64,000 nt of DNA from assembly GCA_963575645.1 (NCBI GenBank), contig OY754467.1:9734001-9798000 (forward strand), read 5' to 3'. Shown piece after piece: positions 1-64,000 of the stretch (positions are counted from its first letter, which is position 1; each line of letters begins with the position of its first letter). The position numbers and the translations under genes were made by a program. The notes beneath the pieces were generated by a model that was given only the letters and a program-made list of their open reading frames with translations, had not been told where the DNA came from and did not search any database. The DNA is from Xanthostigma xanthostigma (lineage: Eukaryota > Arthropoda > Insecta > Raphidioptera > Raphidiidae).

Positions 1-39
1 GAAATGCGATGCTGTTTTCATATAATACCTATACAAATC

Positions 40-165
40 GCTATCGCGTTCCTATTGGTCCAGAAACTATGCAGTAATAAACATTACCGCACAGTTTCGG
101 CTCGCTACCGCGTTCCTATTGGTCCAGAAACTATGCAGTAATACATTATCGTACAGTTTCGGCTC
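40..165. repeat. Two-copy tandem repeat, period about 64 bp
   Basis: Two copies of a unit holding CGTTCCTATTGGTCCAGAAA and ending CAGTTTCGGCTC start at 40 and 104. They differ by a few bases and one short indel. No coding potential. Confidence 0.85.
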
Positions 166-805
166 ATTATGAGCGTCAACATGAAGTAATTTATTATTTC
201 TCCAAAATTTAGCAGGGCCCCGAAATTATATATTACTCACGCGTGTTGAATAAAAATAATTACTGTACTTTGTCGGTGTGTATTTTGATACAAAAAAGAG
301 AATTATGGGCTGGTTTCAGTAAGAATCTTCTATATTTGGAGCATCAAGAAGTAGTATACATAATACATATATGTATTTGTTATACTTATGTAATGTTACA
401 ACTTGCATATACCAAATAGATATTATACAGGGCTATTTATTTATTATAATACATTTCATTTAAAATTAAGAGATTATCACAGCTCTCCCAAAGCTATTTT
501 AAAGCTGAACGCGGTTCGCGTAAAGCCAAGAATCACACTACGGATTCTACAGGCGAAAAATTGAAAAAAAATTCTTGGAAAAAAAATTTGTAAATTACGT
601 AATTTTTTACACCTAGTTAAGGGGAGATATCCCCCTAGGAGCCGGAAAAGAAGGTCATTTTTGTGAATTTTTTCAAGGAAAACTATGTGAATTTTCGGAT
701 TTGGAGTTTTATTATCTAAAAGTATATACACATTCAGAAATATTATGTTTATTTTTTTTATTTAAAAATATCAAAAATTGACAAGATTATTGTGTGATCT
801 TTGGA
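166..805. other. AT-rich stretch, nothing identified
   Basis: An 84-codon open frame on the minus strand (477-731) resembles no family I know and lies in low-complexity sequence with homopolymer runs. I do not call it a gene. Confidence 0.5.
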
Positions 806-1035
806 GCGCCGTAAAAAGATCTGCGTAATCGGTACCCACTAACGTTTCTTCAAAAACCATCTAAAACAAAAAAAAAAATTGCACTCCGGGAGTGCCGGCA
901 AAAGTGAAAACTTGAATATTAACGTCTTACGAATTTTCGATCAGGTCACGTGTCCTGACGCGAGTTTAACATTTTTTACCCATTACAAACAAAAACTGTA
1001 CAACGCCGCTAAAGAAGTTTTCACTTCAAAAACAA
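806..1035. repeat. Dispersed repeat with GCACTCCGGGAGTGCCGGC core
   Basis: The core at about 881-899 is followed by a GTGAAAACTTGAATATTAACG stretch and ends GAAGTTTTCACTTCAAAAAC. From memory this is a common interspersed repeat in lepidopteran genomes; I cannot check that here. Only one copy is evident in this window. Confidence 0.5.
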
Positions 1036-1139
1036 AAATATTATTAAATTAGATACTATAATCTAGTACTTGTCATAGGATATTTTTTGTTGTTACTAAA
1101 TTTGAAGCTATAAAAATTTCAAAATACCTCAAGAACTTT

Positions 1140-1262
1140 TTTGCAAATAAGAATTCGCGAAGTTAAAAATTCACAGCTGGGCCAAGCCCCACTATCCTTC
1201 AGCCAAGTCTTCGATTTTGTATTCAGACCATACAAAAGTAGTGTTAAGTACACAAATTTTCA
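1140..1262. repeat. Dispersed repeat, inverted partner near 48.0 kb
   Basis: The segment with CCACTATCCTTCAGCCAAGT and CTTCGATTTTGTATTCAGAC recurs in reverse complement at about 47990-48115 with moderate divergence. The class is unknown. 1263-1648 holds nothing recognisable. Confidence 0.65.
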
Positions 1263-1649
1263 TGGTATCTCAAAAAAACGTACTCATAAGGCCTAGCACA
1301 CATGAAGAGCGTTCAACGCCTCTCATATAAACTAGGCCTTAGTCTCGGCTTGCAGCATTAATAATTAATCACCCGGTATATATTATAATGTTCATTGATA
1401 TTATGTATAAGGAGATTCAGTTAGGACTTGTCAAGTGTTTATTTTTGTATTTAAGATATCCAACTTGCTACTATATTTTACTCTTCAGTGCTATTCTTAT
1501 TGTAATTTCTTTTTTCCACTTATTTAAATATCTTGAAAGTTCCAACTAATACCCTAGTACTGGCATATTTTAAACTGGACTATACGTAGAAAACAATAGT
1601 CGATGCATACAGTATTATTTAGCTTTTTTACCACTGTTTATAATTGATT

Positions 1650-1920
1650 AAATAGCAAACCACTGAAAAGCAGAAAACAATTATTAACAAAATAATTCAA
1701 TTATAGTAAAAAAGCGTGAAGTGCTTGACATTAAATGTTAAAATTATTTCATTGGTAGCTATTTATAAAATTAGAGGTATAATTGGCACCCCACTCTTTT
1801 TTACTATAATTGAATTATGACGTATTTTGTTATTAATTAATTATTTTATACTTTTTTAGTTTGGTTTGCTATTAAAGCGTGTTTTTTAAGTTTCCTAAAC
1901 TATAATTTATTTTCTTAATT
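1650..1920. mobile_element. Small foldback MITE plus fragment of a hairpin family
   Basis: Arms of about 70 bp pair: AATAGCAAACCACTGAAAAG near 1652 with the reverse complement of TTTGGTTTGCTATT near 1863-1876. The inner arms are AATTCAATTATAGTAAAAAA and its complement. The flank 1876-1915 (AAAGCGTGTTTTTTAAG) matches the outer arm of the hairpins at 46.3 and 62.6 kb. Confidence 0.6.
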
Positions 1921-2034
1921 TTTAGTCTCAAAACGACATCAAAAGTAACTTTTTTCAAATTTTTGAAATTCAAATTTTTTTCAACATTTTTAAATTCAAT
2001 TTTTTTTCCAAATTTTTAAATTCAAACTTATTTT

Positions 2035-2115
2035 ATTGAAATAATTATATTGTCATCGGCCCTTGACACGTGTGCAAATTTTCAAGTTAATCAGACTTCT
2101 TGAAATTGGTGAAAA
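2035..2115 (-). repeat. Single unit of the 45.6-kb tandem repeat family
   Basis: Reverse complement matches the 45.6-46.2 kb array (AATTTTCACCAATTTC, AGTCTGATTAA, CATACGTATCAAGGACCGAT) with clear divergence. 2116-2591 holds no feature I can name. Confidence 0.6.
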
Positions 2116-2591
2116 TTACGCTGAAATATTCTTTTACATAATATATCATACCTACATACAGGTCAATCTAATATAAACTTTATACATTCGACATATTTGG
2201 TTAGAGGCTAGAGGCTAGAGGGGCTAACCGATTTGAATAATTTCAACACCGCTGAAATCAGAACGATATAATTTTGATACAATTTAAATCGGTGCAGTAG
2301 TTTTTAATAATCAAATACCAAGAAAAGGCCTATGGTTCCCTAAGGTTGCATTTTATGTGAACTTTTTGACTTACTTCGATGTACACACTGTAGAAATTCG
2401 GAAGCCTATTTTAGAAACATCCTGTATACATAATTTCATTTTAAATCAAAATTCCTCGTCATCGCGGCGCGTGTAATATTTAATAAAAAGAAAATGAATT
2501 TAATTTTTATGCAGAGATCAGTTCTAATTCATTTTTGTCACTTTTGTCTTCCTTCAATTTTGCACAGGTTTGTCGGTCAGTTTTTATAAAA

Positions 2592-3208
2592 TGTAACAAA
2601 ACTGTTCTAGTTCGTGGTGAAAATTATTTATTTACAATAATAAACGTTTTACAAAACAGTTAAACACACAAACGAAAAAGTACTTCTTTTATAACGCAAC
2701 GGAAACAAAACGACAGTTCTAAATAATAAAATAATAGAATAAGTAATGGAGAATACAAAGTTACTGTACAACTATGTACACAAGATTATTTAAAAGACAG
2801 GAACACACCAAAGTTTATTTAACACACTTATTTATTAACTATATACAGTTCTATTTATTACGTACAACACTATCATTTAAATAGTATTCATTTATTTATC
2901 TTAACAGTTGCCTCAGCACTGTTCACTGACTGTTAATTTATGCCGATTGTTCACACAATGTATATCACTGTCGTAGACTGCCTCCGTGGTCTGTCTCTCC
3001 ACTAAGCAATCCCGTGGTTTATATAGGCGTTGGATAGTTCTTTTCTTTGTTGCTTTCATTGTTGTTTGGAATTTGGCAAATGCCTATTGTTGGAACAACA
3101 ATCAAGACGATCGTTGTCTCCCACAACAATCGGTGTGTCTTTGTTAGAATGACAAGTCGATTATTGTCTCACGAACTTGTTTGCCGTATCAACGGGGAGT
3201 TTGTAACA
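2592..3208 (-). mobile_element. Solo-LTR-like fossil, copy 1
   Basis: Read on the minus strand this resembles an LTR: it starts TGTTAC, has a TATA box (CCTATATAAAC near 3018), AATAAA-type signals near its 3' part, and ends GAACAGTTTTGTTACA. Diverged relatives lie at 9012-9465 and 31567-31776 and share the TATA and terminal blocks. No internal coding region is attached. The superfamily cannot be told. It is an old, broken copy. Confidence 0.5.
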
Positions 3209-3374
3209 ATAAATTAATAACAAATTTAGCAGAATATCTTCCAAACTGAACTGGTCTTGGCCCAAAAACTCTCGCCTGAAAAAAAATCAATCATTTCATG
3301 GAGTTCCTTCTACTTTAAATTAATTGCAGATTTGAATGGTTAAAATTGATATTAATGTGTCGTTTTTGTTTCAG

Positions 3375-3492
3375 ATATGCCGTCACCGGCCTGTTCCTTA
3401 ATTAAATACTCCGGTTGGAAAGAAATAACTCACACGGATATAGGTGTATGGACAGTTCTTGAATTCACGCCATCTTTCGTCACGAAAATGAG
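3375..3492 (+). CDS. Exon of an unrecognised host gene (118 bp)
   Basis: A pyrimidine-rich tract ending TTTTTGTTTCAG precedes the block and GTAAGTC follows it, so both splice sites look good. Of the three plus-strand frames only one is open throughout: two bases, 38 codons beginning MPSPACSLIKYSGWK and ending TPSFVTKM, then two bases (AG). Base composition is visibly less AT-rich than the flanks, and the block does not recur in the window. The leftover AG joins the first G of the exon at 49096 to give an Arg codon, and the frame stays open. The ATG at 3377 could be the real start, if the preceding exon is 5' UTR, or an internal Met. I recognise no domain. This is the best candidate for host coding sequence here; the splice and frame evidence is seen, the expression is inferred. 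Confidence 0.5.
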
Positions 3493-3916
3493 GTAAGTCT
3501 TTTCTATAAAATGCATGGGTATGTAAATAATGTATGTGGCTATCATCTATAAAATTCTTCATATGTTTTTTTGGACGGATTTAACCTAAAAACTATTTGA
3601 CGAATTGTGATTAAACTTTTTTGAAATGTTTCCAATGGTTCCAGAAATGCTATAGGCTTTGTTTTATTTCACAATTTAATCACAAAGTTAATTTATTAAA
3701 TACATTTATTTTTTGACGTATACTTCTATGTACACGGCTATATAAAATCGTAACCGGTATTGCCTCTTTTCCTGCGACTGTGATATATATAAACCGTGAA
3801 CAGCCAGTCGACTTTTAGCCGGAATTTCTTTTTAATAGTTTGCGTGTGTGAGCCCAACAAGTCTCGACAGATTTAAACAAAATTTGGTCCACGTATTGGA
3901 ATCCGTCACCGCACGA

Positions 3917-4330
3917 AGCCTATTTAAAATGGGTCCATTCGGGCCATTTTAAAGGTGATATTTGTAGGCTAAATGTTTGGGCTAAAAAATGCCGAAAAAA
4001 TTTGTTTCAAATTTGAAATTTAGCCCTTTAGTAATTTTTAAATCGTGCTGCTAAACTTTTAATAAAATCGGCCCGATAGGACCGGACTTACAAATTTTAT
4101 GAAAGCGCTAATTTAAGGATACGGATTAACATACTGAAAGATGTATTTAATTGGGCGCCGACGTTGTATTGATAATAATATTGAAATTAAGAAAGAAATA
4201 TTATTTTAAAGGTTGTATTATGGGTATTTTTTTTATTTAGTCCAAAAACAAACTTAAGTTCACTTAATAAAGCCACAATGCCTGTATTAGAAAATACCCT
4301 ATATTGTCGGTAGGGTTTTGGGCACTGCGA
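3917..4330. repeat. Dispersed repeat X, copy 1
   Basis: Runs from AAGCCTATTTAAAATGGG to TGTCGGTAGGGTTTTGGGCA. An inverted copy occupies about 10120-10531, where it interrupts another repeat (Rep1), so X behaves as a mobile unit of about 410 bp. No protein or terminal inverted repeat was found. 4331-4759 holds nothing named. Confidence 0.6.
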
Positions 4331-4759
4331 CCAAGTTTTATAAATCCATCACTGTCTGCATGCAAAAGAACTGCTTGATAACTGCGACCCCACTGTACTT
4401 ATCTACAAGATCTATGTATCTGTATTGGAAGAAAGCTTTAATGTTACTTTGAATGGCGATATTTATTACAGACAAACATTTCTTATTTGCTTTAATCATA
4501 CTAATTGCTGTATTAATTTACCGATATGACTATAACTATTGACATTGCTTTCACCACGTATTCCTTACGAATTCGAAACTCTGATAAATTAATTTTCCGT
4601 GCATCAATATTCTAATCCCATTATTTTCGCGACTAGAACAGTTCGTATCTGGAGATTTCTTATGAAACGTTTTTAATGAAATTAACCGTATCGTAAAAGG
4701 AAGAACGTAACTATTTTGAATGAATGAATAAAAAAGTTAGGGGTTAATGGTTATGGCTT

Positions 4760-5008
4760 AATAGCCCGTTAATGCACGTCATCCTAAAAGTTTTTGTCGG
4801 ACAGACAAATTTTGAATTACATTTTACAACATTTTTCATTGATGCTCCGCTCCTATTGGTCGTAGCGTGATATTAAATAGCCTATAGCCTTCCTCAATAA
4901 ATGGACTATCCAACAAATTTTTTTTTTTAATTCGAACCAGTAGTTCCTGAGATTAGCGTGTTCAACCATACAAACAAACAAACTCTTCAGCTTTATACAT
5001 TAGTATTG
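4760..5008 (-). mobile_element. Helitron family A, 5' part
   Basis: On the minus strand it begins TACTAATGTATAAAGCTGAA and follows the family through the AATCTCAGGAACTACTGGTT block and the CCAATAGGAGCGGAGCATCA block. The 3' half with CTAG is missing. Sequence past the second block resembles the subfamily at 55.2 kb that carries a tRNA-like module, but the module is absent here. Confidence 0.75.
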
Positions 5009-6154
5009 GTACAAAAAAATATAAACAGAAAAAAGTGGTGAAAACTGAAAATTCGCTCTAGGAATCTTTAAAACTGTTCAATTACAGATAAAGTTACGAT
5101 TTTATTTATTTGAATTAATTGAGCTAACGTCTGTATAATTCATTAAAAAACAACTCTCACAGTAATGTAGATTTTGTAATCCGTTACTGTATATACAGAC
5201 ACCAGACAACCATACAATATTATATGTAAAATATATTCGTAAACAAATTCTTCAGCTTTATAATATATCAATATCGAGTATAGATAATGCCGATAATAAG
5301 TAGTAGCATTTCTGCGAAACAAATACGATATTTTGATGTTGTTGATGAGCTGATATCAACACCTTGTTGTTTTTGTCACCCTTACTTCCCCTTTTCTCAC
5401 AAAGCATCTGCCCTCGCCAGGGCTGTAGCTTACCACTAAAAAACATTTGATACTCTTTTTAACCGACTTAAGAAAAGAGGTTATCAATTCGTCACGTATA
5501 TATTTTTTGTTTGTTCAGCTTTCATTATTTTCGAAAGGTTAACCAATTTTTAAGAAACGTCGACGCTATATTTTGTTCAGAATGTTTTTCATACAAATTT
5601 TTAAATATATGTTATCTAATATCTCCAGCATTTGTGAACCAAGTTTGATGATTTATTTTCAGTTTGATACGACATATTACTTTCTGAGTGGTCTCATATA
5701 AATTTTACTTAAATCGGTTCAGCAGTTTTTTTTCTTTTAGCATTGAAATATTAAGAAAGGTCGTTAATAACGTGCAAATTATGTATTGCAAAGCCAGTAA
5801 GAAGTAAAAAATAAAAGTGATTTTAAAAAATTTTAGCCTCGTACAATAAATATCCTACTAAAATTCGAAAAATATAAAAGTTTTGAAGTCGACGCTAATT
5901 TAATTAAAATAATATATCTACAGATACATAAATAAGTAACATTACTTAAATTGGCGCTGACCCCAAAACTTTAAAATTTTACGCTTTGAGTGCCTTTTTT
6001 AAGGAGATTCATTTTTTAAAGTTTTTTTGTCATCTTACTTCCGCTTTTCTCACAAAGCAACTATTCTTGCCAGGGTTGTAGCTTACCAGTAAAAACATTG
6101 TGATGTTCTTTTGGTTAATGTTTTGCAAAAAAAAAAAATGAACATGCTTATATA
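5009..6154. other. Repeat fragments, no gene
   Basis: A block with CTTTTCTCACAAAGCA and CAGGGCTGTAGCTTACCA (about 5375-5450) recurs in the same orientation at about 6028-6105. From 5457 a TTTAACCGACTTAAGAAAAG segment begins that matches a repeat type I associate with Lepidoptera; its extent is unclear, perhaps to 5760. Confidence 0.55.
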
Positions 6155-7403
6155 GTTAAGGCCGCGGTGAAAAAAGTGCCTTGCAACTCCCAAACGGATG
6201 AGAAGCACGTTTTTGTATAGTTCGAGTGTCGTTCTCGAAATCCGTGTTGTCGAGTAGGGGTCTGACGTTCGGCGTTGAGCGGCTATAGTATTTTTTCCGA
6301 ATTTTGCCCAGCGGTTCCAAAAATCATTTCCCAAACGGATGAAAATTACTGGAGGGCATCTACGCAAACCCCCAATTACCGGAAAAATATTTTCATCCGA
6401 TTTGATCCTTGCCGTAGCCTGCAGTACAATTAAATGGACCCAGACTCCGAAATGAAAAAAATCATCAGCCGCATGCATGCAACCGGACTGATATGAATGG
6501 TTATTATTTATGTTATTAGAAAAAAAAGTTTTCATCCAAAATGCGCCTGGCTAAACTATGCCAAATAACAAAAAACCCCGCCAGCGCGCGTGATTTTGAT
6601 CCCGGAGTTCTCCGTAAATTTTCTACGAAATTTAGATGGAAGTTTCATAAACTTCTTTTTCTCTGGTTTAAAAATATTTTTAAAAAATTATATGCTCCCG
6701 AGTGGCGGTGAAATAGTGAGTGACTATTCAATGGTAAGTAAATATTTTTTAGGACAATAATACACAATTTGATTGTAATCGGCCTTTCCACATTAAAGAT
6801 TGAACATTCAGATCCTGCAGTTTCCCGTGATAATGAATATATCGGAGCATTATTATGGATGATCTGGACTTGACCGCAACAAATTTGGATGAAAATAATT
6901 TTTCGATGTTCTGTAGGTGTGAACCTGTGGGCAAATTTTCATCCATTTTGGAATTACTTTATCAAATTTGGCCCATTTAAATTTTTGAAAATTGTTACAA
7001 AGCGATCGCGATACATAGAGCAAAAAAAATTTTTTTACATATTCTCAGACACGAACTATATCTCCCTGCCAAATTTCAAGTTCAAATGAAGAAATTTTTT
7101 CCCCCCCTTTTTTCCATTTTTTTAGAGCTTCTGGAAGAGCTCTTTGCAAATATCAAATCGGATGAAAATATTTTTCCGGTAATTGGGGGTTTGCGTAGAT
7201 GCCCTCCAGTAATTTTCATCCGTTTGGGAAATGATTTTTGGAACCGCTGGGCAAAATTCGGAAAAAATACTATAGCCGCTCAACGCCGAACGCCAGACCC
7301 CTACTCGACAACACGGATTTCGAGAACGACACTCGAACTATACAAAAACGTGCTTCTCATCCGTTTGGGAGTTGCAAGGCACTTTTGTCACCGCGGCCCT
7401 AAC
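6155..7403. mobile_element. DNA transposon with long terminal inverted repeats, TA-flanked
   Basis: The ends are GTTAAGGCCGCGGTGA and the complement GTTAGGGCCGCGGTGA, each next to TA. The inverted arms are about 255 bp (6160-6420 and 7146-7398) and nearly identical, so this copy is young. The middle, about 720 bp, has no transposase. The arms produce matching open frames on opposite strands (6083-6535 minus, 7086-7406 plus), which are repeat artefacts rather than genes. A TA duplication fits Tc1/mariner-like or other TA-targeting superfamilies; the termini are not ones I can assign. Confidence 0.75.
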
Positions 7404-7428
7404 TAATATGAAAGCTCTGGAGAACTAA

Positions 7429-7532
7429 ACGTTTTCTTCTATAACGTTTAAAAGCGTGGGGCACTCACAGTACCTATATTTTATTTAATTCGCCGAGTTC
7501 TCCACGCTTTTAAACGTTATAGAAGAAAACGC
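7429..7532. repeat. Inverted repeat, arms about 31 bp
   Basis: Arms AACGTTTTCTTCTATAACGT (7429) and its complement ending 7532 extend to AAGCGTGG, with a 42-bp loop. No known RNA structure. Confidence 0.75.
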
Positions 7533-7575
7533 ATATTATTTTCTATTTTTTTAGTGCGTCGATATAAGCGTGTTA

Positions 7576-7945
7576 AACCTGAAATAATATTAATAACGAA
7601 ATCACTGAAGACGTAGTACGGATTATCTATATCACTGATACTGAACTGATACGGCACGGATGCGGCACTGATGTTCCGTTTTGTCTTTAGAGATATGCAG
7701 AACCGTATGGTTAAGAGTGCAATTTATATTATTGCAACACTTTTCACTGAACGTGAAATAATATTGTTAACGAAATCACTGAAGACGTTGTACGGATTAT
7801 CTATATCAATTTATAAAATAAATTTGAATATCACTGATGTAGAACGGACGTTACTGATACTGAACTGACACGGCACGGATGCGGTACTTATGTTCCGTGT
7901 TCTCTGTAGAGATATACAGAACCGTAAAAATGGTTAAGAGTGCAT
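7576..7945. repeat. Two-copy tandem duplication
   Basis: The segment from TGAAATAATATTAATAACGA to ATGGTTAAGAGTGCA is repeated with small indels, second copy from about 7752. The 65-codon frame inside it is a shadow. 7946-8275 has only a short fragment (about 8214-8240) matching the end of Rep1. Confidence 0.75.
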
Positions 7946-8275
7946 CCCTGTTTCTCGCAACATTAAACTATTTTCTATTGGTTGTAAAATACGTACGAAG
8001 CACGTATGGATGCATTTTCTATGGAAGTGATGTAATGCTTTGAAGTTATATACTTACATAATATAAACATGTTGTTTTTGTCATATTTATTTTCACTTCA
8101 GTTTCAATCAAACGTACGTTCGAAAACACAAATAAGTTTTTCATAAAGACTGTCAGGGAAAATCGTTCTTTGACTGCTAAAATGTACACTGAAAAAAATT
8201 CTTATTTTCTTAGGCTTCTTATACTGGAATGGTAATAAACAGAAAAGTTTAAAAACGCCACCGCTAATAAACTAA

Positions 8276-8895
8276 AGCGCGGGTCAAACTAGGCTGCTTG
8301 TCAGCCGCTGTTGATCAGCGGCGGGCAGCCCGGTCACACTACGGCCTCTACTCACTAGTCTACCGCGTGTAGTGGCTGCCAATCCGGTCACTACATCGTC
8401 GACCATAAACCACGTGGCACGTGATGGTTTACTCGCCTATAATGCACTGCTTCAGTCAAGCGCGGGTCACACTAGGCTGCTTGTCAGCCGCTGCTGATGA
8501 GCGGCGGACAGTAGCACCAGCAAGCAGCGGCGGGCAGCTCGGTCACACCACGGCTGCTACTCGCTAGTCTACCGCGAGTAGTGGCTGCCAATCCGGTCAC
8601 TACATCATCGAGCATAAACCACGTGGTACGTGATGGTTTACTCGCCTATGATGCACTGCTTCGGTCAGACTGCGCTGCTCACTGGTTTAGCGGCTGCGAG
8701 TGAGTCACGTGACCTGCTAGTCGCCGCTGCCTGGCTACCAAAATAGAACATGTCTAATTTCACCAGCCGCTGATAAATACTCGCCGGCTGGCGGCGCCAG
8801 CGGCGAATTTTATGCTCACACCAAGCTGATTGATGGCTGGACAGTAGCGGCTTCCACAACTCGCGGCTGGCAACCAGCCTAGTGTGACCCGCGCT
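8276..8895. mobile_element. PIF/Harbinger-like MITE with internal duplication
   Basis: The ends are AGCGCGGGTCAAACTAGGCT and complement AGCGCGGGTCACACTAGGCT, flanked on both sides by TAA, the 3-bp duplication typical of PIF/Harbinger. The 5' part is duplicated in tandem (8276 and about 8458), with the TIR repeated inside. It is GC-rich compared with its surroundings. No transposase. The 64-codon frame at 8665-8859 is not a gene. Confidence 0.7.
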
Positions 8896-9011
8896 TAAAT
8901 GAGATACAAAGGAAGGAGTGGTCGCAATGGATTCAACGTGATTTTTACCTGACTACTGCGTATCTAAAAAGAGGGGTTATAATTTTAGCAGTACCTATGT
9001 TATGCATGTAT

Positions 9012-9465
9012 TGCAACGAAACTGTTCTTTGTTGGTGGTGAAAATATTTATTAAAAAACAAAATTAAAAGCACTTCTCTACAATAATGCATAAATTAAAT
9101 AAAATAAGTATCGGAAAAACAAACGAATTCTAAGCAATAATGACAACACTAAATTACTATGTACACAGAATATTTATTTCACAGGAACACACAAATTTAT
9201 GTAGAGCGCTTATTTATTATCTATTTACACAGTTCACTATTTATCTCATAGATGCCAGTATATTTATGTAACGTTATTTATGTCGTTAGCGCGCTGCTCA
9301 CTGTTAACTCACTGACTGCCTCACTGTCACTGCAGCTCCGCTTATATAGGTTCTTCAGTCGCATTCTTGAACATTCTCGGCATTCCAGTACGCGGTTCCG
9401 ACAACAGTGTGCGTATTGTTGTCTACCTGCAGGGGCGTCTCGGTACAGTATGTACTATGTCAACA
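9012..9465 (-). mobile_element. Solo-LTR-like fossil, copy 2
   Basis: Minus-strand relative of the copy at 2592: TATA box (CCTATATAAGC near 9343), AATAAATA signals, and terminus CAAAGAACAGTTTCGTTGCA. Length differs by internal indels. The 75-codon frame at 9252-9479 is a by-product. 9466-9868 holds a poly-G run (9543-9554) and nothing else. Confidence 0.5.
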
Positions 9466-9868
9466 GATGTCAACATTGATATAATAAAATTGTCAAGTAA
9501 AAACGGATATCCTTAATTTTTATTTAGTGGAACGACTAAATTGGGGGGGGGGGAGGTTAAACAGCAATAGGTACTGTAAAGATCGCGACTATATTCTCAA
9601 GCTCAGCTTTTTCTATCACTAATGACGTCCTCAAAAGAAACAACGATATCATATCGGGACTATAAAAACATAAAATACATTTTAGGAACTAATTCGTATT
9701 GATCAATCACTATTAAATCGTAAAAAAACATTGGCTGTTGCAACTCAATCACAATATAATGGTATCTATCATTAGGTCTTCATAAATACAGGGTCAGGCA
9801 ATATAACTGAACCAATTGGGTAGGTACATGTAATAGGCTTCAAATCTTTGATTAACGTCTGAATAGAA

Positions 9869-10022
9869 CTCTTCAAATAAATAAAATTGTCGACCAATTT
9901 TTCTCAGACCAATATATTGACAAAAAATAAAAAAATAACAAATCAATATAACACAAGATGACGTTTTTTTTTGTCAATATATTGGTCTGAGAAAAATTGG
10001 TCGACAATTTTATTTATTTGAA
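9869..10022. mobile_element. Penelope-like terminal fragments in inverted arrangement
   Basis: AAATAAATAAAATTGTCGAC followed by the 3'-terminal block occurs at about 9878-9922, and its inverted copy at about 9974-10020, head to head, around a short piece of the GATGACGTTT region. This matches the ends of the 37.5-38.3 kb element. It is a broken fossil. Confidence 0.7.
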
Positions 10023-10034
10023 CATGTAATAGGC

Positions 10035-10720
10035 GTTCAAAAAATCCAGCTCATGGGGCGACAGGGCCAATTCTAATTTCAAAAATATTGACATTTGACA
10101 TATTATAAAAACTCGGGTAGCAGTGCCAAACCCTGCCGACAATATACTGTATTTAGGCTTTATTATGTGAACTTAACTTTTTTGATTTTGGACAAAATAA
10201 AACATTTAACCCCTTAATATAGCCCTTAAAATAATATTTTGTTTTCCTAAGTTCAATATCCTTGTCAATTTTCCAAATTAAATTCACCCTTCACTAAGTA
10301 AATCCATATCTACAAACTAACGTTTTCGTAAAATTTTTAAGTTCGCTCCTGTCGGACCGATTTTAATAAAATTTTGACAACTTATTTCTATCTTTAATAA
10401 TGAGTTACATTTCAATTTTGAAACGGGTCTGAGAATTTTTTCGGTATTTTTGAGCTCAAAAACTTTTTTCAACCCCGAAATATCACCCTTAAAATGGCCC
10501 GATTACGCCCAATTTAAATAGGCTTACTAATTATGATACTTGCTATTCGTTAGTATGTCAAGATTAACCAAAGCATGTTTATCAGCTACTTAACTAATTT
10601 ATTTCGGACAGACCTACAGAACGAAAGAACAGCTGATTTTTTTTAATTTTTAAAATATTTTACCGATACTATAAAGCTTAGAAACAAACTTTTAATTCAA
10701 AATTTTAATAATTTTCGTGT
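10035..10720 (+). repeat. Rep1 copy interrupted by repeat X
   Basis: The left part (TCCAGCTCATGGGGCGACAG) and right part (from about 10530, including ACAGACCTACAGAACGAAAG) match Rep1 at 13.4 kb. Between them 10120-10531 is repeat X in inverse orientation. 10721-11279 holds nothing recognised. Confidence 0.6.
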
Positions 10721-11279
10721 ACTGATACAGTACAAGTATACCTTCTTTAAAAATTTCAAAATTGACACGCAAATCTAGATATAAAACTAGAAGTTGTATC
10801 AGATTAAATTTTTTATTCTTTATTATTTGCTCATGCTTTTTCAGATTTTTAATTTGTTAATCAAATAAGTAATAATTTTTCGGTTTTATTAAAAATTGAG
10901 ACATAATACTGCCGGACTCTGTATACTCAGATATCTATACTGCGGTATTGTGTCTATACTATAACGGTACATAGTCCTACATTTCTGTTACGCTTTCTCT
11001 ATGAGCGCTGCAGAACAATCAAAATCTTACGTACTTCATAATTTTAGAATGAAAAATATTGTCCATATTGAATAATAAATGTTAGAAAAGAGTGTTATAG
11101 TTATGCAATCAACGCTAAATTTTAACAGTCCGTAATTTTTCATGCTCTTTAACATTGTGTCAAATGAACATTTTTTCAAATAACTGTAATAATAATTAAA
11201 CGAAACCTTTTATCGCAATTTTTATACCCAGTTATAAGTAGTTATAGTGTTTATGTTTTGCACTGAAGAAAACATAGTG

Positions 11280-11540
11280 AGTGTAAAATTATTATTTGTA
11301 AAAATGTATAAAAACTATAGTATTCGACGTTAACTGCCACGAAAACTATTAGCGCCGCTAGCGGGAAATAGAGCGGGATTGAACTGCCTTGTTATCATTG
11401 TTATAAAACGCGAAGCTTCTTAATAAGCGATATGGTAGAGAGCGCGACGAAAAGGACATCGTATTTATTGCTTATTTAGTCCACAGCTCACGCTGCGATC
11501 GATTCGGTTGTCCTCACTAGTCTATTGACTTTCAGTTCTC
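11280..11540. other. Unassigned, short match to 28.95 kb
   Basis: The block with TTAGCGCCGCTAGCGGGAAA (about 11350) recurs as CTAGCGCCGCTAGTGGGTAA near 28950. Too short to classify. Confidence 0.5.
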
Positions 11541-11544
11541 ATTC

Positions 11545-12127
11545 ATGGTGTCATTCCATTCGGAATGACATCTAGAAACTCTAGAAAACAATTGAAGTGG
11601 GGGACGAAAAAATTGCAATAGTTACAAACATTTTGGAAAAAAGAGTGGTTTGGTTTTTAGCGAATATCTCAAAAACTATTGCAGATATCTGAAATTACAA
11701 AAAATATTCTGAAAGAGCAGGAAATTTCCTACAAAAAAGTCTCATCTCCCTGAGCTCTACTACCAATATTTCTAATATTAATTTAGAAGTGAATATAGAG
11801 CTAAAATATTTTTTTTTACTATTTATTATATAATTTCCAATGTTTTCGTGTCTTTTAGCTTAACGTGTAAAAAATATAAAAAAAATATTTTTTTTCACCT
11901 TTAAATTAAAATTAGAAATATTGGTGTTAGAGTTCCGGGAGATGGGACTTTTTTGTAGGAAATTTCTTGCTCTTTCAGAATATTTTTTGTGATTTCAGAT
12001 ATCTGTAATAGTTTTTGAGGTATTCGCAAAACACCAAATCCCTTTTTTTCTTTCGCAATTTTTTCGTCCCGCACTTCAATTTTTTCAAAAAGTTTCTAGA
12101 TGTCATTCCGAATCGAATGACAACATG
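11545..12127. mobile_element. Palindromic foldback MITE, arms about 240 bp
   Basis: Arms 11548-11790 and 11880-12123 are complementary with moderate divergence; the ends carry TGTCATTCCATTCGGAATGA, itself palindromic. Pieces of the same family lie at 59854-59905 and 60520-60620. No coding frame. Confidence 0.75.
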
Positions 12128-12443
12128 ATCATAATTTTCGGTGAAGGAGGTTTGGAATTCATCAAAAAGGACTAATAGTATTTGATTTTACTATGTTCCG
12201 TTACTCCGCGGACACACGGTACATATTCCTATATATATTGTGTGCAGACATAATTCTTCATAGATATAATTCTGGTTGGTGTCGGCGCTGTGATAAAAGA
12301 CTTTCGCAGCCGTAAATCATGTAATGGTTATTGGAGAAGATATAAAAGATTAATCAATTGACGGATTAAGATATTTTATATATCTGTATTAATGATGATA
12401 TAAACTCGCAAATATCCCTGTTGTTTTCAGTTTTATACTATTG

Positions 12444-12470
12444 CACATACCGCTAAACTAGCGGTATGTG
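12444..12470. repeat. Perfect short hairpin
   Basis: CACATACCGCT and its exact complement are separated by AAACT. Nothing else is identified in 12128-12640. Confidence 0.6.
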
Positions 12471-12680
12471 CTTTATTATCGCTTTGTGCGTCAGAGCTGA
12501 CTTTCGTTCATATAAGAAGTTATATCTAAGTTAATTTCACACGAAATCCATTCAAATTGAAGCTTTTTGAAAAGAGGAGATTCTTATCTATAAAATAGAA
12601 CCATTTTTAAATCAATTCGAGTTCATAAATACTATTAAAATTGTAATTGAAAATCACAAACAGCAGTTGTCGGTTGGTCT

Positions 12681-12731
12681 GTACGTATGTACGTACGTAC
12701 GTACGTATGTACGTACGTATGTACGTACGTC
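12681..12731. repeat. ACGT-type microsatellite
   Basis: GTACGTATGTACGTACGTAC and variants. It generates a 64-codon frame with repeated TYVR peptides (12647-12841) that is not a gene. Confidence 0.9.
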
Positions 12732-12986
12732 ACGACTCTACAGATCACAATTTTGGTCGGATTGCCTTGGGTTATATTTTATTCACTTTGTTTACTATCA
12801 GACCAGAACCCTATTTAAATTCACTAAAATGTGTCCAGTAGTTTAATTTTTATAAACAGTTTTATTTTATTATTTTTGACAGCTAATAGTTTAAAAAAAC
12901 AATATAATAATTGCTGTGTAAATATAGTGTAATCCATAAAACAAGTGCTACACTTCTATACCGTGATAACACCACTACACGTATTA

Positions 12987-13065
12987 GGCCGCCGTGGCGT
13001 AATGGTTATGCCGTTGGATCCCCAAGGGCAAGGTCCTGGGTTTGATTCCATACGAAATCATTGAT
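12987..13065 (+). mobile_element. tRNA-derived SINE head
   Basis: A box GTGGCGTAATGGTTATG and B box GGTTTGATTCC are spaced as in a tRNA, with a GTTGGATCCCCAAGG middle that folds poorly. A T-rich low-complexity tract follows (13066-13300). This fits a pol III SINE rather than a working tRNA. Confidence 0.65.
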
Positions 13066-13410
13066 TTTTTTCTTTTTTTTTTCTTTTTATTTTGTTTTAT
13101 TTTATTCCACTTGATATTAATTATATATTATATTATGTATAGTTCTTAATTTTTTTTATTTTTGCAAACTTAAAAAAAAATATTTTTTCAATTTTTAATT
13201 ATTTATTTCTTTAAATTTTTAAATCTTTTTAAATTTATTAAAAATATTTTTTAATTGTTATTTTTTTTTCATACAGTGGAAAACTTGCGGGATGTGCACT
13301 TTTGGTTTTGCCAACTATTGTTTATTATAGAATCATTCAGTCATAATTTTTTACTATGGTATTTAGAACTACTTTTTGAATTTACACTTACCTGAATTTG
13401 AAAAAAAAAT

Positions 13411-14010
13411 CCAGCCAATTGGGCGACGAAACTATTCCAACTTCCAAAATGTTGACATTTGATTATAATAAAGAAAATAAAATTTATGTTATCGCGTGAG
13501 GTGACGCGGGTAATGGCTAGTTTCAATATGATATTTGCCATGGTTACCTACATAATATGTTCTACGTCATGTAAAAATTAAAGCTTGCTGAACTAGTTCA
13601 TTTCAGACAGATCTACAAAACAAAAGAACAGCTGATTTGTTTTTATTTTCAAAATATTTCCAAAACTATACAAATTTTTAACGAAACTTTCTTGAAAAAA
13701 TAAATAAAATAATAAACCGTTATAAAAAGTATACCATTATTATATAAAAAACAACGTTATAGCATATATCTCTTCTGCGCATGCGCCGATTTTCCCCAAA
13801 AACAAGAGGGCTCTTCATATTTGCATACTAAACATCCTCTCAAAATTTGGTTTCAATCCGCTCATCCGTTTGACCTGTATCGTGCTCACAGACAAACAGA
13901 CGCACAGAGTTTTTCCAAAAATATGTTTTTTGGATTCGGGGGATCTCAAAACGAAAAAATATTGTAAAATTTTTGAAAAGTGAATTTTGACCTAACCCAC
14001 TTGTGGGTTA
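13411..14010 (+). repeat. Rep1, reference copy
   Basis: About 600 bp from CCAGCCAATTGGGCGACG to CTAACCCACTTGTGGGTTAG. Other copies: 10035-10720 and 27715-28490 (plus), 30180-30825 and 52330-52745 (minus). All share the blocks CAGATCTACAAAACAAAAGA, CGCATGCGCCGATTTTCC and TTTGGTTTCAATCCGCTCAT. It has no convincing frame and no clear terminal repeats, so the class is undetermined. Confidence 0.8.
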
Positions 14011-15199
14011 GTATGGTAAAAATTCTCCAAAAAATCGACATAGACGTCTTTGTATTGCGGTTGGCGATATTATGATGATACGTTTCAGCAAGGGGAGAGC
14101 GTAAATAGAGCAACGACAGTCATCCGGCAACGAGAGAGTAAAGACAGACAGACAGACAGTAAATCCTCAGTGGAAAAATAAATCATACATAATACTTTAT
14201 AAGGAGTGACAGGTAATGTGTGAAAAGAACCTGTGTCATCCCACAGTCACTGTTCTCGTTTCTTTCTACCATTGCTTTGTCTTGTTCTATATTGCTTCAT
14301 TGCTCTATTGAGCCCGATGTGGCCCGTGTCCCTCGCGATTCCCATTTTAAAATGACCAAATATTTGGTTGGATGCTAATAGTCCGAAAGCCGGTGACACT
14401 AAAAGTACTGTCATCGCGAAATTGAAAATATTCAATAGTTAACAGTACAACTACGAACAAAATGAACTTGGAACGCATTGATTTTTAAAATTAGTTATCC
14501 TAAAAAAGCAAAAATGTTTCACCGTAATCACGGATCTTGATAAATAGGGTATTTTGCACCACGTAAGAAAAAAATATAATAATACATACCTACCTATCTA
14601 TTCTTGCTAGATTTTGTAAAAAGCAAACGGGAAATGTTGATTTCTATTCATAATAATGCATTACTAGTGTGACCTGTGCGAAGTATTCGCACTAAATAAG
14701 TATAATAATTATCACTTTACAAAATTATTTTTTAAATATGATTGCAGGTATTCAATTCGTTTCTAATTTTGCACACTGCTTATAACGTTCTTCTTTTTGT
14801 TGTATTACAATATGAAGCTCAGATGACAGATCGAAGAAATATTTTACTAAAATTGTCATATAGATGCGCAAGTAGCAAAAGCGTTGAGCTAAGCCGTCAG
14901 ATGGCATCATGCAGCATTGCTGTGACGTTGTTCAGCGTTGCCCGTCAGATGGCAGACGTTGTTCAGCGTTGCTGTTAATTAATTAATTTACAAAAACAAA
15001 AGCAATAATAACTTTTTTAGTTGTCGATGTCAGTAGAGCAAGCAATTATCTATAAAATGATATATAATTTATGTGGAAAAATTGTGTGTTTTTTTCTAAA
15101 AAGGGAGGCAAACATCTTAACCTTAACGTATTAATATATATGATAATTGTTAAAATTCAATTTTAAGAATTGTATTTTTTAATCTGTTCTTTAAAAGTC
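14011..15199. other. Unassigned sequence with small repeats
   Basis: A short GACA run lies at 14140-14160. A two-copy minisatellite with GACGTTGTTCAGCGTTGC and CGTCAGATGGCA is at 14895-14975. Open frames at 14247-14435 and 14742-14978 match nothing I know. Confidence 0.5.
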
Positions 15200-15789
15200 A
15201 AAAACGCAGTTCGCCATGTTGGAACCGGCGTGACGTCACTTCGCTTGTAAACTAGCTACGGTTATATTGTGCTGTGTGTTAATTTGAAGTTCGTTCAAGT
15301 TATTACCACGTTTATAGACTTCTCTCTCGCATTTTATTAATTTCGCATCATGGAAGGTGGTTTCGTAAAAGCAGAAAGTACTAATCTACCAAGGATAAAT
15401 ACGTTTAAAAAATAAATAAAGTTTTACTAACTTGTCTACTTACTTACACTGGTAATGTAATAATCATAGCAATCTTAAATACTTTTAATTGTACTGTTAC
15501 TATGGTTATTGTGTACTATCGTTATTATTTTTACAATCATAGTGACGTCACGTGTCGTTTTCGCGCGAAAATTCATAATGATCAATTAAAAGTTGTTTTT
15601 ATGGCACTAATCGGTTATAAAATTGTAGTGCTTCTTTATCACTTTAAGATTTATTTAAAACACTTACTAATCAAGACCCTTCGTGACAACCAACTTTACT
15701 AAGAACGAAATTTTACGATTTCACACGATCACGTACGAACTTCGTATCATTCGTTGTCGAAATTCGTTTGTTGGCAATATCTTTTATTA
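15200..15789. other. Less AT-rich block, possible repeat remnant
   Basis: It contains GGCGTGACGTCACTTCGC (about 15228) and a 21-codon frame at 15350-15415 beginning MEGGFVKAESTNLPRI. That peptide vaguely resembles the start of a repeat-encoded protein, but I cannot name it. TGACGTCACG recurs near 15541. Confidence 0.3.
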
Positions 15790-17474
15790 GGGGAGAGGGG
15801 GGTAGCTTTGAACAGAGGCAGCTTTGAACATTGCAAAAATAAAAGAAATAATCTATGTAATGCCGGTAATGAAAGTATTTTTAATAAGGCAACACTGAGA
15901 GGTTCAACTGACAAACGATAGGTTGCCAATATATCACAAAAAACCTAAGTTATAAACGTTCGTTATTTTGGATGTGCTCCGCCGATATTTTGTTTTCTAA
16001 CACGTAAGCAAATTTCAATTTATTCAAGTAATATTTTTTTATTTATTTACAGTGTAATGACTAAATTATATCTCTAGTCATCTAATAAACATAGTGATTT
16101 GATCGTTTTAAAAACTTTTAATACAAAATTATTGCAATTAGTATTGTGACTACTAACGGGGTAGCTTTGAACAAAACAACAGGGGCAGTTCTGAACATGT
16201 TCAAACCTGCCCCCATAATTAAAATCGGCATAGGGATTTGCCCTAGATATCTCTATTGTCTAGACTAATGGTCTTTATTCATCTAGGTATTATTTCGAGG
16301 GTATAAGTAGGTATAGATTTGCCTGATAAAATAATTAATTAATTATTGATGTAACATACCTATATAATAATAGGTAATCTGTAAACTCATGCGAATTTAT
16401 ATTTATTAACAAAATAAAATAAGACACCTTGGTATTATGGTATTATAAAATTATACGGGATACAAGGCTAAATATAAAAACAATTTTTATTCACTAGAAC
16501 ATAATTTATTAGTTAACGTTTCGGCAGAAATTCTTTACTTCTTCAGGACCTATAACAAATAAATAAAACCCTACACATCTAAAACATAAACTTAAAATTT
16601 TTTAATAAATTTGTATACCAAATAATTACTTATTCGGCTTACCTTAAAAATCTCTAGTAAAAAGAAAGGATATATTTTTATAATTTTTAAAATAGGTCTT
16701 TTAAAGTTTTTATTATTTTTATTATTTATGAATAAGTTTTAAAAAAAGTTTTAAATGTTTGACAATAATGATTTTAAATTATTCTATGACTTTTTACTAG
16801 AGATTTTTAAGGTAAGCCGAATAAGTAATTATTTGATATAGGTACAATTTTTTTTTAATATAAGTTTATGGTTTCGATGTGTAGGGTTTTATATATTTAA
16901 TATAAATATATAAAACCCTACACATCGAAACCATAAACTTATATTAAAAAAAAAATATATAAAACCCTGAAGAAGTCAAGAATTTCTGCCAAAACGTTGA
17001 TTAATAAATGATATTCTAGTGAATAAGAATTGAATTTATTTATGCGTTGTTTATAAGCCTTTTGTGAAGTGTATAGTTATAATTTATAAGTTTGACTTTT
17101 CCACTTATAAATTAGGTTAATAAGTAATTTATAAGCGTACGAATATATTTAGTCAAATATCTCACTTATTACATGCCAAATAAATATATTATTTTAAAAA
17201 AGACATCCAATTTCTTTCATTTATACTTAGCGTTCAAAACTGCCCCAGGCCTGTTCAAACCTGCCCCCACATGGGGCAGTTTTGAACATTTTCCCTCATT
17301 AAAAAAAATAAATTTTAACATATTCTCTGATTGATTATTTCGAATATTTATGATTTGAAATTATAGGGCAATAACTATAGTATCGCATGCAATTAAAAAA
17401 AACTTTAGGAATCACTTCTAATTTTATTTATAAAAAGTTGAATAAAAAGTGTTCAAATCTGCCCCCCTCTCCCC
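15790..17474. mobile_element. 1.7-kb TA-flanked DNA transposon with subterminal motif array
   Basis: The termini are GGGGAGAGGGGGGTAGCTTT and complement GGGGAGAGGGGGGCAGATTT, each next to TA. A 16-bp motif close to GGGGCAGNTTTGAACA occurs about nine times in both orientations, clustered near the ends: about 15794, 15817, 16158, 16181, 16197, 17236, 17252, 17274 and 17450. Such arrays often bind a transposase. No transposase frame is present, and a Penelope-like fragment (16440-17060) sits inside. TA suggests Tc1/mariner/pogo-like mobilisation; this is inferred only. Confidence 0.75.
16440..17060. mobile_element. Penelope-like family 2 fossil, inverted pieces
   Basis: The block CACTAGAACATAATTTATTA with AACGTTTCGGCAGAAATTC and CTTCTTCAGGACC appears at about 16490-16545. 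Its inverse is at about 16970-17025, and inner inverted copies (CCCTACACATCGAAACCATA and complement) lie near 16870-16945. A relative lies at 50640-51620. It is a broken, rearranged copy. Confidence 0.6.
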
Positions 17475-18059
17475 TATAATATGTTTGTGCTGTAACTACG
17501 TTTATTGTATTTGTGTGTATCAAAGGCAGCCATGTCCGTTCAACTGTTTCACGGTTCTCGCTTGTTTTCACCTACTAAGCCAACATAATGCAATTGTATA
17601 TGACCGTGCGGCATTCAACTGTTTCATGATATTGTGTCGGCATCTGTTTTTGTTGTGACAATTTTCTTATTATTTTTAAGCGTTAAAATAATTACGTAAA
17701 TAGCTCTTTTACTTAAGAGGTTATACGCAGTTGCAAGGCGATTTTTTTCTGAAGATGGGTTTTCTTTGACAAATACAAGAAGTTTTAATAAATGTAGTGG
17801 TAACTTTTAACTTTAATTCTGCATTTTTTATTTTTAAAAATATTGATTTATACTGCTCCTGTAGACGGTCTCCTGGAGGTCCTTCAAAAAAAGGTGTCTG
17901 GTGGTGTGCATAATATATCTCTGGTTTGGATTATGGGAATTTAAAAAAGCCAGAAGATTCTATTAGTGGATAGATAAATCTAGGTATTAATGTCTGGCCT
18001 ATTATGAACAAGGCTAATTAATAAATCCATATCAATAACAATTTTAAACTCCACATTCA
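17475..18059. other. Nothing identified
   Basis: Ordinary AT-rich sequence; the 69-codon frame at 17449-17658 overlaps the transposon end and is not a gene. Confidence 0.5.
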
Positions 18060-18340
18060 CAATGAGCGGCACAAGGCAGGTATAGGTAAAAACGTGCGCG
18101 CACATCTGTCGTCGTCAACAGACTTATATGAAATTACGTGGTCCACTGCATCGAACCGACCGCCGTCGCGCTGAGGGGCGACGTGCGGGTATCCGTTGAG
18201 TTTTGTTGCAACGGTTACATGCCCGTCGCGTTAACAAACACCCACACTAACTATTGAACACTGCGCATCGGCCCCTCGCCCGTCATAAAAATCGGGCCAT
18301 TATCCGCTGTCGTTAACAAGAGACCTTAGAGTGCTTTATA
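18060..18340. other. GC-rich single-copy block
   Basis: Clearly GC-rich for this window, with several CpGs (GCGCTGAGGGGCGACGTGCG near 18170, CCCGTCGCGTTAACAAACAC near 18223). No convincing frame or splice pair. It could be a regulatory region or old repeat; I cannot choose. 18341-18748 holds nothing named. Confidence 0.35.
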
Positions 18341-18748
18341 CAAATACCCTCGGCACTTTTCATCTCAAATTCTTTCCCCTCGCCTAAAAACTGTAAAAGT
18401 TGGATTTCCTAAGAAATAGCGGTACCGTAGTATGACGGTGAATGACGTAACGAAAAACGTGTACGTAGAAGTAAACGAAAGTGTTTTTCTTGGCACCAAT
18501 ATAAGTTGAAAGTGAATTTTTAACTTTTTTGTATCCGTTGGGATGATAAGTGATCGAAATCTTTTACAGTCGATGTAGGTACGTCATAACATATTTTTTT
18601 ATATTTATTGTTTTTACGATACAGTGCCAACATAATATTATGACGCATTGGCAGGAAAGATACGCGTTTTATACAGTGTATGAAAAAAGCCTTTACTCTA
18701 TTTTCATTGTCATGTTTATGAACGTACTTCTGTGGCGCTATTCTGTAA

Positions 18749-19343
18749 AAGCCGCTGCACACGAGGCTAGAAACGCTGCTAGATTCCTTGCTAGATTTGC
18801 CTACTAGTTTTCTAGCGCTGGTTTTCTTGATTGCTGTTATGTGCTCGTTTCTCACGAGACATCTTTTCAAGCTAGTTTTGTGAATAAATCTGGTGCGCAC
18901 GCAGTGACAGTTCAAATATAAAAACAGAGCAAAACGTGTCTGTTGCATACGAGGCTAGAAACGCTGCTAGATTCCTTGCTAGATTTGCCTACTAGTTTTC
19001 TAGCGCTGGTTTTCTTGATTGCTGTTATGTGCTCGTTTCTCACGAGACATCTTTTCAAGCTAGTTTTGTGCATAATTCTGGTGCGCGCACAGTGACAGTT
19101 CAAATATAAACACAGAGTAAAATGTGTCTGCTGTCTGACCCTGAGCAGAATGACGCCATGTTGGTTTGTGGGTGTTTGTTCAAGTAGCCCACGTGACAAG
19201 ATACTGCTTCCTGATTGGTTTTTGCTCATACCTAGCGGCGGACCTAGCTAGGAAAATAGCCCCTGTTCTAATTTTAAAACCTATCTTGTGAGCTAGCAGA
19301 CCAGCCCGCAGTCATTTCTAGCTTTGTACCCAGCCTACCGGCA
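18749..19343. mobile_element. Harbinger-like MITE, family GGCCGCTGCACACGAGG, copy 1
   Basis: It starts after TAA with AAGCCGCTGCACACGAGGCT. The first ~190 bp are duplicated (second start about 18942). The body matches copies at 27920-28346 and 61962-62393. The right terminus is missing: it stops after CCCAGCCTACCGG. Frames of 142 and 105 codons here come from the duplication and are not genes. Confidence 0.75.
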
Positions 19344-19929
19344 CTGTATCTCTGTGCCAAATTTAAAAATGTTACGTCAGATAGTTTCAGAGAAAATCAT
19401 CTGTGACAGACAGACGGACGTGTATTCACTAACACTAAAAACTTGAAAAAGTCAGAACAGCAGGCTCCTACTAAACTGCCCCTTTTTTAAGCAATTGCGG
19501 TACTTGCCGCGCGGCCGCGCCATCTATCGTTGACGAAAGAAGCCATGCTATAACTTATAATACAGTTGTTAATAACACCATGTTATAGCGTGACATATAT
19601 ATTTCTGAAATAACATATCTGTGAAATTACATGAATGTTTTTTTTTCTTGTTTTTTTACTTATATGGAGTAAATGCAATCTCTAGTCTTGTTGTATTCCC
19701 TGCGGAGTTCCTGATGGCACGACGCCACGCACTTTGAGATATGACTGTAGATGCGCCCCTCCCCCCCGCAACTTTCACTTTTAATCTACATATACGCAAA
19801 AAATAAAACTACGAAATTGGTTTTATTTTTTAGTAAACCTTTTTGACGTAGATAACATCTATGTTTTCAGGTACAGACCATTCACTTTGACTTCCTTATG
19901 CAAAGCTTTTTATGGAACGGGCAGAAATG
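19344..19929. other. Unassigned
   Basis: It holds a CCGCGCGGCCGCGCCATC block near 19510 and homopolymer runs. No gene. Confidence 0.4.
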
Positions 19930-20166
19930 CCATAACTTTGTTAAAAATAAATATACATAGTTTAAAGAAACTAAAAAACATGCTTTTATAGCACATCGAA
20001 CTAAAAAGTGAAAAATAATTCTTAATATAAGCAGAAAATAATAATGAACAAAAAATATTAGTATTATTGTGAAAAAAGCGCGAGGCGCTCGATATACGAA
20101 AAATATGGCACAAAGCGCCTCACGCTTTTTTCACAATAATACTAATATTTTTTGTTCATTATTATG
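19930..20166. mobile_element. Foldback hairpin family, copy 1
   Basis: Arms 20038-20080 and 20118-20166 pair almost perfectly around a loop with GCGCTCGATATACGAAAAAT. The left side continues with the family's outer blocks (CGAACTAAAAAGTGAAAAAT, AACTAAAAAACATGC); the right outer arm is missing. Related copies are at 46.3 and 62.6 kb. Confidence 0.8.
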
Positions 20167-20879
20167 TTTTTTTTTTCAAAATATGTACTAAGATATCGCA
20201 TAAGACACAAATTTATTTGCACCCATACGTCTATCCAAAAATAGTCCTAGGATTCCAAAACGTCCAGATCTGATGAACTCAATTTTCGAAAATCGGACCG
20301 AAACCATAACAATTTCCCTTATTTATGAAAATTTTCAATATCGGGAAGTTAAAATTGTCCTCATTGAATTTTCAAAGTACACATTCCTACTGGAAGCACT
20401 GCGATACAACCAGGGCTGTACTCATCCGATTTTTTCCCACAAAAAAATCAAACGTGTCCTGAGAACCAAGCAGCAGTGCAATCCGAAGAATTCTAGAACT
20501 TGACCAACCACCGCACCTAGTACAATCGGGGCATTTTTAGGTCGCGGACGTCGCTGACTGTACACTTTCTTACTCTTATTTCAGTCGGTCTAAATATGAA
20601 CGAAATAATCCTTTAGTTTGTCACTGTCACTTTATTTTAGCGCTCAACAAATTTTCTTTGACAGTGAAAACGAGTTTCTGAAAGACGATATGATGATGAT
20701 GATGATGGTCTTGCGATCACAGAACTACAGACGTTGACGCAAAAAGCTAGGCGACCCTATCTGCAAGGCGTTGATATTTGTGGCCGCGAGGCAAAGTAGG
20801 CTTTCAAGGGAGGACGTTACGTTTGTGTGCGTTAGAAGGCGACGTCTAGGGCGAAATTTAGGTAGTATTTCGTTAGGTG
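20167..20879. other. Unassigned, with GATGAT microsatellite
   Basis: A short GAT run lies at 20690-20706. The 76-codon frame at 20273-20503 matches nothing I recognise. Confidence 0.4.
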
Positions 20880-21180
20880 ACAGAAGAACTCTCTTGCTTT
20901 GTGTATAGATTATAACTTGGCTTTTGTTAAAGGCGACAACTAGATGACAGGGCAAAATTTAGTTACCAGGCGATATTTAGTTACTAAAATTTTGTTAGTT
21001 GACAGGGCGAAATTTAGTTACTAGTATTTTGTTAGATGACAGCGCGTCTATTACGCTTGCTTTGTGTATGCGTTGGATTATAACTTGGCTTTTGTTAAAC
21101 GCGACAGCTAGATAACAGGGTGAAATTTAGTTACAGGGCTATATTAAGTTACCAGAATTTCGCTTGAATTTGTTTCCCAT
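20880..21180. repeat. Tandem unit with AAATTTAGTTAC minisatellite
   Basis: The block CTTGCTTTGTGTATAGATTA ... GGCTTTTGTTAAAG followed by repeated ACAGGGCGAAATTTAGTTAC is duplicated with period about 165 bp. A third diverged piece lies at 22215-22330, ending in a similar TAGAATTTCGCTT. Confidence 0.7.
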
Positions 21181-22214
21181 CAAACTGGCGTCCCGTGACG
21201 GCTCACAGTTTTTTCAATCTATCATAGTTATCAAAAACCCTTCTTTTTGAAATTAAAATGCGCTATTTTTTTTTAATAATTGAATAGCATCCTAAAAAAT
21301 AAATATTGTCAAATTATCTTTTACATTTTGCAGCCACTAACGGAAATATTATATGATTATTACTGTAATGAATTTATTTATTTATTTGGTTAATCCAAAG
21401 TAAAAATGATATACATTTTTTTATAGATTTCAATAGGTATAAGAATTATCTTGCCCAACTGGGCTGAAGCCAGTGCTAGGGCAGAAATATATTATGTTTT
21501 GGACGTGTGAATGAAAGATTAAAATATAAAAAATCAGAAAAATAAAAGATGGAGATTAAAAATAATAAAGAATACAAATAACTGTTAGATGTAGGGATAA
21601 CTTTCATGCGACTATATTCATGTTAATATTGGTTTTAAAAGAAACTTTATCTAACCTGATCGTATATACCCTGATATAAAAATTTAGCTATATTCAAAGT
21701 AAACCTTTCATTTAAATTTTTACGTATAGAGACTAATGACGTCAGTTCTCTCTTTTCTCTGTGCATCGTTATTTTACAGAAAATATCTGCCATAAGCCAT
21801 TGCACGTTGTGATCACTTGGTACTGAACATTTGAATAAGGGAATATTTTCTTTTCAACTTTTATTTCACAAAAGGCCAAAGGTTATCTACATACTTTGAT
21901 TTGCAAATATATACATACAAATATTTATATATGTTACAGGCAAGAGTGCACAATACGGTCAACGACTCATTTTTGTAAGGTACCTATATTTTTATATTTT
22001 GATGTGAAACATCTATTGGCACAATTGGCAGTAGAACTTTACGGTAAACGACACGACGCTCTTCCCCTCTCCGCCGCCGCTCTCGACTCCCTTGTACGTG
22101 CGCACGGCTGTATACTGTATACTATACAGTGTATAGTATATAGTGTAGAGTCTACACTGTGCGAGCTGTGTGCTGCGTGGGCCTTTCTAACCGACTATAA
22201 TATACTTGTTTAAA
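21181..22214. other. No gene; small palindromic TATAC run
   Basis: A TGTATACTGTATACTATACA run lies at about 22110-22145. The 105-codon frame (21896-22213) crosses it and has no recognisable domain. The segment separates two pieces of the AAATTTAGTTAC repeat, so part may be an insertion. Confidence 0.4.
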
Positions 22215-22330
22215 TATGACAGAGCAAAATTTGGGGTAAAAGGCAAAACTTAGTTACAGGGTGAAATTTAGTTACAGGAAAAAATGTAGTAGTACAGGGT
22301 GAAATTTAGCTACTAGAATTTCGCTTAAAT
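22215..22330. repeat. Diverged AAATTTAGTTAC minisatellite piece
   Basis: Repeats of ACAGGGTGAAATTTAG match 21090-21180. Confidence 0.65.
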
Positions 22331-22518
22331 ATACGGTTCACGTCTGCAAGGCATCCTACGACGGCTATTTTTTTCCATTTCTATTTAAGTTTGCTCAGAA
22401 ATCGCGTGCGTGATCCTTGAGTTGCTTTACATTTTCGCTCACTACTCAATCCCCTTTTTATCGTAGCATAATAATATTTTTTTTGTGTCACTCGGAAAGA
22501 AGAATTTTAAACAGTGAA

Positions 22519-23120
22519 TTTTTGACGTGATAACGTCTTATAAATTGATGAATCACCAATCTTATAAATTGATAAAACACCGGCTGCATGCACGAAAAAG
22601 TGTAACGTTCCTAACGTAACGTTCCTAACGTTCGTAACGCGTAACGTTCCGCCTGGCCCTGTGCGTGCTTTTCTCGAAAACGGCCCTAACGATTTGGATG
22701 AAATTTACTGAAAAGGGATTTTGGGGGGCAAAAAATCGTTTTAGCTAGGTCTCATCTCTCGAAAAAATCGTTTTCTTACAAATTTTATCATTATAAAAAT
22801 CAATTTTTTGACGTATGAAAATACTTAAATATTGTAAGTAGGTTTTGGAATTTTATATTATAAACAGTGAAACAATAGTTTTATAAATATTATGACAGCT
22901 AATCTTTGAGACTTAAAATAAATACGAAAGAAAGAAAGTTAAAAAAAAAACAATTATATTATATGGTGAGTAATTTAAATAAATAAAATTAACCTAAATT
23001 TGAAGCGAAAGATGCAATATCATAGATTCGAATTATTATATAAATTTAGGTTATGTATTACGGAATACGTTATCACGTAAAACTATCGTCCGTAAACCGA
23101 CTTTACAGACAACCAATTTT
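22519..23120 (+). mobile_element. Helentron-like non-autonomous element, copy 1
   Basis: The 5' end starts in T-rich sequence with TTGACGTGATAACGT (22522-22536). Its inverse, ACGTTATCACGTAA, is not at the 3' end but about 40 bp inside (23067-23080). It is followed by a stem-loop at 23088-23110: GTCCGTAAA, loop CCGAC, TTTACAGAC, one mismatch. The copy ends about 10 bp later in a T run. Asymmetric terminal inverted repeats plus a 3' hairpin are the known layout of Helentron-associated elements. The interior has TAACGTTCC-type short repeats. A second copy is at 39634-40213. Confidence 0.6.
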
Positions 23121-23371
23121 TTTTTAAATCGGTTCAGTAGTTTCTTAGATTATCCGCTTTAAACGTAAACTTTTCAGTCAGTCAGTCAGTCAGACAGTTG
23201 TTCACGCCTCTCTATTACAAGCCCCCAGTTTCCGGGTTCAGATTAACGTATCAACTGTAATTTTCAATTGGTTCTACGCCCAAATCTCCCTGGCTATTGG
23301 TGACTTTACAAAACGTATTAATCATTCAAAATGCATTGCATCCCCATCTCATTTTCTTCGACGGCACATAA

Positions 23372-24031
23372 TCTATACTAATATACATATAAAGCTGAAG
23401 AGTTTGTTTGTTTGGTTGAACGCGCTAATCTCAGGAACTACTGGTTCAAATTAAAAAAAAAAATTGTTGGATATCCCATTTATCAAGGAAGGCTATAGGC
23501 TATATAATATCACGCTACAACCAATAGGAGCGGAGCATCAATGAAAAATGTTGCAAAATGTATCTCAAAAATAGCTTCTATTCAAGTGAAATGCCGTGAC
23601 TACATATATCAATATTAGGTCGTACATTCGCAAGCCCGGCTAAGTCAGTCGGTAGAGCAGGCGACTGTTAATATCAGGGTCGTGGGTTCGAGCCCCACGT
23701 TGAGCGAACATATTTTCATTTTTTATTTTCCACATTGATTCTTCTAAGGCTTACATTTAAATTTATTTCAATTTTATTTACGACTAGCTAAATTAAATAA
23801 ATTAATAGCTCATTTGAAAACTGTATAGGTACCTATATAAATATTTATTATATTTAAAAAAAAAGTATAAATACTGATTTTTATCGACAAAAACTTTTGA
23901 ACGGTACTCCGATCATCATGAAATTTGGACACAACATTCATCTCGGTAAACTAAAATGAATGTGCGTACTCATGTCCCTCCCTTCCCCATTCGTTCTTCT
24001 GCACCCGGGTGAGACCAGACGGGACCGCTAG
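23372..24031 (+). mobile_element. Helitron family A, full ends, with tRNA module
   Basis: It starts TCTATACTAATATACATATA after A and ends GACGGGACCGCTAG before T, the A^T insertion rule of Helitrons. The duplicated flank gives the empty site. Compared with the shorter copy at 48153-48505 it carries about 310 extra bases (about 23570-23886) holding a tRNA-Lys-like sequence. It encodes no Rep/helicase, so it is non-autonomous. Confidence 0.85.
23634..23706 (+). pseudogene. tRNA-Lys-derived sequence inside a Helitron, anticodon GTT
   Basis: These 73 nt align along their length with the eukaryotic tRNA-Lys(CTT) sequence as I remember it: CCCGGCTAAGTCAGTCGGTA, D arm, B box GGTTCGAGCCC, and 3' ACGTTGAGCG. 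The anticodon loop reads CTGTTAA instead of CTCTTAA, so the anticodon is GTT (Asn). The anticodon stem (GGCGA with TATCA) pairs at only about two of five positions, and one acceptor pair is lost. The internal pol III boxes survive; correct folding and charging look unlikely. The homologous 73-nt sequence in the Helitron at 55205-55277 keeps CTT but is more degraded elsewhere. Confidence 0.75.
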
Positions 24032-24260
24032 TAAGCTATAAAAGATAAAAACTGAAAACTCTTCCTATTCCACAAGCTGGTTAAGGTAGGTATCAACTAT
24101 AATTTTCAATTAATGCTAGACCCGAGTCTCTCTGGCTATTGGTGACCTTACAAACAGTATTAATCATTCAAAATACATTGTATCCCCATCTCTGGAGTCA
24201 GCCATCTTCTTAGACGGCACATGATAAGCTATAAAAGATAAAAACTGAACGCTCTTCTAT

Positions 24261-24724
24261 TTCTGTGCGATATTTAATGTTTGTAGTCAATATTACAAGA
24301 TACATATAGTCACGTGACTATGTTAGTATAAAATTATATGACCCGTGGTGTAAAAATAAGTCTCAACTGGAGCTTCGCCCGTTTTTATTGCGGCTACATC
24401 AGTGTAATCGAAGTTTAGTATCAGCTACACATTCATTTTATAGGTCAAGTGTTGCATTAAACATTTTTAGTTTAAGACTTGCGATCGACTGGGTGTCTCC
24501 GAAAGAATGACCAAAATGGTAAAATGCTGTGAGAAATTGTATTTCGTGTCGAAAAGTTTCTATAAATGGTCGTCTTAAAACGCTTTGCTGCATAGTTATA
24601 ACCAGAAAACTGATATTTAAATATTTATTTTTAGTTTAACTTATGAGAGCTGAGCAAAGCACTGAACCTAAGTGCTTGAAGCATCGAACTTTTTCATAAA
24701 CGTTTGATTTATTCAAGCGACAAG
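24261..24724. other. Nothing identified
   Basis: AT-rich, no frame or repeat of note. Confidence 0.4.
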
Positions 24725-25539
24725 CAGTGCCGGATTAAGGCTCCTTGATGTCCTAAGCATTTCTTACCTATTGGCACTCATCTGTAACAGTAGTCTAAAA
24801 AAATTCAAAAATTATCTGTCTCTGTCATGTTAAGTTTATAAAAAAATAAATTTCAAATTGTGAATGTCATTATAAGCTTAAAATTGATAGAAAAAAGTAA
24901 GAAAGCATATAATTTTGGGGAAAAAATTGAATTTTACCATTCATGCGCTCGTTAAAAATGTGACTGTCTATAAAATCGATCCTTAGACATTTTTATACGC
25001 AGTTATTGAAAAAAAGTTAAAAAAAAACATTAGGTACGGTTTCATTTTCAAAAATAAATTATTATTTATTTTTAATTTCAGTTTTATATCAGTAGATCAC
25101 ATTTTTGAGAACATGACAAAAAAAAATTTGAACGAACAGTACCTACTAGTTCTGTTTGTTTCATTCAATCAACGTCCGAACCTGAACAAAAGTAGGGTTA
25201 TGTTCTTGTTTATGTACCGATCTATTGAATTGTTCTCCTGAATATTATAATTAATATAATTGTGGGATATTCAGTGTAATAATTAAGTAAAAATGCAAGA
25301 TGATTTCGAGTCTCAACTAGTTCGCCTATTGGAGGCTTCTAAAACATAATTTTATGACGAAACATAATTACCTTACTACACTAAGTGAGGTTAAGAAAGC
25401 AAATTTATTGAAAGCTGAATTAAAACCAATGCCTGCTAAACCATACAGAAGAATAAATAGCATTGATATAATAAGTAGGTATCATTGATGTGGATAAGTA
25501 AATTAAAAAACGCTAAGAAGATTCTCATGCCATACTAGT

Positions 25540-25720
25540 ACTGTACGTTCAGAAATGGACAGAACTAGTTTTGTCCAATTGAAAATGCGCAAAACTAGTT
25601 TTGCTCATTTTATAACAGTCAATACCCGTTTAAATGTAAAATATTCGTTGATGGTCAAAACTAGTTTTGCGCATGTATTTCGGTCATTGACCGAATTCGA
25701 GTATAGACCGTAACATATAC
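25540..25720. repeat. Cluster of ACTAGTTTTG short repeats
   Basis: GCGCAAAACTAGTTTTGC-like palindromic motifs occur at about 25563, 25587 and 25655. The 93-codon minus frame at 25605-25886 lies across them and resembles nothing known. 25721-26279 is otherwise featureless. Confidence 0.5.
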
Positions 25721-26279
25721 AGCATGTTCCAGAGTGGATGACGAAAACTGTGAAACGGTGCAGTAAATTTAATTTTGAATAAGAAAGCTTCTTTGGCAAA
25801 ATAGCCAAGAAATTAAAATATCCAAAACTTTTGTTTAAAAAGGCATATGCAGGTTTCCCAAAATTTGTCCTAATTTTTTTATGCAATTTACTTTTTTAAA
25901 TTTATTTTATTTACCTGAATCTATACAAGTGTGCTCTTTTTTGAACGTAGGTACATTTACAGAATATATATAATATTGTCTTCAAAAATGAAATTTGCAA
26001 CATTTGTATCATTTGTTTGAGGACATCCTGTATGCAGTCAACCTGAAATTGTGAAAAATACAGTAGCTCTCTTAAAATGTTTTTATCGGAATTATTGGCC
26101 TAATAAAATTTAATAAATTAAAACGTTGGTACTTTTTAATAGCCCAAATGTGGCTGAAATAATTCGGGATAATAAAATTTTAGATCGAATAACACCAAAA
26201 AAAATTAATTAATATTTTGCTTGACACCTTGCATGTATTCTTGTTTGATATTAATATAACTTAAAAAATATTGATTTTT

Positions 26280-26960
26280 TGCTTTATTCTAAATGGGAAC
26301 TTTTCCATAATAAATTTTTCCAAAAGGTTATACGTTGATGATACTAATAAATTATTGTCATAAAGGCGTAAATAAATATTTTTTTTAATATTAATTAATT
26401 ATTTCAGTATTTTACTTACTGGACTAACTTTCGAATTTTTTGTACAAAGTTAGGTTAGAAAAAATAAATTCATGTAAATATCTGTATTTTACATATTTTT
26501 TGTAGTAAATAATTAAAAAAAGAAATTAGAAGTAATAAAAGTTAAAATTAAATCATTAAAAAGTTGAAAATTCAGTTAAATTGTTAAAATTGTCAAGAAT
26601 AAATGTCCATAATCGAAAAGTGCTAAGGTTTAATATTTTTTTTTTTATTAAAAGTCTCTTAATGTAATTGGAAAAAATATTAAAATATGCGTAAGACATC
26701 GATGCTTTACATAGTTTTCGGAACTGCTGCCATGATTTGGTTATTTGCAAAAAATTAAAATGAACAGTTTGCATGCTAGCTTGACATATTTTCCATAAGA
26801 CTACATGTAAAAGTTTTTTTTAATTTTTAACTTTATAAATCTCCTAATGAATTTGGATTTTTTACAGAAAATTTTGTCATGAAAAATCTATTAAAAAAAC
26901 CTTATTTCAGATTTTTTCATTATCTTCGTAAAACGGCTCAACCTCCTTAATAACACGAGG
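26280..26960 (+). repeat. AT-rich dispersed repeat, about 680 bp, copy 1
   Basis: From ATGGGAACTTTTCCATAATA to ACGGCTCAACCTCC it matches 43695-44370 in the same orientation, with modest divergence and small indels. The terminal block AAAACGGCTCAACCTCCTTA recurs inverted near 55125-55185. No coding frame. Confidence 0.8.
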
Positions 26961-27016
26961 TTTGCATTTTAAATGATATAAATATATGTATATATTTGGA
27001 AGGAAAGGGGGAGTTT

Positions 27017-27152
27017 TGTAGTGGACAGGCGTCGCTATGTCAGCGCGAGCTGGCATATTATGTCGACGTTGGTGATTGTAAATAAATATTATTAAATCAA
27101 ATTAAAAAGTATTACTAACTCAAAAAGAACCTGAACAACAACCAACAATACA
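27017..27152 (+). mobile_element. Short LTR-like fossil with primer-site-like sequence
   Basis: A TGTAGTGGACAGGCGTC...CAACAATACA block of 136 bp contains AATAAATATT and is followed directly by TGGCGATCCTGCCA, which looks like a primer-binding site. No internal genes follow. An old, broken LTR-retroelement remnant; family unassigned. 27153-27714 holds nothing else. Confidence 0.4.
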
Positions 27153-27714
27153 TGGCGATCCTGCCAGCTAAAGGCAACAATACAACATCACTACTATCTA
27201 ATAATTAACAGTTCTTAGTAATGTTGTCCTTTATGTGGACTGGAAAAACAATAATACTGTTTTAACGGCATTGCAAGATAAATGGAACCTGCATATTTAT
27301 AGCAAAATAATATTACGTTTTATTATAGCGGATGTTTTAAAAACTGCTCATAAGTAGCAAAGCTCTTTATAGTCTAAAACAGTCAAAGAGGATGAAAAAT
27401 TTTAAATCATCGTCTTAAAATATTTAGTATAGCTTGTGTTGTTTTAGCGACCAACAGATGGCGCCATTTTCAAAAAAAGTGTTTCCACCTGTCACAGGCA
27501 TGACATCTATATATCTACACTCAAACCTGTTTTTGTGCGGTGAATAGGGACCGCATAAAAAAGTCTCACCTTAAAAATAACTCAAAACCTTACGGAATAT
27601 GTAACTAGGAATTGCTTTTTTAAACGAAATCGAGACACGAGTATTAGCAGCTACTTGGAATCTCGCCAAACCTTTTGGAATCTGATTGAGTAATTTTTAA
27701 ATATTTTTGAGATA

Positions 27715-28490
27715 ATAAATAGAATAATAAGCCGTTATGAAAAGTATACCATTATTATATAAAAACACCGTTATAACAAATATAAGAGATCGCGTATGCG
27801 CCGATTTTCCCCAAAAACAATAGGGCTCTTCATATTTGCATACCAAACATCCTCCCAAAATTTGGTTTCAATCCGCTCATCCGTTTGACCTATATCGTGT
27901 TCACAGACTAACAGACTAAAGGCCGCTGCACACGAGACTAGATTTGCCTACTAGTTTTCTAGCGCTGGTTTTCTTGATTGCTGTTAAGTGCTCGCTTCAC
28001 ACGAGGCTATTTTTCAAGTTTTGTTTTGTGATTATATCTGGTGCGCGCGCGGTGACACTTCGAATATAAACACAGAGCAAAACGTGTCTATTATCTGAGC
28101 AGAATGACGCTATGTTGGTTTGTGGGCGTTTGTTCATGTCGCCCACGTGACAAGATACTGTTTCCTGATTGGTTCTTGCTGACACCTAGCCGCAAATCTA
28201 GCAGGGAAAATAGCCCCTGTTCTAATTTTAAAACCTATCTTCTGAGCTAGAAAGGCAGCCCGCAGTGACGTCATTTCCAGCTTCGTACCCAGCCTACCGG
28301 CTAGCAGAACTCCTAGCAGCGTTTCTAGCCTCGTGTGCAGCGGCCTCAGACAAACAGACTAACAGGGTTTTTTTTCAAAAATATATTTCTTGGATTTGGG
28401 GGACCTCAAAACGGAAAGATATTGTAAAATTTTTGAAAAGTGATTTTTGACCTAAACTAGCACCATTCCCTACTTGTGGGTTGGAGTGGT
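27715..28490 (+). repeat. Rep1 copy split by a MITE
   Basis: Right half of Rep1, from AATAAGCCGTTATGAAAAGT to CTACTTGTGGGTTGGAGTGG. It is interrupted by the MITE at 27920-28346. Confidence 0.8.
27920..28346. mobile_element. Harbinger-like MITE, copy 2, nested in Rep1
   Basis: The ends are AGGCCGCTGCACACGAGACT and complement AGGCCGCTGCACACGAGGCT. Flanks are TAA on the left and CAG on the right, so no clean 3-bp duplication, but a 16-bp near-repeat (CAGACTAACAGACTAA and CAGACAAACAGACTAA) lies on both sides. 427 bp, non-coding. Confidence 0.8.
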
Positions 28491-29094
28491 AATAAACAGA
28501 AACTTATATTGACACTCTGACTGAAAATTGTATCCGCACAGAACTTGACCCGAGCGAAGACGGATTCACAACTTGTATCGAAAATAAAATACACGCTGTA
28601 CAGTCCGTATAATATAAACATATGTATTTATGTATTATGCTGATAGTTTTCCAAATGCAACTAAATTTCATCATGGATTGTACATAAATCTAGTGGATGT
28701 AAATTTAATGTTTGTGCCCGGAAATACAGACACAGAGCCAACAGACAAAACGTGCGCGCAGCGACGAACAGAAATTACTCCCAGTTAATCGTAGCAATAG
28801 ATTTTAATCCACTTCGTGCACAACAAGGAGAAGAGAGCAAAATGCTATATATTGTGTTTAATATATATTATATTATATAAGTTGTGTAGAATTGCATCGG
28901 ACATATTACAAAATACATTGTTACTATACGCTGTGTGCACGAAGCCTACTAGCGCCGCTAGTGGGTAATAGAGAATTATTGAACTCACTTTTTATGGAAA
29001 TCGTGACTTGTTTCTATGGTGATAAGTCAAAAACTTTAATTGGTCAGGATGTGTAAAAAAAAAAATGTAATAAGGAAAACTGATGTTATGGCTA
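28491..29094. other. Unassigned
   Basis: It contains the short block CTAGCGCCGCTAGTGGGTAA shared with 11.35 kb. No gene. Confidence 0.4.
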
Positions 29095-29627
29095 GGAGCT
29101 GGCTACGGAGAAAATGGGTGACTCGGTGCAGAGCTGAAAATTTGCAGAATAATTGGAGATAGTACAAGTAAATAGGGAAAAAATTGCTAGAAGGCTAGGC
29201 GGAAGATAAAGAGCCGCCAGAAGGCGCTAATGTTGCGAAAAATCAGTGCACTTTTGGCAATTTCTATACTTATTCTGTAATTCAAAACTAGATTATATAT
29301 TATATATATATTTTATACATTATATGGTTTATAAGGGCATACTGAAAATTCAAACATGATATAATAATTACATTCGACAAATATTCAAAATTATTAATGA
29401 CATTTTGATAGAAATAAAATTAAATAAATTATTAAAATTACGTTGTTATAACAACGTAATTTTATTGATGAAAATATATGACGATTAATTTTAAAATGTC
29501 ATTAATAATTTTGAATATTTGTCGAATGTAATTATTATATCATGTTTGAATTTTCAGTATGCCCTTATTATTCTGCAAATTTTCAGCTCTGGACCGAGTC
29601 ACCCATTTTCTCCATAGGCAGCTCTCC
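29095..29627. mobile_element. Foldback element with a 177-bp insert in one arm
   Basis: The left arm (GGAGCTGGCTACGGAGAAAA, TTTGCAGAATAA) pairs with the right arm (TTATTCTGCAAATTTTCAGC, CATTTTCTCCATAGGCAGCT). The centre, near 29448, is the perfect palindrome ATTACGTTGTTATAACAACG. About 29154-29330 has no partner in the right arm and is bounded by AATAA/ATAA, so it is a later insertion. Confidence 0.8.
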
Positions 29628-30179
29628 GTCTATTAATTTTTTATAGGTACCATAAAATTAACATTGTAAACTATTATATAAATAACATAACATAAAAGGT
29701 TCGTGATAATTATTTATTTATCAATTATGACGTACAATATATAAATAATTAATTTGATTACAATCGCTGTCAGTGTAAACAAATTAATTATTTATAGGTT
29801 AATCCGGCACTGCCGGCAAGATGTAGCAAGAACAGTTCCTACCGAAAATCTTTCAACGTTTATATCTGTGATAGTTCTTTAAAAATAAATATTCCAAATG
29901 TCATATGAGACAGAATAATTTATTTACCATTTCGCCGTGTGGAAATTCTCTTTTCAGGAAGTGCGGAGAGAGGAGAGGGGAGGGGGGAAGGACTGCCGAA
30001 TATAAAAACAAAACAGTTCGTATATGTGGAGCCGCAACTAAAGGAAACGTGTGCGGTGAGATATATATTACTATCTTTGCTTGCATCGGAATATTAGATA
30101 CAATGCGTTCGCCGAAATGCCGTACAAGTATGGATACCGTTGCAATACAAACCCCCAGTTTGCAAGTTCTCATCAGAGT
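29628..30179. other. Unassigned with purine-rich tract
   Basis: GAGAGGAGAGGGGAGGGGGG lies near 29970. Overlapping frames of 105-110 codons on both strands (29901-30237) mirror each other and match nothing known. Confidence 0.4.
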
Positions 30180-30825
30180 ATTGGTATACGTGGCAACTGT
30201 ATTACCATTCCAACCCACAAATGGGGAATGTTACTAGTTTAGGTAAAAAATCACTTTTCAAAATTTTACAATTTCTTTCCGTTTTGAGGTTACCCGAATC
30301 CAAAAAACATATTTTTGGAAAAACTCGGTGCGTCTGTTTGTGAGCACGATACTGGTCAAGCGAATGAACGGATTGAAACTAAATTTTGAGAGGATGTTTG
30401 GTATGCAAATATGAAGAGCCCTATTATTTTTGGAGAAAATCGGCAAATGCGCAGAAGAGATATATACTTTTATATAATAATGGTATACTTTTCGTAACGA
30501 CTTATTATTCTATTTATTTTTCCAAGAAAGTTTTGTTAAAAAAATTTTTTCTAAACTTTATAGTTTTGGAAATATTTTAAAAATAAAAAAAATCAGCTGT
30601 TCTTTTGTTTTGTAGATCTGTCAGAACTAAACTAGTTAAGCATGCTTTGATTAATTTTTACATGACGTGAACATGTAGGTAACCATGGCAACGAATAGTA
30701 AATGTCTTATTGAATACTAATTATTACTTGCGTTACCTCACGCGATATCAGAAATTTTCTTTTCTTTATTAAACTATATCAAATTTCGAAGTTGGAATGG
30801 TCCCGTCGCCCAATTGGCTGGATTT
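30180..30825 (-). repeat. Rep1 copy, minus strand
   Basis: From the terminal ACCATTCCAACCCACAAATG to CCCAATTGGCTGG; near full length. Confidence 0.8.
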
Positions 30826-31384
30826 TTTTTTATATTCTACTGTTTCCTCGGTAAAACCAAATATACATCTGTTTTGTTAAAACTGCAATATAATATTGTG
30901 TGCGCCATTTTGTGGTGTACATACTGTACGATGCGCACGTGTCCCAAACCCCAGCAGCACAGTCCTAGTTGCACATAAATTTCAAATTTTCATAGGTCAC
31001 TACACACTTACTTTCCAAGAATGGTGTTGTATTGTGGCGATCGGCCGGGCACAATGTTCGGCTTGCTTGGCTTTTCTAAAGCTGTATGTTTATTATCGAC
31101 AGAACTTTGTGTATATTTACACCCATTTTACTTTTTGTATTATGTTTAGATTAAACATGGATTATTTGTTCGATTCGATAGTCAATATAATCGCTGTTTA
31201 AATATTGCTCTGTTTCTGCAGACGCAGGGCTATAGTACGCGCCACGGTTCGGAAGTTAGTCACAAACAGCGTCGCAAAAGCACAGTTTAGAGCCGTTGAT
31301 ACTCCCACCACATATTTTATATAATAATTAAATTAAAAAAGAAATTTTTTTTGAAGTTAGGCCACCGACGCTACCTGTAGGTTG
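30826..31384. other. Less AT-rich block, nothing assigned
   Basis: Frame 30896-31201 (101 codons) has no recognisable domain. CTCCCACCACATATTTTATA near 31302 resembles the start of the satellite unit at 41.8 kb. Confidence 0.4.
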
Positions 31385-31566
31385 CGATGGTGGGCACCTT
31401 TTTGAACGTCGCTAAATGTTACAAACTTCAACAAAATGGCCGGTCCAGGAATTACCGTTTCTCGACGAGAGGCAGTGAGAAAAAGTCCCAGTTACTGCCA
31501 CCGCTTGGGATTCGAACCCGATACCTCCCGAATGCGGGTCCTAGTGGTCTCACCACTACGCTCGGT
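31385..31566 (-). mobile_element. tRNA-derived SINE head, minus strand
   Basis: On the minus strand: A box GAGCGTAGTGGTGAGACC (about 31563-31546), then a CCCGCATTCGGG middle, B box GGTTCGAATCC (31518-31508), then a body with GGTGCCCACCATCG. The anticodon arm is not a standard one, so it is a SINE, not a gene. It abuts an LTR-like fragment. Confidence 0.65.
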
Positions 31567-31776
31567 ATATAGAGATAAATAGAGAACTGTGATATAATTA
31601 TTCTGTGTACTTAGTAGGTTAGTGTTGGTATTGTTGTTTAGAATTCTATTGTTTTTTTTCGTTGTTTATTTTATTTCATTTTTCATTATTGGAGAAGTAC
31701 TTTTTAGTTTGTATCTGTTAACGTTTATTTTTGTAAATAAACATTTTTATCACCAACAAAGAATAGTTTTGTTACA
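31567..31776 (+). mobile_element. LTR-like fossil, copy 3, partial
   Basis: Plus-strand relative of the copies at 2592 and 9012, from TAGAGATAAATAGAGAACTG to AAAGAATAGTTTTGTTACA. The promoter half is missing. Confidence 0.5.
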
Positions 31777-31883
31777 ATATTGTGAATATTCGAAGCCTAG
31801 TTTCGGAGAAATTGGAATTTGTATTCACCTGGGCTCTTATGGGAAATGCCGAATTTCGCCGTTTTTCTTCTTATAGTATAGAT

Positions 31884-32420
31884 TAGTGATATGCCGGATA
31901 TCCGTATCCGCGGATATCCGAGGGAGGAGAAAGATCCGTATCCGTTAGTTTTTGGCGGATCTTTTACGAATCTTTTACCTTATTAATTTTCAATTCATAG
32001 ATGAAATTTTATATATATATATAGGTGATTAGGTAATAATGAAAACCTGTTAAATTCCATTCAGAGTATTTTTTATTTTTTAAAATCGTATTTGGCACCT
32101 TTATATTGCAAACATTTATCGTAGTGAGTACCATACCAATAGTACATAACTCAAAGGTACTAAAAAACTATCTTTATAATGAGATATTGCACATCAATTT
32201 TTGGAAAGAGACAATCTGTTATGAGAGTTAATTCTTAAAGAGGTAAATAACTTTTTCCCATAACAGATAGTCTCTTTCCAAAGGTCGATGTGCAATATTT
32301 ACCGCCGCGTACTCTAAGAAAGTTAAGATCCGTATCCGTATCCGCGGAACTTGAAACCAAATATCCGTATTCAGATCCGTATCCGCGGATATGCATTTTT
32401 AACGATCCGGCATATCACTA
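31884..32420. mobile_element. hAT-like MITE with perfect 8-bp target duplication
   Basis: The ends are TAGTGATATGCCGGATATCC and complement TAGTGATATGCCGGATCGTT, flanked by GTATAGAT on both sides (31876-31883, 32421-32428). The interior has repeated TATCCGTATCCGCGGA motifs. It is non-coding. A truncated relative is at 57066-57465. Confidence 0.9.
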
Positions 32421-32538
32421 GTATAGATCAGATTTTAGTAAAAAAGTCTTAAATTAAAATCATAATATGTAAATAATTTTAATTCAATACAATACCGCAA
32501 TCACGTGTAGCGAGTACCTAACCTAGAACAGAAACACA

Positions 32539-32575
32539 TTACAATGCACATTGCACTGTGCAATGTGCATTGTAA
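32539..32575. repeat. Perfect 18+1+18 palindrome
   Basis: TTACAATGCACATTGCAC, T, then the exact complement. Elsewhere 32421-32940 shows only an ACACAC run near 32790. Confidence 0.8.
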
Positions 32576-32939
32576 ATGCGCAAGTCACTTTTAAAGTATC
32601 GACTGCATTAACTGTGTTAAAATACGAAATGATTTCTTAGAGAAACAGAAAATGAAATAAATGTAAGGAGTTTAATAGTGAAGTAATATTGCTTCGGGGA
32701 AGTTGTAATAATCTGTTAGAACGTAAATAACCCTGGTGAACCTTAATATGATATCTCACTAAACAGTGTTCTTTTCCGGGCGTAATACGTACACACACAC
32801 ACACGTACGAGGACAAGTTATAGGGAAGACCATTATATAATTAATCGTTTAATTAGAGAAAAAATTGTAATCTTTTTTTTGCCCTACAGTGAAAATAGCG
32901 AATTTTTTAAGGCCACCAAAAGTCAAGGTTATTAATTGA

Positions 32940-33420
32940 ACCTAGCGCCAATTAGGCTTTTGAAAAAAAAATAATTATCGATTTTTTTATTGTATTTTAA
33001 AACTTTATTATTGATAATCGATGCGAAAAACTTTCAAAAAACTTCTTTTAAATTAATTATAAGCAATTAAAAATTGATAAAATATTTAAAAAAATCACGT
33101 GACTGCAAACGCACTAAAATTGTTTTTGACAGTTGTGACGTCATAATGTTAAAATGTATATACGCAGTATACTATCAATGGCTTCTACATGTATTATTAT
33201 AATAATATAAATTACCATTATGACGTCACATTATGTTCGGGAAATGTCGGCGCGTTCTCGGAACTGGGTACAAAAATTTATTTTTAATTTGATATAACTT
33301 TTGAATTATAACGAAAATAAAAAAAAGAAAAATAGTTTTGTTATAAAACTTATATACGATCTTTCCATTTATGACAAAAAAAAATTTCATTCAAAAGCCC
33401 AATTGATGTTTTTAATTTAA
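32940..33420. mobile_element. Candidate MITE with weak inverted ends
   Basis: CCAATTAGGCTTTTGAAAAA (about 32950) and the complement CATCAATTGGGCTTTTGAAT (ending about 33413) form imperfect terminal repeats. TGACGTCATAATG and ATTATGACGTCA form an inner inverted pair at about 33137 and 33218. Confidence 0.45.
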
Positions 33421-33911
33421 TAATTTTTAACAATAAATTCTTTTGTACTGCTTCTAAAACGTTTTTTTCCACAAGCCAACAGTTCTTTTTTTGGCATTTG
33501 TTAAATACTGCTATTAAAGTTTATAAACACAGATATTGTCTTGCAATCAATTGACAGATCTGCCGGATGACGTCATCCCCCCACTACTAGCCAATGGAAC
33601 GAGACAACCTCTCATTTTACCCTTTAAATCGTCGAGACATTGACGCTGCATATCATTCTTTATATATCAACAACTATTATACTGCCGTAAAAAGGCAAAA
33701 GGTAGTAAGTGACCAACTTATGGATTTGAGTAAATCAAGATTTACTAAAAATGTATTGACCGTCCAGAATTTTAGATTATGGAAACCAAAACATGGGAAA
33801 ACATTTTTTAAAGACAACAAAATTATTGCTGCAGCACTTACTGCTGTCGTTGGTTTCAGTATGAACTCATTTTTCAACAAATGTCACATAATACCCTTTG
33901 CCTTTTTAGGG
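33421..33911. other. Unassigned, with 118-codon open frame
   Basis: The plus frame 33594-33950 begins MERDNLSFYPLNRRDIDA. It has no domain I recognise, no splice partner, and runs into a Helitron fragment at its end. It may be a repeat remnant. Confidence 0.25.
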
Positions 33912-34140
33912 CAGTATAGCGGCCCGGTTCGGCTTCGCCTGAGTTTGTAGATTGCCACCGTTTTTTCGTCGAATTACGTTGCAAAATTGGCCGCCATGAA
34001 AAGCGCTTTTATATTAACGCGATAATATATAGCCTATGTCCATCCTAAAGTTTCATTCTAAATATTCGTGAAAAAAATTTTGAAATCGGATGAGTAGTTT
34101 CGGAGATTACCTCGCACATTTAAACTCACAAACTATGCGG
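33912..34140 (-). mobile_element. Helitron family B fragment
   Basis: On the minus strand it matches 38308-38528: AAATCGGATGAGTAGTTTCG complement and a terminal GGGCCGCTA. Both ends are incomplete. Confidence 0.65.
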
Positions 34141-34845
34141 AGCATTTCATATAGAACAGTATTGCGAGCCACGTCTTTTTTTAAATATTTATTGTTTACA
34201 ATTATGGAAGTTTCACAGGTGATTGGAAAATCGAAGAAGCAGCAAGATATATGTTGTGCAGGACTTAATTTTGTTAGTATAATAATAATAATAATAAAAA
34301 GAAAAGTAGTGACGAAACATTTGTGAAAAAAAAGCTTCTTTACATAAATGTGAATTAACTGAGTAAGAACCGCTGTGCTTTAAATATATTGGTATGTATT
34401 TGGGCATCCCTGGCAAGCACATGTATGGTTCGAAGTTCGGACGAAGTCCGCGGGTGAGTTACAATTTATACCAATCCTGAACATACGGCTCTATACGTTT
34501 CATTTGAGATATATTGCTTTTATACCAAAAAGGGCTTGTCCTACACTGAGAAAGAGCGCGGATGGGTGGGGAAGGGGGTGCCGGCGCGCTGGGGGGAACG
34601 GAGCACTGTATAAGACGTGGGACGGTCGCTCGACTCCTCGCCGGCACCTTCCTTCCCATTCGGCTCAGTTCAGTCATAATACGAACACATTGATTCTTTA
34701 TGTCTGATTTCACATAAAGCACCCGCAGTGTTTGTGTTACACTGCAAGTTGACTTTAACGACCATACACTGTAAAAAATAAATGTTCGAGACTAGAGTAA
34801 TGGCGCTCTTCAGTAAGGTCAATGTTAAAATTAACAGCGCTACTA
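34141..34845. other. Unassigned, with GC-rich block at 34540-34690
   Basis: GGGAAGGGGGTGCCGGCGCG near 34571, then TGTATAAGACG and, about 60 bp on, TCAGTTCAGTC. A promoter is possible but the spacing is poor. An AATAAT run lies at 34280-34297. Confidence 0.3.
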
Positions 34846-37461
34846 CTAGGCCGGTCATATCTAACATTAAACTCGCAAACTAACATGTAGTTCTGATTTT
34901 TTAATATGTTGTTAGGACCACTACCAGTAGCGTATATCCAAGTTTGCAGCTTCGAAAGACCTGTGCTAACTTTGCAGCACTCAAAAAACTGCGAAATTTT
35001 CGCACAATTTTTGGTATTCTCAATGTAGATCTTAAACTATGCATTTTTTTATAAAATATTTTTTATACGTTTTTAAGTAGACTAAAATTTCTACAATTTG
35101 AGACCAGAACCAGCTCTGTAGGTTCAATACTTACCACGATACAGCTTTCCAAAAATTGACCAGTTTTTTCAAAAAAGTGAAATTTTAAGATTTGGTCAAT
35201 TTTTGACCCCGATATCGGGGAAAATACTCATTTTAAGGGTAATATCATAGGAACATATATTGTAGCAAATGTAATTAGCTTTAATTTAAGCAGAGAACGA
35301 CGTCTGTAGGCCATATAGTTTACTCACAAATTTTAAAAATCCAAAAAATGAGAAAACTGCATTTTCGCAAATTTAAATTTAATACCTAGTAATCGTTATG
35401 TAAATCCATTCAGTGATTTTAATGTGGTTGAGTAACAAAATTGAGTAACATAGTAGCATAAACGAGTAACATAATAAAAAAAATAACATAACTGATAACA
35501 TCATAAAAAAATTATGCAGTTTTTGACAAAATACCGTCGTATTTCAGCTATTTTGTAAAAAATATTTACAAATTATATTCATGAACCTTCCTCGTTTATC
35601 GCTCTTTCTATTACCGAAAACAATTTCAAAATTCGGTGCGTGGTTTAGTACAAGAGAGCGGAGAAAAAGACAAGAGACTTTGTTTTTAACTATGCAGTCT
35701 TTGACAAAATACCGTCGTATTTCAGCCATTTTGAAAAAATATTTACAAATTGTATACAGAAACCTTCCTCGTATATTTTTCTGTCTATTAGCGAAAACCA
35801 TTTCAAGATCCGGTGCGTGGTTTAGAAGAAATGAGCGGAGAAAAAGACAAAGATAGGCAGACTCTCTGTTTATAACTATGTAGTCTTTGCTAAAACACCG
35901 TCGCTGTTCTGGCATTTTGTAAAAAATATTTACAAAATATATACAGAAACTTTCCTTGTTTATCGCTCTTCCGACTACCGAAAAGCATTTCAAGATTTAG
36001 TTCATGGCTTAGAAGAAGTGAGCTGAGAAAAAGACAAAGACAGACAGAGGATCTATTTTTAACTATGCAGTCTGAGCTAAAACACTGTCGTAGTTCAGGC
36101 ATTTTGTAAAAACTATTTACAAATTATATACAGAAACCTTCCTTGCTTATCGCTCTTTCTATTACCGAAAACCATTTTAAGATACGGCGCATAGTTTAGA
36201 AGAACACCGACGGTGTTTTGTCAAAGACTGCATAGTTAAAAACAGTCTCTGCCTGTCCTTGCCCTTTTCTCCGCTCACTTCTTCTAAACCATGCGCCGGA
36301 TCTAAAAATGGTTTTTGGTAGTAGAAAGAGCAATAAACGAGGAAAGTTTATGTATATAATTTATAAATATTTTTTACAAAATGCCTGAACTACGACGGAA
36401 TTTTAGCAAAGACTCTATAGTTAAAATCAGAGTCTCAGACTGTCTTTGTCTTTTTCACCGCTCACTTCTTCTAAACCACGCACCGGATTTTGAAATGATT
36501 TTCGCTAATAGGAAGATCAATATACGAGGAAGGTTTCTGTATACCATTTGTAAATATTTTTTTCAAAATGGCTGAAATGCGACGGTATTTTGTCAAAGAC
36601 TGCATAGTTAAAAACAAAGTCTCTGTCTTTTTCTCCGCTCTCTTCTACTAAACCACGCACCGGATTTTGAAATTGTCTTCGGTAATAGAAAGAGCGATAA
36701 ACGAGGAAGGTTCATAAATATAATTTGTAAATATTTTTTACAAAATGGCTGAAATACGACGGTATTTTGTCAAAAACTGCATAATTTTTTTATGATGTTA
36801 TCAATTATGTTATTTTTTTTATTATGTTACTCGTTTATGCTACTATGTTACTCAATTTTGTTACTCAACCACATTAAAATCACTGAATGGATTTACAGAA
36901 CGATTACTAGGTATTAAATTTAAATTTGCGAAAATGCAGTTTTCTCATTTTTTGGATTTTTAAAATTTGTGAGTAAACTATATGGCCTACAGACGTCGTT
37001 CTCTGCTTAAATTAAAGCTAATTACATTTGCTACAATATATGTTCCTATGATATTACCCTTAAAATGAGTATTTTCCCCGATATCGGGGTCAAAAATTGA
37101 CCAAATCTTAAAATTTCACTTTTTTGAAAAAACTGGTCAATTTTTGGAAAGCTGTATCTTGGTAAGTATTAAACCTACAGAGCTGGTTCTGGTCTCAAAT
37201 TGTAGCAATTGTAGTCTACTTAAAAACGTATAAAAAATATTTTATAAAAAAATGCATAGTTTAAGATCTATATTGAGAATACCAAAAATTGTGCGAAAAT
37301 TTCGCAGTTTTTTGAGTACTGCAAAGTTAGCACAGGTCTTTCGAAGCTGCAAACTTGGATATACGCTACTGGTAGTGGTCCTAACAACATATTAAAAAAT
37401 CAGAACTACATGTTAGTTTGCGAGATTAGCGATTTTTAGTGTAAAATATGACTGGGCTATA
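34846..37461. mobile_element. Giant foldback element, about 2.55-kb palindrome with tandem-repeat arms
   Basis: 34872-36195 and 36196-37424 are inverted copies of each other. The ends are CTCGCAAACTAACATGTAGT; weaker similarity continues outward through GTCATAT to about 34846 and 37461. The outer ~640 bp of each arm is single-copy. Inside lie tandem units of about 177-187 bp, recognisable by ACCTTCCTCGTTTATCGCTC: four on the left (about 35584, 35761, 35947, 36133) and at least three inverted on the right (about 36340, 36525, 36705). The arms differ by scattered substitutions and small indels, which argues against an assembly fold-back artefact. Long arms with inner tandem repeats recall Foldback/Galileo-type elements. 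No transposase is present, so the superfamily is inferred only. Confidence 0.85.
35500..36795. repeat. Tandem repeats forming the palindrome's inner arms
   Basis: Each unit is open in one frame for about 60 codons when read outward from the centre, giving related peptides such as RRYFVKDCIVKN and GRFLYTICKYF. Unit spacing of 187 bp is not a multiple of three, so no frame runs through all units. I regard these as non-coding. Confidence 0.7.
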
Positions 37462-37634
37462 CATTTCTATCTCACTTTAACTTATTGTGTAATGTTAAAT
37501 CTATACTAATATAAAGAGGTAAAATTCAAATCTTTGACTAACATCTGAATAGAACTCTTCAAATAAATAAAATTATCGAACAATTTTTTTCAGACAAAAA
37601 TAATAAAATTATAAATCAATATTTCACTAGATGA

Positions 37635-37664
37635 CGTTTCGATCCGGATTTGGATCTTCTTCAG
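37635..37664 (-). ncRNA. Hammerhead-like motif in Penelope-like terminal region
   Basis: The minus strand reads CTGAAGA, A, GATCC, AAATCC, GGATC, GAAAC. The conserved boxes CUGANGA and GAAA flank a perfect 5-bp stem II. One extra A lies before stem II compared with the canonical core, and stems I and III are weak, so cleavage is uncertain. Hammerheads are known in Penelope-like elements. Confidence 0.45.
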
Positions 37665-37888
37665 AAATAATCTAAAAAATATAAAAATTAATTAGTATAT
37701 CTACTTATTTTCTAATTGAATGGAGTTTGAATTATCGAAATATTAATGAAAAATTAATAACAAACAATTTTTTTAAAGTAGTCATGGATATCTATGTACC
37801 TAAAAAGAAAGAATAAATTCATTTAAAACAAAATATTATTTCAAAATAATATCATAAATGTTACTTAAATTTTCCGTATCTATAATTA

Positions 37889-38110
37889 TTATTGAGTATT
37901 AAGAGAATTTTTATTAGATTTTATATATAACATTTCCGAAATACCTCTTTTAAAGAAATTTGTTTCATTATCTAAAATTTTTATATTATCCCAATTAATT
38001 TTGTGGTCGTATTCGAATTTGTGTTTTGTTTCGACATTATACTTGTCAGGGAGTAATTTATGGTTGTTTTGGTGCTCTTTTATTCTTGTAGTTTGCCCAA
38101 TATAATTCAT
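37889..38110 (-). pseudogene. GIY-YIG endonuclease remnant of a Penelope-like element
   Basis: About 73 codons. NYIGQTTR near the start matches the YIG part of the GIY-YIG motif, followed by IKEHQNNH and the family's C-terminal pattern ILDNETNFFKRGISEMLYIK and NSLNTQ. In intact elements this domain nicks target DNA for reverse transcription. Only the C-terminal end is here. Related remnants lie at 56740-56990 and 63807-63870. Confidence 0.75.
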
Positions 38111-38566
38111 ATCACAATTTTCACAACTAATTTTGTAAACAACATTATGTTTTTGTAATTTATTTAATTTATCCTTTCCCTTTTAAATAATTTTGTCTAG
38201 TTTATTATTATCTAGTGAAATATTGATTTAGGTATAATTTTATTATTTTTGTCAATATATAGTCTGAAAAAAATTGGTCGCTAATTTGATTTAAATAAAG
38301 AGGTAAAGTTTGTAAGTTTGGATGTAGGAGATAATCTCCGAAACTACTCATCCGATTTCAAAAATTTTTTCACCAATATTTTGAATGGATCTTCAGGATG
38401 GGCATAGTATATATATTATCACGTTAAAATACTAAAAGCGCTTTTCGTGTAGACCAATTTTGCAATGTAAGTCGACGGAAAAACGGTGGCAATTTACAAA
38501 TTCGCACGAAGTCGGATCGGGTCGCTAGTTTTTTAGAAAGTGACAAAAAATTGACAATGATCCTAA

Positions 38567-39119
38567 AGCGGCCCATAGACGCTTAATATTATTGTGCAAT
38601 GTGGGTTGCACAATATTTTGACGGCGGCCCCTAGACGGTCAATATTATTGTACAATATTTTGTTTTGTGCAAAAAATTGTACTGTATGGAGGCGATATTG
38701 AAGGTTGTGCAATATATTGCTCAATTGCGAGCACAGACGGTACAGCCACATTGTGCAAACAGTCCCCACCAGAACTTCAGTCATCATGTTGTCACGATTA
38801 CTATAGTTTTTGGACTTCACATCCCACAGAGCCGGAAGACCACGATACACCTGGATAAATTCGATAATAAATTGTCTTTCGGTTTTCTTGTCACCCATGA
38901 TGAGGCGTAGTTGAGACGACTTGTTGAAACGACCGCTACTTGAGATCAACTGACGGATATTGCGCAATCTTGACAACAGACGGCACAATAGTTCCCCGTT
39001 TGTGCAATATATTTTCAAGATTTTGAAAATCACACAATATATTGCGCAACCTACACACGGTAAATTATATTGCACAAACCCAAATATTGCGAAATAATAT
39101 TGAGCATCTATGGGCCGCT
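38567..39119 (-). mobile_element. PIF/Harbinger-derived element carrying a MADF fragment
   Basis: The ends are AGCGGCCCATAGACGCTTAA and complement AGCGGCCCATAGATGCTCAA, flanked by TAA on both sides (38564-38566, 39120-39122). The interior is full of TTGTGCAATAT repeats, inverted around a central coding remnant. 553 bp, no transposase. Confidence 0.85.
38763..38898 (-). pseudogene. MADF (Myb/SANT-like) domain fragment
   Basis: From the ATG complement at 38896-38898 the minus frame reads MGDKKTERQFIIEFIQVYR, then GLPALWDVKSKNYSNRD and MMTEVLV. This fits the N-terminal half of a MADF domain: conserved FI..Y, the P.LWD signature and the Y.NR stretch. PIF/Harbinger transposons encode such a DNA-binding protein beside their transposase. 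After about 45 residues the frame continues into terminal repeat sequence with no domain match, so the second half of MADF is lost. A larger frame upstream (to 39075) is repeat sequence. Whether this start is genuine or the fragment is expressed cannot be told. Confidence 0.7.
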
Positions 39120-39633
39120 TAAGAGTCCGCCGTTAAAAAAGACTGTTGTATATAGCGACATCGACACTAAATGAGGCGCCAGGGCCTGCTTTAATACTCT
39201 CAAACGCTAGTATTTTTCAGCAAATTTTCAGGTGAATTCAAGCTGTAAACAGGCAGTCAGTAATCAAAAAGGTAGAAGCGAAGAAAACTTCGTTAGTTAA
39301 AATTAGATTTACATATAAAATGGGTATATAGTGAAGAACAAAGATATAACCATGAAATGTGTCTCAGTTCGAGGGAGGCATATAGGTCTACATGTTGTTT
39401 AATACATTTATATATTAAGATGAATGCTTATACAGTTAGAAACCGAATTCCAGTGCTCGTCAAACTGTGCTGCCCAAAGTCTCAGACGTTTGCGAATGTA
39501 AGATACACGAAACACATGTTTTTAATTTTTCTTATTAAAATTTATTATTTTACATTTTTAATTGCCGAGCAATTGACAAAAAATAATTGTTTTTACATAT
39601 AAAATTCCAATAGCTTGGTGGCGTGAGCAAAGA
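39120..39633. other. Nothing identified
   Basis: Frame 39357-39602 has no family match. Confidence 0.4.
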
Positions 39634-40213
39634 TTTTTGACGTGATAACGTCTTATAAATTGATGAATCACCAATCTTATAAATTGATAAAACACCGGCT
39701 GCATGCACGAAAAAGTGTAACGTTCGTAACGTTCCGCCTGACCCTGTGCGTGCTTTTCTTGAAAACGGCCCTAACGATTTGGATGAAATTTACTGAAAAG
39801 GGATTTTGGGGGGCAAAAAATCGTTTTAGCTAGGTCTCATCTCTCGAAAAAATCGTTTTCATACAAATTTTATCATTATAAAAATCAATTTTTTGACGTA
39901 TGAAAATACTTAAATATTGTAAGTAGGTTTTGGAAATTTATATAAACAGTGAAACAATTGTTTTCAAAATATTATGACAGCTAATCTTTGAGACTTAAAA
40001 TAAATACGAAAGAAAGAAAGTTAAAAAAAAACAATTATATTATAGGTGGTGAGAAATTTAAATAAATAAAATTAACCTAAATTTGAAGCGAAAGATGCAA
40101 TATCATAGATTCGAATTATTATAATTATTATATAAATTTAGGTTATGTATTACGGAATACGTTATCACGTAAAACTATCGTCCGTAAACCGACTTTACAG
40201 ACAACCAATTTTT
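39634..40213 (+). mobile_element. Helentron-like non-autonomous element, copy 2
   Basis: Closely matches 22519-23120 over its whole length, with the same asymmetric inverted repeats, TAACGTTCG short repeats and 3' stem-loop. Flanks differ, which defines both ends. A TTGAACGAAGTTCAA hairpin follows directly. Confidence 0.65.
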
Positions 40214-40872
40214 GAACGAAGTTCAAAACTGACTTTTTAATTTTTTTAGGGTAATTAAAAATTAAAAAACAAAATTAAAAATGAAAGATTTTTTTCGCTT
40301 TTCCTTAGTCTCTCACGGAATAGGTAGTGTAATAAAAAAATTGATTGAAAAGAGCGATTAATTGGAAGGATTCAGTACTAAAATATTTTTTGTTATTTAT
40401 TTTTCAGAAAAATACAAATGCTAAAAAAGTAATTAATCGAAATTATTTTTATGTGTTAAATTTGGATTTGCATCGCTCCTGTTACCTTATATTGCCCGAT
40501 TGTCTTCAAATTTTGACAATTTTTTTGATTTTGAAAAATTTTAGAAGCGATTAAAATTAGATAGTTGTCACCCTGGGACTCAAGCATATTTAAAATTAAT
40601 TTAATCTCGCCAACAAAAAGAAACGTTGCCCCCCACACACTATCTTTGAAATTCATAGGGAAAAATAGTTCCAAAATTCCGTAAAACGTAACAGATTTTG
40701 GTGGATTTGAAATAAAAAAAAAAAAATACTTTTGTCGAGTGGCTCTTTTTGAATTTTTCCCACCCCTGAAACCATGTATTACGTCTCTGCATCCACAAAA
40801 CAAACATAAAATCACACGACGCATATAGCCTAATTGCTGCTCGTCTATGAAAAAAAAAACAGATAATTTGGT
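40214..40872. other. Unassigned, with overlapping minus frames
   Basis: Frames 40456-40824 (122 codons) and 40640-40918 overlap on the minus strand. Neither shows a domain, and both contain homopolymer-coded runs. Confidence 0.35.
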
Positions 40873-41080
40873 TAGTTTTCAAATAAATAAAATTGTAGAC
40901 CAATTTTTCTGAGACCAATATATTGACAAAAAATAATAAAATTACAAATCAATATAACACAAGATGACGTTTCGATCCGAATTTGGACCTTCTTCAGAAA
41001 TATCTAAAAAATATAAAAATTAATTAAGTAATATTAAGTTATTTATTATCTAATAGTTAATCAAAGATTTTAATTTGGTT
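40873..41080 (-). mobile_element. Penelope-like terminal fragment
   Basis: Matches the 3' terminal region at 37.5 kb and includes the hammerhead-like motif (40967-40997), with stem II GGTCC/GGATC. Truncated fossil. Confidence 0.75.
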
Positions 41081-41815
41081 AGTATTAATAATACAGGGAT
41101 AAATTTATAAAAATTACCGAAATTATACTCAACGCTGTAAAATCAGGCAGAAGTGGTCACCGAGTCACTAAATTTTGAGAATCGCTGAACCAGAAGATTG
41201 GTAGGCGTGTACGCACTTGATTATGTTTAAATTGAAACATAATCATATTAATTAAAGTGCTTACAGCACTTGAATGCTACAAGCCAAGCAGTAAGAGCGA
41301 TGATTAATTGCTTAGATTAAATGAAGTTAGGGATTATTTTAATTCATTTTTATTATTGTTTTACGAGCTCTGATATCAAAATGAATGATTTTTATTATTA
41401 TTTAATATTAACTCGCTAATTTGGAAAGTGTGAACGTAGAAACATCATTCATTGAGAAAAAAGAGGTGCGTCGATTAATGGACACACGACGGAAACTATG
41501 CTCCTTATGCATTTTATATTAATGCTTACGTATACCTACACAGAAAAGCAACAACATTATTAATTTTTAAACTTTTTATTTAATAATAATACCTAAACTT
41601 AAAAAATTGACATTAGTAACAAAAAAATATATTTTATGTTAATTTGGTATTTGAATGAGACGACGCGGCCACCGGTTGTCTTGATGACCTTATAACAGGT
41701 ATACAAAATGCAGTTCTAACTTCGACAACACAAATACATATCTCACATGATTGCTTGGTCGCTCATTTTTTCGTATGAGAAAAATAGCTTCAATAAATTA
41801 ATAATTTTCTGCCCG
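41081..41815. other. Unassigned, with SINE-related piece
   Basis: About 41520-41710 (GACGACGCGGCCACCGG) resembles the SINE at 58.6 kb, but its B box is lost. Confidence 0.45.
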
Positions 41816-42450
41816 ACACTCCCACCATATACCCGTACATCCACCATATAAATACTTTCGTAGTATAACCCGTATTTCCATCACATGGGACGTTAAAATC
41901 GATTGAAAATAAGTAATTTCACTTGATTTTTATGCATTGTAAACAAAATTAAACGTTGCACATCGTAATGTTTCGAGATTCTCGAAGTGTCACATGTTAT
42001 TTGTATGGTACAGTGCATGATATTTCACGACCACTCCCACCATATACCCGCACCTCCACCACATATATACTTTCGTCAAATACCCGTATTTACGTCACAT
42101 GGGACGTTAAAATCGATTGAAAATAAGTAAATTTACTTAGTTTTGATGCATTGTAAACAAAATTAAGCGTTGCACATCGTAATGTTTGGAGATTCTCGAA
42201 GTGTCACATGTTATTTGTATGGTACAGTACATGATATTTCACGACTACTCCCACCATATACCCGCGCCTCCACCACATAGATACTTTCGTCAAATACCCG
42301 TATTTACGTCACATGGGACGTTAAAATCAATTGAAAATAAGTAAGTTTACTTGATTTTGATGCATTATAAACAAAATTAAGCGTTGCACATCGTAATGTT
42401 TGGATATTCTTGAAGTGTCACATGTTATTTGTATGGCACGGTACATGAGA
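41816..42450. repeat. Three-copy satellite, period about 215 bp
   Basis: Units start with CACTCCCACCATATACCCG at 41816, 42032 and about 42245. Later copies are more alike than the first. Isolated CCTCCACCACAT pieces occur at 31.3 and 57.5 kb. Confidence 0.85.
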
Positions 42451-42928
42451 TGTTATTATATAAATACGTTTTAGTAAAATATGAGAACATTCGTTAAGTT
42501 CGCTACAATTCGCGTAAATGATACGCTTTATGTACTTTGTATAAGATAGTTCCGTTTCGATGTAAAGGCTATAAATATACAGGGCCAGCAGAAGCACTAA
42601 ATTCTTGTCTGGACTCGTACAAATAATACAAAACAGGGTTTACTAAAATTTACTCGCAGCGGACGAAAATAAAAACGTTTTTAAAAGCTAACAAAATTTC
42701 GAAAAGACAATATTTACTATTGGGATCCTTTATATGGACTACTCTATCTGGCGGCGAAACTTACAACTATAATCGGGTAATCATGATTATGAATCGTACT
42801 GTGAATCGATCCTGTTAATCGTGATTTTTTTATTATAATAATAAAAATCGTTGAGTGAATTAATAAATTACTTAGGTATTATGTAACCTGCGAAGTTTTC
42901 ATCTCGTGCAAAAACAAGTAAAATGTTG
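42451..42928. other. Nothing identified
   Basis: AT-rich, no repeat pair or frame of note. Confidence 0.4.
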
Positions 42929-42936
42929 GTCTATAC

Positions 42937-43130
42937 CAGGGGCGGGCAAATCTTTTGATCGTCGGGCCACATTGCTGATGAAAATTTGCCCGTGGGCCAA
43001 AAATTTGGAGAGCAAAAAAAGAAAAAAGGATTTCCTCAGTAAAAAGGTCTTTTTGCTCTTAACATTCATTTATAAAGTGCTTCGCGGGCCAGATAAAAGT
43101 CTACTGCGGGCCGCCATTTGCCCAGGCCTG
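42937..43130. mobile_element. hAT-like MITE, CAGGGGCGGGCAAA type, copy 1
   Basis: The ends are CAGGGGCGGGCAAATC and complement CAGGCCTGGGCAAATG. The flanking 8-mers GTCTATAC and GTCTATAT match at 7 of 8. A relative in opposite orientation is at 53833-54116. The 86-codon frame across it is not a gene. Confidence 0.8.
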
Positions 43131-43133
43131 GTC

Positions 43134-43280
43134 TATATGTTACGGTTAATACAAGAAAGTAGTTAATTCGCGAATTAATCGGCTAATACCTGAATTAACC
43201 AATCCTTGACGTTGGTTAATTCGGGTATTAGCCGGTTAATTCGCGAATAAACTACTTTCTTGTATTAACCGTAACATATA
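43134..43280. repeat. Long near-perfect hairpin
   Basis: 69-bp arms (43134-43202 and 43212-43280) pair at about 66 positions around the 9-bp loop TCCTTGACG. It begins inside the target duplication of the adjacent hAT-like MITE. 43281-43694 holds nothing else. Confidence 0.85.
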
Positions 43281-43694
43281 CATAGTAAAAGACTGTAATA
43301 GTACCACGTCATTTTAATGCAGATGATTATATTTTCCCAAGTAAGTAGATATTATACTTATAATTTATTAAGTGAATAGGTATTATTATTAAATAACATT
43401 AAGAATTTTGATAGTACAAAAAAATACATTTTGACAGATGATTATTTTTAGGTTGGGAACTTACCGGTTGCAATAAAGTAATGTTTCAATAATATGCTTG
43501 CAACGTTCATCAACACTGCATTGATATAATATCTCTATTTACTACTTTTATCCACTTTTATTTCTTGTTGTAAACAGAATGCATTAAAGTTCATCTTATT
43601 GCAGGTTCTGTTTCACATGACTTTTTTCTAATTTTATGATATGATCGGCATTAATTGATGCGTTACAGTCCCAATCAAAAGTAAGTCGAATTCT

Positions 43695-44370
43695 CAATGG
43701 GAACTTTTCCATAATAAATTTTTACAAAAGGTTGTAAGTCGATGATACCAATAAATTATTGTCATAAAGGCATAAATAAATAATTTTTTTTTAATATTAA
43801 TTAATTATTTCAGTATTTTACTTAATGGACTAACTTTTGAATTTTTGTACAGTTAGGTTAGAAAAAATAAATTTATGTAAATATCTGTATTTTACATATT
43901 TTTTGCAGTAAATAATTAAAAAAATAAATTATCAGTAATAAAAATTATAATTAAATCATTAAAAAGTTGAAAATTCAGTTAAAATTGTTAAAATTGTCAA
44001 GAATAAAAGTCCATAATCGAAAAATGCTAGGGTTTAATAATTTTTTTTTATTGATTAAAAGTCTTCTAATTAAATTGGAAAAAATATTAAAATATGCGTA
44101 AGACATCGATGCTTTACATAGTTAGTTTTCGGAACTGCTGACATTATTTGGTTATTTGCAAAAAATTAAAATGTAGGTACCGTTTGCATGCTAGGTTGGC
44201 ATATTTTCCATAAGACTACATGTACAAGTTTTTTTAATTTTTAACTTTATAAATCTCCTAATAATTTTGGATTTTTACAGAAAATTTTGTCATAAAAAAA
44301 TCTATTAAAAAAACTTTATTTCAGATGATTTTCATTATCTTCATAAAACGGCTCAACCTCCTTAAGTACA
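43695..44370 (+). repeat. AT-rich dispersed repeat, copy 2
   Basis: Direct-orientation match to 26280-26960. 44371-45134 shows nothing I can name. Confidence 0.8.
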
Positions 44371-45586
44371 TGTTCCTCTTCAAGAAAATTCCTTTTTTGA
44401 TGATTTGTATCTACCCAACTACATAACCACATATTGTACTGATACTTATAATTTTATTGCATTTCAAAAAATTACAATTGCACTGTATACCTACTATAGG
44501 AACTAAGGAAAATTATACCCCATCTTCGCCATGTTTTTAAAGCTCCGCCCATTTAACGGAACCCAATACCTTAATTTTTATATTTATTAACCTACAAAAT
44601 GTCTGCTTAAAGATAAGCTTTTCGAAATTTTGGTTTTGTAGAATTTCTAGTTCTTTATGCCGTGAATTTTAAAAAGCTGTATATATCACAAGACTTTAAT
44701 AAACATCTTTTGTTATCTTTAAATAGGACGACGTGCCAAAAAACGGCTTTACTTTGCTCAGAACGTTGACTGGCCTCGAACCGGTCCTGTAAATAAATAA
44801 ATGCTAATGCTGTATTTTAGTGAATTATGGAAAGCAGTGATAAAGCTCCAGTACAATTAACTAAATGTATGTGAATATATGGATGGTAGAAAGTGAAGGG
44901 GGAGCTGATAAAGAAGAACAAGTTACTTCAGAGAAACTGTGCTATTGAATTTGTGTATTCAATTTGCACAGAGAACATTCAGGGAGCAATTAATGGTTAG
45001 CCGACCTGATATTTATGGAATTTATATTTTGTATATATTCTGGAAATAAACTCTTCAGAAGATTTAGCGAATCGATTATCACGAAATCAAAATTCGACAC
45101 TTTTGACCTTTTCGAATACAGAATTTTATCAAAAAAAAAAAATGGTTGTCTGTAAAGTCGGTTTACGGACGATAGTTTTACGTGATAACGTATTCCGTAA
45201 TACATAACCTAAACCTCCCAAAATTTGGTTTCAATCCGCTTATCCTTGGTGTCGGAATGATAAGAAATGTCAAAAGTGACGTTTGCAACTTACAAAGTAT
45301 TATGTTCTAATAATAATTAGTTATTCCAATACTTAACTTAGCAGGCTTTGCATTTCACAATATACTAATGTCAAAAAATTGAATTAAACATTAGAAATGC
45401 AGCTGTTTTCATGTTAAGACAAGACATACGTTTGCTTCTAATTTCCATGTACGGCAAACAAAGACAACCGACCGCGTCGCGTCATGCATTACACAACATT
45501 GCATTTATACAGCTATTTTTAAACGCTTTATATTAGTTTGGGTTGTAACTATGTATGTAACTAACTATGTATGTATGTCCGTAACG

Positions 45587-46160
45587 GAATCTTTGAGCAT
45601 AATTTTCACCAATTTCCCGAAGTCTGATTAATTTGAAACTTTGCATACGTATCAAGGACCGATGACAATGCAATAATTTGATAACAGTTTCCCATTATCC
45701 TTATTAGGACCCCCAGGATTAATAAATTCTTTTAAATCTTTGAGCATAATTTTCACCAATTTCCCGAAGTCTGATTAATTTGAAACTTTGCATACGTATC
45801 AAGGACCGATGACAATGCAATAATTTGATAACAGTTTCCCATTATCCTTATTAGGACCCCCAGGATTAATAAATTCTTTTATAGATCCTCTGTAGTAAAC
45901 GCTTTATTTTCACCAATTTCCCGAAGTCTGATTAATTTGAAACTTTGCATACGTATCAAGGACCGATGACAATGCAATAATTTGATAACAGTTTCCCATT
46001 ATCCTTATTAGGACCCCCAGGATTAATAAATTCTTTTATAGATCTGATTAATTTGAAACTTTGCATACGTATCAAGGACCGATGACAATGCAATAATTTG
46101 ATAACAGTTTCCCATTATCCTTATTAGGACCCCCAGGATTAATAAATTCTTTTATAGATC
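45587..46160. repeat. Four-copy tandem repeat, period about 150 bp
   Basis: Units with CCCGAAGTCTGATTAATTTG and ATTAGGACCCCCAGGATTAA begin at about 45590, 45737, 45895 and, truncated, 46043. They are nearly identical, so expansion is recent. A single old unit is at 2035-2115. Confidence 0.9.
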
Positions 46161-46174
46161 CTCAAACTAAAAAG

Positions 46175-46400
46175 TGAAAAATAAAATATAGTTTAAAAAA
46201 AACTAAAAAACACGCTTTATATCGGACTAAAAAGTAAAAAATAATTGTTTTAAAATAAGCTTAAAAAGCGTTGGGCGCTCGATGTACGAAAATGTGGAAC
46301 AAAGCGCCCCACGCTTTTTAAGCTTATTTTAAAACAATTATTTTTTACTTTTTAGTCCGATATAAAGCGTGTTTTTTAGTTTTTTTTAAACTATATTTTA
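46175..46400. mobile_element. Foldback hairpin family, copy 2
   Basis: Almost perfect arms of about 95 bp (AACTAAAAAACACGC, CGGACTAAAAAGTAAAAAAT, AAGCTTAAAAAGCG) surround a loop GCGCTCGATGTACGAAAATG. Confidence 0.9.
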
Positions 46401-46718
46401 TTCTATATAAATTTTTATAAAATATTTTTCTATATAAATTTGTATAAAAAAACTGTTTAGGCAAATTCTGTTATACGAAATCTATGTAAAATGTTCTCCT
46501 CTTTCGTTTAAGACTGGTTTCAAACCGATCTGATTTAAATTGAGCGAGAAATTAGCAAAAAGCACGCACAGGGTCAGGCGGAACGTTACGCGTTAGGAAC
46601 GTTACGCGTTAGGAACGTTAGGAACGTTACGTTACACTTTTTCGAACATGCAGCCGGTGTTTTATCAATTTATAATATTGGTGATTCATCAATTTATAAG
46701 ACGTTATCACGTCAAAAA

Positions 46719-48152
46719 AACTCAGCTTTCAGTTGATATTTTGGTCAATGAGTGCTCATAAGGGGAATGTAGATGGAAAAGTCGAAAGCAGAACGTTTGA
46801 CTTAGGAACTTTGTTTGTACTAGTTAGTAGATAAACATACTAAAAGTCCTTACTCCTTCGAGGTTCGCCCGAGGGGGGAGGGCACAAAGAAGGTCCCGTT
46901 TTTTGGTTTTTCGCTTTTATCTCGAAAACGGTGCGTCGTGCGAAATTTTATTGTGCTACATAATGAAAGCTGATAAAAATCTCTACAACTTTAGCTTTCA
47001 CACTTTTTATCTATCTCCAATCTTTGCCTAGCTATGAGCTCCGAAAAATGATCGATTTTCAAAAATGTGTTAAATTTTCTATAGCACATTGTAACAATAC
47101 GAATTTTCCAAAATCATTTCTTATTGCTCATCCACACTATTAAAAACACCAGCAAAGGTTAGTGGTTACTTTAAAAGTGAATATTCCGATATGTTTAGAT
47201 TTTTCGACTACGATTTTGCGTGATTAGAATGACCTTGTGTTGTAGGTTGCTGAATTCGTCTTAAAATCACTAATAATGTCATCGAAAAAAAAATACATGG
47301 TTTCGTTAAAAAAAGTGAAGTTGACCTTGACGTAGCTTCAGCGCCTCCACCGATAAAAAAATAGGATGGTCCAGTATGACGACCTTCTCGAACACTAAAA
47401 CTTTTGTCTGAAACATTTTTGGATATGATCAATGGTTTGAGTGCTATTGCTCTGTAACACTTTATGTGCCTCACCCAGTATAGTCTGAAAAAAATTGGTC
47501 GACGATTTTATTTAATTGAAGAGTTCTATTCAGACGTTAATCAAAGATTTGAACCTTAGTATTCAATTCAGTTACTGAAAGTTTTTAACACGGAAGATAC
47601 AGTGACATTTTTTTAAACATCCTGTATAAAAGTTAAGTGTGGTTTGCATGTACTTAGATTGAAAAGCAAAGGATATAGTTTACATTGAAAGTTCAGTCAC
47701 CGTTATCGGCCTAGATAAGTTAACAAATCATCTACAAATAAACTATTTGAAAATTGCAATAGAACAAACCATGTTAGTCGACCGTTGTGCGGGCTTCGTC
47801 TTACATAACAATAGTCCGTGTCAGAGATTGTAGCCGTCCGATAACGAAGTGATTGATTAAGAAATATTCTGTTCCGATCGAAGTCTCTCTCTTTGTCTCT
47901 CTCTCTGTCTATCTCTCTTTGCAGCTTGCCACAGACGTACTTAGATTAGTAGGAGAGCTTTCAAACATTTTTGGGTAGGTATTTGAAGCAGAGTGAAAAT
48001 TTGTGTAACACTTCTTTTGTATTGTCTGAATGCAAAATCGAAGACTTGGCTGTAGGATAGTGGAGCCTACCTAACCCTTGAATTTTTAACTTTGTTAAAG
48101 TCCTTGAGGCGTTTTTAAATTTTAATACCTTCAAATTTAGTATTTAATAAAA
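46719..48152. other. Mostly unassigned; Penelope-like scrap at 47484-47560
   Basis: 47484-47560 matches the terminal AAAAAATTGGTCGACGATTT block. A CTCTCTGTCTATCTCTC run lies at 47880-47925. 47990-48115 is the inverted partner of 1140-1262. The 88-codon frame at 47208-47474 is unrecognised. Confidence 0.5.
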
Positions 48153-48505
48153 TCTATATTAACCTATAAATTAATACAAAAGCTGAAGAGTTTGTTTGCT
48201 TGGTTGAACGCGATAATCTCAGGATCTACTAGTTCGAATTGAATTTTTTTTTTTTTGATAGTCCATTTAGCGAGGAAGATTATAGGCTATATAATATCAC
48301 GCTACAACCAATAGAAACGGAGCATCAATGAAAAATGTTGCAAAATGTAACTCAAAATTTGTCCGCTCGGAAAAAACTTTTGAACGGTAACTCCGATCAT
48401 CATGAAATTTGGACACAACATTCATCTTGGTAAACTAAGATGAATGTGCGTACTCATGTTCCTCCCTTTCCCATTCGTTCTTTTGCACCCGGACGGGACG
48501 GCTAG
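48153..48505 (+). mobile_element. Helitron family A, short complete copy
   Basis: It starts TCTATATTAACC after A and ends GGACGGGACGGCTAG before T. It lacks the tRNA-containing segment and joins CTCAAAATTTGTCCGCTCGG directly to ACTTTTGAACGGTAACTCCG. Confidence 0.85.
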
Positions 48506-49095
48506 TAAAAAATAAATAAGCTAGATTATTTAATCCATAACCATAGCAATTAACAAAAGTTTTTGTCTTATGTACCTTAACTTTTGTTAAATGCTACGAT
48601 TGGTAATTATTTATTTTTTTCATTATTGTTTTGAATTTTCATATTGTACTTATAAAAGTCTAAATCTATAGACGAAACGTCGTACATTAATAAATCTAAC
48701 TTTTTGTCCACAATCCTGCGATTTTTCTTATGAATTTGGATAGATCTTGGACTCTAATATTGTGTCTTCATTCAAAACTATATGCATTCAATAATAATGA
48801 GTATCTCTAGCACTGACTTAAGTCAAGTTGGGTATTGTCATTTCACGTACATTAACGATATTTTGACACATTATTGGTGTGTAAACATCTGTACTTAAGA
48901 GAGTATTTAACTAGACTACCACATTTCTTTTGCAGTTTTATTATTGGCATTGATAATTGGAAATACGATTGATACTTTCTCTCAAACAGGACCGCGATAG
49001 TTTATGTAGAGATGACACAATTATTTAAACATAAGCTGTTTTGTTTTTTAACCTTAGATATATGGTTTCATAACTGTTGTTTTATTCTGTTTCAG
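48506..49095. other. Intron sequence before exon 2
   Basis: No repeat recognised; ends in the TTATTCTGTTTCAG acceptor. Confidence 0.4.
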
Positions 49096-49136
49096 GTATG
49101 TAATAAATACGACATCTCTTTGTATACCATTTTATG
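49096..49136 (+). CDS. Small exon of the same host gene (41 bp)
   Basis: TTTTATTCTGTTTCAG precedes and GTAAGTTTC follows. The first G completes the Arg codon left by the exon at 3375-3492. Thirteen codons YVINTTSLCIPFY follow, then a lone G, so the next intron is phase 1. Two of three frames are open at this length, so the frame alone is weak; the value lies in the matching phase, two good splice sites and absence from repeats. No further exon was found to 64000. I cannot name the protein. The next exon must begin with two bases that complete a codon starting with G. Confidence 0.4.
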
Positions 49137-50129
49137 GTAAGTTTCTATTTGAATTTCATCAAAGGATTTAATTATATTTATTGCCGGCATTCTGCTAGCG
49201 ATACATTTAATATTAAAAAAAAGATATCGTTTTTTTAAAACTTTACTAACTCGAATTATTCTTTATGTCGACTTTTTACCATTGATGTTAATATTTGAAT
49301 TAGTAATGGTTATATTCGGTTCATTTGTTCTTCAGGTAACTATTCCTCCGAATAAATAGCGATAATTCAATTTACCAACCATAATTATGTTTATAAATCT
49401 ATTCTGTCTTACTTCCTGGGTATAAATATTTATTCGCTTGATAAAATAATAATGGCCGTCACATAATACCTAACCTATAAACGTGGGTATTATACCTATC
49501 TACCGTTTGCTCTTGCAAATTTATTTATGTGTAGTTTATTAACATTTTGTGAAGTGTATAGTTGTAAAACATTAAAGCTAGTGGAAGTTTTAGGATAAAA
49601 CATTATTATTTTGTGAAATTTTTTTTGACGTTTACACTAACGCCATCGGTTGGATTTTTGGGTGAACGTCAAAATATTCAACAAAAAGAGCAAGGAGTAT
49701 AGTGCAGTGTATATTTATTCTTTAACTAACTTTTCTACCTGATATTTTGCTTGGTGAATTGAAAGTAAATTTTATTCTAACGACCAAATTTGTTCCAAGA
49801 TTAGTAACTTTTATCTTTAATAGTGTTCGGTGAATATAGGCATAACCCGAATTAGCTTATTTAAAATTGGTCCGGCCTCTCGTTCCAAACCAAGTCTATT
49901 CTCTGCGAATTCTGATTAAATCAGTCTGTTCACCAGTCATAGAGACTACTTTATTTTATATGATATACTGATTGTAACGTAAATATGGTTGCAAAGTTGT
50001 GTTGTATCTAACCGGTTAAGTTTACTCAGTTACAAAGATTGAATCAAAGCTGGTTGATACATAGTAGCTACGACTAATTAGTTATTGTATGACAACAGTA
50101 GGTATAACAATACTTTTTCTTCTTAAAAA
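49137..50129. other. Intron sequence, nothing identified
   Basis: Single-copy in this window; a second acceptor-like TTTGTTCTTCAG near 49325 leads to an early stop. Confidence 0.4.
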
Positions 50130-50535
50130 ACTCCAATATCTCATCGAAAAGATCCGACAATGCATCGAAAATCTAGATAACCCATCGAAAATTTCAATAT
50201 ACCTCCGGCGGCCCTATAAAAAGCCAAGATAAATCTTAGAAAAAACTCCGACTTCGGTAAACCTTGAAAAAACTGCGACAGTTCAAAAATTTATAAATCT
50301 ACCGGAAATCTCGACTACTCACTCAAAAGACCCGACAACACCTAAAATACCCTACAACACGCGGGAAAATTTTTTTAACCACACAATTTTTTTCATAATC
50401 TTAAGTTTATTTTCATTCCCCCGAAAAGTTGAGAACACGTGTATAAAAGCTCAATGAAGCGCCATATAATTCACTGAAAAAAACTGAAAGCCTCGAGAAC
50501 CTGCCAAAAATTTCACCGATTTTTCAAAAAGCCCC
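50130..50535. repeat. Degenerate short tandem array
   Basis: Irregular repeats of a 20-25 bp theme such as CATCGAAAATCTAGATAACC and AAAACTCCGAC. The theme resumes at about 51830-51970 (CCTACAACCTACCAATGTCC). AAGGCCGTAGCCAG at 50542 and GCCTACGGCCT near 51855 may mark the ends of an insertion that split it. Confidence 0.45.
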
Positions 50536-50639
50536 TACAACCAAGGCCGTAGCCAGAAATTCACTTCGAGGGGAGTCGAGCTCTGGACCAGAGACAATAA
50601 GTAATAACTTTATTTGAAAATAAGCATACACATATTATA

Positions 50640-51620
50640 ATATGATAAAATTATACGGGATACAAGGCTAAAATTAAAAACAATTCATTCACTAGAACAT
50701 CATTTAATAGTCAACGTTTCGGCAGAAATTCATGTCTTCTTCAGGACCTATAACAAATAAATAATACCTTACACATCTAAACCATAAACTTAAAAAAAAT
50801 TATAAAAATTTGTACCTATATCAAATAAATACTTATTCGGCTTACCTTAAAAATGTCTAGTAAAAAGTCATAAAATTAAAAACATAAAATAATTTATTCA
50901 ACTCATGCGCGTTATTCATGTTTTATCATGCCTAAAAACCGAACCCTAAATAGCTATTTACCGACTGGTGACAATTACTTGTCATAACTCAATGAAGATT
51001 CCTACTAGCTCGGCCATTGTGGAGTAATGAAAATAAACGTAACTATTTTCTGAGTCGTAACGAAATAGTAGGTAACAACAACCCCGTTGTTACCCATTGA
51101 GACTAAAATTGAGAGGCCGAATGTTTTCGACATGGAGTTTATTCATAACCGGCTAACCTCAAACCAAAACATTGAATCGTGCTGTTTGGTGCTGTTAGTA
51201 TTGACAGTTTTTTTTATAAAGAAATAAATAGATATTTACAACATCTCATTATAATTAAAACATGAATAACGCGCAATTGTTGAATAAAATTATGGGCGCA
51301 ACTTGTAGGTTAAGTCATGACCTGTCAGCGTGATGTTTTCAGCACTCGTCTCCGGTGCGCAGTATGCACTCGCTTCGCTCGTGCCTACGCAGCTACGACT
51401 CGTGCTGAAAACATCGCGCTGACACGCCATGAATGACTTAGACTACTAGTTACGCCAATAACTATTAAAACATTATTATCAAACATTTAAAACTTTTTTT
51501 TAAAAACTAAACTTCATAAATAATAAAAATTATAAAAACTTTAAAAGATCTATTTTAAAAAATTAAAAAAATATATCCTTTCTTTCTAAAAAGGTGTCTT
51601 ATTTTATTTTATTATAATTT
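50640..51620. mobile_element. Penelope-like family 2 fossil with nested insertions
   Basis: 50640-50890 and 51475-51600 match the 16.4-16.8 kb element (ATACGGGATACAAGGCTAAA, CAACGTTTCGGCAGAAATTC). The middle (about 50895-51470) is foreign. Broken copy. Confidence 0.65.
50895..51470. mobile_element. One or two small foldback MITEs inside the Penelope-like copy
   Basis: CATGCGCGTTATTCATGTTT (50903) pairs with AACATGAATAACGCGCAATT (51258). A second inverted pair, GTCAGCGTGATGTTTTCAGC and GCTGAAAACATCGCGCTGAC, lies at 51325-51425 with outer GGTTAAGTCATG and GAATGACTTAGAC. Confidence 0.6.
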
Positions 51621-52329
51621 TACATAAATACAAATTTAAAGGCAGCCGACGTAGATTTCGAAGAAAGAGTTTAATGATTCATTTAATTTATTAACGATGC
51701 ATTATATTTCGATTTTACTCGTTCCGAAAAACGTGGAATCCAATTATTGAATCATAGATCCGAAAAAAGAGTCGAACATAAATATTTTAGTTTAAATGGT
51801 GAGTTGGCTAAGGCATTTCGGGGATGTTTGAATCCCCAAAACACCTCCCTGCCTACGGCCTATCCTACAACCTACCAATGTCCAACAACACACTGAAATT
51901 TCCCGACTATGAGTCTAGAAGCCTCAACAATACATTAAATAATTTCAAAAATCCACAGAAGACCTTTAGAAAGTCTTTAGATACCAACTTCTACCAGCTT
52001 CTTCTACTATATTATGTCACACTAAATTCTCGAGTATACTCGATTCAAATTATTTATAAAGGACTTTTAAAGCTAAGTCGTTTCATAAAACGTTTTTATA
52101 CGCGTAAGAGCTTGAAACGATAGTGGATTGTTTCTTTATACTGTTTTATTATCTCATAAAATTGGTGATGTCGCATTTTTGACTCAAGTGTATTAAAAAG
52201 AAATATGATGAAAATAGAGTTTGTTTGCGAACTGAAATATAATAAAAGATACACTGGTTGACTTTTAATACGGATGAAACAAAAGCAAAGCGTAAACAAC
52301 TAAAAAAATATATTAGGTAATGTTTTTTG
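51621..52329. other. Unassigned; 99-codon frame
   Basis: The plus frame 51824-52123 overlaps the degenerate array and then low-complexity sequence. No domain. Confidence 0.4.
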
Positions 52330-52745
52330 ACGTTTTGACATAATTGTTGCATGCGCAGAAGAGATATTTGCTTAAACGGTGTTTTTTTATAAAATAATGG
52401 TATACTTTTCATAACAGCTTATTAGTTTATTTATTTTTTCAAAAAAGCTTCGTTACACAATTTTTTCTAAACTTTATAGTTTCGGAAATATTTTGAAAAT
52501 TAAAAAAATCAGCCGCTCTTTTGTTTTATGGATCTGTCAGAAATAAACAAGTTCGGCATGCTTTGATTAATGTTTACATGACGTGGAACATATTATGTAG
52601 GTAACCATGGCAACGAATAGCAAATATCATATTGAATACTAGCAATTACCCGCGTCACCTCACACGATATCAGAAATTTTATTTTCTTTATTATAATCAG
52701 ATGTCAACATTTTTGCAGTTGGAATGGTCCCGTCGCCCAATTGGC
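52330..52745 (-). repeat. Rep1 copy, minus strand, partial
   Basis: From GCATGCGCAGAAGAGATAT to CGTCGCCCAATTGGCTGG. Confidence 0.8.
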
Positions 52746-53649
52746 TGGAATTTTTTAATACAATACTACCAAAAACGATTTTATTGTACGCTTCACTGTT
52801 TTTTTAACGTCAACAACAAAAAAAAAATAATCCCCGTCTGACCTCGCTAATAGTGCATTCTCATTTCTCAAATAAATCACGTAATAGATTATAAAGTTAC
52901 TGATAAATGTGGCCTCAATGCTACTCTAATTTAATTTACTTGCTTTTATATACTTAGTTCGCACAACTTGGAAGCTTACATAAAACAAAAATAAAACGAC
53001 TTACATATCAAATATGATTTCTATGGAGCTTTTATAAAGTTGAGAATTTATAATGAATATATCTGTGGTCGCGACGCAATGGCGTTTATCTCAAAATGTT
53101 TTTTGAAGTGTAACTTCTTCTGCCAGTCAGATTCATGTATTTTCAGCACCATCTAAAATGTAAACTCCATTTAAAGTCGCCCGATATAACGACAAACTCC
53201 TTAAAACGTCGAAATTAACTCTAGTTGGTTTACCTTGTTGCTCATATAATGATACAGTCTAAATAACGACACATACACTCTAAATAATGACAATATGTCA
53301 TCATTAAGCAATAAACAGTACTTGTTTGTTATTTTATTGCTTTGTTGTCGGCATCATGCGTACCGAAGATTCTAAGAAATATGTTCTTTTGTTTGTTGGG
53401 ATTATCTTTCATAATATGTTTATCGATAAGTTATCATATTCTTAGTTGCCTACAAACTTGCAAACTGTGAACATGGCGAGTAAAAGAAAATATTTGTGTA
53501 TTGACGAAAAAGTTTTATAAATACGCGCAATAGAGGCGGGAGAAAAGATAAGTGACGTATGGAAGACACTTTGGAGTAAATATATATATGTACATTGTAC
53601 ATATTATACTAAAAAAATATTAATGGATTATTTCTTCTCTCCGTTTAAC
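52746..53649. other. Nothing identified
   Basis: Short unrelated frames only. A fragment with GCCCGATATAACGACAA near 53178 is single-copy here. Confidence 0.4.
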
Positions 53650-53824
53650 GACAACTCTCTTTTATTTTAACGCAATAATATATAGCCTATGTTCATCCTG
53701 AAAGTCTATTCTAAAAATTGCTGAAAAAAAATTGAAATCGGATAAGTAGTTTCTGAGATTACCCTCCGCATATAGGTACACAAACTCACAAAATTCGCAC
53801 TCTCTCTTTGTAATATTAGTATAA
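53650..53824 (-). mobile_element. Helitron family B fragment, 5' part
   Basis: The minus strand begins TACTAATATTACAAAGAGAG and matches the family to the CGCAATAATATATAGCCTAT block. Confidence 0.65.
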
Positions 53825-53832
53825 ATCTACAC

Positions 53833-54116
53833 CAGGCCTGGGCAAATGTCGGCTCGCGGGCCGAATCCGGCCCGCAATAGAATTTTCTCCGGCCCGTGAA
53901 GCATATTATAAATGATTATTAAGAACAAAAATATTACTGTTTGCTAATATAATTTGGCGCATAAAGAAATTTTAGAAAAAAGTAAATAGTGTTTAAAAAC
54001 TTGAAATTGTTGTTTCAAAAAAACTATACTTAAAATTAGAAAAAGAAATTGTTTGGCGCACAGTTAAAGTTTTATCCGCAATGTGGCCCGACGATCAAAA
54101 GATTTGCCCACCCCTG
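53833..54116. mobile_element. hAT-like MITE, CAGGGGTGGGCAAA type, copy 2
   Basis: The ends are CAGGCCTGGGCAAATGTC and complement CAGGGGTGGGCAAATCTT, flanked by ATCTACAC and CTCTACAC (7 of 8). Inverted relative to 42937-43130. Confidence 0.85.
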
Positions 54117-54124
54117 CTCTACAC

Positions 54125-54537
54125 TATTTTTGGTATGGACTATACTAAATTAATTATTAAATCTGGTCATCGGTAACCTTTAAAAAGTGACCTTGAAATG
54201 ACTGTGATAGCTTCGAACGACAAAACGAGTACTACGTGAATGGCACAAAGTCCGCACAAGCATATAATAAATTATGCAGGCATATGCCGGTAGGTATTCC
54301 CCTCATGCGCCATTAGTTCTCGTGTCGATTGGCCTAAAGCAAACCGACGCGATCGGAGAGTGCGTGTGCCGTTGGTCCGCCACTGTAGCCATGCCGAAAC
54401 CTCTCTAAAGATCAGTTCACAATAAAGTCATGTTAGCAAACCCGCATCGGTTTCCGTGAGTTCAGTTCAGACTAGCTACCGGTTAATGAGTCTTTCCAGT
54501 GATCACCGGTAGTTGCTAAAAATCATCGGTACTTGGA
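54125..54537. other. GC-richer block, no gene found
   Basis: GATTGGCCTAAAGCAAACCG and GTGTGCCGTTGGTCCGCCAC near 54330-54385, then TCAGTTCAGAC. A promoter or untranslated exon is possible, but nothing confirms it. Confidence 0.3.
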
Positions 54538-54860
54538 CAAGGGCGTAGATATTTTTTTTTGTGGGGGGGAGAAGCAAAAAAAATTTTTGAAGCAAAACTT
54601 TTTTACGCACGCTTTACTTAGGCACTAAGCTGGTGAATGCGTGACGAGAGATTTACCGAAGTGTGATCGGGCGAGGCGAACGGAAGTTGAGAGGGAGATA
54701 TAAGCTGTACTGGCAATATTGAATAAAGAAATATTATTATTATTATTATTATAGTGATGATAGAAAGAAGATGACAAATACTTCACTGGCTAGTGGCGCC
54801 ATCAGATGGCCGAAACAAATACTTCACTGGCTAGTGGCGCTATCAGGTGGCCGAAAATAT
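54538..54860 (-). repeat. Dispersed repeat with CACTGGCTAGTGGCGCCATC, copy 1
   Basis: The minus strand matches 60225-60520 and 61015-61245, including CGTTCGCCTCGCCCGATCAC and AAGCGTGCGTAAA. An ATT run lies at 54731-54753. The left edge, CAAGGGCGTAGATATTTTTT, looks like a separate MITE end. Confidence 0.7.
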
Positions 54861-55124
54861 AAGCAGTACTAACAATAATTTAAATTCTATAAACCGTTTT
54901 TCGTAACTTAAAAACCGGTTTTTTAAAACCGTCATTACAACAAATCGTGCGTCCAGAAAAATGTGCTTTTTCCGGTTACTTTTTTCAGTTAGACGCTACT
55001 AAACGCAGCTGTCGAGCGTCTATAATTTGCAATTTTTTAATGTTTAGTGACAACAAATCGTCTGTCCAGTTAGTGTGATGCTATCAAAAATATGACGATG
55101 GGAGTGTATTAGTGTAAAGTTAAG

Positions 55125-55190
55125 GAGGTTGAGCCGTTTAACGAAGATAATGAAAAAAATCTGAAATAAAGCTTTTTTAATTTTGTAGAA
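55125..55190 (-). repeat. Terminal piece of the 680-bp AT-rich repeat
   Basis: AAGGAGGTTGAGCCGTTTAA is the complement of the end of 26280-26960. It directly adjoins the truncated Helitron. Confidence 0.6.
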
Positions 55191-55196
55191 AAATAA

Positions 55197-55552
55197 AAAC
55201 ATATTCACCGACGTAGGGCTTGAACCCAAGACCCTGGCATTAAGAGTCTTACGCTCTACCGACTGAGCTATCAGGGCTTGTGAATGTGAGGCGCTAATAT
55301 TGCAATATTTAGTTAAGGCATTTCACCTGATAATATTTGTCGGACGGACTAATTTTGAGATACATCTTGCAACATTTTTCATTGATGTTCCGCTCCAATT
55401 GGTCGTAGCATGATATTATATAGCCTATTGCCTTCCTCGATAAATGGGCTATTCAACAAATTTTTTTTTTCAATTCGAACCAGTAGTTTCTGAGATTAGC
55501 GCGTTCAACCAAACAAACAAACAAACTCTTCAGCTTTATATATTAGTATAGA
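55197..55552 (-). mobile_element. Helitron family A with tRNA module, 3' truncated
   Basis: The minus strand starts TCTATACTAATATATAAAGC at 55552 after A and follows the family through the tRNA-containing segment seen at 23.6 kb. It stops shortly after the tRNA-like sequence, and the CTAG end is absent. Confidence 0.8.
55205..55277 (-). pseudogene. tRNA-Lys(CTT)-derived sequence in a Helitron
   Basis: 73 nt on the minus strand: CCCTGATAGCTCAGTCGGTA, anticodon loop CTCTTAA (CTT), B box GGTTCAAGCCC. The D arm and pol III boxes are intact. The acceptor stem (GCCCTGA with GTCGGTG) pairs poorly and the anticodon stem (TAAGA with TGCCA) is mostly unpaired, so a working tRNA is unlikely. Same position in the Helitron as 23634-23706. 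Confidence 0.75.
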
Positions 55553-56389
55553 TACCCTCTATATAGCTAGCAAAGATCGGGAGAATGGATGCGCGTCAGT
55601 TTGCACATGGAATTATATTCTATTTACTAATTGCCCCACTACAGACGCGACACTTGCACACAACGGGTCAAGTAAAAAGAAAGAGATAGAAAACAGTCAT
55701 TTGCTGTCTCACTTCATGAGCCACGATTCCACTTACGGCCACTAGCAATATAGAAGTTATTTAATATATGGTTCAGAATTGTTTCTTAAATTCTTTATAA
55801 TAATATAAATAATAATAATAGTGACTGAAAAATTCAATAAATTTGTTGAAACGCCTGTCGAAAGAAAACTGCTCGTATTTCAATTAATAATAAAAATTCA
55901 AGTTGAGTCAGTTTGCCGTATGGCCGGCAAAAAAGGTTCTGGAAAACGGGGTGATATGTTTCATACGTTTGATGATTTATATTGGCCCCTCCATCTCGGT
56001 CATCGCGTTCGCCACTAGTCAGTCGTGCCAACTGTCTCGCTTTCAAATTGCCCACTAACATACATATACCAACCTTTGTATGCATGGCGCAGGCTTGCCA
56101 TATCTAATCATTTAAATTTAGGCTGTTCCGCACTGTTTTCGTTATCATTTAATCTGAAACTGGGGGGAATTATTTATCTAAAGGTTTGTTCTACAGTGGA
56201 CTCTCGTCTTCATTGATACATTAATACGGTAGCCTAGTTAAGAAGTGAGTTTCATGTAGGGTTGCCATCTGCAAAGTAAATAAACTAGGACAAGAAGATA
56301 AAAAAACCCGGATTTTTGAGCTCAAGACCCGGACATAATTGCCAAAAAAACTTATTTTAATATTGAAATTAAATAATAGGTACCTTTAA
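55553..56389. other. Unassigned; overlapping 65- and 83-codon frames
   Basis: 55821-56018 (plus) includes RMAGKKGSGKRGDMF; the minus frame covers the same bases. Less AT-rich than average and not repeated here, but no splice sites or domain. Confidence 0.3.
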
Positions 56390-57010
56390 TAAATAAAATT
56401 ATCGACCAATTTTTCAGACAATATATTAACAAAAAAAAAAAATATATATAATACATTAACGTTTTAATCCGGATTTGGACCTTCTTCAGAACTGATCTAA
56501 AAAATATAAAAAATAATTAATATTTAAAATCTAATTCGTTTTTTATAGAATCTTTCAAAATTATTACTGATTTTCAAAATAGTGAAAAAATAATAACACA
56601 ATATTTTATTAAGTAGTCATGGAAATAATTTTGAGTAGGTACCTAAAAAGAAAGAAAAATTATTAAAAACAAAATATTATTTCAAAATAATATTATACCT
56701 AGATGTTACTTAAATTTTCTGTATCTAATTGAGCATTGAGAGAATTTTTATTTGATTTTATATGTAACATTTCCGAAATATTTCTTTTAAAAAAATTAGT
56801 TTCATTATCTAAAATTTTAATATTATTCCAATTAATTTTGTGGTCAAGTTCTAATTTGTGTTTAGTTATTACATTATGTTTGTCAGGGATTAATTTGTGA
56901 TTATTTTGATGTTCTCTTATTCTTGCTCTTTTTGTTTGACCAATATAATTCTTAGCACAATTTTCACAATTAATTTTATATATATAGAGTTCTAATCAGA
57001 CGTTAATCAA
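56390..57010 (-). mobile_element. Penelope-like element fossil with GIY-YIG remnant
   Basis: Minus-strand match to 37524-38160, including the C-terminal endonuclease region (about 56740-56990) and the terminal region with a decayed hammerhead-like motif (56461-56489). More degraded than the 37.5-kb copy. Confidence 0.75.
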
Positions 57011-57065
57011 AGATTTAAATAATACCTTGTTATATTATTATAATTAAAGTACGTAGTTACTACTG

Positions 57066-57465
57066 GCGATGTGCCGGATATCCGTATCCGCGGATATCCG
57101 AGGGAGAAGTAAGATCCGTATCCGTATCCGTTTTTGGCGGATCTTTTACGGATCTTTTACCCTTATTAATTTTCAATTCATAGATAAAATTTTATATAGG
57201 TGAGTAGGTAATAATGAAAACCTGTTAAATTCCATTCAGATTAGTTTTTATTTTTTAAGATCGTATTTGGCACCTTTATATTGCAAACATTTATCGTATA
57301 GTGAGTACCATACGAATAGTACATAACTCAAAGGTACTAAATCAACCATATTTATAATGAGATATTGCACATCTATCTCTGGAAAGAGACAATCTGTTAT
57401 GAGAGTTAACTCTTACAGAGGTCAATAACTTTTTCCCATATAACAGATAGTATCTTTCCAAAGGT
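57066..57465. mobile_element. hAT-like MITE, truncated relative of 31884-32420
   Basis: It starts TGGCGATGTGCCGGATATCC and follows the other copy to AACAGATAGTATCTTTCCAA; the right end is missing. Confidence 0.8.
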
Positions 57466-57561
57466 GTTATTTTGAATACATTATAATATATCTGGTGGAG
57501 GTGCCGTGATTAATAACTGCGCCTCCACCACATTTGTACAAAGTCACACGATGAATTAATT

Positions 57562-57686
57562 GCTCTGTTCCAACCTCTCTGAGAACGGGTAACCGTCACA
57601 GTCAGGCGCAGTAGCTAAAACTAAACCGGTTTTGAAACACGACTATGACGGTTCGCGTACCGTTCTCAAAAAGGTTGGAACAGAAC
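57562..57686. mobile_element. Small palindromic MITE
   Basis: CTCTGTTCCAACCTCTCTGA and the complement TTCTGTTCCAACCTTTTTGA are ends of a 125-bp unit. A CCTCCACCACAT satellite scrap precedes it. Confidence 0.65.
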
Positions 57687-58429
57687 TAAAAGCGTCATTT
57701 TTCAAGACGATTAAAAAACACTTAGAGAATGTGTTCATTCAAAAGAGGTGTTTGCTCGTTAAAAGAGATTTTACTGTATAAACATGTGTTTAGGTTTTTA
57801 CATCTCTTTCAACGGCTAATTAAATTTAATAATAAATAATAAATTTAATCTGTAGGACTGTAAATAATAATAAAATATTGTAGGATTAAAAACTTGTCGA
57901 TCATTAAGATTACAAATTGAATTATTCTGAACAATTAAGGGATTGTTCGAATGTTCCGCGTGAAAAGGGTTTATATAATGTTTATCACGTGATTACGCCT
58001 GTCAATAGCCATGTAAAAAAATAACCACCCTGCCTAAAATTATACAAATACCTACTGTAACTGGTAGGTAGATTTTTTAAATTTCCATATTTTTAACGAA
58101 TCGAGATTTTATTTCAAACCGGGTAAAAAATAATTCAACAGATGTTTCCTAAACTTAATTTAAATTAAAAACTTACATAATATTATAGAACATATCCACA
58201 GTTAATGTAGTTTGCCTGTTTATACAGGATGTGTTTCGTGATTTTTAAGTTTCCTTACCTCAAATGGCAAAAAACCGAACCTCTAAGATTACTCATTTGT
58301 ACATCCGTCTGTATGTCTGTCACAGTTGAATTTCTCTGAACTAAATCAAGGTATCAATCTGAATTTCGGCATAGTAGCTTAAAAAATATTTTCCCGCGGG
58401 GAATGCTCCTTATTAATGTTTAAATTTTA
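57687..58429. other. Nothing firm
   Basis: CAAATGGCAAAAAACCGAAC near 58262, followed by a GTCTGTATGTCTGTC run, resembles a common moth repeat. Confidence 0.35.
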
Positions 58430-58800
58430 CGTATACACAAAAACAACACAAATTATGAAATTAAAATTTAATTCATTAGTAAGAAATACAAAAAAAAACC
58501 AAATTTTGAATTTTTTATTTAATAATAAGAAATATAAAAAAGCAATATTATTAAATTTTTAAATATTAATATACCTAATAAGTAATATAAAATTAAACTT
58601 GCCATTAGTAAAAAAAAAAGAAAAGTTATTTTACTCTAATTTGGGATTTGAACCTGATATGTTTGAAATATCCAACAATTTCTACAAGACGACGCGATGT
58701 AACGACCTCGGCTACCGATTTTTTTTTGCTGACAACCTTATGTGCGCTTTGTTTCTATGGTCCTTTCGATCATCTTAGATGTTATTTCTTTAGGATCTCA
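58430..58800 (-). mobile_element. tRNA-derived SINE
   Basis: Minus strand: A-box-like TAGCCGAGGTCGTTAC (58714-58699) and B box GGTTCAAATCC (58653-58643). Downstream AT-rich body shared with 41.5-41.7 kb. Folding is poor. Confidence 0.5.
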
Positions 58801-59024
58801 AAATTATATTAGAAATTTTTTTTTCGAGATTTTTCTGAAAATCTGAAAACACATTTCGAAAACCGTTTCCCATTCTACTCTGTCTGTTTGTTTGTAGAAT
58901 CATTACTTGAGAACGACTGAACCAATTTTAATCAAACTCGGTACATCAACCGGTACCCAAAGTAGTGTAGGATATTTTTTAACCAAAAGCGACGGTAACG
59001 CATGCGAACAAAGACATTAATACT

Positions 59025-59389
59025 CAATGCCGGATTTAGAGGTCTGGAGGCCTCGGGGCAACAAAGGAGTGGAGGCCCCCTGGCCTCAAATTATTTTCCA
59101 AATAAAATGGACCATTTTTTTCAGTCGACTTTTCCAATAAATAATTTATTGTGAAACCAAGTATAGATCTTTTATTATTTAACAAACATATAAATATAAT
59201 CGGAAACAAGAATTATCTGAAATTAAATTTTAGCGTTAACAAAGGTAAAACGCGGAAAAAAATTTCAAAGGGAAAGTTGTTTATTAGTATTTAATTTGAT
59301 TTTTTTTTTAAGTCTCTATTGTGGGGGCCCCTCTTATGTGGAGGCCCTGGGGCTGTAGCCCCGGTTGCCCTCTCCTAAGTCCGGCCCTG
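59025..59389. mobile_element. hAT-like MITE with perfect 8-bp duplication
   Basis: The ends are CAATGCCGGATTTAGAGG and complement CAGGGCCGGACTTAGGAG. TTAATACT lies on both sides (59017-59024, 59390-59397). Subterminal GAGGCC-rich blocks; non-coding. Confidence 0.9.
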
Positions 59390-59397
59390 TTAATACT

Positions 59398-59853
59398 AAA
59401 CTAAACTTTTAATAAACTTAACAGAGTTACAATTTTTACGCGGTATGTTGACTTTTCTTTTAGAGTATAACATTTTATTGTATTGGCAATTGTTCTGTCA
59501 CATACTTCTGTATAGATATTATTCGGGCTTACCAACATTGCAGTGTTGCACCACAGCCCGACAATTCCGTACTCATGCCAACAGTATTGTCATAAATATT
59601 GTCGAGAACGCAGGGTCGCCACCACAAACATACATAGAGATAGCGGAGCTACAGCACATGCGTCCTTCGCCTATAAACGATCTTATACACTGTATTCGGA
59701 GTTTATATTATGTAAAACGGGTGTTGACTGGGCGAATGTATATCTACGAGCACAAAACAAAATCACCTATTTCATTATTAGGTGTTATTTAACTTGTTTT
59801 GTCTGTTAGTCTAGTTCACATGAATTCCAGTCCTCCTTTACCGAAAATTATGA
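59398..59853. other. Unassigned with 115-codon open frame
   Basis: Frame 59445-59792 overlaps a second frame (59543-59809). Neither shows a domain. Moderate GC and not repeated here. Confidence 0.3.
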
Positions 59854-60620
59854 TCATGGTTGTCATTCGATTCGGAATGACATATAGAAACTTTTGGGAA
59901 AAAAACGAGTGCGCTTTCGACCATACGACTGAAGTAAAACTTCTTCCTGCCATAATTTGTTATTATTCACACGAAAATTCACAAAATATAGACTTTAAAA
60001 TGAATTTACAATTTTATTCCCTTTAAACGTAGAATATTTAAAGTATTGAACAAAATATTAATTTATAAAATGGTTCAAGAACGAAATGAATAGTCTAATG
60101 TAAGAAGAAAGAAATATAAACTTAAAGATCATGCAAAAGTAATACATTGCAAGTACTTATAGCTCTCGTTGGATTTTAAGCGTAAATCTTTATGAAATAT
60201 TATTTAAAGTAGGTTTACAAAACTTTTTTCTGTCACCCGATAGCGCCACTGGCAAGTAAAGTATGTGTCATTTTATTGTTAGTACTGCTTATATTTTGGG
60301 CCACCTGATGGCGCCACTAGCCAGTGAAGTAATTGTTTCGGCCACCTAGTGGCGCTACTAGCCAGTGAAGTATTTGTCATCCTCTTTCTATCTTCACTAA
60401 CTTATATCTCCCTCTCAATTTCCGTTCGTCTCGTCCGATCACACTTCCGTAAATCTCTCGTCAGGCATTCGTCAGCTTACTCCCCAAGTCAAGCGTGCGT
60501 AAAGAAGTTTCACTTCAAAAAGGAGACGAAAAAATTGCAAAAAGTATAAACATTTTAGTAAAAGAAAAAAGAGGGGTTTGGTTTTTTTGCTAATATCTCA
60601 AAAACTATTTAAAGATTGCT
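59854..60620. mobile_element. Broken copy of the 11.5-kb foldback family
   Basis: The terminal TGTCATTCGATTCGGAATGA (59858) and the inner block GACGAAAAAATTGCAAAAAG (60524) belong to the palindromic family. The repeat at 60225-60520 lies between them. Confidence 0.55.
60225..60520 (+). repeat. CACTAGCCAGTGAAGTA repeat, copy 2
   Basis: Contains three GGCGCCACTAGCCAGTGAAG-like units, then CCGTTCGTCTCGTCCGATCA and GCGTGCGTAAAGAAG. Confidence 0.75.
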
Positions 60621-61014
60621 TTCCTTATATCTGAGTCGTATACGAAATGATTTTTGAAAACGCAGTTTCAATAATCTTAATACTTTGACCTCAGGCATTC
60701 TGATTTAAGAATCAATATTGACATGTTTTTGGTATTCTGTTTACGTTATAAAAAAACGAGTGTGTTTAGACTACACGACTGAAGTAAAACTTCTTTAGCT
60801 CCATCTATATGTATGTTCACCCGAAAATTCTCAAAATATGAACTTTAAAATGAGTTTACAATTTTATTTACTTTAAACGTACAATATTACATAAAGATAA
60901 TGAAAACGAAAGTAATACATTGCAAATTACTTAGCTCTCGTTGGATTTTAAGCGTAAATCTTTATGAAATATTATTTAGCTCTGCAAGTTAAGTAGGTTT
61001 ACAAAACTTTTTTC
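60621..61014. repeat. Diverged duplicate of 59900-60220
   Basis: CGACTGAAGTAAAACTTCTT and TCTCGTTGGATTTTAAGCGT occur in both segments in the same order, so a unit of about 850 bp has been duplicated. Confidence 0.65.
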
Positions 61015-61245
61015 TGTCACCCGATAGCGCCACTGGCAAGTAAAGTATGTGTCATTCTATTGTTAGTACTGCTTATATTTTCGGCCACCTGATGGCGCCA
61101 CTAGCCAGTGAAGTATTTGTCATCCAAACCACCGTTCGCGTCAACTTCCGTTCGCCTCGCCCGATCACACTTTTCGTAAACGCTCTCGTCACGCATTCAT
61201 CAGCTTACTCCCCAAGATAAGCGTGCGTAACGAAGTTTTACTTCA
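61015..61245 (+). repeat. CACTAGCCAGTGAAGTA repeat, copy 3
   Basis: Second member of the duplicated unit, with an extra CCACCGTTCGCGTCAA segment. Confidence 0.75.
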
Positions 61246-61961
61246 AAAATTGTGCGCAGTCATTTTGTTTTGTAACCTTAGATAATGTTACGTTGTACTT
61301 GTTTGTAACCCTGTATCATGGAAGAATGGTTAACTGCTTGTCATTGCACAGATACCGATATTGTATTTTATATTGCCCGATTTTTTTCTTCTGTTTTTGT
61401 TCAGTTAGTATACAGTAAATTTCCTCATTGCAAACACATTTCAACAAGGAATGCGTTACCATTTATTTTATTTCTTTACTCCTCCCTCAATTTCTGTTAA
61501 AATAATCGATAAAATGTTGACATATTCGTTGTGTAAATTCATACCTTTGTTTAAAAAACAACAAACGACAATATACCTACACTGTAACACTAGCCACTAC
61601 TGTCATAAGCCGTGTGTCGTGTATCATATATGTACGACATACCTACTACCAAATATTAAAAGCCATTAAATGTGTGAATGAGATAGATTCAGTGAACATT
61701 TTTAGCATATGGCAGTGATAAATGCTTATTTGTACTGTAATGTGCTGACGGTAAATGCAGCTCAAAGCCGATCTAAATAACACGTTATAACTTGTGCACG
61801 CGTGTACACCGGAGGTATCCGATCATGACGTTTCATGTGCTGCTTCGGAGCGCAGCCTGCGCGCCAGAAAGTCTACCACACAAAACACACACGAGTTTTG
61901 TGTTTGGCCAGTGACCGTGAAAATCGAGTGTTGATTGTGTATCAATTACACTATTCCCCAA
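61246..61961. other. Unassigned
   Basis: The 60-codon frame at 61318 and the 72-codon frame at 61451 are unrecognised. 61790-61880 is GC-richer (TGCTGCTTCGGAGCGCAGCC). Confidence 0.35.
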
Positions 61962-62393
61962 AAGTTCGTTGCACACGAGATTGGATTTGCCGCTAGGTTC
62001 CTTGCTAGATTTCTAGTTTTCTGGTTTTCTCAATTGCTATTATGTGCTCGCTTCACACGGGACGTCTTTACAAGCTTGCTCTGCAGGTAGATTCGGTGCG
62101 CGCGCAGTAATAGAACGGTAACAAAAGTAGATGTTTATTGTCTCTGAACAGAACACACACTATGGCATAGTGTTTGTTCAAATCGTCCACGTGACAAGAT
62201 ACTGCTTCCTGATTGGGTTTTGTTCATATCTAGCAGCGGACCTAGCAAAAAAGGAGCCCCTGTTCTAATTTTAAAACGTGTCTTGTGAGCTATAGCAGGC
62301 GAGTCGGCAGTGACGTCATTTCTAGCTTTGTACCCAGCCTATACCGACCAGCAGAAGTCCAAGCAGTGTTACTTGCCTCGTGTGCAGCGGCCT
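61962..62393. mobile_element. Harbinger-like MITE, copy 3
   Basis: The right end GTGCAGCGGCCT is followed by TAA. The left end (GTTGCACACGAGATTGG) has lost the first bases of the terminal repeat. Body as at 27920-28346, diverged. Confidence 0.7.
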
Positions 62394-62404
62394 TAACATT
62401 AAAA

Positions 62405-62850
62405 CTTGGTTAAATACAAAAATATAGTTTAAAAAAAACTAAAAATCACGCTTTATATCAAACTAAAAAGTGAAAAATAAATATAGTTTAAAAAAAACTA
62501 AAAAACACGATTTATATCGAACTAAAAAGTAAAAAATATTTTTTTTAAATAAGCTTAAAACAATAATGAATAAAAAATACCAGTATTATTGTGAAAAAAG
62601 CGGGGGGCGCTTTGTTCCACATTTTCGTAAATCGAGCGCCCCACGTTTTTTTCACAATAATACTAGTATTTTTTATTCATTATTGTTTTAAGCTTATTTT
62701 AATAAAAATATTTTTTACTTTTTAGTTCGATATAAAACGTGTTTTTTAGTTTTTTTTAAACTATATTTATTTTTCACTTTTTAGTTTGATATATACTTAA
62801 AGCGTGTTTTTTAGTTTTTTTTAAACTATATTTATTTTCCACCTTTTAGT
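62405..62850. mobile_element. Foldback hairpin family, copy 3, loop reversed
   Basis: Arms of about 200 bp, each with two outer units (AACTAAAAAACACG...GAACTAAAAAGTAAAA), centre near 62613. The loop reads GGCGCTTTGTTCCACATTTT, the reverse complement of the loops at 20.09 and 46.29 kb. Confidence 0.9.
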
Positions 62851-62897
62851 TCGATTTATTGTCAAAAATTTGCCGAAAAAAAACAAATTTTTTATTT

Positions 62898-62990
62898 CGG
62901 CGTGGACGGGATTAGAACCCACGACCGGTGAATTCTATAGTTGACGTCAGCGAAGACTAGCGCCTTAGACCGCTCGGTTAACTATTGCTC
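62898..62990 (-). mobile_element. tRNA-Leu-like SINE head
   Basis: Minus strand: AACCGAGCGGTCTAAGGCG resembles the D region of tRNA-Leu, a long middle follows, then B box GGGTTCTAATCCC. The acceptor halves do not pair. It is followed by a GCCGAAA...TTTCGGC inverted pair. Confidence 0.6.
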
Positions 62991-63056
62991 TTATAGTAGT
63001 GGCATAACATACTAACAGTAATAAACCACTTGCTGTAGTCCAAACGAGGTTTCAAA

Positions 63057-63126
63057 CAAACAAACATACATACATACATACATACATACATACATACATA
63101 CATACATACATACATACATACATACA
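63057..63126. repeat. (CATA)n microsatellite
   Basis: About 16 units after a short CAAA run. Confidence 0.95.
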
Positions 63127-63185
63127 AACTTACAAGTGAAACTAATGTAAAGCGTGTAATATTAAGAACACTGTGGTTGAAACAA

Positions 63186-63317
63186 AAATAAAAAATATAG
63201 AATAGTTACTTCTTACCACTAAAGTTTAGTGTTTGCTGAAGATGGGAGCATAGCTCCCGAAATGTACATCCGCTAATAAAATTGTTGTGGTAAGAAGTAA
63301 CTATTCTATATTTTTTA
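63186..63317 (+). repeat. Inverted repeat enclosing a hammerhead-like motif
   Basis: Arms AATATAGAATAGTTACTTCT and complement (63194-63219, 63288-63313) flank CTGAAGA, T, GGGAGC, ATA, GCTCCC, GAAA (63236-63262). Stem II is a perfect 6 bp. As in the Penelope-like motif, one extra base precedes stem II. Confidence 0.55.
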
Positions 63318-63602
63318 ACTTGGTTAAATGTACTTTTTTGTCACTTTCTAATAAGTTTAACATCACACAAGTGAAAGGGAGACACGAATTTAACAGCGCT
63401 GTTCATTTTAACATCGACCATACAGAATAGTGAAGTTTTGTTTTGCCCGGCAGTGCCAACTGTATAGTGTTTTTGGTGAGTGGAGATATAGAATTGATGT
63501 ATGTCAACGATATGGGTAGAAAAGCGAACAGGCGTTTTATCCTAGCCTACGATATATTATATGTTACAGGAAATGTAATATTCTTGAAATAAAAAGAATA
63601 AC
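63318..63602. other. Nothing identified
   Basis: Short single-copy stretch without frames. Confidence 0.4.
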
Positions 63603-63880
63603 TTCAAATAAATAAAATTGTCGACCAATTTTTCTCAGACCAATATATGACAAAAAATAATAAAATTACAAATCAATATAACACAAGATGACGTTTCGAT
63701 CCAGATTTGGACCTTCTTCAGAAATATCTAAAAAAATAGAAAAATTAATAACAAACAAATTTTATAATATGTAGTCATGGATATCAAAGTACCCACAAAG
63801 AAAAAATTATTTCAAAATAATATCATAAATATTTTCCGTATCTAATTGAGCATTAAGAGAGTTTTTATTAGATTTTATAA
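63603..63880 (-). mobile_element. Penelope-like element fossil, 3' part
   Basis: Terminal region with hammerhead-like motif (63691-63721) and the last codons of the protein (FIKSNKNSLNAQLDTENI, minus strand). Ends at an inverted TTTTATTAGATTTTATAAAA join. Confidence 0.75.
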
Positions 63881-63889
63881 AATCTAATA

Positions 63890-64000
63890 AAAACGGATAG
63901 CAGTTTTGCCGGATACCGAATATCCGGCCAACGCCGCCAACCTTGTAGCCGGATAGCCGGATGAATTCATAGCCGATTGACCCATCGTACTGGCGCACGA
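63890..64000. mobile_element. Start of a hAT-like or other repeat, cut by the window end
   Basis: GCCGGATACCGAATATCCGG and repeated GCCGGATAG resemble insect hAT-like termini. Too short to define. Confidence 0.3.

Follow-up and report, generated by a model that had tools for sequence, protein, structure and literature searches.

Transposons of the foldback type, built around long inverted repeats, are hot spots of ectopic recombination and have been sources of both inversions (Galileo, DAIBAM) and satellite DNA (Tetris). Long-inverted-repeat palindromes also occur on transposons of the TA/TNA type, as in Tc4 and Tc6 of C. elegans. The described families with which the present locus can be compared differ in the duplications found at their target sites. 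Tetris, from Drosophila virilis, has target duplications of 8-10 bp, on which its assignment to Mutator is based (PMC4079207), and Tm1 of root-knot nematodes, a Mutator/foldback element, has a duplication of mostly 9 bp (PMC3169594). Galileo, a Drosophila element of the P superfamily, has duplications of 7-8 bp with the consensus GTATTAC (PMC4168063). The PHIS superfamily (PIF/Harbinger, ISL2EU, Spy) has TWA, AT or no duplication, and the tips of ISL2EU usually begin with GG (PMC4482050). Finally, the ATon MITEs of Aedes aegypti have a shared end, ATAGGCC (PMC3422177).

Here, we analyse a large palindrome in a 64,000-nucleotide stretch of Xanthostigma xanthostigma DNA (hereafter, the window). 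With a probability of roughly 0.8, we read it as a single copy of a non-autonomous, gene-less foldback-type (long-inverted-repeat) DNA transposon that occupies positions 34849-37457 and was moved in trans. It is a new example of the known "foldback" plan rather than a genetic system of a new kind. How tandem arrays in foldback arms originate and are homogenized could be tested further with an additional family of this design, and the mosaic of arm differences described below is sharp enough to place a breakpoint within the second repeat unit; otherwise, repeats like this one are ordinary in a eukaryotic genome rich in transposons.

Architecture of the palindrome and its surroundings

The palindrome consists of two mirror-image arms of about 1.25 kb each, and the element as delimited above measures 2,609 bp. 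Each arm has an outer domain, followed inward by an array of tandem repeats:

34872-35509, + strand: left outer (flanking) arm domain, 638 bp, 98-99% identical to the right arm and, apart from that arm, found nowhere else in the window
35510-36204, + strand: left tandem array, with units at 35510-35686 (177 bp), 35687-35873 (187 bp) and 35874-36060 (187 bp) and a partial unit at 36061-36204 (~144 bp)
36097-36201, no strand: unpaired centre, 105 bp, taking in most of the fourth, partial unit of the left array (from the arm alignment)
36201-36786, - strand: right tandem array, with a partial unit at 36201-36237 (37 bp) and units at 36238-36422 (185 bp), 36423-36609 (187 bp) and 36610-36786 (177 bp)
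36787-37424, - strand: right outer (flanking) arm domain, 638 bp (from the arm alignment)

The tandem units, 177-187 bp long, number 3.7 in the left arm versus 3.2 in the right, and the two arrays are of unequal length. Ungapped inverted repeats join 34868-35672 to 36624-37428 (805 nt, 98% complementary) and 35673-35739 to 36558-36624 (67 nt, 99%), with the match falling to 83-85% further inward; when gaps are allowed, 34847-36096 is paired with 37459-36202. RNA folding of the 2,609-nt element gave -1874 kcal/mol, versus -539 kcal/mol for one shuffle, and the predicted pairs lie near mirror positions in 1,209 of 1,209 cases. Any transcript through the element is predicted to form a hairpin of about 1.2 kb, which could feed siRNA silencing.

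The preliminary description of this DNA had placed the palindrome at 34846-37461, wide coordinates that stand once the weak repeat at the tips (see below) is counted. The alignment also bears out its outer arms of ~640 bp, and the repeats of 177-187 bp that it had seen in both inner arrays can be delimited unit by unit on the left and on the right. The terminus that it gave, CTCGCAAACTAACATGTAGT, was found at 34872-34891, with the reverse complement at 37405-37424, and the structure is indeed the largest symmetric one in the window. The term "near-perfect", however, fits only the outer ~900 bp, since identity drops to about 83% in the inner arms and to about 78% over the outermost 23 bp.

Pfam searches in six frames of the 31.0-41.0 kb region, and with the longest open reading frames, uncovered no significant domain and no transposase, including none of the P superfamily, which a non-autonomous copy would lack anyway. 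An open reading frame within the array (35544-35996) was considered as a gene and rejected, its best match being a sub-threshold one to DUF4261 (E 0.036). Rfam and tRNA scans returned nothing, and exact words from the terminus, an inner unit and an outer arm had no match in viral and prokaryote contigs, as expected for a eukaryote. Literature searches with the terminal strings led to no transposon paper and to no match of the ends, and a search with TAGGCC likewise to no paper with that string.

Other repeats and smaller palindromes are dense in the window, so that a foldback element is at home in it. One family of smaller palindromes (62420-62860; related copies at 46162-46402 and 19949-20170) has tandem repeats with 59- and 65-bp periods in its arms (62420-62538, 62733-62859); this is the plan of the big palindrome in miniature, in an unrelated sequence. 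A 260-bp inverted repeat (6153-6412 / 7146-7405, starting GGCCGCGGTGA), 98% alike with its halves 733 bp apart, is likely another long-TIR element. Two inverted segments of about 220 bp, 84% alike, flank the big palindrome itself (33917-34134 / 38307-38527); they are also related to 53659-53763, and probably represent two oppositely oriented copies of another repeat. A short AT-rich palindrome with CGCGAATTAA motifs lies at 43134-43280 (69-bp arms, 96% alike, with a 9-bp spacer), and an (ACAT)n microsatellite, some 20 units long, at 63056-63134.

Two neighbouring segments carry reading frames. A repeat at 37560-38300 (- strand), with relatives at 9872, 40878, 56388 and 63603, contains GATGACGTTTCGATCC; its frame VYKISCENCDMNYIGQT...IKEHQNNHK resembles by eye the GIY-YIG end of Penelope-like retroelements, a likeness that Pfam and PDB sequence searches did not bear out. 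The 189-aa frame at 38563-39132 (- strand) has a sub-threshold match to MADF (Myb/SANT-like) at 38563-39129 (profile positions 1-24, E 0.005); it may represent a first exon, or else what is left of an accessory gene of the Harbinger type.

Ends of the element and its insertion site

The similarity between the arms ends at a TA on both sides (34847/37459), and the following features define the ends and the site of insertion:

34847-34848, no strand: TA adjoining the left tip, a candidate 2-bp target duplication, or else the start of the element, in which case TAC at 34844-34846 would be duplicated
34849-34871, + strand: left terminal inverted repeat, 23 bp, GGCCGGTCATATCTAACATTAAA, with 18 of 23 positions equal to the reverse complement of 37435-37457
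37425-37434, no strand: segment unique to the right arm, 10 bp, ATTAGCGATT
37435-37457, - strand: right terminal inverted repeat, 23 bp, GCCCAGTCATATTTTACACTAAA on the - strand
37458-37459, no strand: TA adjoining the right tip, followed by TAC at 37460-37462
63356-63430, - strand: diverged paralogous empty site, an uninterrupted relative of the palindrome's two flanks

Because TA is its own complement, two boundary readings would fit equally: an element at 34849-37457 with a duplication of TA, or one at 34847-37459 with a duplication of TAC. For random pairs of positions in the window, the chance of TA on both sides is 1% and that of an identical 3-mer 2.4%. The TA/TAC at both tips supports a target duplication, without proving one. 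The tip repeat has no further copies in the window beyond chance.

The two flanks of the palindrome, when joined, align to the single uninterrupted sequence at 63430-63356 with a score of 89, versus 52 for the left flank alone, 50 for the right flank alone and 43 for the best of 200 shuffles; blastn across the joint gave 73% over 83 columns (E 1.7e-8). The palindrome thus interrupts an older repeat. The joint is 7 nt longer than the empty relative, and a duplication of 2 bp would require a 5-nt indel; since the ends are set by one diverged empty site, and by a joint with 7 extra nucleotides, the exact target duplication is uncertain. The foldback reading put forward in the preliminary description survives in part: the paralogous empty site shows that the palindrome was inserted, and did not arise by simple inverted duplication, but membership in Foldback or Galileo finds no support. 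No 7-10 bp duplication was found beside either plausible pair of ends.

A longer duplication can be proposed further out, where the 9-bp direct repeat AATGTTAAA is present in the flanks at 34821-34829 and 37491-37499. If this were the target duplication, the locus would be a Mutator-type (MULE) foldback at 34830-37490, with non-inverted outer ends as in Tm1. The direct repeat around the palindrome is perfect, the majority of foldbacks are considered MULEs (PMC4079207), and the tips of Tm1 are asymmetric outside the inverted repeat (PMC3169594). However, the uninterrupted relative at 63 kb carries both copies, as GATGTTAAA, along with the sequence between and outside them, and the repeat therefore probably predates the insertion. 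In addition, a search of about 10,000 pairs in AT-rich flanks can give such a word by chance, and the similarity near the terminal inverted repeats stops at 34847/37459. We have set AATGTTAAA aside as a target duplication, and consider a MULE origin unlikely.

Another proposal would be that ordinary or satellite-like DNA underwent a local inverted duplication, through replication template switching, and was not mobile. In favour of this, no second copy of the palindrome was found in the window (the outer domain recurs only as the other arm), and the locus is without a transposase or a long target duplication. The empty paralogous site argues against this origin, as do the short terminal inverted repeat adjoining TA and a plan that is that of known foldback transposons, and we regard such a duplication as quite improbable. 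The single copy nonetheless calls for caution in the transposon reading itself, in that repetition, the hallmark of transposons, rests on no second site.

Divergence between the arms

The arms differ by a total of 73 substitutions, plus 19 gap columns, and these differences are distributed non-uniformly. Mismatches fall into three steps, with 5 of 21 positions at the tips, 15 of 909 in the outer body and 53 of 317 inside, and the inner breakpoint lies at 35778, midway through unit 2. A three-segment division gives a likelihood gain of 47 (Fisher 4e-5 and 2e-20), and a two-segment division a gain of 38, versus at most 9 in 200 permutations. Unit by unit, identity between the left and right arrays is 97% for L1/R1, 91% for L2/R2 (98% in the first half and 85% in the second) and 82% for L3/R3, with L4 being the closest match of R3.

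This mosaic suggests arm-to-arm conversion of the outer arms together with turnover of the arrays, which would have slipped out of mirror register through unequal exchange. The likeness of the outer arms may instead reflect a recent re-duplication of the outer arm, which a single copy leaves inseparable from conversion. Although long palindromes are commonly assembly artefacts, a concern of the preliminary description, so structured a mosaic would be hard to obtain from a fold-back read or a mis-join, which is expected to yield identical arms, and together with the unequal arrays, and with differing flanks that belong together, it makes such an origin extremely improbable.

How might a foldback-type transposon, the reading that we favour, have arrived and evolved here? 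A transposase made elsewhere would bind its tips, perhaps the arms as well, and transfer it by cut-and-paste to a site that contains TA. Later, gene conversion from arm to arm could keep about 900 bp of the arms alike, and unequal exchange could turn over the inner tandem units, giving rise to the asymmetric centre.

Comparison with known systems

The locus has the structure of the foldback class, namely long inverted repeats that contain tandem repeats and enclose little or no middle, and its insertion as a discrete unit is indicated by the diverged empty paralogue. It works like Tetris, but we place it by structural class only, and claim no membership in Tetris, Foldback or Galileo.

The likeness to Tetris is one of plan, drawn from the published description and not from a sequence comparison. 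In both, AT-rich tandem repeats (~220 bp in Tetris versus 177-187 bp here), variable in number, lie inward of a flanking domain (at most 866 bp in Tetris, 638 bp here), the number of units differs by side, and there is no ORF (PMC4079207). Tetris has a middle domain, and in some copies an extra inner domain, whereas there is almost no middle here; it also has duplications of 8-10 bp, versus a match of TA or TAC here (PMC4079207). No match of 8-10 bp, of the Tetris or Mutator type, was found at any plausible pair of ends. Tm1 likewise has composite inverted repeats, internal tandem repeats and short tips that are unequal between the ends, but its tandem motif is 14 bp, its duplication 9 bp, and its tips are CGGTTAA/CCTACCC (PMC3169594).

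Galileo shares the foldback-like long inverted repeats, and one D. willistoni copy has tandem repeats of ~140 bp in its arms; unlike in Galileo, neither the duplication nor a transposase, which is present elsewhere in the Galileo family, was found here (PMC4168063). Where a Galileo-type duplication of 7-8 bp would lie, three of seven positions at the tips are identical.

Among systems with shorter duplications, a TA abutting each tip (1% by chance) would be compatible with the TA duplication of Tc1/mariner, but TAC/TAC fits equally well. With respect to PHIS, the left tip starts with GG and the right with GC, and the tips have no TWA or AT duplication (PMC4482050). The ATon elements are less than 500 bp long, lack foldback arms and insert at AT, and the joint of the empty paralogue here is too diverged to read; however, the ends of the present element, CTAGGCC and ATAGCCC, each match ATAGGCC at six of seven positions, a 7-base likeness that serves as a lead only (PMC3422177). 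Tentatively, and at somewhat less than even odds, we suggest a foldback lineage with satellite-like arm arrays, from a superfamily that makes 2-3 bp duplications (TA or TAC), such as Tc1/mariner, PHIS or the orphan ATon, rather than from Mutator or P, in which the outer 900 bp would have been kept alike by arm-to-arm conversion.
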